A DNA stretch of 64,000 bases from a bacterium (lineage in GTDB: Bacteria > Myxococcota_A > UBA9160 > UBA4427). Under the pieces are notes generated by a model. It did not search any database, was not told the origin of the DNA, and worked only from the letters and a program-made list of their open reading frames with translations. The DNA lies in the NCBI GenBank assembly GCA_024742285.1, contig JANSYR010000002.1:310001-374000 (forward strand), read 5' to 3'. Below, one piece after another: positions 1 through 64,000 of this stretch. Position 1 is the first letter of the stretch; every line of letters begins with the position of its first letter. Made by a program: the position numbers and the translations under genes.

Positions 1-897
<897 letters not shown>

Positions 898-1148
898 GTC
901 GAGTGCTCCTGGTCTGCCGCAGCCCGAGGGCGACGGGGTGGATCGGGATCTGGAGAGGGTAACCGTCGCGCAGGCCGGGGAAAGGCAGGGCGCAGGGGGG
1001 CCTCCGGGGGGCGGACTCAAGGATTTCCGGCGGTCGCCGATGTAGAAAGGGACCGGGGCGAGGCATCCCGGTCGCCGCATCTGAATCGGGTCGGGCGTTC
1101 TCGAGGGACGACCGGCCCGTTTCTCTTTCGGGACACCGGCCTCGGGCG

Positions 1149-1882
1149 CTAGGCCTCGACGCCGAGCCGCCGCGATTCCGCCGCTGCGATCCGCGCCTCC
1201 ATGCGCTCCAGAAAAGCGGCGAGGGTGGGGCGGTCCGCGATCGCTTCGGCGCAGCCCGGGATGGGACCGTCCCGGAGCACGAGCAGCATCGCGTAGACGG
1301 AGACGTCGGCGACGGATGGCTCGTCGGCGTGGAAGAAGGTGCGGTCGCCGAGGAAGCCCTCGAGATCCGTCATCCGGTCGAAGAGCTCTCCGATGATCTC
1401 GAGCTCCCGGGCGTCGGCGCGGGTCTGAGGGGTCTTGCCGAAGCGCCGCCCGACGTGACCCAGGAGACGGGCGAGGAGCGAGTCGTCGACCGGCTGGTCG
1501 TCCCCCGGCTGCGGGTAGCGCGCCGTCCGCCAACGATTCCAATAGAAGGTGAAGGAGTCGTTGGACCATTCGGCGAGGCGCTGCTGGGCCTCGGCGGTCT
1601 TGGGCACGCTCGACAGCAGCGGCGGCTCCGGGGCCACCTCTTCGATCCAACCGAGGATCACCGCCGAGTCGGCCTTGCGCCGCCCGTCGATCTCGAGCAC
1701 CGGCAGCGTCCGCGCGATCGGACTCCAGCGGGCCACGTCCTCCGGATCGTCCGAGACGACCCGCTCGAAGGGCAGGCCCTTCAGCGCGAGGGCGGCCGCG
1801 ACGCGTTCCGAGTACGGATTGCGCGACTGGGTGTAGAGCCGGATCGTGGTCGGTCTCGGGCCCGGCGCGGGCACGCTGTCGC

Positions 1883-1886
<4 letters not shown>
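1149..1886 (-). CDS. Glutathione S-transferase family protein
   Basis: A 245-aa protein with an N-terminal thioredoxin-like fold (TIRLYTQSRNPYSERVAAAL, about residues 14-33, then an RTLPVLEIDG segment with the cis-Pro of the glutathione site). An alpha-helical C-terminal domain contains the FFHADEPSVADVSVYAML N-capping-box region. The family conjugates glutathione to electrophiles or acts as an isomerase or reductase; the substrate is unknown. The gene begins inside the stop codon of the upstream aldo/keto reductase (ATGA overlap at 1883-1886), so the two are probably translated together and may act on the same reactive carbonyl compounds. That shared role is inference. Confidence 0.85.
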
Positions 1887-2878
<992 letters not shown>

Positions 2879-2884
2879 GCTTCG

Positions 2885-2893
2885 AAGCTAGCA
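2885..2893 (-). promoter_or_regulatory. Candidate extended -10 for leaderless aldo/keto reductase mRNA
   Basis: On the minus strand TGCTAGCTT (extended -10, TGN plus TAGCTT) ends 6 bases before the ATG of the aldo/keto reductase, and no Shine-Dalgarno sequence lies between. Transcription would begin at or within a base or two of the start codon. No good -35 is visible. This is inference from sequence only. Confidence 0.4.
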
Positions 2894-2936
2894 TTTCGAC
2901 ATGGGCTGCTGCGGGACGGACTCCGCCCGTCGCGAC

Positions 2937-2945
2937 TGGTAGACT
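2937..2945 (+). promoter_or_regulatory. Candidate extended -10 for leaderless miaE mRNA
   Basis: TGGTAGACT (TGN plus TAGACT) ends 8 bases before the GTG start of miaE, and the intervening bases hold no ribosome-binding site. Together with the divergent element at 2885-2893 it forms a compact divergent promoter region of about 75 bp. Confidence 0.4.
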
Positions 2946-2953
2946 CCCGCGCC

Positions 2954-3538
2954 GTGCTCCACCTCGCCTCCGAAACCGACCCCGACTGGCTGCCCCGCGC
3001 CGCGTCCAATCTCGACGACGTGCTGCTCGACCATGCGCACTGCGAGAAGAAGGCGGCGGGCGCGGCGATCAAGCTGCTCTTCGCGTATCCCCATCACCGG
3101 TTCCTGCAGGAACCCCTCGCGGAGCTCGCCCGCGAGGAGCTCGAACACTTCCAGCAGGTGCTCTCGATCCTCGACGCGCGCGGCGTGAAGTACCAGACGA
3201 TCCGACCGAGTCCCTACGGCATGGCGCTGCACGCGAAGGTGCGTCGCGACGAGCCCGACCGGTTGCTGGATCTGCTCTGCGTGTCCGCACTGATCGAGGC
3301 CCGCAGCTGCGAGCGCTTCCAGCTGCTGGCCGAGGGCCTCGGAGACGCCGATCGGGATGCTCGTGGACTCTATTCCTCGCTGCTCGCGAGCGAGGCCCGC
3401 CACCACGGGATCTACCTCGCGCTCGCGAGCGAGCTCGTCGGGCGGGCGGCCGCCGAAGCGCGTCTCGACGAGATCGGTCGGCACGAGGCCGAGGTGGTCG
3501 GGGCGCCCTGCGAGTGGGTGAGGCTGCATGCCGGCTGA
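2954..3538 (+). CDS. miaE: tRNA-(ms2io6A37)-hydroxylase MiaE
   Basis: A 194-aa ferritin-like di-iron monooxygenase that hydroxylates the isopentenyl side chain of ms2i6A at position 37 of tRNAs reading UNN codons. Visible di-iron ligands are the Glu of DHAHCEKKAA, the EELEHF Glu/His pair (about residues 65-70), and the second set in EARSCERF and EARHHGIYL. The order matches the duplicated E...ExxH pattern of the family. The GTG start gives the expected N-terminus; upstream in-frame codons add nothing family-like. The start has no ribosome-binding site. The end overlaps the next gene by 11 bases. miaA and miaB, which make the substrate base, are not in this window. Confidence 0.9.
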   Translation: MLHLASETDPDWLPRAASNLDDVLLDHAHCEKKAAGAAIKLLFAYPHHRFLQEPLAELAREELEHFQQVLSILDARGVKYQTIRPSPYGMALHAKVRRDEPDRLLDLLCVSALIEARSCERFQLLAEGLGDADRDARGLYSSLLASEARHHGIYLALASELVGRAAAEARLDEIGRHEAEVVGAPCEWVRLHAG

Positions 3539-4427
3539 GGCGCCGTCCGACGGGCCGCGTCCCGCCACGGGGCTCGACGAGAGCTCCCCTCGCTTCGTCG
3601 GGACTGCCGAGGGACGCGTCGCGTATCACGAAGCGGGGGACGGCGAGCCCGCGCTGGTGATCCTCCATGGCTTCACGGGGCACCGCGACGATTTCATCGG
3701 GATCCTGCCGACCCTGGGCGAGCGGCGGCGCGTGCTGGCGCCCGATCTCCGGGGGCACGGGGATTCGGAAACGGGACCGGGGGCTTTGGGCTGGTCCTTC
3801 GAGCAGCTCGTGAACGATTTGCTGGCCTTCCTGGATGCGATGGGGCTCGAGCGGATCGACCTGCTCGGTCATTCGGTCGGCGGGTTCGTGGCGTTGCGGA
3901 CGGCCCTCCGGGCGCCGGAACGGATCCGCTCCCTCGTTCTGATGTGCACGGCGCCGGAGACCCCGTCCGCGATGGACCCGACGGGCTGGCAGGCGGCCGT
4001 CGCGATCAGCGCGGAGCGCGGGATGGACGGGCTCATTCCCCTCGCCGAGCGGGCGATGCGCAACGACCCCTTTCCCGGGCTCGCGGCCTGGGGAGACGTC
4101 GAGCGCTACTACGCCCACCATCGCCGGCGACACGCGTCGATGACCCCGGAAAGCTACCGCGAGGTCGGGGCCACGTTCTTCGAGTCCGAGTCCCTGGTCG
4201 CGCAGTTGCGCGAAGTGGAGATGCCTGCCCTCGTGCTGGTGGGCGCACAGGACCACGAGTGGTTGCCTGGAGCCGATCTCTTCGAGCAACATCTGCCCGC
4301 CGCGCGCCGCATCACGATCGACGGCGCGGAGCATCATCCGCATCAGGAGAATCGCGCCGCCTTCCTCGAAGCGCTCGAGACCCATCTCAGCGGCCTCGAG
4401 CAGGTCGGGCAGGGCGACGCGAACTGA
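3528..4427 (+). CDS. Alpha/beta-fold hydrolase
   Basis: A 299-aa serine hydrolase. Visible elements are the oxyanion-hole segment LVILHGFTGHRDD, the nucleophile elbow GHSVGG (about residues 113-118), the acid in VGAQDHEWLPG and the catalytic His in IDGAEHHPHQENR. The closest general type is the menaquinone-pathway SHCHC-synthase/epoxide-hydrolase-like branch, but no substrate can be assigned. The start overlaps the end of miaE by 11 bases, and the GAGG in the miaE tail can serve as ribosome-binding site, so expression is probably linked to miaE. A functional link to tRNA hydroxylation is not implied. Confidence 0.85.
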   Translation: MPAEAPSDGPRPATGLDESSPRFVGTAEGRVAYHEAGDGEPALVILHGFTGHRDDFIGILPTLGERRRVLAPDLRGHGDSETGPGALGWSFEQLVNDLLAFLDAMGLERIDLLGHSVGGFVALRTALRAPERIRSLVLMCTAPETPSAMDPTGWQAAVAISAERGMDGLIPLAERAMRNDPFPGLAAWGDVERYYAHHRRRHASMTPESYREVGATFFESESLVAQLREVEMPALVLVGAQDHEWLPGADLFEQHLPAARRITIDGAEHHPHQENRAAFLEALETHLSGLEQVGQGDAN

Positions 4428-4495
4428 AGACGAACCGGGGCGCCCGACGGCGTCCACCGAGCGCGTGCGGCGCTCGGACCTCGAGGGGAACGACG

Positions 4496-5230
4496 ATGAG
4501 TGGAGCGACCGAGGACATCCAGATCACGACCAGCGGCGGCGAGACGATGAACGCCTATCTCGCGCTTCCCGAAGGAGGAGGACCGGCCCCCGGCGTCGTC
4601 GTCTGGATGGAGATCTTCGGCGTGAACGATCACATCCGGGACGTGACCCGACGCGTCGCCGCCGAGGGCTACGTCGCGCTCGCCCCCGACTTCTTCCACC
4701 GCACGGGTGCCGGCCTGAACCTGGGCTACGACGACGCGGGCTTCGAGGAGGGCTTCAAACACTTGAACGCCCTCGTCGCCGATCAGATGATCGCGGACGC
4801 GAAGGACGCGGTCGCCTATCTCCGCGGCCGCGACGACACGACGGACAAGATCGGCGTGATGGGCTTCTGCATCGGAGGTCACATGACCTATCTGACCGCG
4901 TGCGAGACCGACGTGGCCGCGGCCGCCTCGTACTACGGCGGCGGCATCGCCGCGCCGGAGGGGCCCGGCGGCGCGCCCGGCACGCTCACCCGCACGGGGA
5001 AGATCCGCGGCAAGCTCAACTGCTATTTCGGGAGCCAGGATGCGCTGATCCCCGCGGACCAGGTCGAGGCGATCAAGGCGTCCCTCGCCGAGAATGGCAC
5101 CGACCACGAGGTCCACATCTACGACGCGGACCACGGCTTCCACTGCGACCAGCGCGGCACCTACCACGAGGCCAGCGCGAAGGACGCCTGGGAGAAGACG
5201 AAGGCGCTCTTCTCCAGCGAGCTTCGCTAG
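4496..5230 (+). CDS. Dienelactone hydrolase family protein
   Basis: A 244-aa cytosolic alpha/beta hydrolase of the dienelactone hydrolase (carboxymethylenebutenolidase) family. The nucleophile is Cys in GVMGFCIGGHMTYL, as expected for this family, with the Asp in YFGSQDALIPADQ and the His in YDADHGFHCD completing the triad. The family hydrolyses dienelactone in chloroaromatic degradation, but most chromosomal members have unknown substrates. The start was chosen at 4496, where GAGGGG lies upstream; the longer open frame has no family similarity. The gene is 68 bases downstream of the other hydrolase on the same strand and converges on the aminotransferase at 5313. Confidence 0.88.
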   Translation: MSGATEDIQITTSGGETMNAYLALPEGGGPAPGVVVWMEIFGVNDHIRDVTRRVAAEGYVALAPDFFHRTGAGLNLGYDDAGFEEGFKHLNALVADQMIADAKDAVAYLRGRDDTTDKIGVMGFCIGGHMTYLTACETDVAAAASYYGGGIAAPEGPGGAPGTLTRTGKIRGKLNCYFGSQDALIPADQVEAIKASLAENGTDHEVHIYDADHGFHCDQRGTYHEASAKDAWEKTKALFSSELR

Positions 5231-5312
5231 GCCCCCGCGCGCGTTTCCGCTGGGCGTCGCCTGAGGGGCACGCGGCAACGAAGGCGCCGGGGCGCCCAAG
5301 GTCGCATGTCAG

Positions 5313-6443
5313 TCAGCCCAGGATCTTGTGCAGCGCCTCGATCAGTCGATCGACGGGCTCGGGGCGCGCGTTCTCGCCCATCAGGCCGATGCGCCAGATC
5401 TCGCCGGCGAGCGGGCCGAGGCCGGCGCCGACTTCGATGCCGAATTCGCCGAGCAGGCGTCCGCGGACGGCGCCTTCCCCGAGCGCGTTCACGCGGTCGG
5501 GCAGGCGGACGGAGGTGAGCATCGGCAGGCGGTTCGCCGCGTCGACGAGCGGGGTGAAGCCGAGGGGCTCGAGCCCTTCGACGAGGCGCGCCGCGGCGGC
5601 CTCGTGTCGGTCGTACCGAGCCGGGAGGCCTTCGTCGAGGATCACGTCGAGGCCGGCGGCGAGGCCGTAGGTCGCGGTGATCGGGGCGGTGTGGTGGTAG
5701 ACGCGTTTCTCGCCCCCCTGTCCGGCCACGTAGTATCCGGCGAGGAGCGACAGGTCGAGGAACCAGCTCTGGACCGGCGTCTTGCGCGCCTTCACGGATT
5801 CGATGGCGCGATCGGAGAAGGAGACCGGCGAGAGACCCGGCGGGCACGACAGACATTTCTGGGTACCGCTGTACGCCGAATCGATTCCCCACGCGTCGAG
5901 CTCCACCGGCCGGCCGGCCAGGGAGGTCACGCAGTCGAGGACGACCATCGCGCCCGCGTCCCGCGCGGCCTGGGAGATCGCCTCGACGGGCTGGCAGACC
6001 CCCGTCGACGTCTCCGCGTGAACGAAAGAGACGACCCGCGGCCGGACGCGGTCGATCGCCTCCGCCATCGCGTTCGGATCCAGCGTCGTGCCCCATTCCG
6101 CCTCGACGGTCGTGACCGCGGCGCCGGCGCGCCGGCAGACCTCGGCCATGCGGCCCCCGAAGACGCCGTTCACGCCGATCACCACCGGGTCGCCGGGCTC
6201 GAGCAGGTTGACCAGCGCGGCCTCCATCCCGGCGCTGCCCGTCGCGGAGATCGGCAGCGTCATCGCGTTCGCGGTCCCGAAGACCGTCCGGAGTCCGTCC
6301 TTCACGCGGTCGAGCAGGGCGATGAACTCGGGGTCGAGGTGGCCGAGCAGCGGCCGGCTCATCGCCTCGAGGACCGAGGGGTGGGCGTTCGAGGGGCCGG
6401 GGCCCAGAAGCAGGCGTTCGGGAAGCGTTCTCAGGATCGACAT
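5313..6443 (-). CDS. Class V aminotransferase (alanine-glyoxylate / serine-pyruvate type)
   Basis: A 376-aa PLP enzyme. The N-terminal LLLGPGPSNAHPSVLEAM and the mid-protein ATGSAGMEAALVNLL are family signatures. HAETSTGV contacts PLP, VVLDCVTSLAG supplies the Asp that binds the pyridine nitrogen, and Lys in YSGTQKCLSCPPGL is the Schiff-base residue. The family moves an amino group from alanine or serine to glyoxylate or pyruvate. Length is normal. The gene is monocistronic and convergent with the hydrolase. It has no Shine-Dalgarno sequence; a TACCCT hexamer ends 7 bases before the ATG. Confidence 0.92.
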   Translation of the reverse strand: MSILRTLPERLLLGPGPSNAHPSVLEAMSRPLLGHLDPEFIALLDRVKDGLRTVFGTANAMTLPISATGSAGMEAALVNLLEPGDPVVIGVNGVFGGRMAEVCRRAGAAVTTVEAEWGTTLDPNAMAEAIDRVRPRVVSFVHAETSTGVCQPVEAISQAARDAGAMVVLDCVTSLAGRPVELDAWGIDSAYSGTQKCLSCPPGLSPVSFSDRAIESVKARKTPVQSWFLDLSLLAGYYVAGQGGEKRVYHHTAPITATYGLAAGLDVILDEGLPARYDRHEAAAARLVEGLEPLGFTPLVDAANRLPMLTSVRLPDRVNALGEGAVRGRLLGEFGIEVGAGLGPLAGEIWRIGLMGENARPEPVDRLIEALHKILG

Positions 6444-6450
6444 GGCGGGC

Positions 6451-6456
6451 AGGGTA
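6451..6456 (-). promoter_or_regulatory. Candidate -10 for leaderless aminotransferase mRNA
   Basis: The minus-strand hexamer TACCCT lies 7 bases upstream of the ATG at 6443 and no ribosome-binding site intervenes. This matches the spacing seen at miaE, tilS and the aldo/keto reductase. No -35 match is visible. Confidence 0.3.
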
Positions 6457-6495
6457 GCGGCTGTCCCCCTCGGACCGAGGCCCAGCGCTCACGAG

Positions 6496-6525
6496 TTGAC
6501 ATGGCCCGGGCGTGCCCGGTAGTGT
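6496..6525 (+). promoter_or_regulatory. Candidate sigma-70-type promoter for the 6657-dgt unit
   Basis: A perfect -35 TTGACA at 6496-6501 is followed after 18 bases by TAGTGT (3 of 6 matches to TATAAT). It would give a leader of about 125 bases before the small membrane protein gene. Confidence 0.4.
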
Positions 6526-6656
6526 TGGGCGTGCCCCCCAGGGAGGCCCAGGGGCCGCGGTTCCTACCCGCACCAGATCGCATCCATGTCGCCGGGCCGC
6601 GTAGAGAGTCAGCCGGTCCGGCGGAAGACCAGCTCGAGCCGGGGGGGCTTTCGGGG

Positions 6657-6815
6657 ATGGCCAGGACCGTTTGGATCGTCGTGGGCGGCGCATTGCTCGT
6701 CGCCGGAATCGCCTTCTATCTGCTCATCACGACCGACGCCGGGGATCGACCGGCGCTCGACCACATCGACGCGAAGAGCCGTGAAGAGATGGACCGGCTG
6801 CTGCGCGAAGACTGA
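6657..6815 (+). CDS. Small single-pass membrane protein, unknown function
   Basis: A 52-residue protein with one hydrophobic segment (WIVVGGALLVAGIAFYLLI, about residues 6-24) followed by a charged tail ending SREEMDRLLRED. The predicted topology is N-in with a short charged domain of uncertain side. A GGGG stretch a few bases upstream could act as ribosome-binding site, and a TTGACA-containing promoter candidate lies 130 bases upstream. The gene ends 48 bases before dgt on the same strand. I do not recognise the family. Support for it being a real gene is the membrane segment followed by an amphipathic charged tail, which is unlikely by chance. Confidence 0.6.
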   Translation: MARTVWIVVGGALLVAGIAFYLLITTDAGDRPALDHIDAKSREEMDRLLRED

Positions 6816-6863
6816 AACCAGACGAGGCGGCGCCTCTCTCTGGCAACTGAGGTCCCATCCACG

Positions 6864-8018
6864 ATGGGCTTTCGAACACGGGAGACATACGAGGAGGACG
6901 AACGGCGCGGACTCGCTCCCTGGGCGACCTGTGCCGCGGATTCCGTCGGGCGACTCGTCGACGAGCCGCCCCATGTCTATCGGACAGCCTTTCAGCGGGA
7001 TCGCGATCGCCTCGTTCACGCCCGTGCCTTCCGCCGCCTCGAGTTCAAGACCCAGGTCTTCGTCCACCTGGAGAACGACCACTACCGCAACCGGCTCACG
7101 CACACGATCGAGGCGGCCCAGGTCGCGCGGACGATCGCTCGAGCGCTGCGCCTGAACGAAGACCTCGCCGAAGGGATCGTGTTGGCCCACGACCTCGGGC
7201 ACACGCCCTTCGGTCACGCCGGCGAAGCCGTCCTGGCCGAGTTGATGGAGGAGCACGGTGGCTTCGACCACAACCGCCAGAGCCTCCGGATCGTCGATCT
7301 GCTGGAAGACCGCTACCCGGACTTCAGCGGCCTGAATCTGACCGCCGAGCTCCGCGAGGGGATCCTCAAACACGGCTGCCCGTGGAGCCACCCGGTCGAG
7401 CTGCCCCCGCTCCATGCCCAGCGGACCCTCGAAGCCCAGGTCGCGGACTGCGCCGACGAGATCGCCTATCTCCATCACGATCTCGACGACGGCCTGCGCA
7501 GCGGGCTGCTCTCCCTCGACATGCTCGAGAGCCAGGACCTCTGGAAGCGCGCCCAGGCCAGCCGGCGGGCGGAGCTCGGGGCCGACGATTCGTTCTCGGT
7601 CACGCGGACCCAGAAGATCGGGGCGCTCCTCGACACGCTGAACACCGACCTGATCACCGAGACTTCGCGCCGCCTCGACGCGGACCCCCCGGCGTCCCTG
7701 GCGGCGCTGCGGACCCGCGAAGCCCCGCTCGTCGGGTTCTCCCCCGACGTCGACCTCGCGAAACGGGAGCTCAAGAGCTTCCTTTCGCAGAACTTCTACC
7801 ACCATCCCCACGTGCTCCGGCGTACGCGCAAGGCGGAGTGGATCGTGGGCGACCTCTTCAAGACCTACCGGGACGACCCGATGCTGCTCCCCGCGAACGT
7901 GCGGACCCGCTTTCCGCGGGAGGGCGAGCTTCGGGCCATCTCGGACTACATTGCAGGGATGACGGACCCGTTCGCCATGGACGAGCACCAGAAGCTGCTC
8001 GATCCCCACGCGCCCTGA
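6864..8018 (+). CDS. dgt: dGTPase-like HD-domain triphosphohydrolase
   Basis: A 384-aa HD-superfamily enzyme of the deoxyguanosinetriphosphate triphosphohydrolase-like group, which cleaves dNTPs to the nucleoside and tripolyphosphate. The family N-terminus RTAFQRDRDRLVHARAFRRL binds the nucleotide. The metal site is the His of NRLTHTIEA, the HD pair in LAHDLGHTPFGHAG and a later Asp in VADCADEIAYLHHDLDDG. Length fits the short non-E. coli class. In this class activity is often regulated by other dNTPs. It is followed by two unknown genes on the same strand; the first begins 65 bases downstream. Confidence 0.92.
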   Translation: MGFRTRETYEEDERRGLAPWATCAADSVGRLVDEPPHVYRTAFQRDRDRLVHARAFRRLEFKTQVFVHLENDHYRNRLTHTIEAAQVARTIARALRLNEDLAEGIVLAHDLGHTPFGHAGEAVLAELMEEHGGFDHNRQSLRIVDLLEDRYPDFSGLNLTAELREGILKHGCPWSHPVELPPLHAQRTLEAQVADCADEIAYLHHDLDDGLRSGLLSLDMLESQDLWKRAQASRRAELGADDSFSVTRTQKIGALLDTLNTDLITETSRRLDADPPASLAALRTREAPLVGFSPDVDLAKRELKSFLSQNFYHHPHVLRRTRKAEWIVGDLFKTYRDDPMLLPANVRTRFPREGELRAISDYIAGMTDPFAMDEHQKLLDPHAP

Positions 8019-8083
8019 CCCGTCACGCTGCCTAACACGGCGCCCTCGTGAAGCGAGGCGCGCCGCTTGGACCGAAACGAACG

Positions 8084-9247
8084 ATGAGCCTTCCGGAGAG
8101 CCTCGAACGCGCCGCCAGCGAGCTGGCCGCGCTGGCCGACAAGATTCGCCCTGCCAACGGAGATCCCCACCGCCTGCTCGACGAGTGCGACGCATCCGAA
8201 GCGACCCAGCTGCTCGGATGGATGCTCGATCAGGAACCCGACGACGGCGCCGAGCTGATCGAGGCCTGGGGGGAGGCGGACGCCGGCATCCGCGCGATCC
8301 TCTCCGTCGAGGATGGTGGGATCGGCAAGGCCGGACGCAAGCTCCTGCGCAAGGCGCGCCATCGCCTTCGCTCGGCGGGCGTCGAGGTCGCCGCCGAAAC
8401 GGCCCCGCCGACGACACGCAAGGGCGTCGTCACGAACACGGATCGCTGGCAGGCGGCCCACGTCTCCCAGCCCGATTTCCGGGGCGCGCGCATGGGCTAT
8501 CTCGTCGACAGTCATCCGTCGGGGGGCGCGCGGCTCTTCGAGATCCGCTTCGACGAGGGGCGAGGCCTCCTCGACTTCAAGATCTACAACGCCGGCCGCA
8601 GCAAGGTCCGCGGATTCCTCAAGAGCCTGACGGAGACCTCCGGCCGACGTCTCTTCGAGGTCGAGCGCGACGCGCTCCGGGCGCTGATCTGGCGCGCCGC
8701 GAACGCGCAACCCGTCGATCGGCCGCTGCCCTCCGCGTACGTCGAGTGGCGCTCGCGTCTCTTCGACGATGCCCTCGAGAAGGAATCGACGCCGGGCGAG
8801 CAGATCCGGTCCGCCCTCGGTGAGGGGGATCGCGCGGCGGGGATCGAAGCCCTGTGTGCCGAGGTGAAGGCCGGCGCGCTCGGGCCGTGGCCGCCGGCGA
8901 CGGCCTGGGTCGGCGACTGGATGGACAAGGGACGCGAGGCCGTCGAAGGACTCGAGGGCGACGCGCGCGGGAGCGCGATCGACGCCTGGATCGACGAGGT
9001 CGCGGAGGCGCTCCTGCAAGAGACGGACGGGGCCCTGCTCGCGCGGAACCTCGACGAGCTGGCCTGGGTCCGAGCTCAGGAAGGAAACGAAGACGGAGCG
9101 AGGGCGCTGCTCGCGGTCTCGGGTGCGATCGCCGAGGACCGCGCTTCGGCGCTCGCGTTCACCCGTGCGCGGGTCGAGTCGCTCTTCGAGCCCTTCCTGG
9201 GAAGTCTTCGCGTGATCGTCGAAGACGCATTGGCCGACGAAGACTGA
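8084..9247 (+). CDS. Conserved-looking protein of unknown function
   Basis: A 387-aa soluble, acidic protein with no signal peptide or membrane segment. The N-terminal part (about 1-100) is helical and ends in a basic patch (KAGRKLLRKARHRLRS). A central segment (RGARMGYLVDSHPSGGARLFEIRFDEGRGLLDFKIYNAG in the sequence around residues 135-180, two parts) looks like a beta-rich domain, and the C-terminal half is helical with acidic repeats resembling TPR-type helices. I do not recognise it. The ATG at 8084 is preferred; an in-frame GTG 36 bases upstream would add a basic stretch. It lies between dgt and two further unknown genes on the same strand. Confidence 0.7.
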   Translation: MSLPESLERAASELAALADKIRPANGDPHRLLDECDASEATQLLGWMLDQEPDDGAELIEAWGEADAGIRAILSVEDGGIGKAGRKLLRKARHRLRSAGVEVAAETAPPTTRKGVVTNTDRWQAAHVSQPDFRGARMGYLVDSHPSGGARLFEIRFDEGRGLLDFKIYNAGRSKVRGFLKSLTETSGRRLFEVERDALRALIWRAANAQPVDRPLPSAYVEWRSRLFDDALEKESTPGEQIRSALGEGDRAAGIEALCAEVKAGALGPWPPATAWVGDWMDKGREAVEGLEGDARGSAIDAWIDEVAEALLQETDGALLARNLDELAWVRAQEGNEDGARALLAVSGAIAEDRASALAFTRARVESLFEPFLGSLRVIVEDALADED

Positions 9248-9255
9248 AGAACACA

Positions 9256-9273
9256 CCGGGCCCGCGGGCCCGG
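9256..9273. repeat. Perfect 18-bp palindrome in intergenic space
   Basis: CCGGGCCCGCGGGCCCGG is an exact palindrome lying between two genes and 14 bases before the next ATG. It could form a hairpin in the mRNA that hides or insulates the following ribosome-binding site (GAGGTGA), or be a protein-binding site. No T-run follows, so it is not a standard terminator. Confidence 0.6.
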
Positions 9274-9287
9274 AATGAGGTGAGCGC

Positions 9288-9638
9288 ATGCTGCTCTCAC
9301 AGAACCGACATTGGCGCGCCTCGCTCTCGAAGACTGCGGGCGAGGTCGTGCTGTCACTGGAAAAGGAAGAGCTGCCGGAGGACTGGCGGGACTTCAAGGA
9401 TTTTCGGCTGGAGATCCCAGTCGATCGATGGAATCGCGTTGTGAAGCACGTGCGCACCGACCGCAAACTCGTCGGCGGCATCGTGCTGGAATTCGCCAAT
9501 CAAGAGGATCAGCTGCCGGCCGTGCTCGCTCAGGACCGGCTCTACGGAGATCTCCAACGCGTCGTCCAGGATGCGACGTCCACGCTCATCGAGAGCGGGG
9601 CGCTCGCCCTGACGGCGGTGGACCTCGCGCCCGAGTGA
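9288..9638 (+). CDS. Small protein of unknown function
   Basis: A 116-aa soluble protein (MLLSQNRHWRASLSKTAGE at the start). It is rich in alternating hydrophobic/charged segments with no signal peptide, membrane span or recognisable catalytic motif. A GAGGTGA ribosome-binding site lies just upstream, directly after an 18-bp palindrome. The gene sits between the 8084 unknown gene and the large 9757 gene on the same strand, 40 and 118 bases from its neighbours. It may belong with them in a lineage-specific operon. Function unknown. Confidence 0.65.
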   Translation: MLLSQNRHWRASLSKTAGEVVLSLEKEELPEDWRDFKDFRLEIPVDRWNRVVKHVRTDRKLVGGIVLEFANQEDQLPAVLAQDRLYGDLQRVVQDATSTLIESGALALTAVDLAPE

Positions 9639-9756
9639 TCCGGCCCGGAGGGGCCCGCTCCCGCGCGACGTCGATACGAACGAGACGGCCGCTGATCCCA
9701 TCGCGGCCCCGGGTGCAGCGCCCTGCGCGCCCCGCGGCCAGAGGAAACGAACCGGA

Positions 9757-12642
9757 ATGATGAAGAGATTCTCGAGAAAGCGCCGCGCAGACGGCGGAGG
9801 CAAGGCGAGCGCGATCGATGCGAGCGAGTGGCTGCCGAAGATCGCCGAGAAGGGCATCGTCGAGACCGAATCGCTCGAGCCCTGGACGGAAGCCGGCGTG
9901 CCGGACACCGTCGCTGCGATCGGCAAGGGCGCCCGCGCCGACGGCTCCGCGGTCCTGGTGGCCTTCTCGCCGGCCTCGGCGACCGAGGCGATGATCGGCG
10001 GCCTCGCCGCGGCGCAGCGCGCGGCCGAGTCCGAGGCGTTCTCCGGCGAGCTGCTGATCGTGGCCCCCCAATGGCCCGCCGGCGCGCGTCGCGTGCTCGG
10101 CCTGATCGGCCGCACGCCCTACACCGTGGAGCCGGTCGCGGCCCCGGGGCTGACGGAGGGACGCGTGGTCGTGGAAGCCGAGCCGGCGCCGCGGATCCTT
10201 GCGAGCAGCGCCGCCCAGCTCGCGTCGCGCATGGTCTCTTCCGAATCCCGCTCGGCCTTCAGTCGCGCCGCCGCGGCGCTCGAAGGGCTCGCGGCGAAGC
10301 ACGGTGGCTGCGTCCGGGTCGGCGTGGACCGACTCGAGCTCGTGGTGCTGGCGCGGCGCGTGGCGGAGATCCGCGCCGATGGCGAGAGCGCGGTGCTCGA
10401 GATCCAGATCGGGGGCCGCTCGACGACGCCGCTCTCCGGCGCGGATCTCGCCGGTGCGCTCGATGGACTCGAAGGGCAGCTCCGCCGCCGTCTCAACGAC
10501 CGAAAGGTGCGCGAAGGCGAGGAAGGGCTGCGCGGCCGGGTGATCGGCCAGCTCGCGGCGGGGAGCGAGCTGCGGGGCGTCCGTCCCTGGCCGCAGCCGG
10601 GCGCGGACCTCGATGCGGTCGACGGCGTCGGGATCAACGAATCCGGCGACCCGGTGGTCGTGGCCGTACGGGAAGAGCTCGACTGGCGCTCGCTCGGGGC
10701 GGTCCTCGAATCGCTCGGTCAGATCGAGTCGCTCCTGCCGGTGCTCTTCACGGAGACGGCCCCGCCGCTCAAGCTCGGCACGCCCCGCCTCCTGCTGACG
10801 GCCCAGCGCTTCAGCGACGGCCTCGAGCGCGCCCTGTCGGCGCTCGTCGTCCCCTACGAGCTGCGTGCGGTGTCCGGCGAAGCCGGTTCGGGCGTGGATC
10901 TCGTCTCGCGGTCGGCCGGTGACGGCGCCGAGTCCCGACCGGCGCGGCGCGGTCGGCGGCGCGGGGGCCGGGGGCGCAGCGCCGGAGAGGGCCGTGGCGC
11001 GAACGCCGAGAAGGCCGACGACGACGACGGCGGCGACGGAGAGGCCGAGGCGAGCGGCGACGGCGAGAGCCGGGGGGCGGCCCGCGCGGACGGCGAGGGC
11101 GAGGATGGTGGTCGACGCGGCCGCCGAAGACGGCGCTCGCGGCGCGGTGGACGCGGCGGCGACGCCGGGGATGCCCCGGATGCCGGCGAGAACGGGGACG
11201 CCGAGGCGTCGGCCCGCGAAGGCGACGAAGGCCGAAGCGGCGGCCGCCGCAAGCGTCGGTTCGAGGAAGTGTCGCTGATGGATCTCGACGAAGGTCCAGA
11301 TGCGGACGACGAGAACGCCGAGGAGGCGGACGGCGGCTCCGGCGAGCGCGGCCGTCGACGCGGTCGCCGACGCGGCCGGCGCGGCGGGGAGCGCCGTGCG
11401 GCGGCTTCGGCCGACGAGCAGGACGACGGCGAATCCGCGGGGGACGACGATCCGTCCGATGCGGTGAACGACGACGATCTGGTGGATGCGGACGATCTCT
11501 CGGAGATCCTCGCGCGCCTGCCCGACGACGTGCCGGACTTTCCGGCGACGGGCGGGAGCGCCGACTACGACGACGACGAAGAGGACGACGAAGACGATTC
11601 GGCCGCGGCGCGGGCGGAGCGAGAGTCGCGGCGGCGCGCGCGGCGCGGGGACGACGACGACGACCGCCCGGCGCCTCGAAAGCGCTCGGCGATCCTGGTC
11701 CACGCGGATCCGGACTCGCTGATCGCGGCGATCCTGCTCGCTCGCGACATCCGTCAGCTCGACGGTCTCTGGGTCTATCCCCAGGAAGACCTGATGACCT
11801 TCTTCCGGAGCATCGCGACGGACCTGCGCGACGACACGCCGATCTTCGTGGTGGGCTTCTCGCCCAAGCCCTCCCACGACGTGATCCAGGCGGCCTCGCT
11901 CTATCGCGGCCGGCTCACCTGGTTCGACCGGGGCGCGTGGCCGCCGGAGGATCTCGCGGCGATGCGGTCGTCGATCGGTGCGGAGGCGATCCTCGGAGGC
12001 GACGGCGGCGACAGCACGCTGCCGCTGGTCCTCGAGACCTGCAGCCGGCGCAGTCGTTTCTCGGACAAGCTCGTCGATCTCGCGACCGGACGGTTCACGC
12101 AGCACGACTTCGAGCGGTGGGGACGCCTCTGGCGACATCGCCTCGCCGAGATCGCCACGAAGACCGGCGACATCCGGGGCGACATCGCATCGCTCCTCTC
12201 CGGGCGTCCGAGTGACCTGGCGAAGGAGGCCTCGCTCGTCGAGATCCCGCCGCCGCCGCCCGAGATCGCCTGGGTGGCCGAGCGGGACTTCCGGCTCGTG
12301 CACTTCGGTGGACACGTGCTCGTGGTCGCGGACATCGACGCCGGACTCGACGTGCACCTCGTCTCGCGTGTGCTGCGCGAGCGCTATCAGGCAAGCCTCT
12401 CCCTCGCGCGGACCGCTGGAGACGACGTCTTCGTGTTCGCGGGCGACGAGACGACCGGCAAGCGGGCCCTCGACTACATGGCGATCGCCGAGCACCTGAC
12501 GGACAAGCTCGAATGGGTCGAAGCGCGACCCGATGCGGATCACGTCTCCCGCTTCCGCGTCCGGGACGTCGATCGGCATCCCGAGCGGTTCGAAGAGGTG
12601 GTCGGCGAGATCGCGATGGGTCGCTCGCTGCTCGAGCGATAG
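9757..12642 (+). CDS. Large protein with charged disordered middle and DHH-like C-terminal domain
   Basis: A 961-aa protein in three parts. Residues about 1-385 are a globular region with alternating beta/alpha character and no motif I recognise. Residues about 388-640 are low-complexity and polyampholytic: blocks of Arg/Gly (RRGRRRGGRGR, RRGRRRGRRGG) alternate with runs of Asp/Glu, as in RNA-binding tails of RNase E-type proteins. Residues about 645-961 begin VHADPDSLIAAILLA (HADPDS at 649-654), which resembles motif I of DHH phosphoesterases. A later TWFDRGAWPPED (Asp at 724) sits where the DHH motif would be expected but reads DRG. The C-terminal segment resembles a DHHA1-like fold. This assignment is inference. 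It ends 3 bases before queE. Confidence 0.75.
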   Translation: MMKRFSRKRRADGGGKASAIDASEWLPKIAEKGIVETESLEPWTEAGVPDTVAAIGKGARADGSAVLVAFSPASATEAMIGGLAAAQRAAESEAFSGELLIVAPQWPAGARRVLGLIGRTPYTVEPVAAPGLTEGRVVVEAEPAPRILASSAAQLASRMVSSESRSAFSRAAAALEGLAAKHGGCVRVGVDRLELVVLARRVAEIRADGESAVLEIQIGGRSTTPLSGADLAGALDGLEGQLRRRLNDRKVREGEEGLRGRVIGQLAAGSELRGVRPWPQPGADLDAVDGVGINESGDPVVVAVREELDWRSLGAVLESLGQIESLLPVLFTETAPPLKLGTPRLLLTAQRFSDGLERALSALVVPYELRAVSGEAGSGVDLVSRSAGDGAESRPARRGRRRGGRGRSAGEGRGANAEKADDDDGGDGEAEASGDGESRGAARADGEGEDGGRRGRRRRRSRRGGRGGDAGDAPDAGENGDAEASAREGDEGRSGGRRKRRFEEVSLMDLDEGPDADDENAEEADGGSGERGRRRGRRRGRRGGERRAAASADEQDDGESAGDDDPSDAVNDDDLVDADDLSEILARLPDDVPDFPATGGSADYDDDEEDDEDDSAAARAERESRRRARRGDDDDDRPAPRKRSAILVHADPDSLIAAILLARDIRQLDGLWVYPQEDLMTFFRSIATDLRDDTPIFVVGFSPKPSHDVIQAASLYRGRLTWFDRGAWPPEDLAAMRSSIGAEAILGGDGGDSTLPLVLETCSRRSRFSDKLVDLATGRFTQHDFERWGRLWRHRLAEIATKTGDIRGDIASLLSGRPSDLAKEASLVEIPPPPPEIAWVAERDFRLVHFGGHVLVVADIDAGLDVHLVSRVLRERYQASLSLARTAGDDVFVFAGDETTGKRALDYMAIAEHLTDKLEWVEARPDADHVSRFRVRDVDRHPERFEEVVGEIAMGRSLLER

Positions 12643-12645
12643 GCG

Positions 12646-13437
12646 GTGTCTTCCGAGGACGGCCAGTCGGTCTCGCTCGTCGAGGTCTTCACGTCCGCGC
12701 AGGGCGAGGGGCCGGAGGTCGGCCGGACGACGGTGTTCGTCCGCTTCGGCGGCTGCGACCTGCGATGTCGTTGGTGCGATTCGCCCGGGACCTGGCGCCC
12801 GGTCGACGAAGCACGCTTCGAGACGAGCCCGGGGAGCGAGGATTTCGAGACCCTGCGCAATCCGATCGACGTCCCCGCCCTCGCGGACCGGATCGACGCC
12901 CTCGCGCCGACGCCGCGGACCTGGATCAGCCTGACGGGCGGCGAGCCGCTGCTCCAACCGGCGGCAGTCGATCGGCTCGCGCGGACGCTGTCGGCGAGGG
13001 GGCGACGGATCTATCTCGAGACCCACGGACTGCACGCGGACGCCCTCGCGCGCTGCGTCGACGTGATCGACCTGGTGTCGATGGATTGGAAGCTCGCGAG
13101 CGACGTCCAGCCCGGTCCCGGGGTGCCTCGGCCCGAGGGACTCGACTTCCACGATGCCCACCAGCGCTTCCTGCGCGTAGCGCGGAAGGCGGAGGCGGTC
13201 TACGTGAAGGCGGTCCTCACGCCGTCGACCCGGGACGACGAGCTCCACGCGATGCTCGAGCGGATCGCCGCGGTCTCAACCGAGATTCCGCTCGTCCTCC
13301 AGCCGGTCACGCCCACCGGCGGCGTCGACGCCATGCCCGGGCCGGACCGACTGCTGGCCTGTCTCGCGCGCGCCGAGACCGTCCTCGAGGACGTGCGCCT
13401 GATCCCCCAGACGCATCCGATCTATGGCGTGCTCTAG
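12646..13437 (+). CDS. queE: 7-carboxy-7-deazaguanine synthase QueE (radical SAM)
   Basis: A 263-aa radical SAM enzyme that converts 6-carboxy-tetrahydropterin to 7-carboxy-7-deazaguanine, the ring-contraction step of queuosine (tRNA position 34) and other deazapurine pathways. The substrate-binding SAQGEGPEVGRTTVFVR precedes the 4Fe-4S motif CDLRCRWC (Cys37, 41, 44), with TGGEPLLQ as the SAM GGE motif and a QPVTP segment near the end. The start is GTG immediately after the stop of the preceding gene, which suggests translational coupling. queC, queD and queF are not in the window. The 3' end overlaps the transglutaminase gene on the other strand by 162 bp. Confidence 0.92.
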   Translation: MSSEDGQSVSLVEVFTSAQGEGPEVGRTTVFVRFGGCDLRCRWCDSPGTWRPVDEARFETSPGSEDFETLRNPIDVPALADRIDALAPTPRTWISLTGGEPLLQPAAVDRLARTLSARGRRIYLETHGLHADALARCVDVIDLVSMDWKLASDVQPGPGVPRPEGLDFHDAHQRFLRVARKAEAVYVKAVLTPSTRDDELHAMLERIAAVSTEIPLVLQPVTPTGGVDAMPGPDRLLACLARAETVLEDVRLIPQTHPIYGVL

Positions 13438-15543
13438 GGACGCGAGGGCCTCCGCGAGGTCGCCCGCCGGCTGCGCGCCGAAGCGTTCGGCCAGATAGTC
13501 CGCGGTGATCCGGTCGAAGGCGGACGCCCCTTCGGGCGAGAGGCGCGTCGAGACCTCGCTCGCGAAGGCGCGGGCCGGCGTCGTCTCGGCGCGGGGCAGA
13601 CCCGCCCGCGCGAGCAGCGCGAGGGCTTTGCGATAGGCCTCGGGGATCGTCGGTCCGTCGTCGGAGCGCGGGCGTCGCCAGAACGAGGCGAGCCCCGCGA
13701 GCAGGACGATCCCCGCGAAGACGAAGACGGGATCCAGCCCCTCGAACGGATTCGAGATCGAGGGCGTCTCCCGGGGCCCGTCCGAAGGCGCGTCCTCGCG
13801 GTTGCGGTCCCGGCGCCAGCGCTGCCAGAGTCCTCGCAGGGCGCCGATCTGATCGGCGCTGTCGAAGTCGACGACGCGCTGGAACCACCAGAGCTCGATC
13901 GCCGATCCGAGCTGGGCCATGCGGAGCCAGAGCGACGGGTCGTCCGAGGCGCGCAGGCGCAGGTCCGGCGGCGTGGGGTCGAAGCGGACCCAGCCCGCGT
14001 CGACGAAGTGGATCTCGACCCAGGCGTGGGCGTCCGCGCGCGAGACCTCGACGAAGCCGCCGACCTCGTTCGGCAGGCCGCCGGCGAACCCGTTCACGAG
14101 ACGGGCCGGGAGTCCCGCGCTGCGAGCGAGGACGACCATCGCGCTCGCGAAGTACTCGCAGTGGCCCTCGAGCTCGCCGAGCAGGAACGCCTCGATCGGC
14201 GACGCGTCGTCGTCGCCGAGGGGCGGGGGCGCGTCGGTATAGCGGCCATCGCGGCGCAGCGCGTCGCGGAGGGCGAGGGCGCGTTCGAAGTCGGTGGCCT
14301 GGCCGGCGACGAGCTCTGCAGCCCGCGCGTGGATGCGATCGTCGATGGACGGGAGCGCGAGATAGCGCATCGCCGGACGCGGCCCGCCGGGTCGGGGCTC
14401 GAGCGGCGGCGACGCGACGTCGGCGCGCAGGCGGACGGCGTCGCGCTCGGAGGGGCGACTCCAGATCGTGTACCGGATCCGTTCGTCGCCGCGGCCCGGC
14501 AGGTAGAGCCCGTCGTTCCGATCGCGCTCGAGACCCTGGAACGGGCCCTCGATTCGGAGCGCGTCTCCGGGCGTGAAGAGGACCCCCGCTTCGACCGGCT
14601 CACGGAGGATTCGCTGGGCGACGAGACGCTCCGCCGTCTCGTACCCGTCGGGGTCGAGCACGATCCCGAATCGGCCGACGCCGGGTACCGGGCGACGGTT
14701 GGCCACGCGCTCCTCCTGGGAGATCGACCAGTCCCGGCCGTCGAAGGCGTCGAAGGCGAGGCCGCGCCAGTAGGCCTGATCCGGCGGCGGCAGCGGCGCG
14801 TCCTCGGTCGCGCCCTGCACGCGGAGTACGACGCTCTGGTCCTTGCGGATCCGGCCGACCGTTCCGAGGGAGACGCGGTCGCTGAAGCCGGAGAGGGCGA
14901 TGCCCGGACCGCTCCCGCCGCGCATGAGATTGCCCTTCAGACGCGGGAGCGTCACGAAGAGGACCCCGGCCAGGACCAGGGAGGCGATCGTCGCGAGGAT
15001 CGTGGTCCGACGCAGGTCGCGCGTGATCACCCGCGAGGCCGCGGCCGGGTCCCCGGCTTCGGCGGCCTCGATCGCGAGTGTGTGCACGAGGAGCGTCCAG
15101 GTCACCGTCACGAGGAAGACCACGAGCAGCGGCGGAAAGAAGACGCTGTCCGTCAGGTTCGAGGCCAGGACCACCTGGAAGAGCGACAGGGCGACGAGTA
15201 CGAACTCGGACTTGCGGGGGCGGGCGTCGAGGAGCTGGAGTCCCTGGGCGAGGGACGTGAAGTAGGCGAGGGAGATCGTGGCGGGGTTGCCGTCCAGAGC
15301 GGAGCGGATCGTGACGGTCGTGATCCCGCACATGAAGACGTTCAGCCAGACCGGGCTCTTGCGGAAGGCGGGCGGGTCGTCGCGCGTTCCGTAGCTGACC
15401 GCGTAGGTGACGAGCTGTACACCCACGACCCAGAACGGCAGCTGTTCGGTCAGCCAGAGCGAGGCGCTGGCGACCAGCGACATCCACCACGCCGCGGTCG
15501 GGCGCGGCGCATCGACTTCGGCGCGGAACTCGCGTCGGGTCAT
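13276..15543 (-). CDS. TgpA-like membrane transglutaminase (DUF3488-transglutaminase core-DUF4129)
   Basis: A 755-aa membrane protein. An N-terminal block of about five to six membrane segments (residues 20-205, DUF3488-like) precedes a periplasmic region. The transglutaminase core has Cys in EGHCEYFASAMVVLARSAG, His in ADAHAWVEIHF and Asp in RFDPTPPDL. One more membrane segment (PVFVFAGIVLLAGLASFW) is followed by a cytoplasmic DUF4129-like tail. The family acts at the cell envelope; substrates are not well defined. It is the third gene after MoxR and DUF58, a common trio. The start ATG has GAGGAGCGAGG just upstream. The last ~54 codons run antisense into queE and look less family-like. Confidence 0.88.
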   Translation of the reverse strand: MTRREFRAEVDAPRPTAAWWMSLVASASLWLTEQLPFWVVGVQLVTYAVSYGTRDDPPAFRKSPVWLNVFMCGITTVTIRSALDGNPATISLAYFTSLAQGLQLLDARPRKSEFVLVALSLFQVVLASNLTDSVFFPPLLVVFLVTVTWTLLVHTLAIEAAEAGDPAAASRVITRDLRRTTILATIASLVLAGVLFVTLPRLKGNLMRGGSGPGIALSGFSDRVSLGTVGRIRKDQSVVLRVQGATEDAPLPPPDQAYWRGLAFDAFDGRDWSISQEERVANRRPVPGVGRFGIVLDPDGYETAERLVAQRILREPVEAGVLFTPGDALRIEGPFQGLERDRNDGLYLPGRGDERIRYTIWSRPSERDAVRLRADVASPPLEPRPGGPRPAMRYLALPSIDDRIHARAAELVAGQATDFERALALRDALRRDGRYTDAPPPLGDDDASPIEAFLLGELEGHCEYFASAMVVLARSAGLPARLVNGFAGGLPNEVGGFVEVSRADAHAWVEIHFVDAGWVRFDPTPPDLRLRASDDPSLWLRMAQLGSAIELWWFQRVVDFDSADQIGALRGLWQRWRRDRNREDAPSDGPRETPSISNPFEGLDPVFVFAGIVLLAGLASFWRRPRSDDGPTIPEAYRKALALLARAGLPRAETTPARAFASEVSTRLSPEGASAFDRITADYLAERFGAQPAGDLAEALASLEHAIDRMRLGDQAHVLEDGLGARETGQQSVRPGHGVDAAGGRDRLEDERNLG

Positions 15544-15566
15544 CCTCGCTCCTCGCGTCGGGTCAT
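15529..15566 (-). repeat. 15-bp direct repeat duplicating the transglutaminase start region
   Basis: ATGACCCGACGCGAG (minus strand) occurs at 15566-15552 and again at 15543-15529, a 23-bp period. The downstream copy is the start of the transglutaminase gene. The upstream copy overlaps the stop codon of DUF58 and would encode an eight-residue peptide. It looks like a short tandem duplication of a translation start. Confidence 0.7.
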
Positions 15567-16633
15567 GCCCGTTCCTCGTCGAGGGACTGCGGCAGCGCTT
15601 CTTCTTCGATCGTGATCGTGATCGGGGCGGTCAGATCGCCGGCGGTGACGCGGGCGAGGTAGCCGAGCAGCTCGCGCCGGTGGGCCGGGCCGGTCGAGGG
15701 CGGAATACGAACGCGCGGCGAGCGAAGGCCCACGCGCAGGCCGGCTTCGAGGTGGGCCACGACCTCGGAGGCGGCGACGCGGATCCGGTCCTCGATGGCG
15801 GTGGTGGGCTGTCCCGCAGCGGCGCGGACGAGCACCTCGATCTCGCCCGAGGCTTCGCCTTCCCGTTCGCCGACCAGCAGCCGTCCGCTGCGGACGCTGC
15901 GGCGCCAATGGACGCGGCCGAGTCCGTCACCGGGAACGAACTCCCGGAGCCCGGCGAGGTCGTCGCCCCGTCGCGAAGCCCCATCGCGTTCGTCGCTCTC
16001 GTCGCCGGTCGTCTCGTCGGCGTGAAGGGGGACTTCGCTCACCTCGGGATAGACGAGCGCCCGCGCGGGCGCGTCGATCTCGGCGGATTTCACGAAGAGG
16101 CCGAAGGGGAAGCGCGTCGAGACGCGGACGTGATCGAAGCGGACGTCGCCGCGGGCCTCGGGCGACCACGCGTAGCTTCGATCGACGTGCTCCTTCGGAC
16201 CGATCCGGAGGGCGAAGGCGCGGCCCGCGAGGGTGGGGCCGTCGGGCGCCTCGAGCAGGTCCTCGAGCGAGATGGCGAAGGCCGTGGCGCGCTTCTGACG
16301 GTTGTGGATGCGCAGGACCAGTCGGTTCTCGCTGCGCGCGAAGAGTTCGCTCGGCAGGCGGCGTTCGATGCGGATCCCGCGAAGCGACATCTCGGAGAGC
16401 AGGCCCGAGAGCACGAGGAACGAGAGCATCAGTGCGAGTACGAGATAGAGCAGGTTGTTGCCCGTGTTCAGCGCCGCGAACCCGACGCCCAGGATGATGG
16501 CAACGAAGCACCAGCCTGCGCGGGTCGCGCGGAGCCTTCGCGGAGCGCGGATGCGACGACGGGACACGTGCAGGCCCGGACCGCGAATCAGAGCGGGACC
16601 GCGACGCGGTCGACGATCTCGCTCAGGATCCAT
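15563..16633 (-). CDS. DUF58 domain protein
   Basis: A 356-aa protein with a basic N-terminus, two membrane segments (AGWCFVAIILGVGFAAL and NLLYLVLALMLSFLVLSGLL, about residues 38-75) and a cytoplasmic region. That region holds the DUF58 signature YPEVSEVP ... LREFVPGDGLGRVHWRRSVRSG (about residues 215-270). DUF58 proteins form a von Willebrand-like fold and always travel with MoxR ATPases; the complex is thought to act in envelope or cofactor maturation. The ATG at 16633 was chosen because GGAGGA lies 6 bases upstream. It overlaps the moxR end by 46 bases, so the two genes are tightly linked. A GTG at 16567 is the alternative. Confidence 0.85.
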   Translation of the reverse strand: MDPERDRRPRRGPALIRGPGLHVSRRRIRAPRRLRATRAGWCFVAIILGVGFAALNTGNNLLYLVLALMLSFLVLSGLLSEMSLRGIRIERRLPSELFARSENRLVLRIHNRQKRATAFAISLEDLLEAPDGPTLAGRAFALRIGPKEHVDRSYAWSPEARGDVRFDHVRVSTRFPFGLFVKSAEIDAPARALVYPEVSEVPLHADETTGDESDERDGASRRGDDLAGLREFVPGDGLGRVHWRRSVRSGRLLVGEREGEASGEIEVLVRAAAGQPTTAIEDRIRVAASEVVAHLEAGLRVGLRSPRVRIPPSTGPAHRRELLGYLARVTAGDLTAPITITIEEEALPQSLDEERA

Positions 16634-17568
16634 CGCGGTTCCTCCGCGCCGGAGGACAGGCCCGCGCGGGTGTGGGCGGCGACCCGATGGGCCAGGACGT
16701 CGACGGCGAGCTCGCGCACGTCTTCGGGGATGCAGTAGTCGCGCCCGTCGGCGAGGGCACTCGCCTGGGCCGCGCGGCGGAGGGCGAGGGCGCCGCGGGT
16801 CGACGCGCCGAGGGCGAGGGCCTCGTGTTCGCGGGTCGCCGCGACCAGGTCGAGCAGATAGGCGACGACGCTCTCCTCGAGCTTGACCGCTTCCGCTGCG
16901 CTCTGGAGGCGCCGAAGTCCGTCGAGGCTGAGTACGGGATCGAGGGTCGGGAGCGTGTGGACGCTCGGGTCGAGGGAGAGGACGCGCGCTTCGTGCTCGC
17001 GCTCGGGGTAGCCGAGGGTCAGGCGCATGAGGAATCGATCGAGCTGACTCTCCGGGAGCGGGTGCGTCCCGTGGTGCTCGAGGGGGTTCTGCGTGGCGAC
17101 CACGAAGAAGGGGTCGGGCAGGGCGTGGCTCACGCCGTCGACGCTGACTGTGTCGTCGCTCATCGCTTCGAGGAGGGCCGACTGCGTCTTGGGGCTGGCC
17201 CGGTTCACCTCGTCGGCGAGCACGAGGTTCCCGAAGATCGGCCCCGGCTGGAAGCGGAAGGCGGGGGCGGCTCCGGGCTGGGTCGCCTCGGGCATCGTCA
17301 TCCCGAGCAGGTCGCCGGGCAGGAGGTCGCTGGTGAACTGAACGCGACGGAACTCGCCGTCGATGGTTCGCGCGAGCGCCTGGGCGAGGGTCGTCTTGCC
17401 GACGCCCGGGACGTCGTCGAGGAGCACGTGGCCCCGCGCGACGAGGCAGAGGATCGCGCGCCGCACGACCTCGGACTTCCCGTGCACGGCGCGTTCGACT
17501 TCGGCCTGCCAGCGTGTGATCGACGACGCGGCCTCGCGGCTGGTGATGAGCTGCTCGTTCGACTGCAT
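16588..17568 (-). CDS. MoxR-family AAA+ ATPase
   Basis: A 326-aa AAA+ ATPase. Visible elements are Walker A in DDVPGVGKTTLAQAL (about residues 51-65), Walker B NLVLADEVNRASPK, sensor 1 in FFVVATQNPLEHHGTHPLPE and the sensor 2 region with DVRELAVDVLAHRV near the C-terminus. MoxR proteins act as chaperones that mature or insert cofactors into partner complexes, usually with VWA-type proteins. Here the partners are the adjacent DUF58 and transglutaminase proteins. It is the first gene of the trio. The region upstream contains a tandem repeat rather than a clear promoter. Confidence 0.92.
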   Translation of the reverse strand: MQSNEQLITSREAASSITRWQAEVERAVHGKSEVVRRAILCLVARGHVLLDDVPGVGKTTLAQALARTIDGEFRRVQFTSDLLPGDLLGMTMPEATQPGAAPAFRFQPGPIFGNLVLADEVNRASPKTQSALLEAMSDDTVSVDGVSHALPDPFFVVATQNPLEHHGTHPLPESQLDRFLMRLTLGYPEREHEARVLSLDPSVHTLPTLDPVLSLDGLRRLQSAAEAVKLEESVVAYLLDLVAATREHEALALGASTRGALALRRAAQASALADGRDYCIPEDVRELAVDVLAHRVAAHTRAGLSSGAEEPRWILSEIVDRVAVPL

Positions 17569-17743
17569 GACCGGTGGGAATCCCCTCTGCGCAGACCGGG
17601 CAAGGGTGCGCGCCCCTGCTATTCGGCGCGGGGGACGCTTGCCCTGAGGCGGGCGGCCGATCCGGCATCACGCACCGGCAGCTTGGACGCAGCCCACCGG
17701 CGAGCAGTTCACCGAACGCCCCGAAAGCGGCCCACCGCCCCGC

Positions 17744-17857
17744 GAACGACGTCCCAAGCGCCCGCAGCACCTCGATCACGGCAGAGCCGAAAACGTCGCC
17801 GAGCGCCCGCAGCGCCTCGTTTGCGGCAGGGCAGAAAACGTCGCCGAGCGCCCGCAG
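17744..17857. repeat. 45-bp tandem repeat in the moxR / DUF1302 intergenic region
   Basis: The 297-bp stretch 17569-17865 has no gene. It contains two full copies (17744-17788, 17789-17833) and a partial third (17834-17857) of a 45-bp unit; each carries the core GCGCCCGCAG, and copies 2 and 3 share GAAAACGTCGCCGAGCGCCC. Copy 1 is the most diverged. Read on the minus strand the core is CTGCGGGCGCTCGGC, which also makes up the repeat at 53184. Because 45 is divisible by three the repeat stays open in frame after the stop of the DUF1302 gene. Confidence 0.75.
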
Positions 17858-17865
17858 GCGACTAC

Positions 17866-19341
17866 CTAGAAGCTGTACTTGATCTCGCCGTAGACGCGGT
17901 CGTTCGAGTCGAAGGCGCCGGGACCGAGGCGGGGGCCGTCGAAGAAGACGAGCCAGCCGCCTTCGACCTTGAGGCTGTCGGTGACTTCGTATTCCGCGGA
18001 GGCGCGAAAGAGCCCGCCGTCCTGCGCTCGCTCGCCTAGAACGCTGCCGAGGAGCGTGATGTCGAGGCGCTCGCGGAAGAAGGGGCGGGTCACCCGGATG
18101 GCGGTCTCGAACCGATCCGCCGCGACGAGTTCGCGGGTGCCGGTCGTGCCGCCGGGATGGTCGAAGAGGTGACGGTTCACGACCTCGACGGCGACGGTCA
18201 GCTGGTCCGGGCCGTACCACTCGATGCCGACCATCGTGTCGAGGCGGTCGCGCTCTTCGTTCAGGAAGTTGAAGAAGGGCGGACCGGGGAGGACGGCGAA
18301 GCGGTAGGTCCGGATGCCCATCAGGTAGGCCATCTCCGCCTTGAACAGAAAGGCGCCCCGCGTGATGTTCCCCGCAGCGCCGACCATGCCGTAGCGGTTC
18401 GCCTCGGCCTTGATCCCGGTGCCCTGCAGGTCGACGACCCGGCTGGACTCGTCGATGTAGGCGCCGTAGACGGAGAAGTCCCAGCCGCTGAACCGCCCGT
18501 CGAACTTTGCCGCGAAGTTCGGGGTTCCCGTCCAGTCGTCGCGGTCGTCGATCGGCGCGCCACCGCCGAGGCCGCCGCCCGGGCCCGCGGTGAAGATGTC
18601 GGGGATGAAGTCGCTGCCCGGCGGCGCGTTCCGGTCGTAGCGGTGCTCGGGAATGACCAGGAACTGTCCCGACCATGGGCCGCTCTGGTAGTCGAGCTTG
18701 ACCATCGCGCGTGGGCGACGCAGGTCTTCGATGTCGACGAGCCCCGGCTCCTTGTTGTCGAGCGGATTCACGACGTCGACGACGCGGAACGTGTCGGAGC
18801 GTCCCCAGTTGACGACCTTGCGTCCGATCGTGAGGTCGAACTTCTCCGTGATCGGGCCGGCGACGTAGGCCTCGCCGCTGTCGACCTGCCACTCGTAGAC
18901 GTCGAGGACCGCGCCGTTGAACTTGTCGCGGCCGCGGATGTGGTAGCTGAAGTCGTACCATCCGAGCAGCTCGGCGCGGGCCTGCCATTCGCTCGGGAGC
19001 TGGACGTCGATCTGCAGCATCCCGTCGAGGTCGAGCCGCGAGAGTCCGTCGTAGTCCGTCCGCCGGCCGCCACCCACGCTGTCCGCGACGGTGCGGCTCA
19101 AGTAGCTCCAGACGGCGGCGGAGGCGATCGACCCGCTCACGTCGACGTTCTCCCAGGCCCACTCGCCGCCCGGGATCGCGACCAGCCATCCTGGCGCGCC
19201 GGCTTCTTCGTCGTCCTCGATGATCGAGACGTCGAAGTCGTCGTCGAAGCCGCCCATCAGGTCGTCGAGATCATCCTCGGCGAGGGCAGCCAGCGGCGCC
19301 GCAAGGAGTACGGCGACGAAGAGGGCAATCGGAGCGCGCAC
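17866..19341 (-). CDS. DUF1302-type outer-membrane protein
   Basis: A 491-aa exported protein with a clear signal peptide (MRAPIALFVAVLLAAPLAALA), then an acidic linker (EDDLDDLMGGFDDDFDV) and a beta-rich remainder. The segment TIGRKVVNWGRSDTFRVVDV with VNPLD after it is the characteristic DUF1302 motif. The final residues YGEIKYSF end in Phe, as outer-membrane barrels do. The family is usually found with MMPL/RND transporters and LolA-like proteins and is thought to provide the outer-membrane part of a lipid or hydrophobic-compound pathway. It lies 3 bases after the LolA-like gene in the same operon. The substrate is unknown. Confidence 0.85.
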   Translation of the reverse strand: MRAPIALFVAVLLAAPLAALAEDDLDDLMGGFDDDFDVSIIEDDEEAGAPGWLVAIPGGEWAWENVDVSGSIASAAVWSYLSRTVADSVGGGRRTDYDGLSRLDLDGMLQIDVQLPSEWQARAELLGWYDFSYHIRGRDKFNGAVLDVYEWQVDSGEAYVAGPITEKFDLTIGRKVVNWGRSDTFRVVDVVNPLDNKEPGLVDIEDLRRPRAMVKLDYQSGPWSGQFLVIPEHRYDRNAPPGSDFIPDIFTAGPGGGLGGGAPIDDRDDWTGTPNFAAKFDGRFSGWDFSVYGAYIDESSRVVDLQGTGIKAEANRYGMVGAAGNITRGAFLFKAEMAYLMGIRTYRFAVLPGPPFFNFLNEERDRLDTMVGIEWYGPDQLTVAVEVVNRHLFDHPGGTTGTRELVAADRFETAIRVTRPFFRERLDITLLGSVLGERAQDGGLFRASAEYEVTDSLKVEGGWLVFFDGPRLGPGAFDSNDRVYGEIKYSF

Positions 19342-19344
19342 GCG

Positions 19345-20184
19345 TCAGGGACCGGTCTCGAGCCCGCGGACGCTGAACATGTCGAAGTCCAGGTCCTGGT
19401 TGAACTTGACGTCGCTCGTTCGGAGGATCGTCTTGTGCAGGGTCTGCTTGCCCTTCTTCGTGGTCATCGTCATGACCGTCGGAACCCAGATCCCTTCGAT
19501 CTGCTCGAGCTCTTCGACCTTCATGTACTTGTTCCGCTTGCCCTTCTTGACCCAGATCTTGGCCTGGACGACGACGTAGTTGTCCTTGCGGACGAACTGG
19601 ATCGACTTGGTGTAGCCCGTCTCGTCGATCTCGTCGTCGTCGATCGGCGTCGACTGGATGATCCAGACGGGGTGGCCGTCGAGCTCGCCTTCCTTGAGGA
19701 GCTCGTACTCATACTTCTCGAGCGGCCGCTCCGTCATGTCCGCATAGGAAAAGTCGGAGCCCATGAAGCTGCCGCTCTTGTCGCTCGAGGCGATCCGCTT
19801 GGTCTTCTTGAGGGCCGGCAGGTAGAGCCACTGGTCGTCGTCGCGGTCGGCGTCGTCGAAGTCGTACGTCAGGAATCCGGTGTCCTCGACGTCGGCGGGG
19901 CTCAGGAAGAACATCATCGACAGATCGTCGGGGTCCTTGTCCTTGCGGAAGCTGCGGAGCTCGCGAACGCGCTGCTTCCCCCGCTTGTCGATCAGCACCA
20001 TCTGCATGTTCGACGTCTGGTTGTCGCCGTCTTCGCGCTCGTCGACCGCGGTCATGATCTCGCGGGCCTTGGGGTCGTCGGCCGCCATCGCGGGCGAGGC
20101 GACGAGCGAGAAGACCAGGACGACGAGCGTGACGCGAGCGAGCGCGACGAGCGCTCCGCGCTGGGCGTGGACTCGACCGGGCAT
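19345..20184 (-). CDS. Outer-membrane lipoprotein-sorting (LolA-like) protein
   Basis: A 279-aa secreted protein with a signal peptide of about 35 residues ending SPAMA-AD. The mature part has the LolA/LolB-like half-barrel signature seen in this group: KAREIMTAVDERE, RELRSFRKDKDPDDLSMMFF, DDQWLYLPALKKTKRI and GSFMGSDFSYADM. These proteins are periplasmic carriers that accompany MMPL transporters. The ATG at 20184 is preceded by GGAGGAACG, a strong ribosome-binding site. It is divergent from the MMPL transporter across 299 bp that hold a direct repeat. Together the three genes look like an inner-membrane, periplasm and outer-membrane export route. Confidence 0.88.
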   Translation of the reverse strand: MPGRVHAQRGALVALARVTLVVLVFSLVASPAMAADDPKAREIMTAVDEREDGDNQTSNMQMVLIDKRGKQRVRELRSFRKDKDPDDLSMMFFLSPADVEDTGFLTYDFDDADRDDDQWLYLPALKKTKRIASSDKSGSFMGSDFSYADMTERPLEKYEYELLKEGELDGHPVWIIQSTPIDDDEIDETGYTKSIQFVRKDNYVVVQAKIWVKKGKRNKYMKVEELEQIEGIWVPTVMTMTTKKGKQTLHKTILRTSDVKFNQDLDFDMFSVRGLETGP

Positions 20185-20345
20185 CAGCGTTCCTCCTTCG
20201 GGGCGATCGCGGGATCGTGCTGCGCGCGGGGTGCGCGCGGCTGCCTGGCGACGAGCGCCGAATGGACAGTGGGGAGCCGCCCGCAGTAAACCCCAGATCC
20301 GCCGCACGGAAAAGGGCGGTCGGCGCGGCCGTCCGGGCCGCCTCG

Positions 20346-20388
20346 GATCGTTGCGTTCGCCTCGATTCGACGCCACCGATCGTTGCGT
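20346..20388. promoter_or_regulatory. Direct repeat in divergent promoter region, candidate operator
   Basis: The 299-bp gap between the LolA-like gene (minus) and the MMPL gene (plus) contains GATCGTTGCGT at 20346-20356 and again at 20378-20388, 32 bp apart (three helical turns). A regulator dimer pair could bind here and control both directions. No regulator gene is adjacent. The rest of the gap shows only a possible -10 TATCGT at 20415-20420. Confidence 0.35.
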
Positions 20389-20483
20389 CGTGCTCTCCGA
20401 GGGCCTCACGCCTGTATCGTGGTGCGCGGTCGGCCGATGCGGCGACGTGAAGCCGCGCTCTGGCCGAGGCCCGAGACACCGCG

Positions 20484-22982
20484 GTGGAGGACGAAGCATT
20501 GGAAAGCGGAGACCCGTCGCAACGGGAGCGGGGAGAGGCCCCGGCCGAATCGACCTGGCGTGCCGCGATCGAAGCCGGCTTCGCGCGTTGGGGCCGGCTC
20601 GTCGTCCGCCACCGCTGGCTGGCGCTGTTCGTGTCGGTGGCCGTGACCGGTTGGTTGGTCAGCCACCTTCCCGAGCTCGAGGTCGACAACTCGACCGAGT
20701 CGTTCCTCACGACCGACGCCCCGGACGTCCTCCTCTACAACGCCTTCCGCGATCAGTTCGGTCGCGACGACAAGATCGTCATCGCCGTCGACGGGGGCGA
20801 TCTCTTCTCGCTTCCGTTCCTGGAGCGGCTGCGGGACCTGCACGAGGCGCTCGAGACCGACGTGCCCTTCGTGACCGAGGTCGAGAGTCTGGTGAACGCG
20901 CGCTTCACGCGCGGCGAGGAGGGGCAGCTGGTCGTCGGCGAGCTGCTCGAGGACTGGCCCGCGACGTCCGAAGACCTCGCCCTCTTCGAGGTGCGTGTCC
21001 GCGCGAATCCGCTCTATCGGAACGCGCTCGTGTCCTCGGACTACGCGGTGACCGCGATCCTGGTCACGCCGGACACCTACTCGAGCGAAGCGCCGCAGCA
21101 GGGCGAGCTCGAAGGCTTCGATGACGAAGCGGGGGAGGAGGCGGACGCCGAGCCCGTCTACCTGAAGGCGGCCGAAGGCGACGCCGTGATCGAGGGGATC
21201 TACGCGGTCCTCGACCGCTTCGCGACCGACGACTTCCGACTGCACATGGCGGGTGCGCTCCCGATGACCTGGCGCATCAACTACGGCATGACGCGAGACA
21301 TGTCGATCCTGCTGCCGACCACGCTCGCGCTGATGGCCCTCGTCCTGGGCGTGCTCTTCCGGCGGGCCGGCGGGGTCGCGCTGCCGCTGATGGTCGTCGC
21401 GCTGTCGCTCAGCGCCGCGATCGGCGTGATGATCGTGCTCGGGATCCCGGGGTCGACGGCCGTGCAGATCCTGCCCGTCTTCCTGCTGACGGTCGGTGTC
21501 TGCGACGCGGTCCACGTGCTCGCGATCGCCTATCGCTATCGCATGGAGGGGATGGAGAAGGAGGAGGCGATCGTTCAGGCGCTCGCCCATTCCGGGCTGG
21601 CCATCCTGATGACGAGCGTGACGACTGCCGCCGGAATGGCCTCGTTCGTGACGTCGGAGATGGCGGCGGTCCAGCATCTCGGTGTCCTCGCGCCGATCGG
21701 CGTGCTCCTGGCCTTCATCTACACCGTGGTGCTCCTGCCGGCACTCCTCGCGGTCTTCCCCCTGGCTCCGCCGAAGCGCGGTCGGATCGCGCAGGGGCTC
21801 TTTCCCTTCGAGGGCTTCCTGATCGGTGCGGGCCGCTTCGCCGTCCGGTCCCCCTGGCGCGTCCTCGTCCCGACGAGCGGCGTGATCCTGATCGCCGTCC
21901 TCGGCGCCGTGCAGATCACCTTCAGCCACAACGGTCTCACCTGGTTCCCCGAGGACGACCGGACCCGCGTGGATTTCGAGGCCGTCGACCGTTTTCTGGG
22001 CGGCTCGATCACGATGGACGTGCTGGTCGACACGGGTAGGCCCGGTGGTCTCTACGACCCGGACCTCCTGCGCGAGCTCGAGCGGATCGAGTTCGAGGTG
22101 GCCAACGTCGCGCGGGATCCGATCGTGGTCGCCGATGCGGTCTCGATCCGCGAGATCGTGGAAGAGACGCATCAGGCGCTGAACGAGAACCGGCCCGAGA
22201 TGCGCCGCGTGCCCGATTCACCCAACGCGGTGGCTCAGGAGCTCCTCCTCTTCGAGCAGAGTGGAAGCGACGACACCGAGGAACTCGTCGATGCCGAGTA
22301 TCGGCTGACTCGCCTGAACCTCCGGATCCCCTTCGTCGACGCGCTGCTCTTCCCCGAGTTTCTGGCCGACGCGGAGAGGATCCTGACCGATCGGCTCGAC
22401 GGGCGCGCGACGTTCCAGATCACCGGCCTCATGACGCTCCTCTCGGCCATCTTCGACGCGGTCATCGTCAGCATGAGCCGCTCCTACGTCTTCGCGTTCT
22501 GCGTGATCACCCCGCTCATGATGCTGCTTCTCGGAAGTCTCCGGCGCGGGCTCGTCAGCATGGTCCCGAACCTGCTGCCGATCGTGGCGGTGCTCGCGGT
22601 CATGGGCTGGGGGCGAATCGCCATCGACACGACGACGATGATGGTGGGCGCCATGGTGATCGGGATCGCCGTGGACGACACGATCCACTTCATGCACAAG
22701 TTCCAGAGCTATTTCGAGCAGACCGGCGATCTCGAATTCGCGGTCGTCGAGACGCTCCGGACCACGGGCTCGGCGCTGCTCTTCACCACCCTCGTGCTGA
22801 TCGCGGGCTTCGCGGTCTTCGGCCTGTCGGAGATGGCGAACATGCGGGTCTTCGGACTGCTGTCGGCGTTCGCGGCGGCGGTGGCGCTGATCGCCGACAT
22901 CCTGATCGCCCCCGCGCTGCTCGCGGTCGTCGAAGGGGCTCGAGCGCGCAAGCTTGCGGCGCGGGCGGCGGCCGAGCGCTGA
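20484..22982 (+). CDS. MMPL/RND-family transporter
   Basis: An 832-aa inner-membrane transporter with the two-half RND layout. One membrane helix at about residue 45 is followed by a periplasmic loop (STESFLTTDAPDVLLYN), then a block of five helices (residues 275-420), a second single helix near 450-475, a second loop and a final five-helix block (660-820). GAMVIGIAVDDTIHFMHKF is the MMPL motif in the last block; the equivalent in the first is FLLTVGVCDAVHVLAIAY. Proteins of this type export lipids such as hopanoids, sterols or glycolipids using the proton gradient. The GTG start is supported by position only. It is divergent from its LolA-like and DUF1302 partners. Confidence 0.9.
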   Translation: MEDEALESGDPSQRERGEAPAESTWRAAIEAGFARWGRLVVRHRWLALFVSVAVTGWLVSHLPELEVDNSTESFLTTDAPDVLLYNAFRDQFGRDDKIVIAVDGGDLFSLPFLERLRDLHEALETDVPFVTEVESLVNARFTRGEEGQLVVGELLEDWPATSEDLALFEVRVRANPLYRNALVSSDYAVTAILVTPDTYSSEAPQQGELEGFDDEAGEEADAEPVYLKAAEGDAVIEGIYAVLDRFATDDFRLHMAGALPMTWRINYGMTRDMSILLPTTLALMALVLGVLFRRAGGVALPLMVVALSLSAAIGVMIVLGIPGSTAVQILPVFLLTVGVCDAVHVLAIAYRYRMEGMEKEEAIVQALAHSGLAILMTSVTTAAGMASFVTSEMAAVQHLGVLAPIGVLLAFIYTVVLLPALLAVFPLAPPKRGRIAQGLFPFEGFLIGAGRFAVRSPWRVLVPTSGVILIAVLGAVQITFSHNGLTWFPEDDRTRVDFEAVDRFLGGSITMDVLVDTGRPGGLYDPDLLRELERIEFEVANVARDPIVVADAVSIREIVEETHQALNENRPEMRRVPDSPNAVAQELLLFEQSGSDDTEELVDAEYRLTRLNLRIPFVDALLFPEFLADAERILTDRLDGRATFQITGLMTLLSAIFDAVIVSMSRSYVFAFCVITPLMMLLLGSLRRGLVSMVPNLLPIVAVLAVMGWGRIAIDTTTMMVGAMVIGIAVDDTIHFMHKFQSYFEQTGDLEFAVVETLRTTGSALLFTTLVLIAGFAVFGLSEMANMRVFGLLSAFAAAVALIADILIAPALLAVVEGARARKLAARAAAER

Positions 22983-23048
22983 GTCTTCGAGGCGGGGCTG
23001 TGCTACCCCACGCCTGAACGCGGCGTGGTCGCGGGGCAGGGGGGATCC

Positions 23049-23639
23049 TTGAAGGCACTCATCTTCGATACCGAGACGACCGGCATGGTCCAGTTCCGGA
23101 AGCCGCCGGAGGACCCGAGTCAGCCCGACCTGATCCAGCTGGGGATGCTGCTCGTCGATTGCGCGTCCTGGGAGGCGAAGGCGCGCCACTCGATGCTGGT
23201 GACCCTCGCCGACGGCGTGACGATCGATCCCGGTGCCAAGGAAGCCCACGGGATCTCGGAAGACGACTGCGCGCGGTACGGCGTGGCGCCCATCGTCGCG
23301 TGCTCGCTCTTCAATCAGGCCTGCATGCAGGCCGACATCATCGTGGCCCACAACCTCTCCTTCGACGAGTCGATCATGAAGACGGCGCTCCACCGGATCG
23401 GCAACAAGCCCCACCGACTCGACGGCCGACAGCACGTCTGCACGAAGGAAGCCTCGACCGACGTCCTGAAGCTGCCGGGCAAGTACGGCTACAAGTGGCC
23501 GACCCTCGCCGAGGCGTATCGGCACTACACGGGGGACGAGATCGAAGGCGCCCACGACGCCCTCGTCGACACCGAGGCGTGTCTCCAGGTCTTCCGCGGG
23601 CTCGTCCAGGAAGGGATCGTCGACCTGATCGGCCGTTAG
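23049..23639 (+). CDS. DnaQ-like 3'-5' exonuclease
   Basis: A 196-aa RNase H-fold exonuclease of the DEDD group. Visible elements are ExoI Asp/Glu in LIFDTETTGM (residues 5-14), ExoII in IVAHNLSFDESIM and ExoIII with EGAHDALVDTEACL (the HxxxxxD form, DEDDh). It probably trims 3' ends in DNA repair or proofreading. The TTG start at 23049 is favoured: a run of six G lies just upstream and the protein then begins with the usual (M)KALIFDTETTG. An in-frame GTG at 23025 is the alternative. The stop codon overlaps the stop of the convergent aminopeptidase gene. Confidence 0.85.
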   Translation: MKALIFDTETTGMVQFRKPPEDPSQPDLIQLGMLLVDCASWEAKARHSMLVTLADGVTIDPGAKEAHGISEDDCARYGVAPIVACSLFNQACMQADIIVAHNLSFDESIMKTALHRIGNKPHRLDGRQHVCTKEASTDVLKLPGKYGYKWPTLAEAYRHYTGDEIEGAHDALVDTEACLQVFRGLVQEGIVDLIGR

Positions 23640-24670
23640 GCGTCGGGCGCGACCTCGAAGAACGCCTCGACCTCCCGTTCCTCGTCGGCCCAGCGGGCGA
23701 GCCGCTCGATCATGGCGCGGAGGTCGCCACCGAGCGCCTGGAGCACGGCCGCGTGTCGCGCGCGATCCCGGACGTAGGTGCCGCGGAGCGCCAGGCAGGG
23801 ATCCGAGAGGCGCGCCGCTTCGGCGACGCGCTCGGGCTCGTAGGCCGTCAGGGAGAGTGCGGCGAGCTCGCCGCGCAGGGCCGCCTCGGCTTCGGCCCGC
23901 CGCTCGGCGCGATCCGGCGCCCCTTCGAGGTCGACCAGTGACTCCCGGAACGCGAGGGTGAGGTCGGCGATCCGGGTGCGGTCGACGATCGCGGCACGGA
24001 CCTGATCGGCATCCGGCCAGTCCTCCGGCGTGTCCGGGCTCGGGGGGTGCTGCTCGAAGTAGCGGATCGCGGCCTGCTGCCCGATGAACTGGGCAACGCC
24101 CTCGTTGAAGTCGGCGTTCCCGGGAACGAAGGCCGTCGCGTGGACGAGCTCGTGCAGGATCGTCTCGACGAAGAGCGCCGGGCCGCGCGCGAGCATCGGT
24201 CGGGTGATGGGGTCGTCGATCCAGCCGAGGGTCGAGTAGGCAGAGACGCCGCTCACGCAGACCTGATAGGTTTCCGCGCGGAGGCGTTCGGCCTCCTGCT
24301 CGGCGCGCGCGCGATCGAGGAATCCGCGATAGGGCAGCGCGCCCAGCAGGGGATAGCGCCAGGGCACGGTCTCGAGACTGTCTCGTCTCGTCCGGACCAG
24401 GGTCGTGACGACCCGATCGCCGGGCCAGTCGACGTAGCTCGTGTACTGTCCCCCGACTTCGAGGCCCAGATCGGTCGCGAAGGCACGGACGTCCTCGACC
24501 CGTGCGAGCATCGCGCGAACCTCGGAGGGGGTCGCGGGGTCGGCGACGACCGATTCGATCGCCTGGCGTCGCCACATGAGGCGGACCTGCCCGTCGGCGA
24601 GGTGTCCGTAATAACATCCGCCCAGGCCGAGACACAGCCAACCGACGACGACGAGGAGACCCGAGCGCAT
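23636..24670 (-). CDS. Lipoprotein aminopeptidase (PF10023-type)
   Basis: A 344-aa predicted lipoprotein: MRSGLLVVVGWLCLGLGGCYY has a lipobox ending at Cys19. The zinc-peptidase motif is HELVHATAF, with a downstream Glu in NFNEGVAQFIGQ-type context (DFNEGVAQFIGQQAA). SAYSTLGWIDDPI is also typical of the family. It is annotated in other genomes as putative aminopeptidase; the substrate is not established. The gene is enclosed by opposite-strand genes: its start codon shares CATG with prmA and its stop overlaps the exonuclease stop. Its promoter must therefore lie inside prmA. Confidence 0.85.
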   Translation of the reverse strand: MRSGLLVVVGWLCLGLGGCYYGHLADGQVRLMWRRQAIESVVADPATPSEVRAMLARVEDVRAFATDLGLEVGGQYTSYVDWPGDRVVTTLVRTRRDSLETVPWRYPLLGALPYRGFLDRARAEQEAERLRAETYQVCVSGVSAYSTLGWIDDPITRPMLARGPALFVETILHELVHATAFVPGNADFNEGVAQFIGQQAAIRYFEQHPPSPDTPEDWPDADQVRAAIVDRTRIADLTLAFRESLVDLEGAPDRAERRAEAEAALRGELAALSLTAYEPERVAEAARLSDPCLALRGTYVRDRARHAAVLQALGGDLRAMIERLARWADEEREVEAFFEVAPDA

Positions 24671-25550
24671 GACCGAGCCCATCCTGCGATTCCGGATCGA
24701 CTGCGCCGACGCGACGACGCGTGAGTGGCTGCTCGCCGAGGCCTTCGAAGCCGGGGCCGGGGGCGCCGAGGAGAGCGAGTTCGACGGACGCTTCCGTGCG
24801 GACATCTACGCGGCTCCCGACGAGATCGAATCGTTGCGCGAGACGATCGCCGCCCTCGAGGCACCCGACACCCGGGTCGATCCGGTCGAGACCCTGCCCG
24901 AGGTCGACTGGAGCGAGGCGTGGAAGGAAGGGCTCGATGCCCTCGAGATCTCGCCGCGCCTGCTGATCCGACCGCCCTTCGTCGCTTCGCCCGAGAACCC
25001 GGGGCAGCAGGAGGTCGTGATCGAGCCGGGACAGGCCTTCGGGACCGGCAACCACGCCTCGACCCGGCTCTGTCTCGAGTGGATCGACGGAATCCTCGCG
25101 GGAGAGATCGAGGGCCCGTCCGTCGATCGGTTGCTCGACGTCGGCACGGGGAGCGGGGTTCTCGCCCTGGCGGCCGTCGTGCTCGGCGCCGGGCAGGCGA
25201 TCGGATTCGATCTCGACCCGGTCGCCATCGAGGCGGCGGAGGAGGCGGCGCGGAGCCATCCGCGCGGTTCGGCGGCGGCGTTCTTCGCGGGGCCGATCGA
25301 GGCGGTCTCGGGGCCCCCGTTTCCGCTCGTCGTGGCGAACCTCCTGAAAAAGGAGATGCTGCCGATCGCGGGGGAGATTGCTGCACGGGTGGCTCCCGGC
25401 GGACGGCTCGTGCTCGCGGGACTCCTCGAGGAGGACCTCGCGGCCGTCCTGGACCGCTTCGCCGACGAAGGGCTCGCCGAGGTGGATCGACGGCAGCAGG
25501 TCGATGCCATCGGCTGCTGGGTCTCCCCCTGTCTCGCGCGGCCGTCTTGA
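24669..25550 (+). CDS. prmA: Ribosomal protein L11 methyltransferase PrmA
   Basis: A 293-aa SAM-dependent methyltransferase that trimethylates ribosomal protein L11. The N-terminal substrate domain has the family pattern (AEESEFDGRFRADIYA, then VDWSEAWKEGLDALEISPRL). The catalytic domain has EPGQAFGTGNHASTRLCLEW, motif I LLDVGTGSGVLALAA (about residues 157-171) and VVANLLKKEMLPIAGEI. The last of these replaces the usual NI(L) pair with NLL. GAGGAGA upstream is a good ribosome-binding site, located inside the opposite aminopeptidase gene. Length is normal. It converges on the epimerase gene with a 16-base gap. Confidence 0.9.
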   Translation: MTEPILRFRIDCADATTREWLLAEAFEAGAGGAEESEFDGRFRADIYAAPDEIESLRETIAALEAPDTRVDPVETLPEVDWSEAWKEGLDALEISPRLLIRPPFVASPENPGQQEVVIEPGQAFGTGNHASTRLCLEWIDGILAGEIEGPSVDRLLDVGTGSGVLALAAVVLGAGQAIGFDLDPVAIEAAEEAARSHPRGSAAAFFAGPIEAVSGPPFPLVVANLLKKEMLPIAGEIAARVAPGGRLVLAGLLEEDLAAVLDRFADEGLAEVDRRQQVDAIGCWVSPCLARPS

Positions 25551-25566
25551 TCCGCCGTCGCCGCGC

Positions 25567-26472
25567 TCATTTCGCGTCCCTCGCGAGCCAGTCTTCGTAG
25601 AGCTCCTCGAGGATCGCCTCGAAGGGGGTCCGCGGCCGCCATCCCGTCGCCGCGCGCAGACGTGTCGCGTCTCCCACCAGCCAGTCCGTCGGTCGGAAGT
25701 GCTCCGGATCGGTCTCGACCCTCGGGTCGATCCCGGCGAGGGTGATCAGCCGATCGAGCAGGGACTGAATCGAGGTCGCGACTCCGCCCGCCACGTTGTA
25801 GACGTCGGCGGGAACCGCCGGATCCAGCAGCCTCACGTAGGCCTCCAGCACGTCGTCCACGTGGAGGAAGTCGCGCACGCTCTCGAGGTTGCCCACGCGC
25901 ATCACTGGCGCCTGGCGCCCGGCCCGGATCGCCGCGACCTGCCTGGCGAAGCTCGAGACGACGAAGGCATCGGACTGTCCCGCGCCGGTGTGATTGAAGG
26001 CGCGGACGCGGACGACGTCGAGCCCACCGGCCTCCGCCGCGCGTGCGCCCAGGGCTTCCGCGGCGGCCTTGGTTCGCGCGTAGGGGGAACGCGGACGGAG
26101 CGGCGTCGACTCGTCGAAGGGAGCGGGGGCATCCTGCGCGCCGGAGACCGGGGCGTACTGGTCCGCCGAGCCGATCAGCAGCACCCGGGCGTCGGGGCAG
26201 CGTTCGGTGACACACCCGAGGAGCGATCGCGTCCCGAGGAAGTTCAGCCGGTAGCAGAGCGCCGGCTCCTTCCAGGAACGGGCAACGCTGCTCATCGCGG
26301 CCAGGTGAATCACGGCGTCCGGCGCGGCGCGTTCGAGCGCGGGGGCGAGTGTGCGCGGATCGGTGACGTCGATCTCGCGATCGACGCCGACCACCTCGTG
26401 GCCCTGGCGCTCGAGCCGAGGTCGCAGCCGCCGCCCGACGAACCCCCCTGCGCCCGTCACGAAGACTCGCAT
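25567..26472 (-). CDS. NAD(P)-dependent epimerase/reductase, GDP-6-deoxy-4-keto-mannose reductase-like
   Basis: A 301-aa extended short-chain dehydrogenase. Visible elements are the NAD motif FVTGAGGFVGRRLRPRL, the VIHLAAMSSVARSW segment, the catalytic Ser region LLIGSADQYAPV, YARTK (Tyr-x3-Lys) and RAFNHTGAGQSDAFVVSSF. The last motif, with FLHVDDVLEAYV, matches GDP-mannose 4,6-dehydratase / RMD-type enzymes that make GDP-rhamnose or related deoxysugars. No glycosyltransferases lie nearby, so the sugar made is uncertain. It is a single gene, and convergent neighbours on both sides make it independent. Confidence 0.82.
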   Translation of the reverse strand: MRVFVTGAGGFVGRRLRPRLERQGHEVVGVDREIDVTDPRTLAPALERAAPDAVIHLAAMSSVARSWKEPALCYRLNFLGTRSLLGCVTERCPDARVLLIGSADQYAPVSGAQDAPAPFDESTPLRPRSPYARTKAAAEALGARAAEAGGLDVVRVRAFNHTGAGQSDAFVVSSFARQVAAIRAGRQAPVMRVGNLESVRDFLHVDDVLEAYVRLLDPAVPADVYNVAGGVATSIQSLLDRLITLAGIDPRVETDPEHFRPTDWLVGDATRLRAATGWRPRTPFEAILEELYEDWLARDAK

Positions 26473-26581
26473 GGGCGCAGGCTGACAGATCGATCCCGTC
26501 CGGGCAACGCTTGGCCCCGACCGGGCCGTGCGTCACGCGGTCGACTTGACCCGGGGTGGGCCGATCGGCGAACCTGCCGCC

Positions 26582-27592
26582 ATGATCATCGGAGTCGCCG
26601 GACGAAACGGAGCAGGCAAGGGGGAGCTCGTCCAATTCCTCGAGGCCCGGAGCTTCACTGCACTCTCTCTGTCGGACGCGATCCGGGCCGAGCTCGCCGC
26701 TCAGGGGGTCGAGGAGTCGCGGGAGCGCATGATCGAGACCGGCCAGGCGATGCGCCGCCGTGCGGGGCCGGGCGCGCTCGCGCAGAGCCTGTCGAAGCAG
26801 CTCCTGCCCGATCGCAACTACGCGATCGACTCGATTCGCCACCCCGTGGAGGTGGAGATCCTTCGTGCCCATGCCGAGGCGACGGGCCACGTCTTCCAGC
26901 TCGTCTGGGTGGACGCCAAGCTCGAGACCCGTTTCGAGCGGATGGTGGTCCGCGGCCGCTCCGGAGATCCCGAGACGATCGAGGAGCTCGAAGCCCTCGA
27001 GGCACGGGAGCGCGGGAGCGACGACCCGAACGCCCAGCAGCTCGATGCGGTCGAGGCCGAGGCGGACTACCGGCTGGGGAACGACGACAGCCTCGAGGCC
27101 TTCCAGGAGTCGATCCAGGCCTGGGTTCGCAAGAACCTGTCCTTCGCGCGACCGGATTGGGACGACTATTTCATGGGGATCGCCCGCGTCGTCGCGTCGC
27201 GATCGAACTGCGTGAAGCGGAAGGTCGCCGCGGTCGTGACCCTCGAGAAGCGGATCATCTCTACCGGCTACAACGGGACCCCCCGTGGCACGACCAACTG
27301 CAACGAAGGCGGCTGCCCGCGCTGCAACGACCTCGCGCCCGGTGGCACGCGCCTCGACGAATGTCTCTGCTCCCACGCGGAGGAGAACGCGATCACGCAG
27401 GCGGCGTATCACGGCGTCTCGCTCAAAGGCGGATCGATCTACACGACCTTCTCGCCGTGCCTGCAGTGCACGAAGATGATCATCAACGCCGGGCTCCTCG
27501 AGGTGGTCTTCCAGAGCGAGTACCCGCTTGGGGACACGTCGCTCGCGCTGCTCGCGGAAGCCGGGATCGAGACGCGCCAGATCGCTGGCTGA
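26582..27592 (+). CDS. P-loop kinase-like domain fused to dCMP deaminase
   Basis: A 336-aa two-domain protein. Residues 1 to about 180 form a dephospho-CoA-kinase/deoxynucleotide-kinase-like P-loop domain with Walker A GVAGRNGAGKGE (4-15). Residues about 190-336 are a cytidine/deoxycytidylate deaminase: the zinc ligands are His265 and catalytic Glu267 in SHAEEN, and Cys293 and Cys296 in SPCLQC. A Cys-rich insert (TNCNEGGCPRCNDL) may hold a second zinc. The deaminase makes dUMP from dCMP for thymidylate. The layout matches yeast Dcd1 and the kinase-deaminase proteins of bacterial anti-phage AvcD. The start is ATG at 26582 with no ribosome-binding site; a TTGACC at 26546 may be a -35. Confidence 0.88.
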   Translation: MIIGVAGRNGAGKGELVQFLEARSFTALSLSDAIRAELAAQGVEESRERMIETGQAMRRRAGPGALAQSLSKQLLPDRNYAIDSIRHPVEVEILRAHAEATGHVFQLVWVDAKLETRFERMVVRGRSGDPETIEELEALEARERGSDDPNAQQLDAVEAEADYRLGNDDSLEAFQESIQAWVRKNLSFARPDWDDYFMGIARVVASRSNCVKRKVAAVVTLEKRIISTGYNGTPRGTTNCNEGGCPRCNDLAPGGTRLDECLCSHAEENAITQAAYHGVSLKGGSIYTTFSPCLQCTKMIINAGLLEVVFQSEYPLGDTSLALLAEAGIETRQIAG

Positions 27593-27834
27593 GCGGCGTC
27601 CGTCGGCGCGGACGCGCGCCTTCGGTCCCGGCGCGAAGGTTGCGCCCCGAGCGGAGTCGCACGTGCGTTGCCGCTCGATTGCCGGTGGGTGAACGGGCCC
27701 TGGGCAGATCCCGAGCCATTTCCCTCAATTCGCTACCGGAACGCGCCGAAATCGACAGACGGCAGGTCCCGCATGTCACGGGCGGGGTCCGCCGTCGGGC
27801 CCCACCCGTCTCCGGCGACCCGTGCGAGAGCGAA

Positions 27835-29532
27835 ATGCGCCCCAGCCCTTCCAGATTGATGGACCACCGCGAGTATCCGGTCCTGTACGTCGACGACGAG
27901 CCGGAGAACCTCCGGATCTTCGAGCTGACGTTCCGTCGCGATTTCACGGTCCTGACGGCGAGTAGCGCCAAGGCAGGGCTCGAGCTCCTCGCACAGCACC
28001 CGGTCGCCGTCGTCCTGTCGGACCAGAAGATGCCCGGCATCGAGGGCGTCGATTTCCTCCGCCAGGTCCGCGAGCTGGACGCGCGTACGCTCCGGATCCT
28101 CGTGACCGCCTACGGCGACACCAAGATCCTCGGGGACGCCATCAACGACGGCAACATCTATCGCTACGTCGCGAAGCCCTGGGAGCCCGAGGACATGCGG
28201 CTCACGGTCCAGCGCGCGATCGAGGCCTATGCGCTCGAGGCGGAGCGGGCGACGCTGCTCGAAGAGCTGATGATTCTGAACCGGCTCTCGCGGACGATTC
28301 ATCGCGACATCGATCGCGGTCGTCTCTACGACACACTGCTCGCGGCGCTCCGGGAGGAGCTCGACTTCGACGGATGTGCGCTCCTGCTGCGCGACCCCGA
28401 CGAACCGCGCCTGTCGATCGCGGCGAGCGAGCCCGACGACGACGTGGCGAGTCGGCTCGGGGAGCTCGTGTTCGACGAACAGAACGCGGCGGAGTTCATC
28501 GACCGCGTGCTGAAGGGCGACACGCAGCTGCTTCGTGGCGACGAGGCGGTGGAGCACGAGCAAGGCGTCCGGGCCTGGCTGACGGAGGTCTCCGCCGACG
28601 AGATCTTCGTCGTGCCGCTCGCGGGCAAGGAACGCGTGATCGGCGCGCTCGCGGTCGACAACCGCCGCGGGGGGCAGCCGCTCGGTGCCGACGGTCGCAT
28701 GCTCGTCGAAGGCCTCGCCATGCAGGCGGTCATCGCGATCGAGAATGCGCAGCTGGTGGACGACCTCCGGCGCTCTCGTGCCCAGATCCGCCGGGTCGAT
28801 CGGCTCGGCACGCTCGGAACCCTCGCCGCGGGACTCGCCCACGAGATCAATAATCCGTTGGTCTCGCTGAATACGTTCCTGTCGCTTGCACCGGAGAAGC
28901 GGGAGACCGACGACCCGAGCTTCTGGAGCGAGTATCACGAGCTCGCCTGCGGCGAGCTCGAGCGGATCCGCGGCCTGGTCGAGACGATGAGTCGACTGGG
29001 GCGGGGCGGTCCGACGCCGGCGCTTGCGAAGGAGCCGGTCCATCTGGCGGACGTGGCCGAGCAGGTCGTGCGGCTGCTCCATCGCGAGACCGAGCGGGCG
29101 GGTGTGACGATCCAGATGGAGATCGCGGACGACCTGCCCGAAGTGCCCGCCGTGCGCGACCAGATCCATCAGGTCGTGCTGAACCTGGCGTTGAATGCGA
29201 TCCAGGCGAGCCGGAGCGGCGGCTCGATCCTGCTGCACGTCGGTCCCGACGGTCCGCCGGAGAGCCCGACCGGCGCCCGCCTGCGTTTCCAGGACGCGGG
29301 CGAGGGAATCAGCGAAGAGAATCTCGAGCGGATCTTCGATCCCTTCTTCACGACGAAGGACCCCGACAAGGGAACCGGACTGGGTCTGATGATCTCCCAT
29401 CAGATCATCGCCGATCACGGGGGCTCCATCGAAGTCGAGAGTACCCCCGGCGAAGGCGCGACCTTCCACGTCCGACTTCCGAGCGAAGCGCCGGGGTCGG
29501 AAGCGATGGGACTGCCCGACGACCCCGCTTGA
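27835..29532 (+). CDS. REC-GAF-histidine kinase hybrid
   Basis: A 565-aa soluble signalling protein with no membrane segment. Residues about 15-130 are a receiver domain (phospho-acceptor Asp63 in [10 protein letters not shown], Lys in YVAKPWEP). A GAF sensor domain (about 150-310, [12 protein letters not shown] to [13 protein letters not shown]) follows. The HisKA domain has phospho-His336 in [13 protein letters not shown], and the ATPase domain has N-box [10 protein letters not shown]1 FQDAGEGI, F-box IFDPFFTT and G2 [13 protein letters not shown]. An ATG at 27859 is the alternative start. With the receiver in front, it probably takes phosphate or signal from another kinase and relays it. 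No response regulator partner is adjacent. Confidence 0.9.
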
Positions 29533-29613
29533 CGCTGCCCGGCGGATCCCAGAGAATCCGCTCGCCTCGCAGGCCCGGGGCCGTTTCGAGGGGGCAGAAG
29601 AGGGGATTCGACC

Positions 29614-30270
29614 ATGACCGGGACGCGAACCGCACGGCGCCGAGCCATCGCCGCGCTCGCCACCGTTCTTCTCGGCGCTGCGGCCTTCGCCGCGCCCGCG
29701 AGCGCCGAGCCGCGACTGCTCCTCCTGCCGATCGTTGTCCACAGCGCCGAGGATCCCGACTATCTCCGAGCGGGTCTGTCGGACATGCTCGCTTCGCGCT
29801 TCGAGCGGATCGGGGCGCTGGACCTGATTCGTGGCGAGGTCGAGGGACGCGGCACGACGGATCCCGACGAGGCACGCGCGCTCGCGAAGAAGCGTGGCGC
29901 CGACTTCGTTCTCTACGGCTCGTTCACCCGCTTCGGCAAGGGGGCCAGCCTCGACGTCCAGTGTGCCCCGGTCGCGGGGGAGGGGACCGCCGGCGCTCGT
30001 GCGCCGTTGCGCGAGATCTTCGTCCACTCGGGGTCGATCGGGGAGATCATCCCGGACCTGGACGAGCTGGCCGGCAAGGTGAGCCGCTACGCGCGAGGCG
30101 AGCTCGTCGCGACGGGCGTGCCGCCGAGCCCCGGCGCCGTCGCCGCGGGCGGTGGCGGGAGCGCGAGCGACCTGCAGGACCTTCGCAATCGCGTCGAGGG
30201 GCTCGAGGCCGCGGTGCGCGCGCTCCTCGAAGAGAGCACGGGGACTGGGAGCGACGAGGAGCTGCGCTAA
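29614..30270 (+). CDS. Secreted protein with FlgO/TolB-N-like domain and coiled-coil tail
   Basis: A 218-aa exported protein with a signal peptide (TARRRAIAALATVLLGAAAF, cleaved after ASA). The mature N-terminal domain (RLLLLPIVVHSAEDPDYLRAG in part, followed by LSDMLASRFERIG and ADFVLYGSFTRFGKGASL) resembles the FlgO/TolB-N-type alpha-beta fold. In some delta-lineage proteins this fold precedes FG-GAP repeats, which are absent here. A Gly/Ala-rich linker and a short coiled coil (LQDLRNRVEGLEAAVRALLE) close the protein. It is periplasmic or surface-attached. It lies 81 bases after the kinase and may share its transcript. Confidence 0.6.
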   Translation: MTGTRTARRRAIAALATVLLGAAAFAAPASAEPRLLLLPIVVHSAEDPDYLRAGLSDMLASRFERIGALDLIRGEVEGRGTTDPDEARALAKKRGADFVLYGSFTRFGKGASLDVQCAPVAGEGTAGARAPLREIFVHSGSIGEIIPDLDELAGKVSRYARGELVATGVPPSPGAVAAGGGGSASDLQDLRNRVEGLEAAVRALLEESTGTGSDEELR

Positions 30271-30378
30271 GCTCCCGGCCCTTCGAGGGTGCCGACTGGC
30301 GCCCCCGTCTCGCCTCCGGTCCGCCCGCGTCCTCCTCGTATTCTCGACGAGCCGCGGAAGGGCGCGGAATCGATCCTG

Positions 30379-30455
30379 GGGTGGTGTAGCTCAGCTGGTT
30401 AGAGCGGCGGCTTCATAAGCCGTAGGTCGGCGGTTCAAGTCCGCCCACCACTACC
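30379..30455 (+). tRNA. tRNA with CAT anticodon, probably elongator tRNA-Met
   Basis: A full cloverleaf with encoded CCA: acceptor GGTGGTG/CACCACT (1-72 is a G-T wobble), D-stem GCTC/GAGC, anticodon stem GCGGC/GCCGT with loop TTCATAA (anticodon CAT at 30413-30415), variable loop AGGTC, T-stem GGCGG/CCGCC with TTCAAGT, A73 and CCA. The D-arm and G-T acceptor end are like elongator tRNA-Met of other proteobacteria. A tRNA-Ile2 that TilS converts to lysidine is the alternative. A possible -10 TATTCT lies at 30339-30344. Confidence 0.95.
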
Positions 30456-30471
30456 ACGATCGGACGCCTCC

Positions 30472-32292
30472 TCAGCGGGTCCACACCGGCGACGTGACTG
30501 CGCGCTCCTGGATCGCGGCCGGCACGCCCTCCGGTCTCGCGCGCCCCGCCCGGTTCGCGTCCCACGTCGACCAGCGACAGGTCGGGATCTCGAGGACCCG
30601 CACGTAGTAGAAGGTCCCACCGGGCGAGACGGGCATCGGGTCCTGCCACCGAACCCGGATCTCGGGTCGACCGGCAGACTCGTCCCACTGGCAAGTCTCG
30701 AGGTCGGGGTCGGGGGCGCGCGCCGCGCAGTCTTCCGCCGCGCAGGCGAGGTCGAATACGCGCTCGTGGGTCTCGCCCTCGGTGTCGATCCAGCCGCGCA
30801 CGATCTGGACGCGATCGAGCGGCGCGGAGCGTGGGTCGCGCTGCGCGGCGACGACGAAGGTGGGGCGGGCCGCGGTGTGCGGCGCGGGCGGGAGGACGCT
30901 GCCCATGGGTGTGCCGGATCCCGCTTCGATCCACGCGCCGGGATCGTCCGCCCCGTCGTCGGGCGCGCTCCAGCCCGCGGCGAGTCGGACGCGGATCCGC
31001 GTGCCGGACGTGCCATACGTCTCGCGACGCCGGATCGCGTCGAAGATCGCCTCGCGGCGGTTCGACTCGGCCCAAACGCCGGCGAGCCCGGCGGCGCCCC
31101 ATCGGGTCACGAGGGACGCGACCGGCTCCGCTCGAGGCGGACCGGGCGGACCGGGCGCGAGACGCAGGGCGATCGTGCTGTCGTTGTTCCCGATCTTGCC
31201 CGTGTAGTTCTCTTCCTCGAAGGGGCTCGCCGCGTTGTGGCCGTCGGTGGAAGCCACGACCCCGAGCCGGAAGGGATTCTCGCCGAGATTCTTTGCGACG
31301 GACAGGCCGCGGCGAAGGGCATCGCGGAGGTAGGAGCCGGGCGGCGCGCTCGCCCGCCCGGGAGCGGTCGTTCGGCGGGCGATGATCTCGAAGTGCGCGA
31401 AGGGGTCGTCGGGGGAGAGCGTGGGGTGGGTCTCGGAGGCGCCCTTGATCTGGAAGACCTCCATCGCCGGCTCGTTGCGCGCGCGGAGGGCGATCCAATC
31501 GGCGTCGAGGGGACCTCCGTCGAAGCGTGTCGTCGCGAACATGCGACCGTCGCTGCCGTTCGCGTTGTGCGGAATCGCCAGTGCGTCGTGGCCGCCCTCG
31601 CGCACCTCGTCCAGCCATCGCCAGAGGTCCTCCGGGTTGGCCGAGTCCATCGACGAGAACGGCCGCGAGGGCGCGCTCCCCCGAAACAGGACGTTGCGGT
31701 GGAGGTTCCGCCCTTCCGGGTTCGACGTGTACTCGAAGGCGGCGAAGGTCGTGAACTCGCCGGGCACGTACTGCGCGTTCGCGAGGGCGACCAGCGTCCC
31801 CCAGGCGGGCTCGAGGACCGCGGGCTGGGTGAGCGCGGGGAGTCCCTGCCGTCGGCGGTAGCTCTCGTAGATCCGGTTCCAGGCGAGGCGCCGGTGCTGT
31901 GGCGGGCCGGTCGTCCAGGTCCGGATCAGGGGCTGTTTTCGCAGGGCGTGTTCGGGGTCCGCGGCCGCCTGGGTGACGCCCAGGTACTCCGCGTGGTCGG
32001 TGAGCGCCATGAAGTCGAGCGGAGGGCCCGTCAATGCGATGGGCCGGTCGCCGTGATGCGCGATCGTCTCGCCCCGTGCGTAGCGATAGGCGTCGCGCGG
32101 TGGCGCGACGACCTGAGCGGAGTAGGCGTCGAAGCTCCAGGAGGAGTGGACGTGCAGGTCGCCGAAGAGGAGCGTGCGGGGCGTCGGAGCGCTCGAGGCT
32201 TCCTCGCCCGACGCGGGCGCCGCGGCGAGGATCAGCCAGAGCGCGGCGAGTGCGCGGGCCGTCCGGGTCGCGCCGATTCGAGCGGGCCGCAT
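30472..32292 (-). CDS. DUF3604 domain protein (PHP-like), secreted
   Basis: A 606-aa protein with a signal peptide (ARALAALWLILAAAPASGEE). The body opens with LLFGDLHVHSSWSFDAYS, a PHP-like metal-binding HxH motif. It continues with FMALTDHAEYLGVTQ, FAAFEYTSNPEGRNLHRNV, ALAIPHNANGSDG, QIKGASETHP and GVVASTDGHNAASP. These segments are the DUF3604 signature. Metal-dependent hydrolase activity is expected by fold but the substrate is unknown. The gene starts 2 bases after the SDR stop, so the two are co-translated. It ends 16 bases from the convergent tRNA. Confidence 0.85.
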   Translation of the reverse strand: MRPARIGATRTARALAALWLILAAAPASGEEASSAPTPRTLLFGDLHVHSSWSFDAYSAQVVAPPRDAYRYARGETIAHHGDRPIALTGPPLDFMALTDHAEYLGVTQAAADPEHALRKQPLIRTWTTGPPQHRRLAWNRIYESYRRRQGLPALTQPAVLEPAWGTLVALANAQYVPGEFTTFAAFEYTSNPEGRNLHRNVLFRGSAPSRPFSSMDSANPEDLWRWLDEVREGGHDALAIPHNANGSDGRMFATTRFDGGPLDADWIALRARNEPAMEVFQIKGASETHPTLSPDDPFAHFEIIARRTTAPGRASAPPGSYLRDALRRGLSVAKNLGENPFRLGVVASTDGHNAASPFEEENYTGKIGNNDSTIALRLAPGPPGPPRAEPVASLVTRWGAAGLAGVWAESNRREAIFDAIRRRETYGTSGTRIRVRLAAGWSAPDDGADDPGAWIEAGSGTPMGSVLPPAPHTAARPTFVVAAQRDPRSAPLDRVQIVRGWIDTEGETHERVFDLACAAEDCAARAPDPDLETCQWDESAGRPEIRVRWQDPMPVSPGGTFYYVRVLEIPTCRWSTWDANRAGRARPEGVPAAIQERAVTSPVWTR

Positions 32293-32294
32293 GC

Positions 32295-33068
32295 CTAGTT
32301 CCCGTAGATCGCGCCGCCGTCCACCTTGAGGATCGCCCCGGTCGTGAAGCGCGACGCGTCGCTCGCGAAGTAGAGCGCGGCTCCGACGATCTCGTCGGGC
32401 TCGCCTCCGCGTCCGAGCGGGATCGAGCGGTTCAGTCCTTCGATCATGGCCGGGGTCCATGCCCTGCTGATATCGGTCATGAAGGGCCCGGGCATGATGC
32501 AGTTGACCCGGACCTTCGGCGCGAACGCGCGGGCGAAGCTCTTCGTCAGGTTGTGCATGCCGGCCTTGGCGGCGCCGTAGATCATCTCGATCGGCGAGGC
32601 CTGGCTGCCGGCGATGCTCGAGACGTTGAGGATCGAGCCGCCGTCGCCGTCCATCATGGCGCCGCCCAGGACCGCCGAGAGCCGGAACGTCCCCTTGAGG
32701 TTCACGTCCATCACCTTGTCGTAGTGCTCCTCGGTCACGTTGCGGATGTCGTCGTAGAGGAGCGACATGCCCGCATTGTTCACGAGGACGTCGACGTGGC
32801 CGAAGGTGTCGAGGGCCTTCGCGGCGAGGTCGTCCATCGCGCCCCAGTCGGCCACGTGGGCGCCGATCGCGAGGGCGCGCTGCCCCGTCTCGTTCTCGAC
32901 CTCCTTGGCGAGGGCGTCGCAGGCGTCCCGCTTCCGGCTCGAGATCACCACGTCGGCGCCGACGCGGGCGAAGGCGAGGATCATCTCCTTCCCGAGGCCG
33001 CGGCTGCCGCCGGTCACCACGGCGACCTTGCCGTCGAGCCGGAACTGATCGGTGGGATTCGTGGACAT
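32295..33068 (-). CDS. Short-chain dehydrogenase/reductase
   Basis: A 257-aa classical SDR. Visible elements are the cofactor motif VVTGGSRGLGKEM (about residues 18-30), the NNAGMS segment, catalytic Ser in LNVSSIAGS and Tyr-x3-Lys in IYGAAKAG, with the PGPFMTDI loop after it. The closest general type is 3-oxoacyl-ACP/3-hydroxyacyl-CoA reductase-like. It is divergent from an acyl-CoA dehydrogenase and co-transcribed with the DUF3604 gene, which fits a role in acyl-CoA or ketone metabolism. That role is inference. GGAG lies 9 bases upstream of the ATG. Confidence 0.9.
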   Translation of the reverse strand: MSTNPTDQFRLDGKVAVVTGGSRGLGKEMILAFARVGADVVISSRKRDACDALAKEVENETGQRALAIGAHVADWGAMDDLAAKALDTFGHVDVLVNNAGMSLLYDDIRNVTEEHYDKVMDVNLKGTFRLSAVLGGAMMDGDGGSILNVSSIAGSQASPIEMIYGAAKAGMHNLTKSFARAFAPKVRVNCIMPGPFMTDISRAWTPAMIEGLNRSIPLGRGGEPDEIVGAALYFASDASRFTTGAILKVDGGAIYGN

Positions 33069-33181
33069 CGTCGAGAGCTCCGTGGCCGGGGAAGTCGGCA
33101 GGCCAACCAGTGGCGTCGTCCGCGGGAGTATCCCACCGTACGACCTCTCTTCCCACCCCTCTTCACATCCAGAGGATCCGC

Positions 33182-34486
33182 ATGCCGATCGATTTCAGCG
33201 TCGAACCCGAATTCCAGGAGCAGCTCGACTGGATCCGCGACTTCGTGGACACCGAAGCGGTTCCCCTCGATCTCGCGTTCGGAGGCGAAGAGGGCGTCTA
33301 CAACAAGCAGCACCCGGTCTGGTCCGAGGCGATCCGCCCGCTCCAGGAGAAGGTGAAGGCACGGGGGCTCTGGGCCTGCCATCTCGGCCCGGACCTCGGT
33401 GGTCTCGGCTACGGGCAGACGAAGCTCGCCCTCATGAACGAGATCCTCGGGCGCTCCGGCTTCGCGCCGAGCCTCTTCGGTTGCCAGGCTCCGGACTCGG
33501 GGAACGCCGAGATCCTGGCGCACTACGGGACCGACGCGCAGAAGGAGGCGTACCTCGAGCCGCTGCTGAACGGCGAGATCTCCTCGTGTTATTCGATGAC
33601 CGAGCCGCAGGGCGGCGCCGATCCGAACGTCTTCGAGTGTCGCGCGACGCAGGACGGTGACGACTGGGTGATCGAGGGCGAGAAGTGGTACTCGTCGAGT
33701 CTTCGCTGGGCGAAGTTCGCGATCGTGATGGCCGTCAGCAATCCGGACGTGCCGATCTACCAGGGCGCGTCGATGTTCCTCGTGCCGACGGATACGCCCG
33801 GCCTCCGGATCATCCGCAACACGGGCATGTCCGGCGAGCCGGAAGGACACGGCGGTCACGCCTACGTCCGCTACGACAAGGTGCGCGTCCCGAAGGAGAA
33901 CCTGCTCGGCGGCGAGGGGCAGGCCTTCAAGATCGCGCAGACGCGACTCGGCGGCGGGCGCCTCCACCACGCGATGCGAACGGTCGGTGCGGTCCAGCGG
34001 CTGCTCGACATGATGGCCGAGCGCGCGGTCAGCCGGTTCACGAAGGGGTCCCGTCTGGCGGACAAGCAGAGCGTGCAGGACATGCTCGGGCAGACCTGGC
34101 TGGAGCTCCAGCAGTTCCGGCTGCTCGTGCTCCACGCGGCGTGGTCCGTCGACCAGGTCGGCGGCTCGGCGGCGCGGACGGAGATCGCCGCCGTCAAGGT
34201 CGCGACGCCCAAGGTCTACACCGAAGCGGCCTACCGCTGCATGAAGCTCCATGGTGCGCTCGGGACGTCGAACGAGATGCCGATCGGGGGCATGTGGCTG
34301 GCCGGTGCCTCGCTCGGGCTGGCTGACGGTCCGACCGAGGTCCACATGACCACGATCGCCAAGCACGTCCTCAAGGACGTCGAGCCCGCGGAGGGGCTCT
34401 GGCCGAGCGAGCACCTGCCGGAGCGGCGCGCCGCGGCCCGGGAGCGCTTCGCGCACATCCTCGAGATGGAGATCGGGAACAGCTGA
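33182..34486 (+). CDS. Acyl-CoA dehydrogenase
   Basis: A 434-aa FAD-dependent acyl-CoA dehydrogenase. Visible elements are the N-terminal helical domain, the FAD/substrate segment CYSMTEPQGGADPNVFECRA, WVIEGEKWYSSSLRWA, the QTRLGGGRLHHAMRTVG helix and the C-terminal RCMKLHGALGTSNEMPIGGM. It resembles the plant-type ACAD10/11-like group (436 aa class) more than the classic medium-chain enzymes. The catalytic-base position is not certain from sequence alone. It oxidises an acyl-CoA to the enoyl-CoA. It stands alone, 113 bases from the divergent SDR. The ATG at 33182 fits the family; the upstream frame is not conserved-looking. Confidence 0.9.
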   Translation: MPIDFSVEPEFQEQLDWIRDFVDTEAVPLDLAFGGEEGVYNKQHPVWSEAIRPLQEKVKARGLWACHLGPDLGGLGYGQTKLALMNEILGRSGFAPSLFGCQAPDSGNAEILAHYGTDAQKEAYLEPLLNGEISSCYSMTEPQGGADPNVFECRATQDGDDWVIEGEKWYSSSLRWAKFAIVMAVSNPDVPIYQGASMFLVPTDTPGLRIIRNTGMSGEPEGHGGHAYVRYDKVRVPKENLLGGEGQAFKIAQTRLGGGRLHHAMRTVGAVQRLLDMMAERAVSRFTKGSRLADKQSVQDMLGQTWLELQQFRLLVLHAAWSVDQVGGSAARTEIAAVKVATPKVYTEAAYRCMKLHGALGTSNEMPIGGMWLAGASLGLADGPTEVHMTTIAKHVLKDVEPAEGLWPSEHLPERRAAARERFAHILEMEIGNS

Positions 34487-34618
34487 TTCGCGGCGCGGAT
34501 CCCCGCGGGAGGTCGTGCGCCGCGTGCTGGACGCGGCGTCATGGATCGAACTGGAAATTCATCCCCATCGGCAACGGGTTTTCGCGTAGGGTGATCCCTT
34601 CTGGGAAGGAGACAGCCG

Positions 34619-35281
34619 ATGCAGAAGCTCTCGATGCTGGACTCGAATGGGAAGACGGCGGTTCTACCGCTCCTCCTCCTCCTCGTTGGAATGACGCTCG
34701 CGGCCGGGACGGCCTCGGCAGGAACGATCCTGCCGGGTCTCTACCAGCTGCTCGATCACCCCGACGGAGCGGTCAGTCCTCCGCCCTATGGCCTCCGAGC
34801 CGATGCGCTCGGCTTCACGTTCAGCGTGGAGCTGAGTGGCGCGGACGTCGTCCTCGAGTGGGACGGCGGCTCGACCGCGAGCATCACCGGAAGCCTCTGG
34901 AACAACCAGGCCTCGGAAATGTGGACCGTCGACTACACGCTCACGGGCGTGACGGCGGCGCCGCTTGATCTGGGGTTCACCGCCACCGGTGGATCCGGAA
35001 CGCTGACCGACCCGGCGCTCAACGACTACACGTTGACCGCCGAGGCGAACGGCTCCGGATCGGTGTTCGACTTCCTCGCGGATGGTCACCGACTCGGTGG
35101 CCATCCGGCGTTCGGGGATGAGGACACCGCCGTCGGGCGCGGGTGGCTCGAGCCGCCCGGATCGACGGACGACTGGCTCGTCCGCGCGGTCGTGATTCCG
35201 GAGCCGGGCACGGCTCTGTTGCTCGGGCTGGGACTGGCGGGCCTCGCGCGCCAGAACCGGAACCGAGGGAGCAGGGCGTAG
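34619..35281 (+). CDS. PEP-CTERM sorted extracellular protein
   Basis: A 220-aa secreted protein with an N-terminal signal peptide (VLPLLLLLVGMTLAAGTASA, about residues 15-34) and a C-terminal PEP-CTERM tail. The tail is VIPEPGTALLLGLGLAGLA followed by a basic cluster (RQNRNRGSR). The PEP motif is recognised by an exosortase-type transpeptidase that processes the protein during surface export, usually with exopolysaccharide. The middle is a beta-rich domain with no recognised catalytic residues. GGGAAGGAGA upstream of the ATG is a strong ribosome-binding site. The exosortase gene is not in this window. A strong hairpin terminator follows at 35319. Confidence 0.85.
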   Translation: MQKLSMLDSNGKTAVLPLLLLLVGMTLAAGTASAGTILPGLYQLLDHPDGAVSPPPYGLRADALGFTFSVELSGADVVLEWDGGSTASITGSLWNNQASEMWTVDYTLTGVTAAPLDLGFTATGGSGTLTDPALNDYTLTAEANGSGSVFDFLADGHRLGGHPAFGDEDTAVGRGWLEPPGSTDDWLVRAVVIPEPGTALLLGLGLAGLARQNRNRGSRA

Positions 35282-35318
35282 GACGACCCGGGCGCGCGAG
35301 CGTCCGAGTCCCGAAACA

Positions 35319-35361
35319 AAGCGCCGCTCTCCGTCGGTCGACGGAGGGCGGCGCTTCTTTT
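35319..35361. terminator. Bidirectional rho-independent terminator
   Basis: AAGCGCCGCTCTCCGTC pairs with GACGGAGGGCGGCGCTT around a GGTC loop (one T-G wobble in a 17-bp stem), with A-rich sequence on the left and CTTTT on the right. It separates the convergent PEP-CTERM gene and AMP-dependent ligase gene and should stop transcription from both. Confidence 0.9.
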
Positions 35362-35372
35362 CGGATTCTCCA

Positions 35373-36956
35373 TCAGGCGCCGGGCAGTCGGTGCTTCTGG
35401 ACCTTTCCGCTGGCCGTGCGGGGGAGGGCGTCGACCACGCGGATCGCCTGCGGCTGCTTGTACCGGGCGAGGCGCGGGCCCAGCCAGTCGAGGACCGCCG
35501 CTTCCGAGACGCGGCCGCCGGGACTCGCCGCGACGTACGCGATCCCGACCTCGCCCCAGGTCTCGTCCGCGACGGCGACGACCGCGGCTTCCGCCACGTC
35601 CGGGTGCTCGACGAGGGTCGCCTCGACCTCCGCGGGGTAGACGTTCTCGCCGCCCGAGATGTACATCTCGCGCGCGCGGCCGACGAGGGTCACGTCGAAA
35701 TCCTCGTCGCGGGTCGCGAGGTCTCCGGTTCGAAGCCATTCGCCCCGGAGCGTCTCGGCGTTCGCCTCGGGCCGTTCCCAGTAGCCGAGCATGGTGATCG
35801 GACCCGCGACGACGATCTCCCCGACCTCGCCGACCCCAACGTCGCGCCACTGCTCGGGCGGATCCTCGAGGCTCGCGGGATCGACGAGGCGGATCTCGCC
35901 GTGGCGCACCGGGCGGCCGACGCTCCCCGCCTTCGTGAGCGTCGACGCGGGGTCGAGGCAGGTCAGGATCGACGTCTCCGTCTGGCCGTAGCCCTGCATC
36001 ATCGCGAGGCCGCGATCGTGATAGGCGCGGATCAGCTCGCTCGGCGCGGCGGCTCCGGCGGTGAAGGCGAAGCGGAGGGACGCGGGTGGGGCGGTGACGG
36101 GCTCGCCGGTCTCGAGACAGGCGAGCAGCCGCTCGTGCATGGTTGGCACGCCCCCGTAGTAGGTCACACCCTCCTGCTCGATCGCGCGCCAGACCCGCGC
36201 CGGGTCGAAACCCTCCTGGATCACGAGCCCGGCGCCGGCGAAGACCGCGGGCAGGGCCAGGATCTGAAGCCCGAGCGAGTGGAAGAGCGGTGCGACGACG
36301 AGGACGCGATCCGTGGGCGAGAGATCGAAGTAGCGCTCCGCGTTGAGGCAGTTGTAGAGCGTCTTCCGGAGCGGCAGCAGCGCGCCTTTCGGCTTGCCGG
36401 TCGTCCCGCTCGTATACATCAGGATCGCCGCGTCCTCGGGCGAGGCGACGTCGCGTGCGGGGACGCCTGCGGCGCTCGCGAGCGCAGCCTCGTAGGCGTC
36501 GGGCGCGCCGCCGACGCGCAGCACGACGGGATCGCAGCGTTCCGCGGACGCGATGGCTTCCTCGGCCCGCGCTCGCCAGTCGTGCTCGACGAGGAGGACG
36601 CTCGGCCGACAGTCGTCGAGCTGGAACGCGACCTCTTCGGACGTGAGGCGTGCGTTGACCGGCAGCACGATCGCACCGAGACGCGCTCCCGCGAAGAGCG
36701 CTTCCAGCGTGGCCCCCCGATTGCCGAGCCAGACGGCGATCCGGTCGCCCTCGGAAACGCCTTGCGCAGCCAGCCATCCGGAGAGGCGCTCGATCCGATC
36801 GGCGGCGGTCGCGTAGTCGCAGCGTCGATGGTCGTCCGCCCAGGCCAGGGCGTCCGGACGTCGGGTCGCGTGGGCTTCGACCCAGCGTCCGACGTCGTGG
36901 TCGCGCGACGGAGGCGTAGCGGGTGCAGTCGGATCGGCATCGAGGGCGGGAGACAT
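35373..36956 (-). CDS. AMP-dependent acyl-CoA synthetase/ligase
   Basis: A 527-aa ANL-superfamily adenylating enzyme. Visible elements are the P-loop-like ILMYTSGTTGKPKGALLP (about residues 176-193), GYGQTETSIL, the hinge TGDLATRDEDFDVTLVGRAREMYISGGENVYPAEVE (in parts, about 415-450) and the C-terminal catalytic Lys in LPRTASGKVQKHRL. It activates a carboxylic acid to the CoA thioester through an acyl-AMP. Medium- or long-chain fatty acids are the likely substrates but this is not proven. The gene is monocistronic. The start has no ribosome-binding site and a TACTCT hexamer lies 11 bases upstream. Confidence 0.92.
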   Translation of the reverse strand: MSPALDADPTAPATPPSRDHDVGRWVEAHATRRPDALAWADDHRRCDYATAADRIERLSGWLAAQGVSEGDRIAVWLGNRGATLEALFAGARLGAIVLPVNARLTSEEVAFQLDDCRPSVLLVEHDWRARAEEAIASAERCDPVVLRVGGAPDAYEAALASAAGVPARDVASPEDAAILMYTSGTTGKPKGALLPLRKTLYNCLNAERYFDLSPTDRVLVVAPLFHSLGLQILALPAVFAGAGLVIQEGFDPARVWRAIEQEGVTYYGGVPTMHERLLACLETGEPVTAPPASLRFAFTAGAAAPSELIRAYHDRGLAMMQGYGQTETSILTCLDPASTLTKAGSVGRPVRHGEIRLVDPASLEDPPEQWRDVGVGEVGEIVVAGPITMLGYWERPEANAETLRGEWLRTGDLATRDEDFDVTLVGRAREMYISGGENVYPAEVEATLVEHPDVAEAAVVAVADETWGEVGIAYVAASPGGRVSEAAVLDWLGPRLARYKQPQAIRVVDALPRTASGKVQKHRLPGA

Positions 36957-36967
36957 GGAGGGCGCGG

Positions 36968-36973
36968 AGAGTA
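36968..36973 (-). promoter_or_regulatory. Candidate -10 close to the start of the ligase gene
   Basis: The minus-strand TACTCT is 11 bases upstream of the ATG at 36956 with no Shine-Dalgarno sequence between. The expected leader would be only a few bases. Weak by itself; reported because it repeats the pattern of other genes here. Confidence 0.25.
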
Positions 36974-37153
36974 CCCGGCGCCTTTCTCTTCGTCAGCGGA
37001 ACGATCCGTGAGAGAATGGAGCCCTGTCCCGGAGGCGTGCGGCTGACTCCCATCCGGAATTTCGACTCGGCCCGCGGGCCGGGGTCGGCTAGCGTTCCGG
37101 ACCGATTCGTCGGCCCATGGATCCACCGGCCGACGAGAGCGAGGAATCCAACG

Positions 37154-37783
37154 ATGTCGCCCGTGTCGCCCGTTTCCCTGAACTCCGCTCGTTGGTTGGT
37201 GGCGCTGGGCGTCGCCAGCTTCGCGGTCGCGCTCTTCGTGCCGACGGCGATGGCCCAGGATGAAGATCGCTTCGAACGTCCGGGGGCGATCGGCGTCGGC
37301 TATGTCTACGCCGCCAGCGACTACGATCACGTGCCCGGTCAGGGCAGCAACACCAGTGGTGCGAGCGGCTTCACGATCCGGATGACCTATCGGTTCAACC
37401 AGTGGATCGCTTCGCACGCGCGCGGCGACTACGTCCGTGGCTTCGACGTCCGCTTCGCCGGCGACGACGTCGACGCCGACTACGGTCAGGGGACGATCGG
37501 CGTGCGTCTCTTCCCGCTCGCTCCGCTGACCGAAGCCTTCGACGATCGCGTCGAGCCTTTCCTCGATGCGACGGGCGGGATCGGTCACGTGACGCGCAAC
37601 TTCCAGGGCGCGGTGTCCGACGAGAAGGAGTACGGCTTCGCCGCGCGATTCGGGGCCGGGGCCGATCTCTGGTTGACCGACGCGATCGGCGTCGAGCTGG
37701 GCGCCTTCTACAACCTGGGGACCGGGGAGCTCTACGACTACTCCTACTACGGCGGCACGGGCGCCGTCACCTACCGGTTCTAG
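37154..37783 (+). CDS. Outer-membrane beta-barrel protein
   Basis: A 209-aa exported protein with a signal peptide ending PTAMA-QD (about residue 35). The mature part has alternating aromatic/hydrophobic strands, beginning with AIGVGYVYAASDYDH, and ends in GGTGAVTYRF, with a terminal Phe as in OmpA/Omp-type eight-stranded barrels. It lacks a C-terminal peptidoglycan-binding domain. Function unknown; small barrels like this often act as adhesion or stability proteins. An AGG-containing stretch upstream is a weak ribosome-binding site. It is 62 bases before tilS and probably unrelated to it. Confidence 0.8.
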   Translation: MSPVSPVSLNSARWLVALGVASFAVALFVPTAMAQDEDRFERPGAIGVGYVYAASDYDHVPGQGSNTSGASGFTIRMTYRFNQWIASHARGDYVRGFDVRFAGDDVDADYGQGTIGVRLFPLAPLTEAFDDRVEPFLDATGGIGHVTRNFQGAVSDEKEYGFAARFGAGADLWLTDAIGVELGAFYNLGTGELYDYSYYGGTGAVTYRF

Positions 37784-37833
37784 ATCGGGCAGCGATCCCA
37801 GCACGACAGGGCACCCGCCCGCTCCGTCGGCGG

Positions 37834-37839
37834 TACACT
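37834..37839 (+). promoter_or_regulatory. Candidate -10 for leaderless tilS mRNA
   Basis: TACACT ends 6 bases before the ATG of tilS, and the bases between (CCGCGG) contain no purine-rich ribosome-binding site. This fits a TANNNT-N6-ATG leaderless arrangement. Confidence 0.4.
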
Positions 37840-37845
37840 CCGCGG

Positions 37846-38898
37846 ATGGTCGACGACGTCCTCCGCGAAGCGCTCGAAGCGGCCGGGATCTCCGGTACGC
37901 GGCTCCTCGTGGCCGTTTCCGGCGGCCGCGATTCGGTCGTGCTGCTCGACGCGTTGACGCGCGCCGCCGAGACGCGCGATCTCGAGCTGGTCGTCGGCCA
38001 CGTCGACCACGGTCTGCGCGGCGAGGATTCGGCCCGCGACCTTCGCTTCGTCGGCGAGCTGGCGGAGCGAGCCGGCCTTCGGTTCGACTTCCGCCAGGTC
38101 GATCCCGAGGCCGGGCGAAGCGAGCTTCCGAGCCGGTCGCGGCCCACCCTGGAAGAGGCCGCGCGGAGCGTTCGCCGGGCCGCCCTCGAGGAGATGGCCG
38201 ACGCCCACGGTGCGCGGCACATCGCGACGGCGCATCACCTGGGCGATCAGGCCGAGACCGTCCTCCTTCGGCTGCTTCGAGGGACCGGCCCGGACGGGCT
38301 CGCCGCGATGGCGCCCGTCGATCCGACCGGGCGTTGGCTTCGGCCGCTCCTCCGGGCAACGCCCGACACGGTCGCCGAGGCGGCCCGGGTGCGTGGGCTC
38401 GCGTGGCGGGAGGATGCGTCGAATACCGATCGCCGATTCGCACGCAACCGTCTGCGTCACGACTGGCTGCCGGGTTTGGCGGACGCTTTCAATGCGCAGC
38501 TCCTCAGGAACCTCGGCGATCTGGCCGAAGCACAGAGGAGGGACCGCGAATGGATCGAGGTCCTGGTCGGTGAGGCGGCGAAGGAGCGGATCGAAGTTGG
38601 CCCGAACGGGGTTCGAATGGCGATCGATGGCTGGGCGGCGCTTCCCGAGGCGTTGGCGCGACGGCTCGTTCGCCACGCGATGCGCGCGGCCGGTCTCGAG
38701 CGAGACGTCCGCCGGGTCCATCTCGAGCGGATGCTCGCGTTCCTGCGCCGCGGTCGCGCAGCCGGACGGGATCTTCGCCTCGAACTTCCCGCGGGGAAAG
38801 TGCTTCGTCGGCTCGACGATGCATTCCTCCTCTCGACGGCCGACGAACCCGGGCAGATGGGTCGGGCCGGGAATGCTACTGTCTCCCTGCGGGACTGA
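37846..38898 (+). CDS. tilS: tRNA(Ile)-lysidine synthase TilS
   Basis: A 350-aa N-type ATP pyrophosphatase that attaches lysine to C34 of tRNA-Ile2 (anticodon CAU), changing its reading from AUG to AUA. The PP-loop is SGGRDS at residues 25-30 in LLVAVSGGRDSVVLLDAL. Family segments are VGHVDHGLRGEDSARD, RHIATAHHLGDQAETVLLRLLRGTG (in part), RPLL and DASNTDRRFARNRLRHDWLP. The C-terminal domains are short compared with E. coli TilS but normal for many non-enteric bacteria. It precedes ftsH, a conserved order. The start looks leaderless. Confidence 0.93.
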   Translation: MVDDVLREALEAAGISGTRLLVAVSGGRDSVVLLDALTRAAETRDLELVVGHVDHGLRGEDSARDLRFVGELAERAGLRFDFRQVDPEAGRSELPSRSRPTLEEAARSVRRAALEEMADAHGARHIATAHHLGDQAETVLLRLLRGTGPDGLAAMAPVDPTGRWLRPLLRATPDTVAEAARVRGLAWREDASNTDRRFARNRLRHDWLPGLADAFNAQLLRNLGDLAEAQRRDREWIEVLVGEAAKERIEVGPNGVRMAIDGWAALPEALARRLVRHAMRAAGLERDVRRVHLERMLAFLRRGRAAGRDLRLELPAGKVLRRLDDAFLLSTADEPGQMGRAGNATVSLRD

Positions 38899-39243
38899 TC
38901 GGGTCGCCCGCATCGCCGGTTGGCGCCTCGACATCGGCAAGACCGGCCACAAACGATCCGACCAGGAGCCGAAAAGAGATCTCGAGCGAGCAGGACGTGT
39001 GAACGGGGCGAGGGGCCCGCGCCCCGTCCCCGAGCGAACCCGTCGTCCGGTCCGAACGTCCCACGAAAGCGAGTGGGGGAACCGTCCGGGCGGGCAACGC
39101 GCACTCGGCGTTTCAACCCCCGCTCGAGACAGCGCCAACAGAAGCGCCCGCAGCCACGCGCCCCGTGGACCCATCGCGAGGCGGCCCTCGATCCACCGGA
39201 TCCGGCCGGCCTCACACGACACGCCCGTCGATCGGAGCAAGGT
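38899..39243 (+). other. 345-bp intergenic region before ftsH
   Basis: No gene is convincing here. It contains a possible hairpin CGGGGCG (39004-39010) / CGCCCCG (39020-39026) and purine-rich stretches. I see no clear sigma-70 or sigma-32 promoter, and no T-run after the hairpin. The length suggests that ftsH has its own promoter and a regulated leader. Confidence 0.5.
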
Positions 39244-41172
<1,929 letters not shown>

Positions 41173-41222
41173 GTCGCTGGGTGGTGGGCCGGGGCGAGCG
41201 GGCGAGCTGAGGGGCGATCGCG

Positions 41223-42098
41223 TTGCTCAAATACCTGGGGCAGCTCATGTCGGATCTGGTGGAGTTCTTCGACTCCCGGTTCGACCCATTCCGCGACACG
41301 CTCGACATCCTGCTCGTCGCCGGGGGCATCTACTGGCTGCTCCTGCTGATCCGAGGCACGCGGGCCATCCAGATCCTGGTGGGCCTGATCGTGTTGATCG
41401 CGCTCACTCTGGTGTCCCAGCTGCTCGAGCTCGCCGCCCTCGGTCTGATCCTCGAGCGCCTGCTCGAGCCCGCGGTCGTGATCATCGTGATCCTCTTCCA
41501 GAACGACATCCGGCGCGCGCTCGCCCGGGTGGGGCGCGGGATCTTCCCGTCGTTCTCGAACGCCCAGGAGATCCAGGTCGTCGAGGAGATCGTGCGGGCA
41601 GCGGGCTCGCTCTCCCAGCGCCGTCATGGGGCGCTGATCGTCCTCGAGCGCGAGAGCAACCTCGGGGATCTGATCGAAGCCGGGGTTCCCGTCGATGCGG
41701 CGCTCTCGAAGGAGCTGCTCTCGAGCATCTTCCAGCCGTCGTCGCCGATGCACGACGGCGCGGTCGTGATCCAGGAGGGCCGCGTCGCGAGCGCCGGCTG
41801 CATCCTGCCCCTCACGCTCCGGACCGACCTGCCGGAAGGGCTCGGCACCCGTCACCGCGCCGCGGTCGGCATCACCGAAGAGACCGACGCCCTCGTCGTC
41901 GTCGTGTCCGAGGAGACGTCGAGCATCTCCGTCGTCCTCGGCGGCGAGATGCTGCGGGGCCTCGACGCGCCGCGCCTCCGGGTCGTCCTGCGCGACGTCC
42001 TCGGCGGCGAACGCAAGGAGCTGCCGGACGCCGGCGAAGTCATCGGCGGCCTCGAGGTGGCCGAGGAGCCCGGCTCCGGACAGGCGACCGCGAGCTAG
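41223..42098 (+). CDS. cdaA: Diadenylate cyclase CdaA
   Basis: A 291-aa membrane enzyme that makes the second messenger c-di-AMP from two ATP. Three membrane segments (about residues 28-95) precede the DAC domain, with catalytic DGA (Asp178) in SPMHDGAVVI and RHR (210-212) in GTRHRAAVGI. The C-terminal tail after about 265 is extra. TTG at 41223 with GAGGGG upstream is used; an ATG at 41247 is a possible alternative. It is followed by its regulator cdaR and by glmM, the standard c-di-AMP operon. c-di-AMP usually controls K+ and osmolyte balance. Confidence 0.93.
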   Translation: MLKYLGQLMSDLVEFFDSRFDPFRDTLDILLVAGGIYWLLLLIRGTRAIQILVGLIVLIALTLVSQLLELAALGLILERLLEPAVVIIVILFQNDIRRALARVGRGIFPSFSNAQEIQVVEEIVRAAGSLSQRRHGALIVLERESNLGDLIEAGVPVDAALSKELLSSIFQPSSPMHDGAVVIQEGRVASAGCILPLTLRTDLPEGLGTRHRAAVGITEETDALVVVVSEETSSISVVLGGEMLRGLDAPRLRVVLRDVLGGERKELPDAGEVIGGLEVAEEPGSGQATAS

Positions 42099-42182
42099 AC
42101 CGATCCCGACGCCGGGTGCGAGGATCCGGTCGTCCCGTCCCCGCCGAGACCGGTGCGGGCACCGAAAGGAGTGCGGCGAAAC

Positions 42183-42920
42183 GTGGCGTCGCGATTCGAA
42201 AACCTGAGGCCGGGCGTCTTCGTGCTCGCCCTCGCGATCAGCATCTTCATCTGGTTCGTCGCCCAGGGCACGTCGAGCGTCATTCAGTCCTTCGACGTCG
42301 AGGTCGAGCTGGTGGGCGTGGAGGACGGTCTCGTCGTGACCGACCAGAGCTCCGACGAGGTGAACGTCCGCCTGCGCGGAAGCCGCGCGGCGCTCCGGAA
42401 CCTCGACACGGACCAGCTCAAGTACCGGATCGACGCCGGGGGCGGAAAGCCGGGCGTGGCCGTCTACGACGTCGACGTCGATACGATCGACCACCCCACC
42501 GGTACGCAGTTCGTGGGTTATTCCCCCTCCAGACTGCAGGTCCGATTCGAGAAACGAGGACGCAAGGCGGTCGCCGTTCGTGCCGACTACGAAGGTGAGC
42601 CCGCGCCCGGATTCCACGTGGCGGGGGTCGACATCGAGCCCCAGAAGGTCTGGCTCGAGGGAGCACGCAGCCAGGTCATGCGCCTCAACGAGGTGGTGAC
42701 CGAATCGATCGACATCGCTGGCCTCGCCGCCAACGCCAAGGAGGAAGTCCGTCTCGTACTCGGGGCGGGCACCGTCTGGGCCGAGGACAACGCGCCGGTC
42801 CAGGTCACCATCCGAATCGAAGCCGACCCGGTTCCGGAACCGGTGATCGACCTCGAAGACGCGGATCTCGAAGACCCGAGCCTGCCCGACGAAGGTGGCG
42901 CAGCAGCAGAGCAGACATGA
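42183..42920 (+). CDS. cdaR: YbbR-domain regulator CdaR
   Basis: A 245-aa protein with one N-terminal membrane helix (GVFVLALAISIFIWFVAQG) and outside it three YbbR-like repeats: VIQSFDVEVELVGVEDGLVV, LKYRIDAGGGKPGVAVYDVD and a third around VRADYEGEPAPGFHVAGVD. The tail is acidic. YbbR proteins bind CdaA across the membrane and modulate c-di-AMP synthesis. GTG at 42183 is chosen, with AAAGGAG 11 bases upstream; a GTG at 42153 would add 10 residues that lack family character. It lies between cdaA and glmM in one operon. Confidence 0.88.
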   Translation: MASRFENLRPGVFVLALAISIFIWFVAQGTSSVIQSFDVEVELVGVEDGLVVTDQSSDEVNVRLRGSRAALRNLDTDQLKYRIDAGGGKPGVAVYDVDVDTIDHPTGTQFVGYSPSRLQVRFEKRGRKAVAVRADYEGEPAPGFHVAGVDIEPQKVWLEGARSQVMRLNEVVTESIDIAGLAANAKEEVRLVLGAGTVWAEDNAPVQVTIRIEADPVPEPVIDLEDADLEDPSLPDEGGAAAEQT

Positions 42921-42990
42921 AGCGCCGGATCCGCTCTCCACGCGAACGGAGGGTCGTGAACGAAGGGCCCGGCGCTGCGGAAACGGCAGG

Positions 42991-44379
<1,389 letters not shown>

Positions 44380-44381
44380 AC

Positions 44382-45089
44382 ATGCGCCTGGTGCTCTCTC
44401 TGGACAGCTGGCCGGTCCTCCGCGACTTCGCCGCGAGTGATCGCAGCGAGCTCGGTGCGGCGGCCAGCCTGGCCGAGCTGGCGGGGGTCGATGCGCTCCG
44501 CCTCTCGATCAACGAAGACCTCGTTCCGGTTCGTGAGACCGACGTCGACACGCTCCGCCGGGCGGCGCGCACGATGGAGCTGCGAATGCCCGTGTCGCAG
44601 AGCCTGCTGAAGATTCCGCTCGAGGCGCGCCCGGACCGGGTCGTGCTCGTCGGGGAGCGGCACGCCGAAGCGGGACAGGCGCCGCCGGTCGATGCACGCG
44701 TGGCGGGGCAGGCCCTCGGCAGCCTCCTGCGTTCCCTGGAGGATGCCGGCATCGCCGCGAGCGTTCGGGTCGCGCCGGACCTCGACGCGATTCGTGCGGT
44801 CCACGCCCAGGGCGTCCAGGACATCGAGCTCTTCACGGGACATCTCGTCGATCTGCCGGACGCGGAGCGCCGGGCAGCGCTCGTCACGCTCGGGGATACG
44901 GCGCGTCTGGCCAGCAAGCTGCGTCTCGGTCACGGGGTCGCCGGTGGCCTCGACGACCGCAACGTCGCCGAAGTGCTGGCGGCGGCACCGTCCGCCGATC
45001 GTGTCGTGTTCGGACGCGGTCTCGCCCGACGCGCGCTTCTCGTCGGCCTCGATCGCGCGATCCGCGATTTCCGCGACCGCCTGCGCTGA
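44382..45089 (+). CDS. PdxJ-like protein lacking catalytic residues
   Basis: A 235-aa TIM-barrel homologue of pyridoxine 5'-phosphate synthase, recognised by its position after glmM and by segments aligned to E. coli PdxJ: DVDTLRRAARTMELRMPVSQ, EARPDRVVLVGER, IELFTG and RLGHGVAGGLDDRNV. My manual alignment gives these changes: catalytic His45 to Ser42, Glu72 to Arg68, and substrate-contact Arg47 to Asn44 and His52 to Pro49. Only the His193 equivalent (His184 in LGHG) remains. The N-terminal NIDH substrate motif reads SLDS. It is probably not a PNP synthase; it may be a regulator or have another activity. Vitamin B6 would need another pdxJ or the PLP-synthase route. Confidence 0.75.
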   Translation: MRLVLSLDSWPVLRDFAASDRSELGAAASLAELAGVDALRLSINEDLVPVRETDVDTLRRAARTMELRMPVSQSLLKIPLEARPDRVVLVGERHAEAGQAPPVDARVAGQALGSLLRSLEDAGIAASVRVAPDLDAIRAVHAQGVQDIELFTGHLVDLPDAERRAALVTLGDTARLASKLRLGHGVAGGLDDRNVAEVLAAAPSADRVVFGRGLARRALLVGLDRAIRDFRDRLR

Positions 45090-45202
45090 CGGCGGAGCGG
45101 GCGCGACGCGCGCGTGAACGTCGGCGCCCGGGGCAGGCGAACGGCTACTCTCAGGAGAGAGCGCGCGGGCGATCCGCCCGGGATGCGCCGGAGGTCGGAA
45201 TC

Positions 45203-46921
45203 GTGACGGCACGCGACGAGAGCGAGGGCTGGCCGAGCCCGCCGGGATCGCCGCCGGATCGGGGCGCCGGCGTCGCTTTAGGGGAATGGCGACTCGTCTC
45301 CGCGGAGGAGATGCGCGCCCTCGACGCCGCGACGATCGAGGGACGGGGGGTGCCCGGCGAGGTGCTGATGGAGAACGCCGGGCGGGCGCTGGTCGTGCCC
45401 GCGGTCGGGCTCCGCGCGCGTTCGGAACGCCCGGCCGGACCGGTCCTCGTGCTGGCCGGGGCCGGAAACAACGGCGGCGACGGCTTCGTCGTGGCGCGCC
45501 ATCTGTTCGGAGAGGGGATTCCCGTCGAGGTGGTCCTGATCGGCGATCCCGAGAAGCTGCCCCCGGATGCCGCCGCGAACTGGCGGCGCCTGGCGCCCTT
45601 CGATGTGCCGGCGCGGGCGGTCGCGCCGGAGGACGCCGTGGACGTCGTGTCTCCACGCCTCGCGCGGGCGAGCGTCGTGATCGACGCGCTCTTCGGGACC
45701 GGGCTCCAGCGGGATCTGACGGGCGGTTTCGCCGCGGTCGTCGAGGCGACGAACGCGGCGCGGGCAAGCGGCGTGCGGGTGCTCGCCGTCGACTCGCCGT
45801 CCGGGATCGACAGTCGGACCGGGGCGGTGCTCGGTGCGGCGATCCTCGCGGACGAGACGGTCACCATCGCGCTCCCCAAGCTCGGGCTCGTGCTCGAGCC
45901 GGGCGGGCGGCATGCGCGTCGGATCCGCGTCGCGCGGATCGGGATCGCCGATCCGGACCCCGACGCGCCGGATCGAGTCGAGCTGTGGAACGCGCGCGCC
46001 GCGTCGTCGCGCTTCCCCGACCGGGTCGCGGCGGGACACAAGGGCACCTTCGGGCACGTGCTCGTGATCGCCGGCTCGACCGGCAAATGCGGGGCCGGCG
46101 CGTTGTCGAGTCGGGCGGCCGCGCGCGGTGGCGCCGGGCTCGTCACCTTCGCGTATCCGGCCGGTCTCGAGGCCGAGCTCGCCGCCTTGCCCGTCGAGGT
46201 GATGAGCGCGCCGGTGGCGTCGACCGAAGAGGGCGGGTTCGCGCTGGCCGGCGAGAAGGCGGCGCTCGAGCTGGCGTCGTCTCGCGACGTGGTCGTGCTG
46301 GGGCCGGGACTCGGACGCCATCCCGAGACCGACGCGCTGGTCCGGAAGCTCCTGATCGAGGTCGATCGGCCGGTCGTGCTCGACGCCGACGGGTTGAACG
46401 CCCTGGAAGGCGCGCCGGAGCAGCTCCGGGATCGAAGGGCGGCGACGGTGATCACGCCTCATCCGGGAGAAGCCGCTCGTCTGCTCGGGACGACGACCGT
46501 AGAGATCAACGCGGATCGGTTGGGGGCGGTGCGCCGGTTGAGCGAGCGCTCCGGGGCGATCGCGGTCTTGAAGGGCGCGCGAACCCTGGTCGCGAATCCG
46601 GCGGGGCGGACGGTCGTGACGCCGACGGGCGGGCCGGCGCTCGCGACCGGCGGAACGGGGGACGTGTTGACCGGCGTGATCGCTGCGCTGCTCGCGTCCG
46701 GACTCGAGGCCCTGGACGCCGCCGCGCTGGGTGCGTGGTGGCACGGCGCCGCGGCGGATGGATTGCCCGCGAGCGAGACCGGATTCGGATTGCTGGCGAG
46801 CGAGGTCGCCGACGCGATGCCCGCGACGGCGCGGAGGATCCACGAAGCGGCGCGCGGCGGCGCGAGCGATCGGGAGGGTGGACCGGGTGACGTCCTGGAC
46901 CTTCGTTTCCCGGGACCCTGA
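45203..46921 (+). CDS. nnr: Bifunctional NAD(P)HX epimerase / ADP-dependent dehydratase Nnr
   Basis: A 572-aa metabolite-repair enzyme. The N-terminal epimerase domain (about residues 30-230) has LVLAGAGNNGGDGFVVARHL and VIDALFGTGLQRDLTG. The C-terminal kinase-like dehydratase (about 250-550) has GTFGHVLVIAGSTGKCGAGAL, VVVLGPGLGRHPET, VVLDADGLNALEG, VITPHPGEAARLLG and ALATGGTGDVLTGVIAALL. It restores hydrated NADH and NADPH. GTG at 45203 is used because GGAGG lies 8 bases upstream; the N-terminal 29 residues are an extra, low-complexity extension. It follows the pdxJ-like gene after 113 bases; acpS, common between them in delta lineages, is absent. The tail overlaps tsaE by 35 bases. Confidence 0.93.
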   Translation: MTARDESEGWPSPPGSPPDRGAGVALGEWRLVSAEEMRALDAATIEGRGVPGEVLMENAGRALVVPAVGLRARSERPAGPVLVLAGAGNNGGDGFVVARHLFGEGIPVEVVLIGDPEKLPPDAAANWRRLAPFDVPARAVAPEDAVDVVSPRLARASVVIDALFGTGLQRDLTGGFAAVVEATNAARASGVRVLAVDSPSGIDSRTGAVLGAAILADETVTIALPKLGLVLEPGGRHARRIRVARIGIADPDPDAPDRVELWNARAASSRFPDRVAAGHKGTFGHVLVIAGSTGKCGAGALSSRAAARGGAGLVTFAYPAGLEAELAALPVEVMSAPVASTEEGGFALAGEKAALELASSRDVVVLGPGLGRHPETDALVRKLLIEVDRPVVLDADGLNALEGAPEQLRDRRAATVITPHPGEAARLLGTTTVEINADRLGAVRRLSERSGAIAVLKGARTLVANPAGRTVVTPTGGPALATGGTGDVLTGVIAALLASGLEALDAAALGAWWHGAAADGLPASETGFGLLASEVADAMPATARRIHEAARGGASDREGGPGDVLDLRFPGP

Positions 46922-47897
46922 GGAGACGCGCGCGATCGGTCGCGAGCTGGGGCGCTCGATCGGTGTGGACGGGGCGGTGCTCGCGCTGATCGGGCCGCTC
47001 GGGGCGGGAAAGACCGTCTTCGTGAAGGGCCTCGCGGAAGGCCTCGGGGTCGACCCGCGCGGGGTCTCGTCGCCGACCTTCGTGATCGCCCAGCAGTATC
47101 CCGTGCCGGCGTCGGAGCAGGGACCCGAGATGCTCCATCACGTGGACCTCTACCGCCTCGAAGACGAAGACGAGCTCGTGAACATCGGGTTCGACGACAT
47201 GCTCGCGCCGGGGGGCGTCCTCGCCGTCGAGTGGGCGGACCGGTTCCCCGGCGTGCTCGGGCGGGATCACCTGCGGATCGAGCTCGGGGGACCGAGCGCC
47301 GCCGAGGCCGACGGAACCGACGAAACGCTGGGTCGGCCGCAGGGGCCGGGCCGGAAGGCGGTCGTGGCGGCAGTCGGAACCTTCAGCGAACGGATCGCGG
47401 CGGACTGGTTCGACCGGGTCGAGGCGCGGGCGGAAGGGGGCGCCGAGTCGGGCGGATTCGAACGACTGGCGGCCCTCGTGACGCTCTTGATCGCGGCGAC
47501 GTCCGTCCTCGCGGGCGCGATCGAGCACCCGGGATCGTTGCTCCGCGAAGCCGAGGCCCCGTGTCTCTGGCTGGCCGAGCGGGAGGCCGACGAGTTCGGA
47601 ACGACCCGGGCCGAGTGTGTCGACGGCGGGGCGGCGATCGCGCCGCCGACCGGGATCGCTCGGCTGGTGAACGGCGAGCGGATCGACGTGAATACCGCGC
47701 CGGCCATCTGGCTGGAAGCCCTTCCCGGGATCGGTCCCAAGCGCGCCGAGGCGATCGTCGATGCCCGGCGGGACGCCCCGTTCCGGTCGCTGCGCGACCT
47801 CGAGCGAGTACCAGGGATCGGGCCGGTGACGCGCGGACGGATGGCGGCATTCGTCGAGTTGGAGCGCGAGGCGGAGGGGGCCGATGGCGCAGGGTGA
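46887..47897 (+). CDS. tsaE: TsaE fused to a ComEA-type helix-hairpin-helix domain
   Basis: A 336-aa protein. Residues 1 to about 160 are TsaE, the ATPase needed for t6A37 of tRNA: Walker A GPLGAGKT (36-43), SSPTFVIAQQY, HVDLYRLEDEDEL and VEWADRFPG. After a linker comes one hydrophobic helix (LAALVTLLIAATSVLAGAI, about 194-212), and then a ComEA-type helix-hairpin-helix domain (about 265-325: RIDVNTAPAIWLEALPGIGP, then a second PGIGPVTRGRMAAF hairpin), normally found in DNA uptake or DNA-binding proteins. TsaE is usually about 150-160 aa and cytosolic, so the fusion is odd. The GTG at 46887 has GGGAGGG 8 bases upstream. It overlaps nnr and brkB. Confidence 0.85.
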   Translation: MTSWTFVSRDPEETRAIGRELGRSIGVDGAVLALIGPLGAGKTVFVKGLAEGLGVDPRGVSSPTFVIAQQYPVPASEQGPEMLHHVDLYRLEDEDELVNIGFDDMLAPGGVLAVEWADRFPGVLGRDHLRIELGGPSAAEADGTDETLGRPQGPGRKAVVAAVGTFSERIAADWFDRVEARAEGGAESGGFERLAALVTLLIAATSVLAGAIEHPGSLLREAEAPCLWLAEREADEFGTTRAECVDGGAAIAPPTGIARLVNGERIDVNTAPAIWLEALPGIGPKRAEAIVDARRDAPFRSLRDLERVPGIGPVTRGRMAAFVELEREAEGADGAG

Positions 47898-49281
47898 GAT
47901 GACCGATCCGCACTCGGAAACGGAAGCAGGCGTCGCAGCGAGCCTCAGGGCCCGCTGGGGCGAGGTGGAGCGATTCTTCGAGCGCGAGCTCTGGCTCGCG
48001 CGTCCGGACGAGACCTTCGTGCATCGTGGGCTGCGCTCCGTCGCGCAGCTGATCGTGCTGACCGTGCGCGGCTTCTACGCCGACCATCTGCTCCTGCGCG
48101 CGAGCGCGCTGACCTACGTGACGGCCCTCTCGATCATTCCCATGCTCGGCGTGGTGATCGCGATCGTCGGCGCCGTCGGCGGCGACGAGACCCTGATCGA
48201 GTTCGCGATCGACCAGCTGACGACGGTCGCACCCGAGGTCCGCGAGACCGTGCGGGAATTCGCCGGGAAGCTCGACTTCGCGAGCTTCGGGACGGTCGGC
48301 GGGGCGGTCGTCTTCGGGACGGCGATCTTCGCCCTGCGCCACCTCGAAGCCACGCTGAACGACATCTGGGGCGTCGCCTCCGCGCGGAGCTGGGCGCGTC
48401 GGTTCTCGGACTACCTGGCTGTCCTCGTCGTCGCGCCGGTGTCGACGGGGGTCGCGGTCAGTCTCGCCACGACGCTCCAGAGCAATCGGCTGGTCGGGCG
48501 CTTCCTCGAGGATCCGACCTTCGCCTGGCTCTACGGACTCGGACTCGCGCAGGTGCCGGTCTTCGTTCTCTTCCTGGGCTTCACCTTCCTATACTGGTTC
48601 TTTCCGAACACCCAGGTCCGGATCCGCGCCGCGGCGCTCGGCGGCCTCGTCGCCGCGATTCTCTTCTCGGCGGCCCGGACGATCTACGTCGACTTCCAGG
48701 TCGGCGCGGCGACCTACGAGACGGTCTTCGGGGCGCTCTCGGCGATTCCCCTGATCCTCGCGTGGCTCTACGCATGCTGGGCCGTGCTGCTCCTCGGCGC
48801 CGAGGTGGCCTTCGCCGCCCAGAACCTGGCCTTCGCTCGCCGGGAGATGCGCTACGGCGAGGCGGGCGTGGCAGAGCAGGAGGCCGTGGCCCTCGAGATC
48901 GCGGTGACGATCGCGCGCTGCTTCCGCGAGCACGCGACCCCACCGGACGCGGAGAAACTCGCCGACCTGCTCGATGAGCCGGTCCGCCTCGTGCGGCGGC
49001 TCTGCGAGGGGCTGGAAGAGGCCGGCCTCGTGCTGCCGATCGCGACGATCGACGGACAGGACCCGGGCTACGTGCCGGCGGGGCCGATCGCGGACATCAC
49101 CGCCGGGGCGGTGCTGCGCGCGGCGCGGGGGGACGTGTACGGTTCCGGCGCACACACGGCAGCGCGGACCGAATCGGTCGCCCGCGTCATGGAACGGCTC
49201 GAGGGAGCGTGGGGCGGCGTCGCGGACGAGACCAGCCTCGCGATGCTCACCGACCCGCCCGGAACGGAGCACTCGGAGTGA
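47884..49281 (+). CDS. YihY/BrkB-family membrane protein
   Basis: A 465-aa inner-membrane protein of the family once called ribonuclease BN. Six hydrophobic segments lie between about residues 55 and 320, including LLLRASALTYVTALSIIPML, VGGAVVFGTAIFALRHLEA and ALSAIPLILAWLYACWAVLL. ASALTYVTALSIIPML and the C-terminal LLGAEVAFAAQN are family signatures. The C-terminal ~140 residues are cytosolic and resemble a winged-helix-like domain (EAVALEIAVTIARCF, LADLLDEPVRLVRRLCEGLE). Function is not firmly known. It overlaps tsaE by 14 bases and the cysteine desulfurase by 4 (GTGA). Confidence 0.88.
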   Translation: MAQGEMTDPHSETEAGVAASLRARWGEVERFFERELWLARPDETFVHRGLRSVAQLIVLTVRGFYADHLLLRASALTYVTALSIIPMLGVVIAIVGAVGGDETLIEFAIDQLTTVAPEVRETVREFAGKLDFASFGTVGGAVVFGTAIFALRHLEATLNDIWGVASARSWARRFSDYLAVLVVAPVSTGVAVSLATTLQSNRLVGRFLEDPTFAWLYGLGLAQVPVFVLFLGFTFLYWFFPNTQVRIRAAALGGLVAAILFSAARTIYVDFQVGAATYETVFGALSAIPLILAWLYACWAVLLLGAEVAFAAQNLAFARREMRYGEAGVAEQEAVALEIAVTIARCFREHATPPDAEKLADLLDEPVRLVRRLCEGLEEAGLVLPIATIDGQDPGYVPAGPIADITAGAVLRAARGDVYGSGAHTAARTESVARVMERLEGAWGGVADETSLAMLTDPPGTEHSE

Positions 49282-50414
49282 GGATCTATCTCGACCACAA
49301 CGCGACGACCCCGGTCCGCGACGAAGTCGTCGACGCGATGACCGACGTATTGCGAAACGGGTTCGGAAACCCGTCGAGCGTCTACGAGGAAGGCGCTGCG
49401 ACGCGAGCTCGGCTCGAGGCGGCGCGGGCGCAGGTGGCGAAGCTCCTCGGGGCCGAGGCGAACGAGATCCGCTTCACCGGCGGCGCGACCGAGGCGAACA
49501 ATACGCTGCTCCTCGGCCTGCTCTCGCCGGGCGATCACGTGGTCACGACCGGGATCGAACACCCGTCCGTCCTGGCGCCCCTCGACGTGCTCGAGGCGCA
49601 AGGCGTCGAGGTCACGCGCGTGGCCCCCGACGCGGACGGCTGCGTCGCGGCCGACGATGTCCTCGAGGCGATCGGCCCGTCGACGAAGCTCGTGAGCGTG
49701 ATCTGGGCGAACAACGAGACCGGCGCCCTCCAGCCCGTCGAGGCCATCGCCGAGGGCGCGCGTGCCCGTGGCGTGCTCGTCCACTCGGATGCGACCCAGG
49801 GCGTCGGCAAGCTCGTGATCGACCTCGCTCGCGTGCCCCTCGACTTCCTCTCGACCTCGGCCCACAAGCTGGGGGGGCCGAAAGGGGCGGGCGCGCTCTT
49901 CGTGCGCGACGGACGGGACGTACCGGCCTACCTGTTGGGTGGAGGGCAGGAGAAGGGCCTGCGAGGTGGCACGGAGAACGTCGCGGGCCTCGTGGGCTTC
50001 GGCGCGGCCTGCGCCCTGGCCGAAGCGGAGCTCGACGCACGGCTCGCCCGCTACGGCGCCCTGCGCGATCGCCTCTGGCGCGGCTTGCAGGACACGCTCG
50101 ATGGACTGCGCTGGAACGGGGATCCGAAGCGCGCCCTGGTGAACACCCTCAACGTCGAGTTCGAGGGCGTGGCGGGAGAGGTGCTCGTTCAGGCCCTGGA
50201 TCTCGAAGGCATCGCCGTCTCGGCGGGGGCCGCGTGCCATTCGGGCTCGATCGATCCGTCGGCGGTCCTGACCGCGATGGGACGCACGCCGGAACAGGCA
50301 CGCGCGAGTCTCCGGCTCTCGGTCGGCCACGGTCTCGACGAAGCCGCGATCGACGCGGCGGTCGCGATCTTCGCGCGACTCGTTCCGCGGGTCCGCGAGA
50401 TGGAGAACGCGTGA
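49278..50414 (+). CDS. Cysteine desulfurase (NifS/IscS family)
   Basis: A 378-aa PLP enzyme that removes sulfur from cysteine as an enzyme persulfide. Signatures are IYLDHNATTPVRDEV, FTGGATEANNTLLLG, GIEHPSVLAPL, SVIWANNETGALQP, the PLP Lys in STSAHKLGGPKGAGAL and the persulfide Cys in AGAACHSGS. It lies directly upstream of mnmA with a 4-base GTGA overlap, so it probably delivers sulfur to MnmA for s2U34, and perhaps also to Fe-S assembly. iscU and iscA are not adjacent. The GTG start sits inside the preceding stop. Confidence 0.93.
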   Translation: MRIYLDHNATTPVRDEVVDAMTDVLRNGFGNPSSVYEEGAATRARLEAARAQVAKLLGAEANEIRFTGGATEANNTLLLGLLSPGDHVVTTGIEHPSVLAPLDVLEAQGVEVTRVAPDADGCVAADDVLEAIGPSTKLVSVIWANNETGALQPVEAIAEGARARGVLVHSDATQGVGKLVIDLARVPLDFLSTSAHKLGGPKGAGALFVRDGRDVPAYLLGGGQEKGLRGGTENVAGLVGFGAACALAEAELDARLARYGALRDRLWRGLQDTLDGLRWNGDPKRALVNTLNVEFEGVAGEVLVQALDLEGIAVSAGAACHSGSIDPSAVLTAMGRTPEQARASLRLSVGHGLDEAAIDAAVAIFARLVPRVREMENA

Positions 50415-51544
50415 GCACCGATTCGTCCTCCGAAGCCCGGGTCGAGGCCGAGGGCCGCGTGGTCGTCGCGATGTCCGGAGGCGTGGATTCGTCCGTCGCT
50501 GCGGCGATGCTCGTCGGCGAAGGCGCGGACGCGATCGGCGTGACGATGAAGCTCTCGGAGAGCGAGTCGCGCTGCTGCTCCCTCGAGGACGCGGACGATG
50601 CGCGTCGTGTGGCGGAGCGGTTGGGCATCAGGTTCTACGTGGCGAACTACGCGGACGCCTTCACGAAGGAGGTGGTCGAGCCCTTCGCCGACGACTACCT
50701 GGCGGCGCGCACGCCCATTCCCTGCGTCGCGTGCAACCAGTCCTTCAAGTTCGACCACCTCCTCGATCGTGCGCGCGTCTTCGGGGCGGATCGCGTCGCG
50801 ACCGGCCACTACGCGCGTCTCGAGCACGACCCCGGGACCGGGGCGGCGCGACTCTTCCGCGGCCGCGACCGTCAGAAGGATCAGAGCTACTTCCTCTTCT
50901 CGCTCACGCAGGAGCAGCTGCGCGCGGCCTCCTTTCCGCTCGGTGATCTCACCAAGGAGCAGGTCCGCGACCGGGCGCGCGACCTCGGCCTCGGCACGGC
51001 CGAGAAGCCCGAGAGTCAGGAGATCTGCTTCGTGCCGGACGGGGACTACGCGAAGGTCGTCGAGCGGTTGCGCCCCGAAGCGAGTCGCCTGCGCGGCGAG
51101 ATCGTCGACGAGTCGGGCCGCGTGCTCGGCGAGCACCGCGGCGTCCATCACTTCACCGTGGGACAGCGCCACGGTCTGGGCATCTCCGCGGACCGGAGGC
51201 TCTACGTGCTTCGCCTCGACCCCCGCGAACAGAAGGTCGTGGTCGGGGGCGTCGAAGGTCTCGACTGCGGGCGCGCGCGGGTCGATCGGGTCAACTGGAT
51301 CGCGGGGCCCGCGCCGAGCGAGCCCGTTCGGGTGCGCGTGCAGGTCCGCCACCGCCACACGGCGGCGCGTGCGACGGTCACGCCCGGTCCCGACGAGACG
51401 GCGGAGATCGCCTTCGAAGAGCCGGTGCGCGCGGTCGCGCCGGGACAGGCGGCCGTCTTCTACGACCTGGAGAGCGACGACGAAGTGATCGGCGGCGGAT
51501 GGCTGGTCGCGGGGGGCGGTCCGGGCTCGCGGAGGAACGGGTGA
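50411..51544 (+). CDS. mnmA: tRNA-specific 2-thiouridylase MnmA
   Basis: A 377-aa PP-loop enzyme that makes 2-thiouridine at position 34 of tRNA-Lys, Glu and Gln. Visible elements are the ATP motif VVAMSGGVDSSVAAAML, catalytic Cys in RTPIPCVACNQSFKF and second Cys in PESQEICFVPDGDY, with TGHYARLEHD and HFTVGQRHGLGI. The C-terminal beta-barrel part is present (VRVRVQVRHRH to the end). The start GTG overlaps the desulfurase stop and the end overlaps the rnc start, both as GTGA. Three GTGA overlaps in a row make this a tightly coupled set. Confidence 0.95.
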   Translation: MSTDSSSEARVEAEGRVVVAMSGGVDSSVAAAMLVGEGADAIGVTMKLSESESRCCSLEDADDARRVAERLGIRFYVANYADAFTKEVVEPFADDYLAARTPIPCVACNQSFKFDHLLDRARVFGADRVATGHYARLEHDPGTGAARLFRGRDRQKDQSYFLFSLTQEQLRAASFPLGDLTKEQVRDRARDLGLGTAEKPESQEICFVPDGDYAKVVERLRPEASRLRGEIVDESGRVLGEHRGVHHFTVGQRHGLGISADRRLYVLRLDPREQKVVVGGVEGLDCGRARVDRVNWIAGPAPSEPVRVRVQVRHRHTAARATVTPGPDETAEIAFEEPVRAVAPGQAAVFYDLESDDEVIGGGWLVAGGGPGSRRNG

Positions 51545-52287
51545 GCGACGACGAAGACCGGGACCTTCGTCTGGCGGAGCTCGAGGAGGCCCTCGGCCAC
51601 CGCTTCGCCGACCCGTCGCTCTTCGCGACGGCGCTGCGTCACGCCTCGTACGCCCACGAACGGGCGACGGCCTCGGGCGAGGGGGACGATCCGGAAGGGG
51701 AGAGCAACGAGCGGCTCGAGTTCCTGGGCGATGCGGTGCTCGCGCTGGTCGTCGCGGAGGCACTCTACGCCGCGAAGCCCGACTGGCAGGAGGGGGAGCT
51801 CACGCGCGCGCTGCACGCGATCGTCGAGGGGCGCTCGCTGGCGACCCTCGCGGAGGAGCTCGGCGTCGGCTCCGTGATGCGCCTCGGCCGGACCGAGGAG
51901 AGCTCCGGGGGGGGCTCGAAGCCGAAGGTCCTCGAGGACGCGATGGAGGCGCTGATCGGCGCCCTGTACCTCGACGGGGGAATCGATCCGGTCCGGCGCT
52001 TCGTCGGTGCGCGTTTCGCGGACGCCCTCGCGGCGGACGCGACGCCGGTCGAGCGCGATCCGAAGACGGAGCTGCAGGAGCGACTGATGCGTGACGTGGG
52101 GGAGTTCCCGTCCTATCGCCTGACCGGCGATACGGGCATCGAGGGCGATGACGTCCGGTTCTCGGTCGAGGTCGTCTCGAAGGGCGAGGTCCTGGGACGG
52201 GGGACGGACCGGACCAAACGCCGCGCCGAGAAGGCGGCGGCGCGGGAAGCGCTCGCGCGTACGGCTTGCGTCGGGGAGGCCGACTGA
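51541..52287 (+). CDS. rnc: Ribonuclease III
   Basis: A 248-aa double-strand-specific endonuclease for rRNA and mRNA processing. The catalytic domain has NERLEFLGDAVLALVVAE (the metal-binding signature) and EDAMEALIGALYLDGGID with the catalytic Glu. The C-terminal dsRNA-binding domain runs from DPKTELQERLM to KRRAEKAAAREALA. Length is normal. The GTG start overlaps the mnmA stop and the gene ends one base before era, the classic rnc-era pair. An acidic N-terminal stretch (SDDEDRDLRLAELEEA) is slightly extended. Confidence 0.95.
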   Translation: MSDDEDRDLRLAELEEALGHRFADPSLFATALRHASYAHERATASGEGDDPEGESNERLEFLGDAVLALVVAEALYAAKPDWQEGELTRALHAIVEGRSLATLAEELGVGSVMRLGRTEESSGGGSKPKVLEDAMEALIGALYLDGGIDPVRRFVGARFADALAADATPVERDPKTELQERLMRDVGEFPSYRLTGDTGIEGDDVRFSVEVVSKGEVLGRGTDRTKRRAEKAAAREALARTACVGEAD

Positions 52288-52288
52288 G

Positions 52289-53173
52289 ATGGACGACGAC
52301 GGTTTCAAGGCCGGCTTCGTGGCGCTCCTCGGTCCACCCAACGCGGGAAAGTCCTCGCTCCTGAACGCGCTGCTCGGGATGCGACTGGCGATCGTGAGCG
52401 CGAAGCCCCAGACCACGCGCAGCCGCATCCTCGGGATCCTGCCGCGAGAAGGCGCGCAGGTCCTCTTCCTCGACACGCCCGGCCGTCACAAGAGCGAGAA
52501 GAAGCTGAACGAAGCGCTCAACGACGTCGTCGACGAGGTCGCCCGGGACAGCGAGGTCGCGCTCCTGCTCGTGGACCGCGCCGTCGGCTGGACCGAGATC
52601 CACGACGACATCGCGGAAGCGCTCCAGAAGCTCGGTCGCCCGACGATCGTCGTCGGCACGAAGGAAGACCTCGGTCGCGCCCGCTCTGCCGTCTGGCCGA
52701 TCCCCGAAGCCCCGGCGTCCTGGCCCCAGCTCTCGGTCTCGTCCAGGTCGGAGACGGGGCTCGAGCCGCTGCTCGACGCGATCGTCGAGGCCTTGCCCGA
52801 GTCGCCGCCGCTCTACGGCGAAGAGGAGCTGACGGATCGCCCGATGCGCTGGCTGTGTGGGGAGATGATTCGCGAGGCGCTCTTCGAGCTGCTCGATCAG
52901 GAGCTGCCGTACTCGATGGCGGTCGACGTGCTTCGCTACGACGAGTCGGGGCGGAAGGCGGTCAAGATCGGTGCGAATCTGCTGGTCGAGCGGGACTCGC
53001 AGAAGCGGATCGTGGTCGGCAAGGGTGGGGCGATGATCAAGAAGATCGGGATCCGCGCGCGGCGGGCGATCGAGGACTGGGTGGGGCGACAGGTCCACCT
53101 CGAGCTCTTCGTGAAGGTCGATCCGGGCTGGCTGAAGAACGAGCGGCGGATCAAGGAGCTCGGATATCACTAG
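52289..53173 (+). CDS. era: GTPase Era
   Basis: A 294-aa GTPase needed for 16S rRNA 3'-end maturation and 30S assembly. Visible elements are G1 GPPNAGKSSLLNAL, the switch region SAKPQTTRSRILGI, G3 DTPGRHKSEKKLNEA and a C-terminal KH domain with RIVVGKGGAMIKKIGIRARR and VHLELFVKVDPGWLKNE. The G4 motif, normally NKxD, reads TKED, as in Rho-type GTPases, so guanine recognition is probably kept. Its stop precedes a 279-bp region of repeats, and no hairpin-plus-T-run terminator is visible. Confidence 0.94.
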   Translation: MDDDGFKAGFVALLGPPNAGKSSLLNALLGMRLAIVSAKPQTTRSRILGILPREGAQVLFLDTPGRHKSEKKLNEALNDVVDEVARDSEVALLLVDRAVGWTEIHDDIAEALQKLGRPTIVVGTKEDLGRARSAVWPIPEAPASWPQLSVSSRSETGLEPLLDAIVEALPESPPLYGEEELTDRPMRWLCGEMIREALFELLDQELPYSMAVDVLRYDESGRKAVKIGANLLVERDSQKRIVVGKGGAMIKKIGIRARRAIEDWVGRQVHLELFVKVDPGWLKNERRIKELGYH

Positions 53174-53183
53174 GCTCCTCCGG

Positions 53184-53315
53184 CTGCGAGCGCTCGGCTA
53201 ATTTTCCGGCTGCGGGCGCTCGGCTAATTTTCCGGCTGCGGGCGCTCGCCGGGGGCTCCGGCCGTGTGTGGTCGCCCGGTCGTCTCCGGCTGCGGGGGAT
53301 CGCATGATCCTCCGC
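53184..53315. repeat. 26-bp tandem repeats downstream of era
   Basis: Three 26-bp units run from 53184 to 53261; the first two (53184-53209, 53210-53235) are nearly identical, with core CTGCGGGCGCTCGGCTAATT, and the third is diverged. Another related unit begins at 53290. The rest of 53174-53452 holds only a TTGACG at 53416-53421 as a possible -35. The core CTGCGGGCGCTCGGC is also in the repeat at 17744. Confidence 0.8.
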
Positions 53316-53452
53316 CGGCGGGTGCTCGCCGGGTTCGGGGTGGCTGCCTGAGAGGGCTGCGATCAGGCCCCGAGGGGCTATGAGGTGGGTTCAGTGCGGC
53401 TTCGGTGATTTCGCAGTTGACGTGAGCTGGCAGATTGCCGAAAAATCCGGAC

Positions 53453-53905
53453 ATGTGGAGCATCGCCGAAATCTGTGAGCGCGCCGGGCTCTCCGCGCGC
53501 ACCGTCCGCTACTACGAGGAGATCGGGCTGCTGCCTGGGGTCCGTCGCAGCGAAGGGGGCCGACGGGTCTACGGGGAGGACGAGCTCGAGCGTCTCGCGT
53601 TCATCACGCGCCTCAAGACGCTCGGACTCTCGCTCAAGGAGATTCGCGACCTGAACGCGGTCTACGCGATCGGCGGCTCGACCCAGGCGATGCTCGAGCA
53701 CCTGCAGCCGCTGCTCGCCGCCCATCTGGCGGACGTGGACCGGCGGCTCGAAGAGCTGACCGCGCTTCGCGGACAGCTCGCTCTCTATCGCGACCACATC
53801 GAGGCGCGGATCGCCGAGGGAGGCGACCCCGCCGGCGAGCGCGACGTCCCGAACGCCACCGACGCCGGACGCGACGTATCCGATCGAAGGAGTGCCACGG
53901 CATGA
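53453..53905 (+). CDS. MerR-family regulator of the acyl-CoA mutase locus
   Basis: A 150-aa transcription regulator. The N-terminal winged helix (WSIAEICERAGLSARTVRYYEEIGLL in two parts, then GGRRVYGEDELERLAFI) is a MerR domain. A dimerisation coiled coil (residues about 85-130) follows, and an Asp/Arg-rich tail. There are no metal-binding cysteines, so it belongs to the group that senses organic compounds or acyl-CoAs. The ATG at 53453 is preferred to an in-frame TTG 18 bases upstream. Its stop overlaps the icmF start (ATGA), so it most likely controls this operon. Confidence 0.88.
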   Translation: MWSIAEICERAGLSARTVRYYEEIGLLPGVRRSEGGRRVYGEDELERLAFITRLKTLGLSLKEIRDLNAVYAIGGSTQAMLEHLQPLLAAHLADVDRRLEELTALRGQLALYRDHIEARIAEGGDPAGERDVPNATDAGRDVSDRRSATA

Positions 53906-56900
53906 CCGAGTCCGCTTCCCGTCCCCCGATCCGCGTCGTGACGGCGGCCTCGCTCTTCGATGGCCACGACGCGGCGATCAACATCATGCGGCGACTGCTG
54001 CAGGGCCTCGGCGCCGAGGTGATCCATCTCGGCCACGACCGAAGCGTCGACGAGCTCGTCGAGGCGGCGCTCGAAGAAGACGCCGACGCGGTCGCGCTCT
54101 CGTCCTACCAGGGCGGGCACATGGAGTACTTCCAGTACCTGGTCCAGCGCCTCGCCGAAGTCGGCTTGCCGCACGTGCGTGTCTACGGCGGTGGCGGCGG
54201 GACGATCACGCCGGAAGAGATCGAGTCTCTCCACCGGATCGGCGTCGCCCGCGTCTTCAGTCCGGAGGACGGCCGCATCCTCGGCCTCGAGGGCATGATC
54301 GCGACGATCGTCGACGAGTGCCTCGAGGCCCGTGTCGACCGTGAAGCGGAGCCCGCCGCAGGCCTCGACGAGGTCGCCACAGGAATCGCCCATGCGGCGC
54401 CGCGGGACGTCGGGCGACTGATCACGTTCTTCGAGAGCTACGCCGACGCGCACAAAGACGACGCGGAGCGCGTCCGCGCCCGCGTGGCCGAACGGGCGGG
54501 GGCGAAGGCGCCGGTCATCGGCTTCACGGGCACGGGCGGCGCGGGCAAGTCGAGCGTCGTCGACGAGCTCGTGATGCGGCTGCGTCGAGATGCGCCGGAG
54601 CTGAGGATCGCGCTCCTGCTCGTCGATCCGACCCGCAGGCGGAGCGGCGGCGCCCTGCTCGGCGACCGCATCCGCATGAACGCGATCGGGGGTGAGCAGG
54701 TCTTTGTCCGCTCGATGGCGACTCGGCGCGCGAACCTGTCGCTGGCAGCGGCCGTGGGCGATGCACTCGCGGTGCTCCGAGCGGCGGACTTCGACCTCGT
54801 CTTCCTCGAGACCGCCGGCATCGGTCAGAGCGACTCCGAGATCGTCGACCAGGTCGACTGCTCGCTCTACGTGATGACGCCGGACTACGGCGCGCCGTCG
54901 CAGCTCGAGAAGATCGACATGATCGACTACGCGGACCTGATCGTGCTGAACAAGTGCGACCGGAGGGGCGCGGCGGACTCGCTCCGGGACGTGCGCAAGC
55001 AGTGGCGGCGGAACCGGAACGCGATGACCACGCCGGATGCCGAGGTGCCGGTCTTTCCGACGGTCGCCCGGAACTGGAACGATCCGGGTACGGAGCACCT
55101 CGCCCGGGCCCTCGAGGCCCGGCTCGGTGCGCTCGGGATCGCGGCCTTCTCGGACACGGCCGCCCCGGTGTTGAGCGAGAACCCGGTCTCGGAGGCGAGC
55201 GGTCTCGTTCCCGCCTCGCGTCAGCGCTACCTCGCCGAGATCGCGGAGTCCATCCGGGGCTACCGAGCCCGCGTCGAAGAGGACAGCGCCGCCGCCGCGC
55301 GCGCCGATGGCTACGCGCGGGTACTCGCCGCCGAGGGGTACGTCCCGGCAGTGCCGCTCGCGCCGATCGAGACGCCGCCCGGCGACGACGTCGCGGCACG
55401 CCTTGCGGAAGGCTACGCCGCCGCAGCGGCCCGGGTCGAGCCGTCGCTGGCCGCATCGCTGGCCGCATGGCCCGCGAAGCGCGAGCAATACCGGGCCGAT
55501 CGTCAGAGCTACACCGTCCGCGGTCGCGACATCGAGGTCGAGAACCGGACGACCACGCTCTCCGGCAACACGATTCCCAAGGTCGCGATTCCGCGGACCG
55601 ACGACTGGGGTGACCTCGCGCGATACCTTTCGCTCGAGAACGTGCCCGGCTCCTTCCCGTTCACCGCGGGCGTCTTTCCGTTCAAGCGAAGCGGCGAAGA
55701 CCCGGCCCGGATGTTCGCCGGCGAGGGCGGCCCCGAGCGCACGAACCGCCGCTTCCACTACGTCTCGGCGGGCCAGCCCGCGGCGCGTCTGTCGACCGCG
55801 TTCGACAGCGTGACCCTCTACGGCCGGAACCCGGCCGAGCAGCCCGACGTCTTCGGCAAGATCGGTAACTCGGGCGTGTCGATCTGCACCCTCGACGACG
55901 CGAAGAAGCTCTACTCGGGCTTCGATCTCGGCGCGCCGACGACTTCGGTCTCGCTCACGATCAACGGCCCCGCGCCGACGGTCCTCGCCTTCTTCCTGAA
56001 CGCCGCCGTCGATCAGCGCGTCGAGCGCCATCTGCGCGAGGCCGGCGAGCTCGAGGCGGCGGTGGCGCGCTTCTCCGCTGCGCTCGAGGCGAAGGGGCAG
56101 ACGCTGCCCGAGTACGCCGGGGATCAGCCTCCGACCCACGACGGGCTCGGCCTCGGGCTGCTCGGCATCCCGGGCGACCGGGTGGTCGACGCTCCGACCT
56201 ACGCGCGCCTGCGGAGCGAGGTCCTCCAGTCCGTTCGAGGCACCGTCCAGGCGGACATCCTGAAGGAGGACCAGGCCCAGAACACCTGCATCTTCTCCAC
56301 CGAGTTCTCCCTCAAGCTCCAGGGCGACATCCAGGAGACGTTCTGCCGAGAGAAGGTCTCGAACTTCTACTCGGTCTCGATCTCCGGCTACCACATGGCC
56401 GAGGCCGGCGCGAACCCGATCTCCCAGCTCGCCTTCACCCTCGCGAACGGCTTCACGTTCTGCGAGTACTTCCTCGCGCGCGGCATGTCGGTCGACGACT
56501 TCGCCTCGAACTTCTCGTTCTTCTTCTCGAACGGGCTCGACGCCGAGTACTCGGTGATGGGACGCGTGGCGCGACGCATCTGGGCCATCGCGATGCGCGA
56601 GAAGTACGGGGCCAGCGAGTCGAGCCAGAAGCTCAAGTACCACATCCAGACCTCGGGCCGTTCGCTCCACGCGCAGGAGATGGATTTCAACGACATCCGG
56701 ACGACGCTCCAGGCGCTGACGGCGCTCCAGGACCAGTGCAACAGCCTCCACACCAACGCCTACGACGAGGCGGTCACGACGCCGACCGAGGAGTCGGTGC
56801 GACGGGCGCTGGCGATCCAGCTGATCATCAACCGCGAAGCGGGGCTCATGAAGAACGAGAACCCGATCCAGGGCGCGTTCGTGATCGACGAGCTGACCGA

Positions 56901-57339
56901 TCTGGTCGAGGAGGCCGTCCTCCAGGAGTTCGAGCGGCTCTCGGAGCGGGGCGGCGTCCTCGGCGCGATGGAGACGCTCTATCAGCGCGGGCGGATCCAG
57001 GACGAGTCGATGGTCTACGAGCAGCTGAAGCACACGGGCGAGCTGCCGATCATCGGCGTCAACACGTTTCTGCCCGACGACCCGGCGGATCCGGTCCTCG
57101 ACGACGACAAGCTCATGCGCTCTTCGGACGCGGAGAAGCAGGCGCAGCTCGATTCCCTCGCCGCGTTCCACGCCCGTTGGGCGGACGAGGCGCCCGCGGC
57201 GCTGGCGCGACTCCAGGAGAAGGCCCGGAACGGGGAGAACCTCTTCGACGAGCTCCTCGAGACGGTCAAGGTCGCGAGCCTCGGCCAGATCAGCGAGGCG
57301 CTCTTCGAGGTCGGCGGACGCTACCGCCGGGCGATGTAG
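53902..57339 (+). CDS. icmF: Fused isobutyryl-CoA mutase IcmF
   Basis: An 1145-aa B12-dependent mutase with three parts. A B12-binding domain (residues about 10-145, ASLFDGHDAAINIMRRLL with the cobalt-ligating His) is followed by a MeaI-type G-protein chaperone (about 205-420, Walker A GFTGTGGAGKSSVV, NKCD). The third part is the mutase barrel (about 540-1145). The barrel has RRFHYVSAGQ and AQNTCIFSTEF, where a Phe and a Gln replace the Tyr and Arg of methylmalonyl-CoA mutase. That pattern is known for isobutyryl/butyryl-CoA interconversion, and some IcmF also isomerise isovaleryl-CoA. The start overlaps the merR stop. It acts in valine or branched-chain acyl-CoA metabolism. Confidence 0.95.
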   Translation: MTESASRPPIRVVTAASLFDGHDAAINIMRRLLQGLGAEVIHLGHDRSVDELVEAALEEDADAVALSSYQGGHMEYFQYLVQRLAEVGLPHVRVYGGGGGTITPEEIESLHRIGVARVFSPEDGRILGLEGMIATIVDECLEARVDREAEPAAGLDEVATGIAHAAPRDVGRLITFFESYADAHKDDAERVRARVAERAGAKAPVIGFTGTGGAGKSSVVDELVMRLRRDAPELRIALLLVDPTRRRSGGALLGDRIRMNAIGGEQVFVRSMATRRANLSLAAAVGDALAVLRAADFDLVFLETAGIGQSDSEIVDQVDCSLYVMTPDYGAPSQLEKIDMIDYADLIVLNKCDRRGAADSLRDVRKQWRRNRNAMTTPDAEVPVFPTVARNWNDPGTEHLARALEARLGALGIAAFSDTAAPVLSENPVSEASGLVPASRQRYLAEIAESIRGYRARVEEDSAAAARADGYARVLAAEGYVPAVPLAPIETPPGDDVAARLAEGYAAAAARVEPSLAASLAAWPAKREQYRADRQSYTVRGRDIEVENRTTTLSGNTIPKVAIPRTDDWGDLARYLSLENVPGSFPFTAGVFPFKRSGEDPARMFAGEGGPERTNRRFHYVSAGQPAARLSTAFDSVTLYGRNPAEQPDVFGKIGNSGVSICTLDDAKKLYSGFDLGAPTTSVSLTINGPAPTVLAFFLNAAVDQRVERHLREAGELEAAVARFSAALEAKGQTLPEYAGDQPPTHDGLGLGLLGIPGDRVVDAPTYARLRSEVLQSVRGTVQADILKEDQAQNTCIFSTEFSLKLQGDIQETFCREKVSNFYSVSISGYHMAEAGANPISQLAFTLANGFTFCEYFLARGMSVDDFASNFSFFFSNGLDAEYSVMGRVARRIWAIAMREKYGASESSQKLKYHIQTSGRSLHAQEMDFNDIRTTLQALTALQDQCNSLHTNAYDEAVTTPTEESVRRALAIQLIINREAGLMKNENPIQGAFVIDELTDLVEEAVLQEFERLSERGGVLGAMETLYQRGRIQDESMVYEQLKHTGELPIIGVNTFLPDDPADPVLDDDKLMRSSDAEKQAQLDSLAAFHARWADEAPAALARLQEKARNGENLFDELLETVKVASLGQISEALFEVGGRYRRAM

Positions 57340-57400
57340 ACCTTCGACGGTAGGCCGCCTAAGTCACTGAAAACGAAATGGATGTCGGGCGGGACGGGGC

Positions 57401-57409
57401 TGCTAGACT
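57401..57409 (+). promoter_or_regulatory. Candidate extended -10 for mcm-meaB
   Basis: TGCTAGACT (TGN plus TAGACT) lies about 112 bases upstream of the mutase ATG in the 181-bp gap after icmF. No matching -35 is visible, as is usual for extended -10 promoters. The same hexamer is found before miaE. Confidence 0.35.
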
Positions 57410-57520
57410 CGGCCGCCCCGAGGTCCCGACGGACCGCACGGGCGCGACGCGGACCCCCACCCGGCCGAACGACCGGGTACCCGGAAACGGGCCGCGATCC
57501 CCAGCACAGGAGCCAACGAG

Positions 57521-59683
57521 ATGGCCGATTCGAAGGGCGGCATCCGCGCCGCCGATCAGCTTTCCGAGTGGAAGGAACTCGCGAGCAAGGAGCTCCGCGG
57601 CAAGGACGTGGACGACCTCGTCTGGACCAGCCCCGACGGGCTCGACGTGAAGGCGCTCTATACCGCCGCCGACCTCGAGGGCCTCGACCATGCCGACACG
57701 CTCCCCGGCATGTTCCCCTTCCTGCGCGGTCCGCGGGCCACGATGTACGCGAACCGGCCCTGGACGCTCCGACAGTACGCGGGCTTCTCGACCGCCGAGG
57801 AGTCGAACCGCTTCTACAAGGCCAATCTGGCGGCGGGCCAGCAGGGGCTCTCGGTCGCCTTCGATCTCGCGACTCATCGCGGGTACGACTCGGACCACGA
57901 GCGCGTGACCGGCGACGTCGGCAAGGCCGGCGTGGCGATCGACTCGGTCGAGGACATGAAGATCCTCTTCGACGGGATCCCGCTCGGCGAGGTGACCGTC
58001 TCGATGACCATGAACGGAGCGGTGATCCCGGTCCTCGCGTCGTTCATCGTCGCCGGCGAGGAGCAGGGCGTCGATCGCAAGAATCTCGCGGGCACGATCC
58101 AGAACGACATCCTCCAGGAGTTCATGGTCCGCAACACCTACATCTATCCACCGACCCCGAGCATGAGGCTGGTCGCGGACATCATCGAGTACACGGCGAA
58201 GGAGATGCCGAAGTTCAACTCGATCTCGATCTCCGGCTACCACATGCAGGAGGCCGGGGCGACGACGGTCCAGGAGCTCGCCTTCACGATCGCCGACGGT
58301 CTCGAGTACGTCCGCGCCGCTCTCAGCAAGGGCATGGACGTCGACAAGTTCGCCGGCCGACTCTCGTTCTTCTGGTGCATCGGCATGAACTTCTACATGG
58401 AGATCGCCAAGATGCGCGCCGCCCGCCGGATCTGGGCCGAGCGCATGCAGAAGGAGTTCAAGCCGAAGAACGCCCGGAGCATGATGCTCCGCACCCACTC
58501 CCAGACCTCGGGCGCGTCGCTGACCGAGCAGGATCCGATGAACAACGTGATCCGGACGACGGTCGAGGCGATGGCGTCGGTCTTCGGCGGGACGCAGTCG
58601 CTCCACACGAACGGCTACGACGAGGCGGTCTCGCTTCCCACCGACACCGCGGCGCGCGTCGCCCGGAACACCCAGCTCATCCTCCAGGAGGAGTCGGGGA
58701 TCCCGGCGGTCGTCGATCCCTGGGCGGGCTCCTACTTCATGGAGAACCTGACCCAGCAGGTCTACGAGGCGGCCAACGAGCTGATCGACGAGGTCGAAGC
58801 GCTCGGCGGGATGACGCAGGCGATCGAGCAGGGCATGCCGAAGCTCCGGATCGAGGAGTCGGCCACGCGTCGCCAGGCGCGCGTGGACTCGGGCGAGGAC
58901 GTCATCGTCGGCGTCAACAAGTACCGCCTCGCGGAAGAAGACCCGATCGAAATTCGCGACATCGACAACACCGCCGTGCGCGAGTCCCAGTGCCGCCGGC
59001 TCGACGACATCCGGGCGAACCGGGACCAGGCCGCCGTCGACGCGGCGCTGTCCCACGTCACGGAGCTCGCGGAGAGCGGAGAAGGCAACATGCTCGAGGC
59101 GGCCGTCGCGGCCGCCCGCGTGCGCGCGACCGTCGGCGAGATCACGGAAGCGATGGAGAAGGTCTACTCTCGCCATCGCGCCGAGGTTCGCTCGGTCTCG
59201 GGGGTCTATCGCCAGATGTACCGCGACGAAGACGCGTTCGAGAAGGTGTCGAAGGACGTCGCCGAGTTCGGCGAGCGCCAGGGGCGTCGCCCGCGCATGC
59301 TCGCCGTCAAGCTCGGCCAGGACGGGCACGACCGCGGGATCAAGGTCATCGCGACCTCCTTCGCCGACCTCGGCTTCGACGTCGACGTCGGCCCGCTCTT
59401 CCAGACCCCCGAAGAGGCGGCCCAGCAGGCGATCGACAACGACGTACACGTGATCGGCGTCTCCAGTCAGGCGGCCGGCCACAAGACCCTCGTGCCCCAG
59501 CTGATCAAGGCCCTCGCCGACGTCGGCGCCTCGGACATCGCGGTCATCGTCGGTGGCATCATCCCGCCCCAGGACTACGACTTCCTGCGCGAGGCCGGTG
59601 TCTCGGCGATCTTCGGTCCCGGCACGCCGGTTCCGGACGCCGCCGCCGAGGTGCTTCAGGTCCTGAAGAATCGCGCCGCCTGA
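57521..59683 (+). CDS. scpA: Methylmalonyl-CoA mutase, single-chain catalytic type
   Basis: A 720-aa adenosylcobalamin enzyme that interconverts methylmalonyl-CoA and succinyl-CoA. The mutase barrel has [20 protein letters not shown] with the substrate Tyr and [15 protein letters not shown] with the Arg that marks methylmalonyl-CoA. The C-terminal B12 domain (about residues 585-720) has [15 protein letters not shown], with the cobalt-ligating His. It is one chain with both parts, like the catalytic alpha subunit of two-subunit enzymes, and no small beta subunit is present. AGGAG lies upstream of the ATG. The stop overlaps meaB by one base (TGATG). Confidence 0.94.
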
Positions 59684-60687
59684 TGCCTCCTCGGACGGGA
59701 GCGCCAGGCACGGCCGATCCCGCCGAAGTCGCCCGCGCGATCCGTGCGGGCGACCGGCGTGCGATGGCGCGGGCCATCACGAAGCTCGAGAGCACCCGCG
59801 ACGAGGACTACGCGGCGGGTCAGGCGATCCTCGAAGAGATGATCGAGGACGCCGGAGATGCGATCCGTGTCGGCATCACCGGTCCGCCCGGCGTCGGCAA
59901 GAGCACCTTCATCGAGGCGCTCGGTCTCTACCTGGTGGAGCAGGGCAAGCGGGTGGCCGTGCTCGCGGTCGATCCGTCGAGTCCGGTGACCGGCGGCTCC
60001 ATTCTCGGTGACAAGACGCGGATGGAGCGGTTGACCGTACGGCCGGAGGCCTTCATCCGGCCGTCGCCATCCGGCGGCTCCCTCGGCGGTGTCGCCCATC
60101 GGACCCGCGAGGCGATGCTGCTCTGCGAGGCCGCGGGCTACGACGTGATCCTGATCGAGACCGTCGGGATCGGCCAGTCCGAGGTCACGGTCGCCTCGAT
60201 GGTCGACTTCTTCCTGGTGCTCCTGCTGCCTTCCGGTGGCGACGAGCTGCAGGGGATCAAGAAGGGCGTGATCGAGCTCGCGGACGCGCTCGTCGTCAAC
60301 AAGGCGGACGGGCCGATGGAGCAGACGGCCCATCGCACGCGCGTCGACTACGCCAGCGCCCTGGATCTGATCCGCCAGACGAACGACGAGTGGCGCCCGG
60401 TGGCCCTCGCGGCGAGCGCGCTCAACGAGGAAGGGATCGCCCCGGTCTGGAACACGATCACGGAGCATCATGCGCTCTGTGTCGCCAATGGCGGCTTCGA
60501 GCAGCGTCGGCGCGATCAGGCCAAGGACTGGATGTGGAAGCTCGTGGACGAGGGGATCGCCCGGGAGTTCCGCGAGCAGCCCGGCATGGACGCGCGCATC
60601 GCCGAGCAGGAGGCCAGCGTCGCCGCCCAGAAGACGACGCCCGCCGCCGCGGCGCGGCTCCTTCTCGACGCCTTTCGGGCGCGCTGA
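59683..60687 (+). CDS. meaB: Methylmalonyl-CoA mutase-associated GTPase MeaB
   Basis: A 334-aa G3E-type GTPase that guards the mutase against inactivation and gates B12 delivery. Visible elements are Walker A GITGPPGVGKSTFIEAL (about residues 63-79), AVLAVDPSSPVTGGSILGDKTRM (in parts), PSPSGGSLGGVA, the Walker B-type region VILIETVGIGQSE and NKAD in LVVNKADGPM. The C-terminal arm (VDEGIAREFREQ to the end) is the dimerisation part. It is translationally coupled to the mutase. IcmF has its own built-in equivalent, so each mutase here has its chaperone. Confidence 0.94.
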   Translation: MPPRTGAPGTADPAEVARAIRAGDRRAMARAITKLESTRDEDYAAGQAILEEMIEDAGDAIRVGITGPPGVGKSTFIEALGLYLVEQGKRVAVLAVDPSSPVTGGSILGDKTRMERLTVRPEAFIRPSPSGGSLGGVAHRTREAMLLCEAAGYDVILIETVGIGQSEVTVASMVDFFLVLLLPSGGDELQGIKKGVIELADALVVNKADGPMEQTAHRTRVDYASALDLIRQTNDEWRPVALAASALNEEGIAPVWNTITEHHALCVANGGFEQRRRDQAKDWMWKLVDEGIAREFREQPGMDARIAEQEASVAAQKTTPAAAARLLLDAFRAR

Positions 60688-60814
60688 CCGACCGCCTGAG
60701 GGGGCAGGGCCGCGGCGGGGCACGGGAATTCCGGATCCGGGCTCAATCCGTCCCGCGGATCCGCCGATGAGGCCCTGAGCACCGGCGCGCAATGCGTCGG
60801 CAGGAGTCGCGGTC

Positions 60815-61474
60815 ATGGTCCAGATCAACATGAGCAGCAAAGAGATCACGCTGAAGGTCGTCTACTACGGCCCGGCGCTCTCCGGCAAGACCAGCAATCT
60901 CCAGATGCTGCACGAGATGATGGACGAGTCGACGCGCAGCCACATGCTGACCCTCGACACGAAGGACGACCGCACCCTCTACTTCGACTTCCTGCCCGTC
61001 GAGTTCGACACGGTGGGGGGCTTCTCGGTCAAGATGAAGCTCTTCACCGTCCCCGGGCAGGTCATGCACAAGTCGACCCGCAAGGTCGTCCTCGCCGGCG
61101 CCGACGCGATCGCTTTCGTCGCGGACAGTCAGCGGAGTGCCGCCTCGGCGAACGCCTACTCCTGGCGCGACATGGAAGCGAACCTCAAGGCCCATGGGAT
61201 CGACTTCGATTCGCTGCCCAAGGTCGTGCAGTTCAACAAGCGCGACATGCCCGACGTGAAGGATCTCGCCGAGATCAAGAAACAGTGGGGCGACACGCCG
61301 ACCTTTCCGGCGATCGCGACCCGAGGCGAGGGGGTCGTGGAGACCTTCCGCGAGCTGATGCGCGTGCTCTACCGCGGGCTCGAAGACCGTCACGACTTCT
61401 CGGCGAAGTTCGCGCTCTCGGAGGAGGAGTTCCTCAAGGGCGTGATGAAGAACTTCAAGGGCACGTCCGCCTAG
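60815..61474 (+). CDS. MglA-like small GTPase
   Basis: A 219-aa Ras-like GTPase. Visible elements are P-loop GPALSGKTSN (about residues 19-28), TLDTKDDRTLYFDFLPVEF as the PM1/switch region, TVPGQVMHKSTRKVVLAGAD (with the conserved Gln), FVADSQRS and QFNKRD as G4. MglA proteins set cell polarity and gliding or twisting in myxobacteria and are controlled by the MglB roadblock protein, which is not adjacent here. GGAG lies upstream; an ATG five codons in is an alternative start. The neighbours are metabolic, so its role in this organism is open. Confidence 0.88.
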   Translation: MVQINMSSKEITLKVVYYGPALSGKTSNLQMLHEMMDESTRSHMLTLDTKDDRTLYFDFLPVEFDTVGGFSVKMKLFTVPGQVMHKSTRKVVLAGADAIAFVADSQRSAASANAYSWRDMEANLKAHGIDFDSLPKVVQFNKRDMPDVKDLAEIKKQWGDTPTFPAIATRGEGVVETFRELMRVLYRGLEDRHDFSAKFALSEEEFLKGVMKNFKGTSA

Positions 61475-61564
61475 CCCGCGTGCTTCGGCGCTCCGCGCGA
61501 GCGTCGGCTGCCGCCCGCGACGGCCGCCACCCGCTCGCCGCTCCGCCGTGAACCCTGCGTCGCA

Positions 61565-61581
61565 CCACGGGAATCCCGTGG
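61565..61581. other. Hairpin CCACGGG-AAT-CCCGTGG before ribBA
   Basis: A perfect 7-bp inverted repeat with a 3-base loop, in the 292-bp gap between the GTPase and ribBA. No T-run follows. It may end the upstream transcript weakly or be a binding site. I looked for an FMN riboswitch in this gap and did not see its conserved blocks. Confidence 0.45.
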
Positions 61582-61614
61582 ACGCCGAGTCCTTGGACGC
61601 GCTCGGCCGCGTGA

Positions 61615-61643
61615 TTGACACCCCAGTCAACCATGCCTATCGT
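61615..61643 (+). promoter_or_regulatory. Sigma-70-type promoter of ribBA
   Basis: TTGACA at 61615-61620, a 17-base spacer and TATCGT at 61638-61643 make the best promoter match in the window. The leader to the ribBA ATG would be about 115 bases. It contains GC-rich inverted repeats (around 61660-61680) but no recognisable riboswitch. Confidence 0.6.
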
Positions 61644-61766
61644 CGACGCACCGTCACCCCCGGGTATTCCGCCCGGGTGCGCCCTCCAACCGCTGCCGGA
61701 ACCGCGCGAGAGGCCTCGTCTCCTCTCAGGTCTGGACGGCGGGATCGCTAAGGTGAGCCTCTCCCC

Positions 61767-63050
61767 ATGTCCAAGTCCGAACCCGATTCGCGGCCCGCGC
61801 GCGAAATCCAGGAGAGCGAGCCGGGACCCGGCCTCTCGACCATCTCCGAAGCGATCGACGACATCGCCGCCGGCAAGATGGTGATCCTCGTCGACGACGA
61901 GGACCGTGAGAACGAGGGCGACCTCGTGATCGCCGCGGACAAGTGCACGCCCGAGGCGATCAACTTCATGGCCAAGTACGGCCGCGGGCTGATCTGTCTT
62001 CCGATGGAGGAAGAGCAGCTCGAGCGCCTCAACCTCGCGATGATGGTGCCGGACTACGAGAACACCACGCCCTACGGCACGGCGTTCACCGTCTCGATCG
62101 AGGCCCGAGAGGGCGTGACGACGGGCATCTCGGCGGCGGATCGAAGCGCGACCGTGCTCGCGGCGGTGAACCCCGACGCGAAGCCCACGGACATCGTCCG
62201 GCCCGGGCACATCTTCCCGCTGCGCGCGCGACAGGGCGGCGTCCTCCGACGCGTCGGCCAGACCGAGGGGTCGGTCGACCTGGCCCGACTCGCCGGGTGC
62301 CACCCGTCGGGCGTGATCTGCGAGATCATGAACGACGACGGCACGATGGCGCGGCTGCCCGACCTGGTCGAGTTCGCGAAGGAGCACGATCTCAAGATCG
62401 TGACCATCAAGGACCTCGTCGCCTATCGCCTGCGCAACGAGCAGCTCGTCCACCGCTCCGCGGTCGCGAAGATGCCGACGAAGCACGGCGAGTTCGACGC
62501 GATCGTCTTCGAGAACGAGATCGATCACGTCGATCACATGGCGCTGGTCATGGGCGAGATCGACCCCGAGAAGCCGGTCCTGATCCGCGTGCATTCCGAA
62601 TGCCTGACCGGAGACGCATTCGGCTCGATGCGCTGCGACTGCGGCGAGCAGCTCGACGCGGCGATGCGCATGATCTCGGAAGAGGGCGGCGGGATCATCC
62701 TCTACATGCGCCAGGAAGGCCGCGGGATCGGCCTCAAGAACAAGATCAAGGCCTACGAGCTCCAGGACAAGGAAGGGCTCGACACGGTCGAGGCCAACAA
62801 CAAGCTCGGCTTCGGCGCCGACCTGCGCGACTACGGCGTGGGCGCCCAGATCCTCGCGGATCTCGGCGTGACGAAGATCCGGATCCTCACGAACAACCCC
62901 GGCAAGCGCGCCGGGATCAGTGGCTACGGCGTCGAGATCGTCGAGCGGGTTCCGCTCGAGATCGAGCCCAACGCCAGCAACCTGAACTACCTGAAGACCA
63001 AGAAGGAAAAGCTCGGGCACGTCCTGAGCTTCCGGTCCCAGGGCGAGTAG
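61767..63050 (+). CDS. ribBA: Bifunctional DHBP synthase / GTP cyclohydrolase II RibBA
   Basis: A 427-aa enzyme for the two entry steps of riboflavin synthesis. Residues about 25-225 are Rib[47 protein letters not shown] and [18 protein letters not shown]. Residues about 228-425 are Rib[21 protein letters not shown] with the zinc cysteines, [13 protein letters not shown] and [19 protein letters not shown] lies 9 bases upstream of the ATG. A short acidic N-terminal extension precedes RibB. It has its own promoter and is 17 bases before the next gene. Confidence 0.95.
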
Positions 63051-63067
63051 AGAGCAAGGAAGAGACG

Positions 63068-64000
63068 ATGTTCAGTTCCGTAGAAGACGTGATCCAGCAG
63101 CTCAGCGACCAGGAGTACATCTGCGACAAGCAGATCGCGACGGTCGTCTTCCTGGCGCAGCAGCTCGGCAAGCCGGTGCTCGTCGAGGGGCCCGCGGGCG
63201 TCGGCAAGACCGAGCTCGCGAAGGTCGTCTCGAAGGCGCTCGGACGCGACATGATCCGCCTGCAGTGCTACGAGGGGCTCGACGAGGCGAAGGCGCTCTA
63301 CGAGTGGGAGTACTCGAAGCAGCTCCTCTACACGCAGATCCTGAAGGACAAGGTCTCCGAGACGATCGCGGACGCCGGCAACCTGACGGAAGCCGCCGAG
63401 CGCGTCGGGGCCGAGGATTCGGTCTTCTTCTCGAACCGCTTCATCGTCCCGCGCCCGCTCATGCAGGCGATCACCTCGGACGACCCGGTGCTCCTGCTGA
63501 TCGACGAGGTCGACAAGTCGGATCCCGAGTTCGAGGCGTTCCTCCTCGAGGTCCTCTCGGACTTCCAGGTGACGATCCCGGAGATCGGCACGATCGAGTC
63601 GAAGACGACGCCGCTCGTCTTCCTGACCTCGAACGATGCGCGCGAAATGAGTGATGCGCTCAAGCGACGCTGTCTCCACCTCTGGATCGACTACCCGAGC
63701 GAGGAGCTCGAGGTCCAGATCCTCGACCGCAAGGTGCCGAACATCGACAAGCGCCTCGCCGAAGAGGTCGTCCAGCTGATGAACAAGATCCGGGATCTCG
63801 ACCTCAAGAAGACGCCGTCGATCTCGGAGACCCTCGACTGGGCCCGCGCGCTGCTCGCGCTGAATGCGGACGAGCTCGAGGACCAGATCGTCGGCGACAC
63901 GCTGAACGTGATCCTCAAGTACGAGGGTGACGTCCAGAAGGCCCAGAACGAGCTCGCGAAGCTGATCGAGAAGAAGACCGCACAGAAGGCCGCCGAAGCG
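63068..64000 (+). CDS. MoxR/CoxD-type AAA+ ATPase, C-terminus cut off by window edge
   Basis: The first 311 codons are present and the reading frame is open to the window end. Walker A is VLVEGPAGVGKTELAKVV (about residues 38-55), Walker B is PVLLLIDEVDKSDPEFEAFL and sensor 1 is LVFLTSNDAREMSDALKRRC. The short N-terminal lid region (MFSSVEDVIQQLSDQEYIC) and the sequence type match CoxD-like MoxR proteins, which usually pair with a von Willebrand (CoxE-like) gene just downstream; that gene would be outside the window. It is the second MoxR in the window and belongs to a different subgroup from the one at 16588. It lies 17 bases after ribBA. Confidence 0.88.
   Translation, partial: MFSSVEDVIQQLSDQEYICDKQIATVVFLAQQLGKPVLVEGPAGVGKTELAKVVSKALGRDMIRLQCYEGLDEAKALYEWEYSKQLLYTQILKDKVSETIADAGNLTEAAERVGAEDSVFFSNRFIVPRPLMQAITSDDPVLLLIDEVDKSDPEFEAFLLEVLSDFQVTIPEIGTIESKTTPLVFLTSNDAREMSDALKRRCLHLWIDYPSEELEVQILDRKVPNIDKRLAEEVVQLMNKIRDLDLKKTPSISETLDWARALLALNADELEDQIVGDTLNVILKYEGDVQKAQNELAKLIEKKTAQKAAEA

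Follow-up and report, generated by a model that had tools for sequence, protein, structure and literature searches.

A PdxJ homologue with a remodelled active site is retained behind glmM in an order of Myxococcota

Directly behind glmM in a Myxococcota genome lies a gene of the PdxJ family whose product is almost certainly not a PNP synthase, a conclusion that draws on its residues and on the vitamin B6 pathway of its host in combination. The gene is part of a window of 64,000 nucleotides, by which we mean the whole stretch of DNA that was analysed (contig JANSYR010000002.1, positions 310,001 to 374,000; Table 1). Because selection preserves a gene that has lost nearly all catalytic residues of PdxJ, both in its old place and across relatives, the encoded protein very likely has a second job. 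We lean towards an orphaned, remodelled PdxJ that is retained as a phosphate-ligand-binding barrel in a secondary, non-B6 role.

Table 1 Position in the window of the pdxJ-like gene, its neighbours and the altered or retained sites within it (residue changes are given as E. coli PdxJ > window protein; fractions refer to full-length copies of the window's order).
Feature	Coordinates	Strand	Evidence
Putative remodelled orphan PdxJ, 235 aa, TIM barrel	44382..45089	+	PF03740, 4.1e-32, 111.6 bits
glmM, phosphoglucosamine mutase, directly upstream	42895..44379	+	PGM_PMM domains I-IV; conserved neighbour
nnr, NAD(P)HX epimerase/dehydratase, directly downstream	45203..46921	+	YjeF_N + Carb_kinase; conserved neighbour
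cdaA, diadenylate cyclase, same gene row	41223..42098	+	DAC + CdaA_N
cdaR (YbbR), same gene row	42153..42920	+	YbbR domain
Former substrate motif, residues 6-17	44397..44432	+	Asn9>Ser6, Asp11 kept (Asp8), His12>Ser9, Arg20>Ala17
Beta2 and next loop, residues 40-49	44499..44528	+	Arg40 fixed (40/41), His45>Ser42, Arg47>Asn44, His52>Pro49
Beta3, residues 66-68	44577..44585	+	Glu66 fixed (40/41), Glu72>Arg68 (Arg 32/41)
Glu149, equivalent to Glu153 of PdxJ	44826..44828	+	Alignment; retained 40/41
Gly188-Gly189, beta7	44943..44948	+	His193>Gly in 40/41
Gly211-Arg212, beta8	45012..45017	+	His216>Arg in 41/41

ORF analysis places the ATG at position 44382 and the stop codon at 45087-45089, giving a real reading frame of 235 codons that starts 2 nt past the stop codon of glmM and is followed by nnr. 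An initial annotation, made from the sequence alone, had described an intact frame adjoining glmM in the position of pdxJ, and both descriptions hold. In all 41 full-length copies from the window's order glmM is found immediately 5′ of the pdxJ-like gene, with a tight junction in most members; nnr is the next gene wherever the contig extends that far, and cdaA, cdaR, ftsH and tsaE surround the gene across the order's copies. In the sister order, canonical pdxJ is found within an identical cdaA-cdaR-glmM-pdxJ-nnr arrangement, and the gene's position is inherited from the ancestral pdxJ. Since canonical pdxJ shares this exact gene order, position alone is no evidence for a control role in c-di-AMP or GlmM metabolism, and the possible tie to a c-di-AMP/GlmM operon raised by the initial annotation lacks specific support. 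One sister-order genome (G005) has a 120-aa ORF, acpS-like in appearance, between canonical pdxJ and nnr (L085:8248-8610, + strand), and two others (G001 and G002) show an equal-sized gap there; such an acpS-like ORF is missing between the pdxJ-like gene and nnr in the window.

Sequence comparison identifies the gene as PdxJ family by descent and as the in-place orthologue of pdxJ. PF03740 is the sole Pfam family matched, far above its gathering score (24.5), and it is found in all 41 full-length copies of the order. The protein falls short of the PNP-synthase equivalog TIGR00559 (87.3 bits against a cut-off of 192.75) and scores under each of the five PRK05265 cut-offs. Clear matches in a sequence search of the PDB were confined to PdxJ entries (1.3e-20), a PDB profile search for a non-PdxJ relative returned only PdxJ entries below E 0.09, and a plasmid search gave only weak PdxJ matches. 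An AlphaFold model built with the 41-sequence alignment reached a pLDDT of 92.3 and a pTM of 0.89, with one weak stretch at about residues 91-100, where PdxJ has its active-site loop. This model, in which the PdxJ fold is intact, superimposes on E. coli PdxJ (1ho1) at 1.4 Å over 226 residues (Z 31.6; VIA-align). In a fold search the top seven PDB entries were all PdxJ (Z 29.6-31.9), after which Z falls to 19.9 for 3-hexulose-6-phosphate synthase (HPS) and other phosphate-binding barrels. Assignment as a PdxJ homologue, already proposed from the sequence, is thereby borne out by Pfam, the PDB sequence search and the fold.

The active site was compared in a 53-sequence alignment comprising the 41 full-length order copies (one of them without the N-terminal stretch), canonical sister-order copies and E. 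coli PdxJ. For the latter we take 14 positions to be functional, with roles following UniProt/HAMAP: His45, Glu72 and His193 are catalytic, Asn9, His12, Arg20, Arg47, His52 and His216 contact the substrate, and Glu153 is the transition-state residue. In this set, 10 of the 14 positions are changed in the window protein. The four replacements that the initial annotation had aligned, at His45, Arg47, His52 and Glu72, are confirmed; His193, His216 and the N-terminal substrate motif are changed too, the last as claimed, with Asp11 nevertheless kept. A tenth change, Thr102>Gly98, falls in a loop where the alignment is uncertain. Only the claim that His193 alone survives had to be revised: position 193 is Gly188, and the equivalents that remain are Asp11, Glu153, Gly194 and Gly215. 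The histidine of the LGHGVAGG motif lies four residues upstream of position 193 and varies even within the window's genus. His12, Arg20, His45, Arg47, His52, Glu72, His193 and His216 are absent from all 41 full-length copies.

Gene content points to the same loss of function. In the window's own genome (6.5 Mb, 95% complete), searched for a second pdxJ and for pdxST as the initial annotation had proposed, the PdxJ-family gene is single, PdxA (PF04166) has no match, and a full PdxS is directly followed by a PdxT-like sequence with GGESTT and GTCAG motifs. Among 31 genomes of the order (this one and 30 relatives), 29 encode PdxS and one (G052) encodes PdxA. In the sister order PdxA is present in 8 of 10 genomes and PdxS in 2 of 10, and 17 more genomes of the phylum with a high-scoring PdxJ include 16 with PdxA and none with PdxS; the change in PdxJ thus follows the switch of B6 route. 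On this gene content, the DXP-dependent B6 route of the window's order is replaced by PdxST, with PdxA lost and the pdxJ active site dismantled. Continued PNP synthesis through shifted or alternative catalytic residues would draw on the four retained equivalents and the intact fold, but six key residues (His45, Glu72, His193, Arg20, His52 and His216) are gone from every member, the substrate supplier PdxA is missing and PdxST is present, so that we give this explanation hardly any credence. Compared with PdxJ, the PNP synthase (PF03740, TIGR00559; E. coli 1m5w/1ho1), the window protein shares descent, fold, length and genomic position in the phylum, but it differs in most functional positions, in its equivalog score and in having a PdxST-using host without PdxA. 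The one PdxA-family match among the 31 genomes of the order (L039; G052:C14:37571-38404) is perhaps a PdxA2-type enzyme; PdxS and a dismantled PdxJ are encoded alongside it in G052.

These observations bear on how B6 pathways are read from genomes. A published survey, which relied on pdxJ presence as a signature for the DXP-dependent route, found only ten genomes with both routes, including that of the myxobacterium Minicystis rosea, and suspected their DXP route to be incomplete (PMC9997740). If pdxJ serves as the signature, genomes like that of the window could be credited with a pathway they lack.

A PdxJ-family gene occurs in 46 of the 80 genomes of the window's order (PF03740). Divergent copies overlooked by Pfam in the remaining genomes were considered and rejected, as the family's own profile (A1) detects the identical 46 genomes; none of these carriers has two intact copies. 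The other 34 genomes, among them every sampled member of genera g2, g10, g11 and g12, lack the gene, so that its role is dispensable. Canonical PdxJ has an entropy of 0.03 at the 14 functional positions against a background of 1.00, whereas the family of the window's order has 1.25 at the same positions against 1.47; by this measure the change in the active site is far beyond chance. Selection has nevertheless remained strong. A codon model for the window's genus gave a dN/dS of 0.050 for the pdxJ-like gene, compared with 0.039 for glmM, 0.028 for cdaA, 0.038 for cdaR, 0.065 for iscS and 0.082 for nnr; canonical pdxJ in the sister order gave 0.041. Pairwise counts (0.068-0.093) concur with purifying selection. 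The initial annotation had suspected selection from the intact frame, and the value close to that of glmM agrees. A decaying remnant, retained solely as a translational bridge from glmM to nnr, would fit the tight glmM junction and the complete loss of the gene elsewhere in the order, but a dN/dS of 0.05, newly fixed residues such as Lys179, Arg212 and Arg217 in 41 of 41 copies, unexpected for a spacer, and a reading frame without internal stop codons in any copy of the order have largely refuted it, and we regard it as quite improbable.

Several residues have become newly fixed in the family: Arg40, Glu66 and Gly188 in 40 of 41 copies, Pro49 in 38, and Lys179, Gly211, Arg212 and Arg217 in all 41; position 68 is Arg in 32 and Cys in 6. 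Judged by their place on the strands, Arg40 and Glu66 would face the barrel interior, two residues beneath the former His45 and Glu72, and they may simply form a core salt bridge. A beta7 Gly and beta8 Gly-Arg phosphate site, together with an Asp on beta1, is a feature of ribulose-phosphate-binding barrels such as 3-hexulose-6-phosphate synthase, KGPDC and OMP decarboxylase. The window protein resembles these barrels in all three respects and in a weak HPS profile match, and the Gly-Arg pair on beta8, which is not diagnostic by itself, is present in 41 of 41 copies. Overall it is far nearer to PdxJ (Z 31.9 against 19.9).

The main rival explanation builds on this likeness and proposes a new enzyme acting on a phosphorylated substrate, loosely HPS/KGPDC-like, with Asp8, Arg40, Glu66, Arg68 and Glu149 as catalytic residues and Gly211-Arg212 holding the phosphate. 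A charged set fixed on beta strands 1, 2, 3, 6 and 8, strong purifying selection and weak matches of 12 of the 41 members to an HPS-containing model (best 7e-4) are in its favour. However, the HPS match is weak, with TIGR03128 matched by only 1 of the 41 members and RuMP_HxlAB scoring 15 bits against a cut-off of 500; neither the window protein nor the 41 members match the OMPdecase Pfam family, and the DxKxxD motif is absent from beta3, where the window protein has E66-L-R-M-P. Arg68 is replaced by Cys in 6 of 41 copies, the fold score to HPS is barely above that of many phosphate barrels, and no adjoining metabolic gene that hints at a pathway was seen. We consider a neofunctionalised enzyme possible but rather unlikely.

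After the takeover by PdxST, the loss of PdxA and the dismantling of the active site, pdxJ has stayed in its old place under strong purifying selection. Under the ligand-binding reading that we favour, the Gly188-Gly189/Gly211-Arg212 site would grip the phosphate of a small metabolite, the remainder of which would be touched by Arg40, Glu66, Arg68 and Glu149, and the protein would most likely act in sensing or in binding a partner protein. Positions 9, 20, 47 and 102 of the pocket vary freely across the family, which weakens the case for a well-defined ligand site. The ancestral PdxJ may already have carried such a secondary role, and this would account for the retention of similarly dismantled copies in further lineages of the phylum. 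The protein might act as a regulator. A known regulator pseudoenzyme, the AdoMetDC prozyme (PMC5201418), has likewise lost catalytic residues while fold and selection were retained; it is, however, a paralogue and stimulates a partner that is itself active, whereas the window's genome has no active PdxJ left to regulate. A repurposed PdxJ, as the initial annotation had proposed, is strongly supported by order-wide conservation, by dN/dS, by a B6 gene set in which PdxS and PdxT are present and PdxA is lost, and by recurrence in other lineages.

Weak PdxJ scores flagged further dismantled lineages within the phylum. In the eight genomes of family f27, His193 is replaced by Gly, Glu72 and Glu153 are lost and His45 is lost in seven, with Asp11 and Gly215 retained; the gene is behind glmM in seven, PdxS is full in six and a fragment in one, and PdxA is found in none. 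Family f40 (three genomes) is equally dismantled and also behind glmM, and family f14 (two genomes) is partially dismantled, with PdxA present and PdxS in one. At the glmM site, two sister-order genomes (G004 and G009) carry a copy that is half dismantled (Glu72>Asp, His193>Gly, Arg20 lost). Both also encode a second PdxJ elsewhere (L091 and L089, respectively), which keeps the catalytic His45, Glu72 and His193, forms a long branch and apparently came from outside.

The dismantled copies cluster in a PdxJ tree from all columns (80/67), but topologies constrained to unite the sister-order copies, or the class, were not rejected (AU 0.29 and 0.24). When 44 active-site and loop positions were removed, the window's order and the sister order joined as the class (70/82), f14, f27 and f40 stood apart (99/91), and the G004 and G009 copies fell beside their canonical sisters, unsupported (47/0). 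The glmM tree places G004 and G009 within the sister order and f27 at a distance. Since the lineage groupings pass the AU test and the reduced tree sorts by lineage, a single origin of all dismantled copies is disfavoured, and these trees suggest that there were probably three separate, parallel losses. Family f27 has fixed other residues than the window's order, so that a second function common to both is at most a possibility.

Tentatively, PdxJ could have an unrecognised non-B6 second function across Myxococcota or more widely, perhaps linked to the glmM locus, which becomes visible once its B6 function is displaced, although we would not yet bet on it. The displacement would come from PdxST, a second PdxJ or loss of the route; the catalytic site would then decay while the protein stays, in what are probably three separate lineages. 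Among the papers searched, none ties pdxJ functionally to glmM, reports PdxJ moonlighting or describes a dismantled PdxJ. Repeated retention of a metabolic enzyme past the loss of its catalytic site allows a direct test, by comparison, of whether housekeeping enzymes have hidden functions, and canonical sisters, intermediate forms and complete losses provide a natural experiment within one phylum.

Two further genome sets show other combinations of these genes. In the three f40 genomes (G191, G225 and G252; L117-L119), PdxS and PdxA were both not found and a strongly changed PdxJ is retained; these organisms may rely on B6 salvage. One sister-order genome (G010; L090) has PdxS, no detected PdxA and a PdxJ that still bears the canonical residue at nearly every functional position and may have been orphaned only recently.
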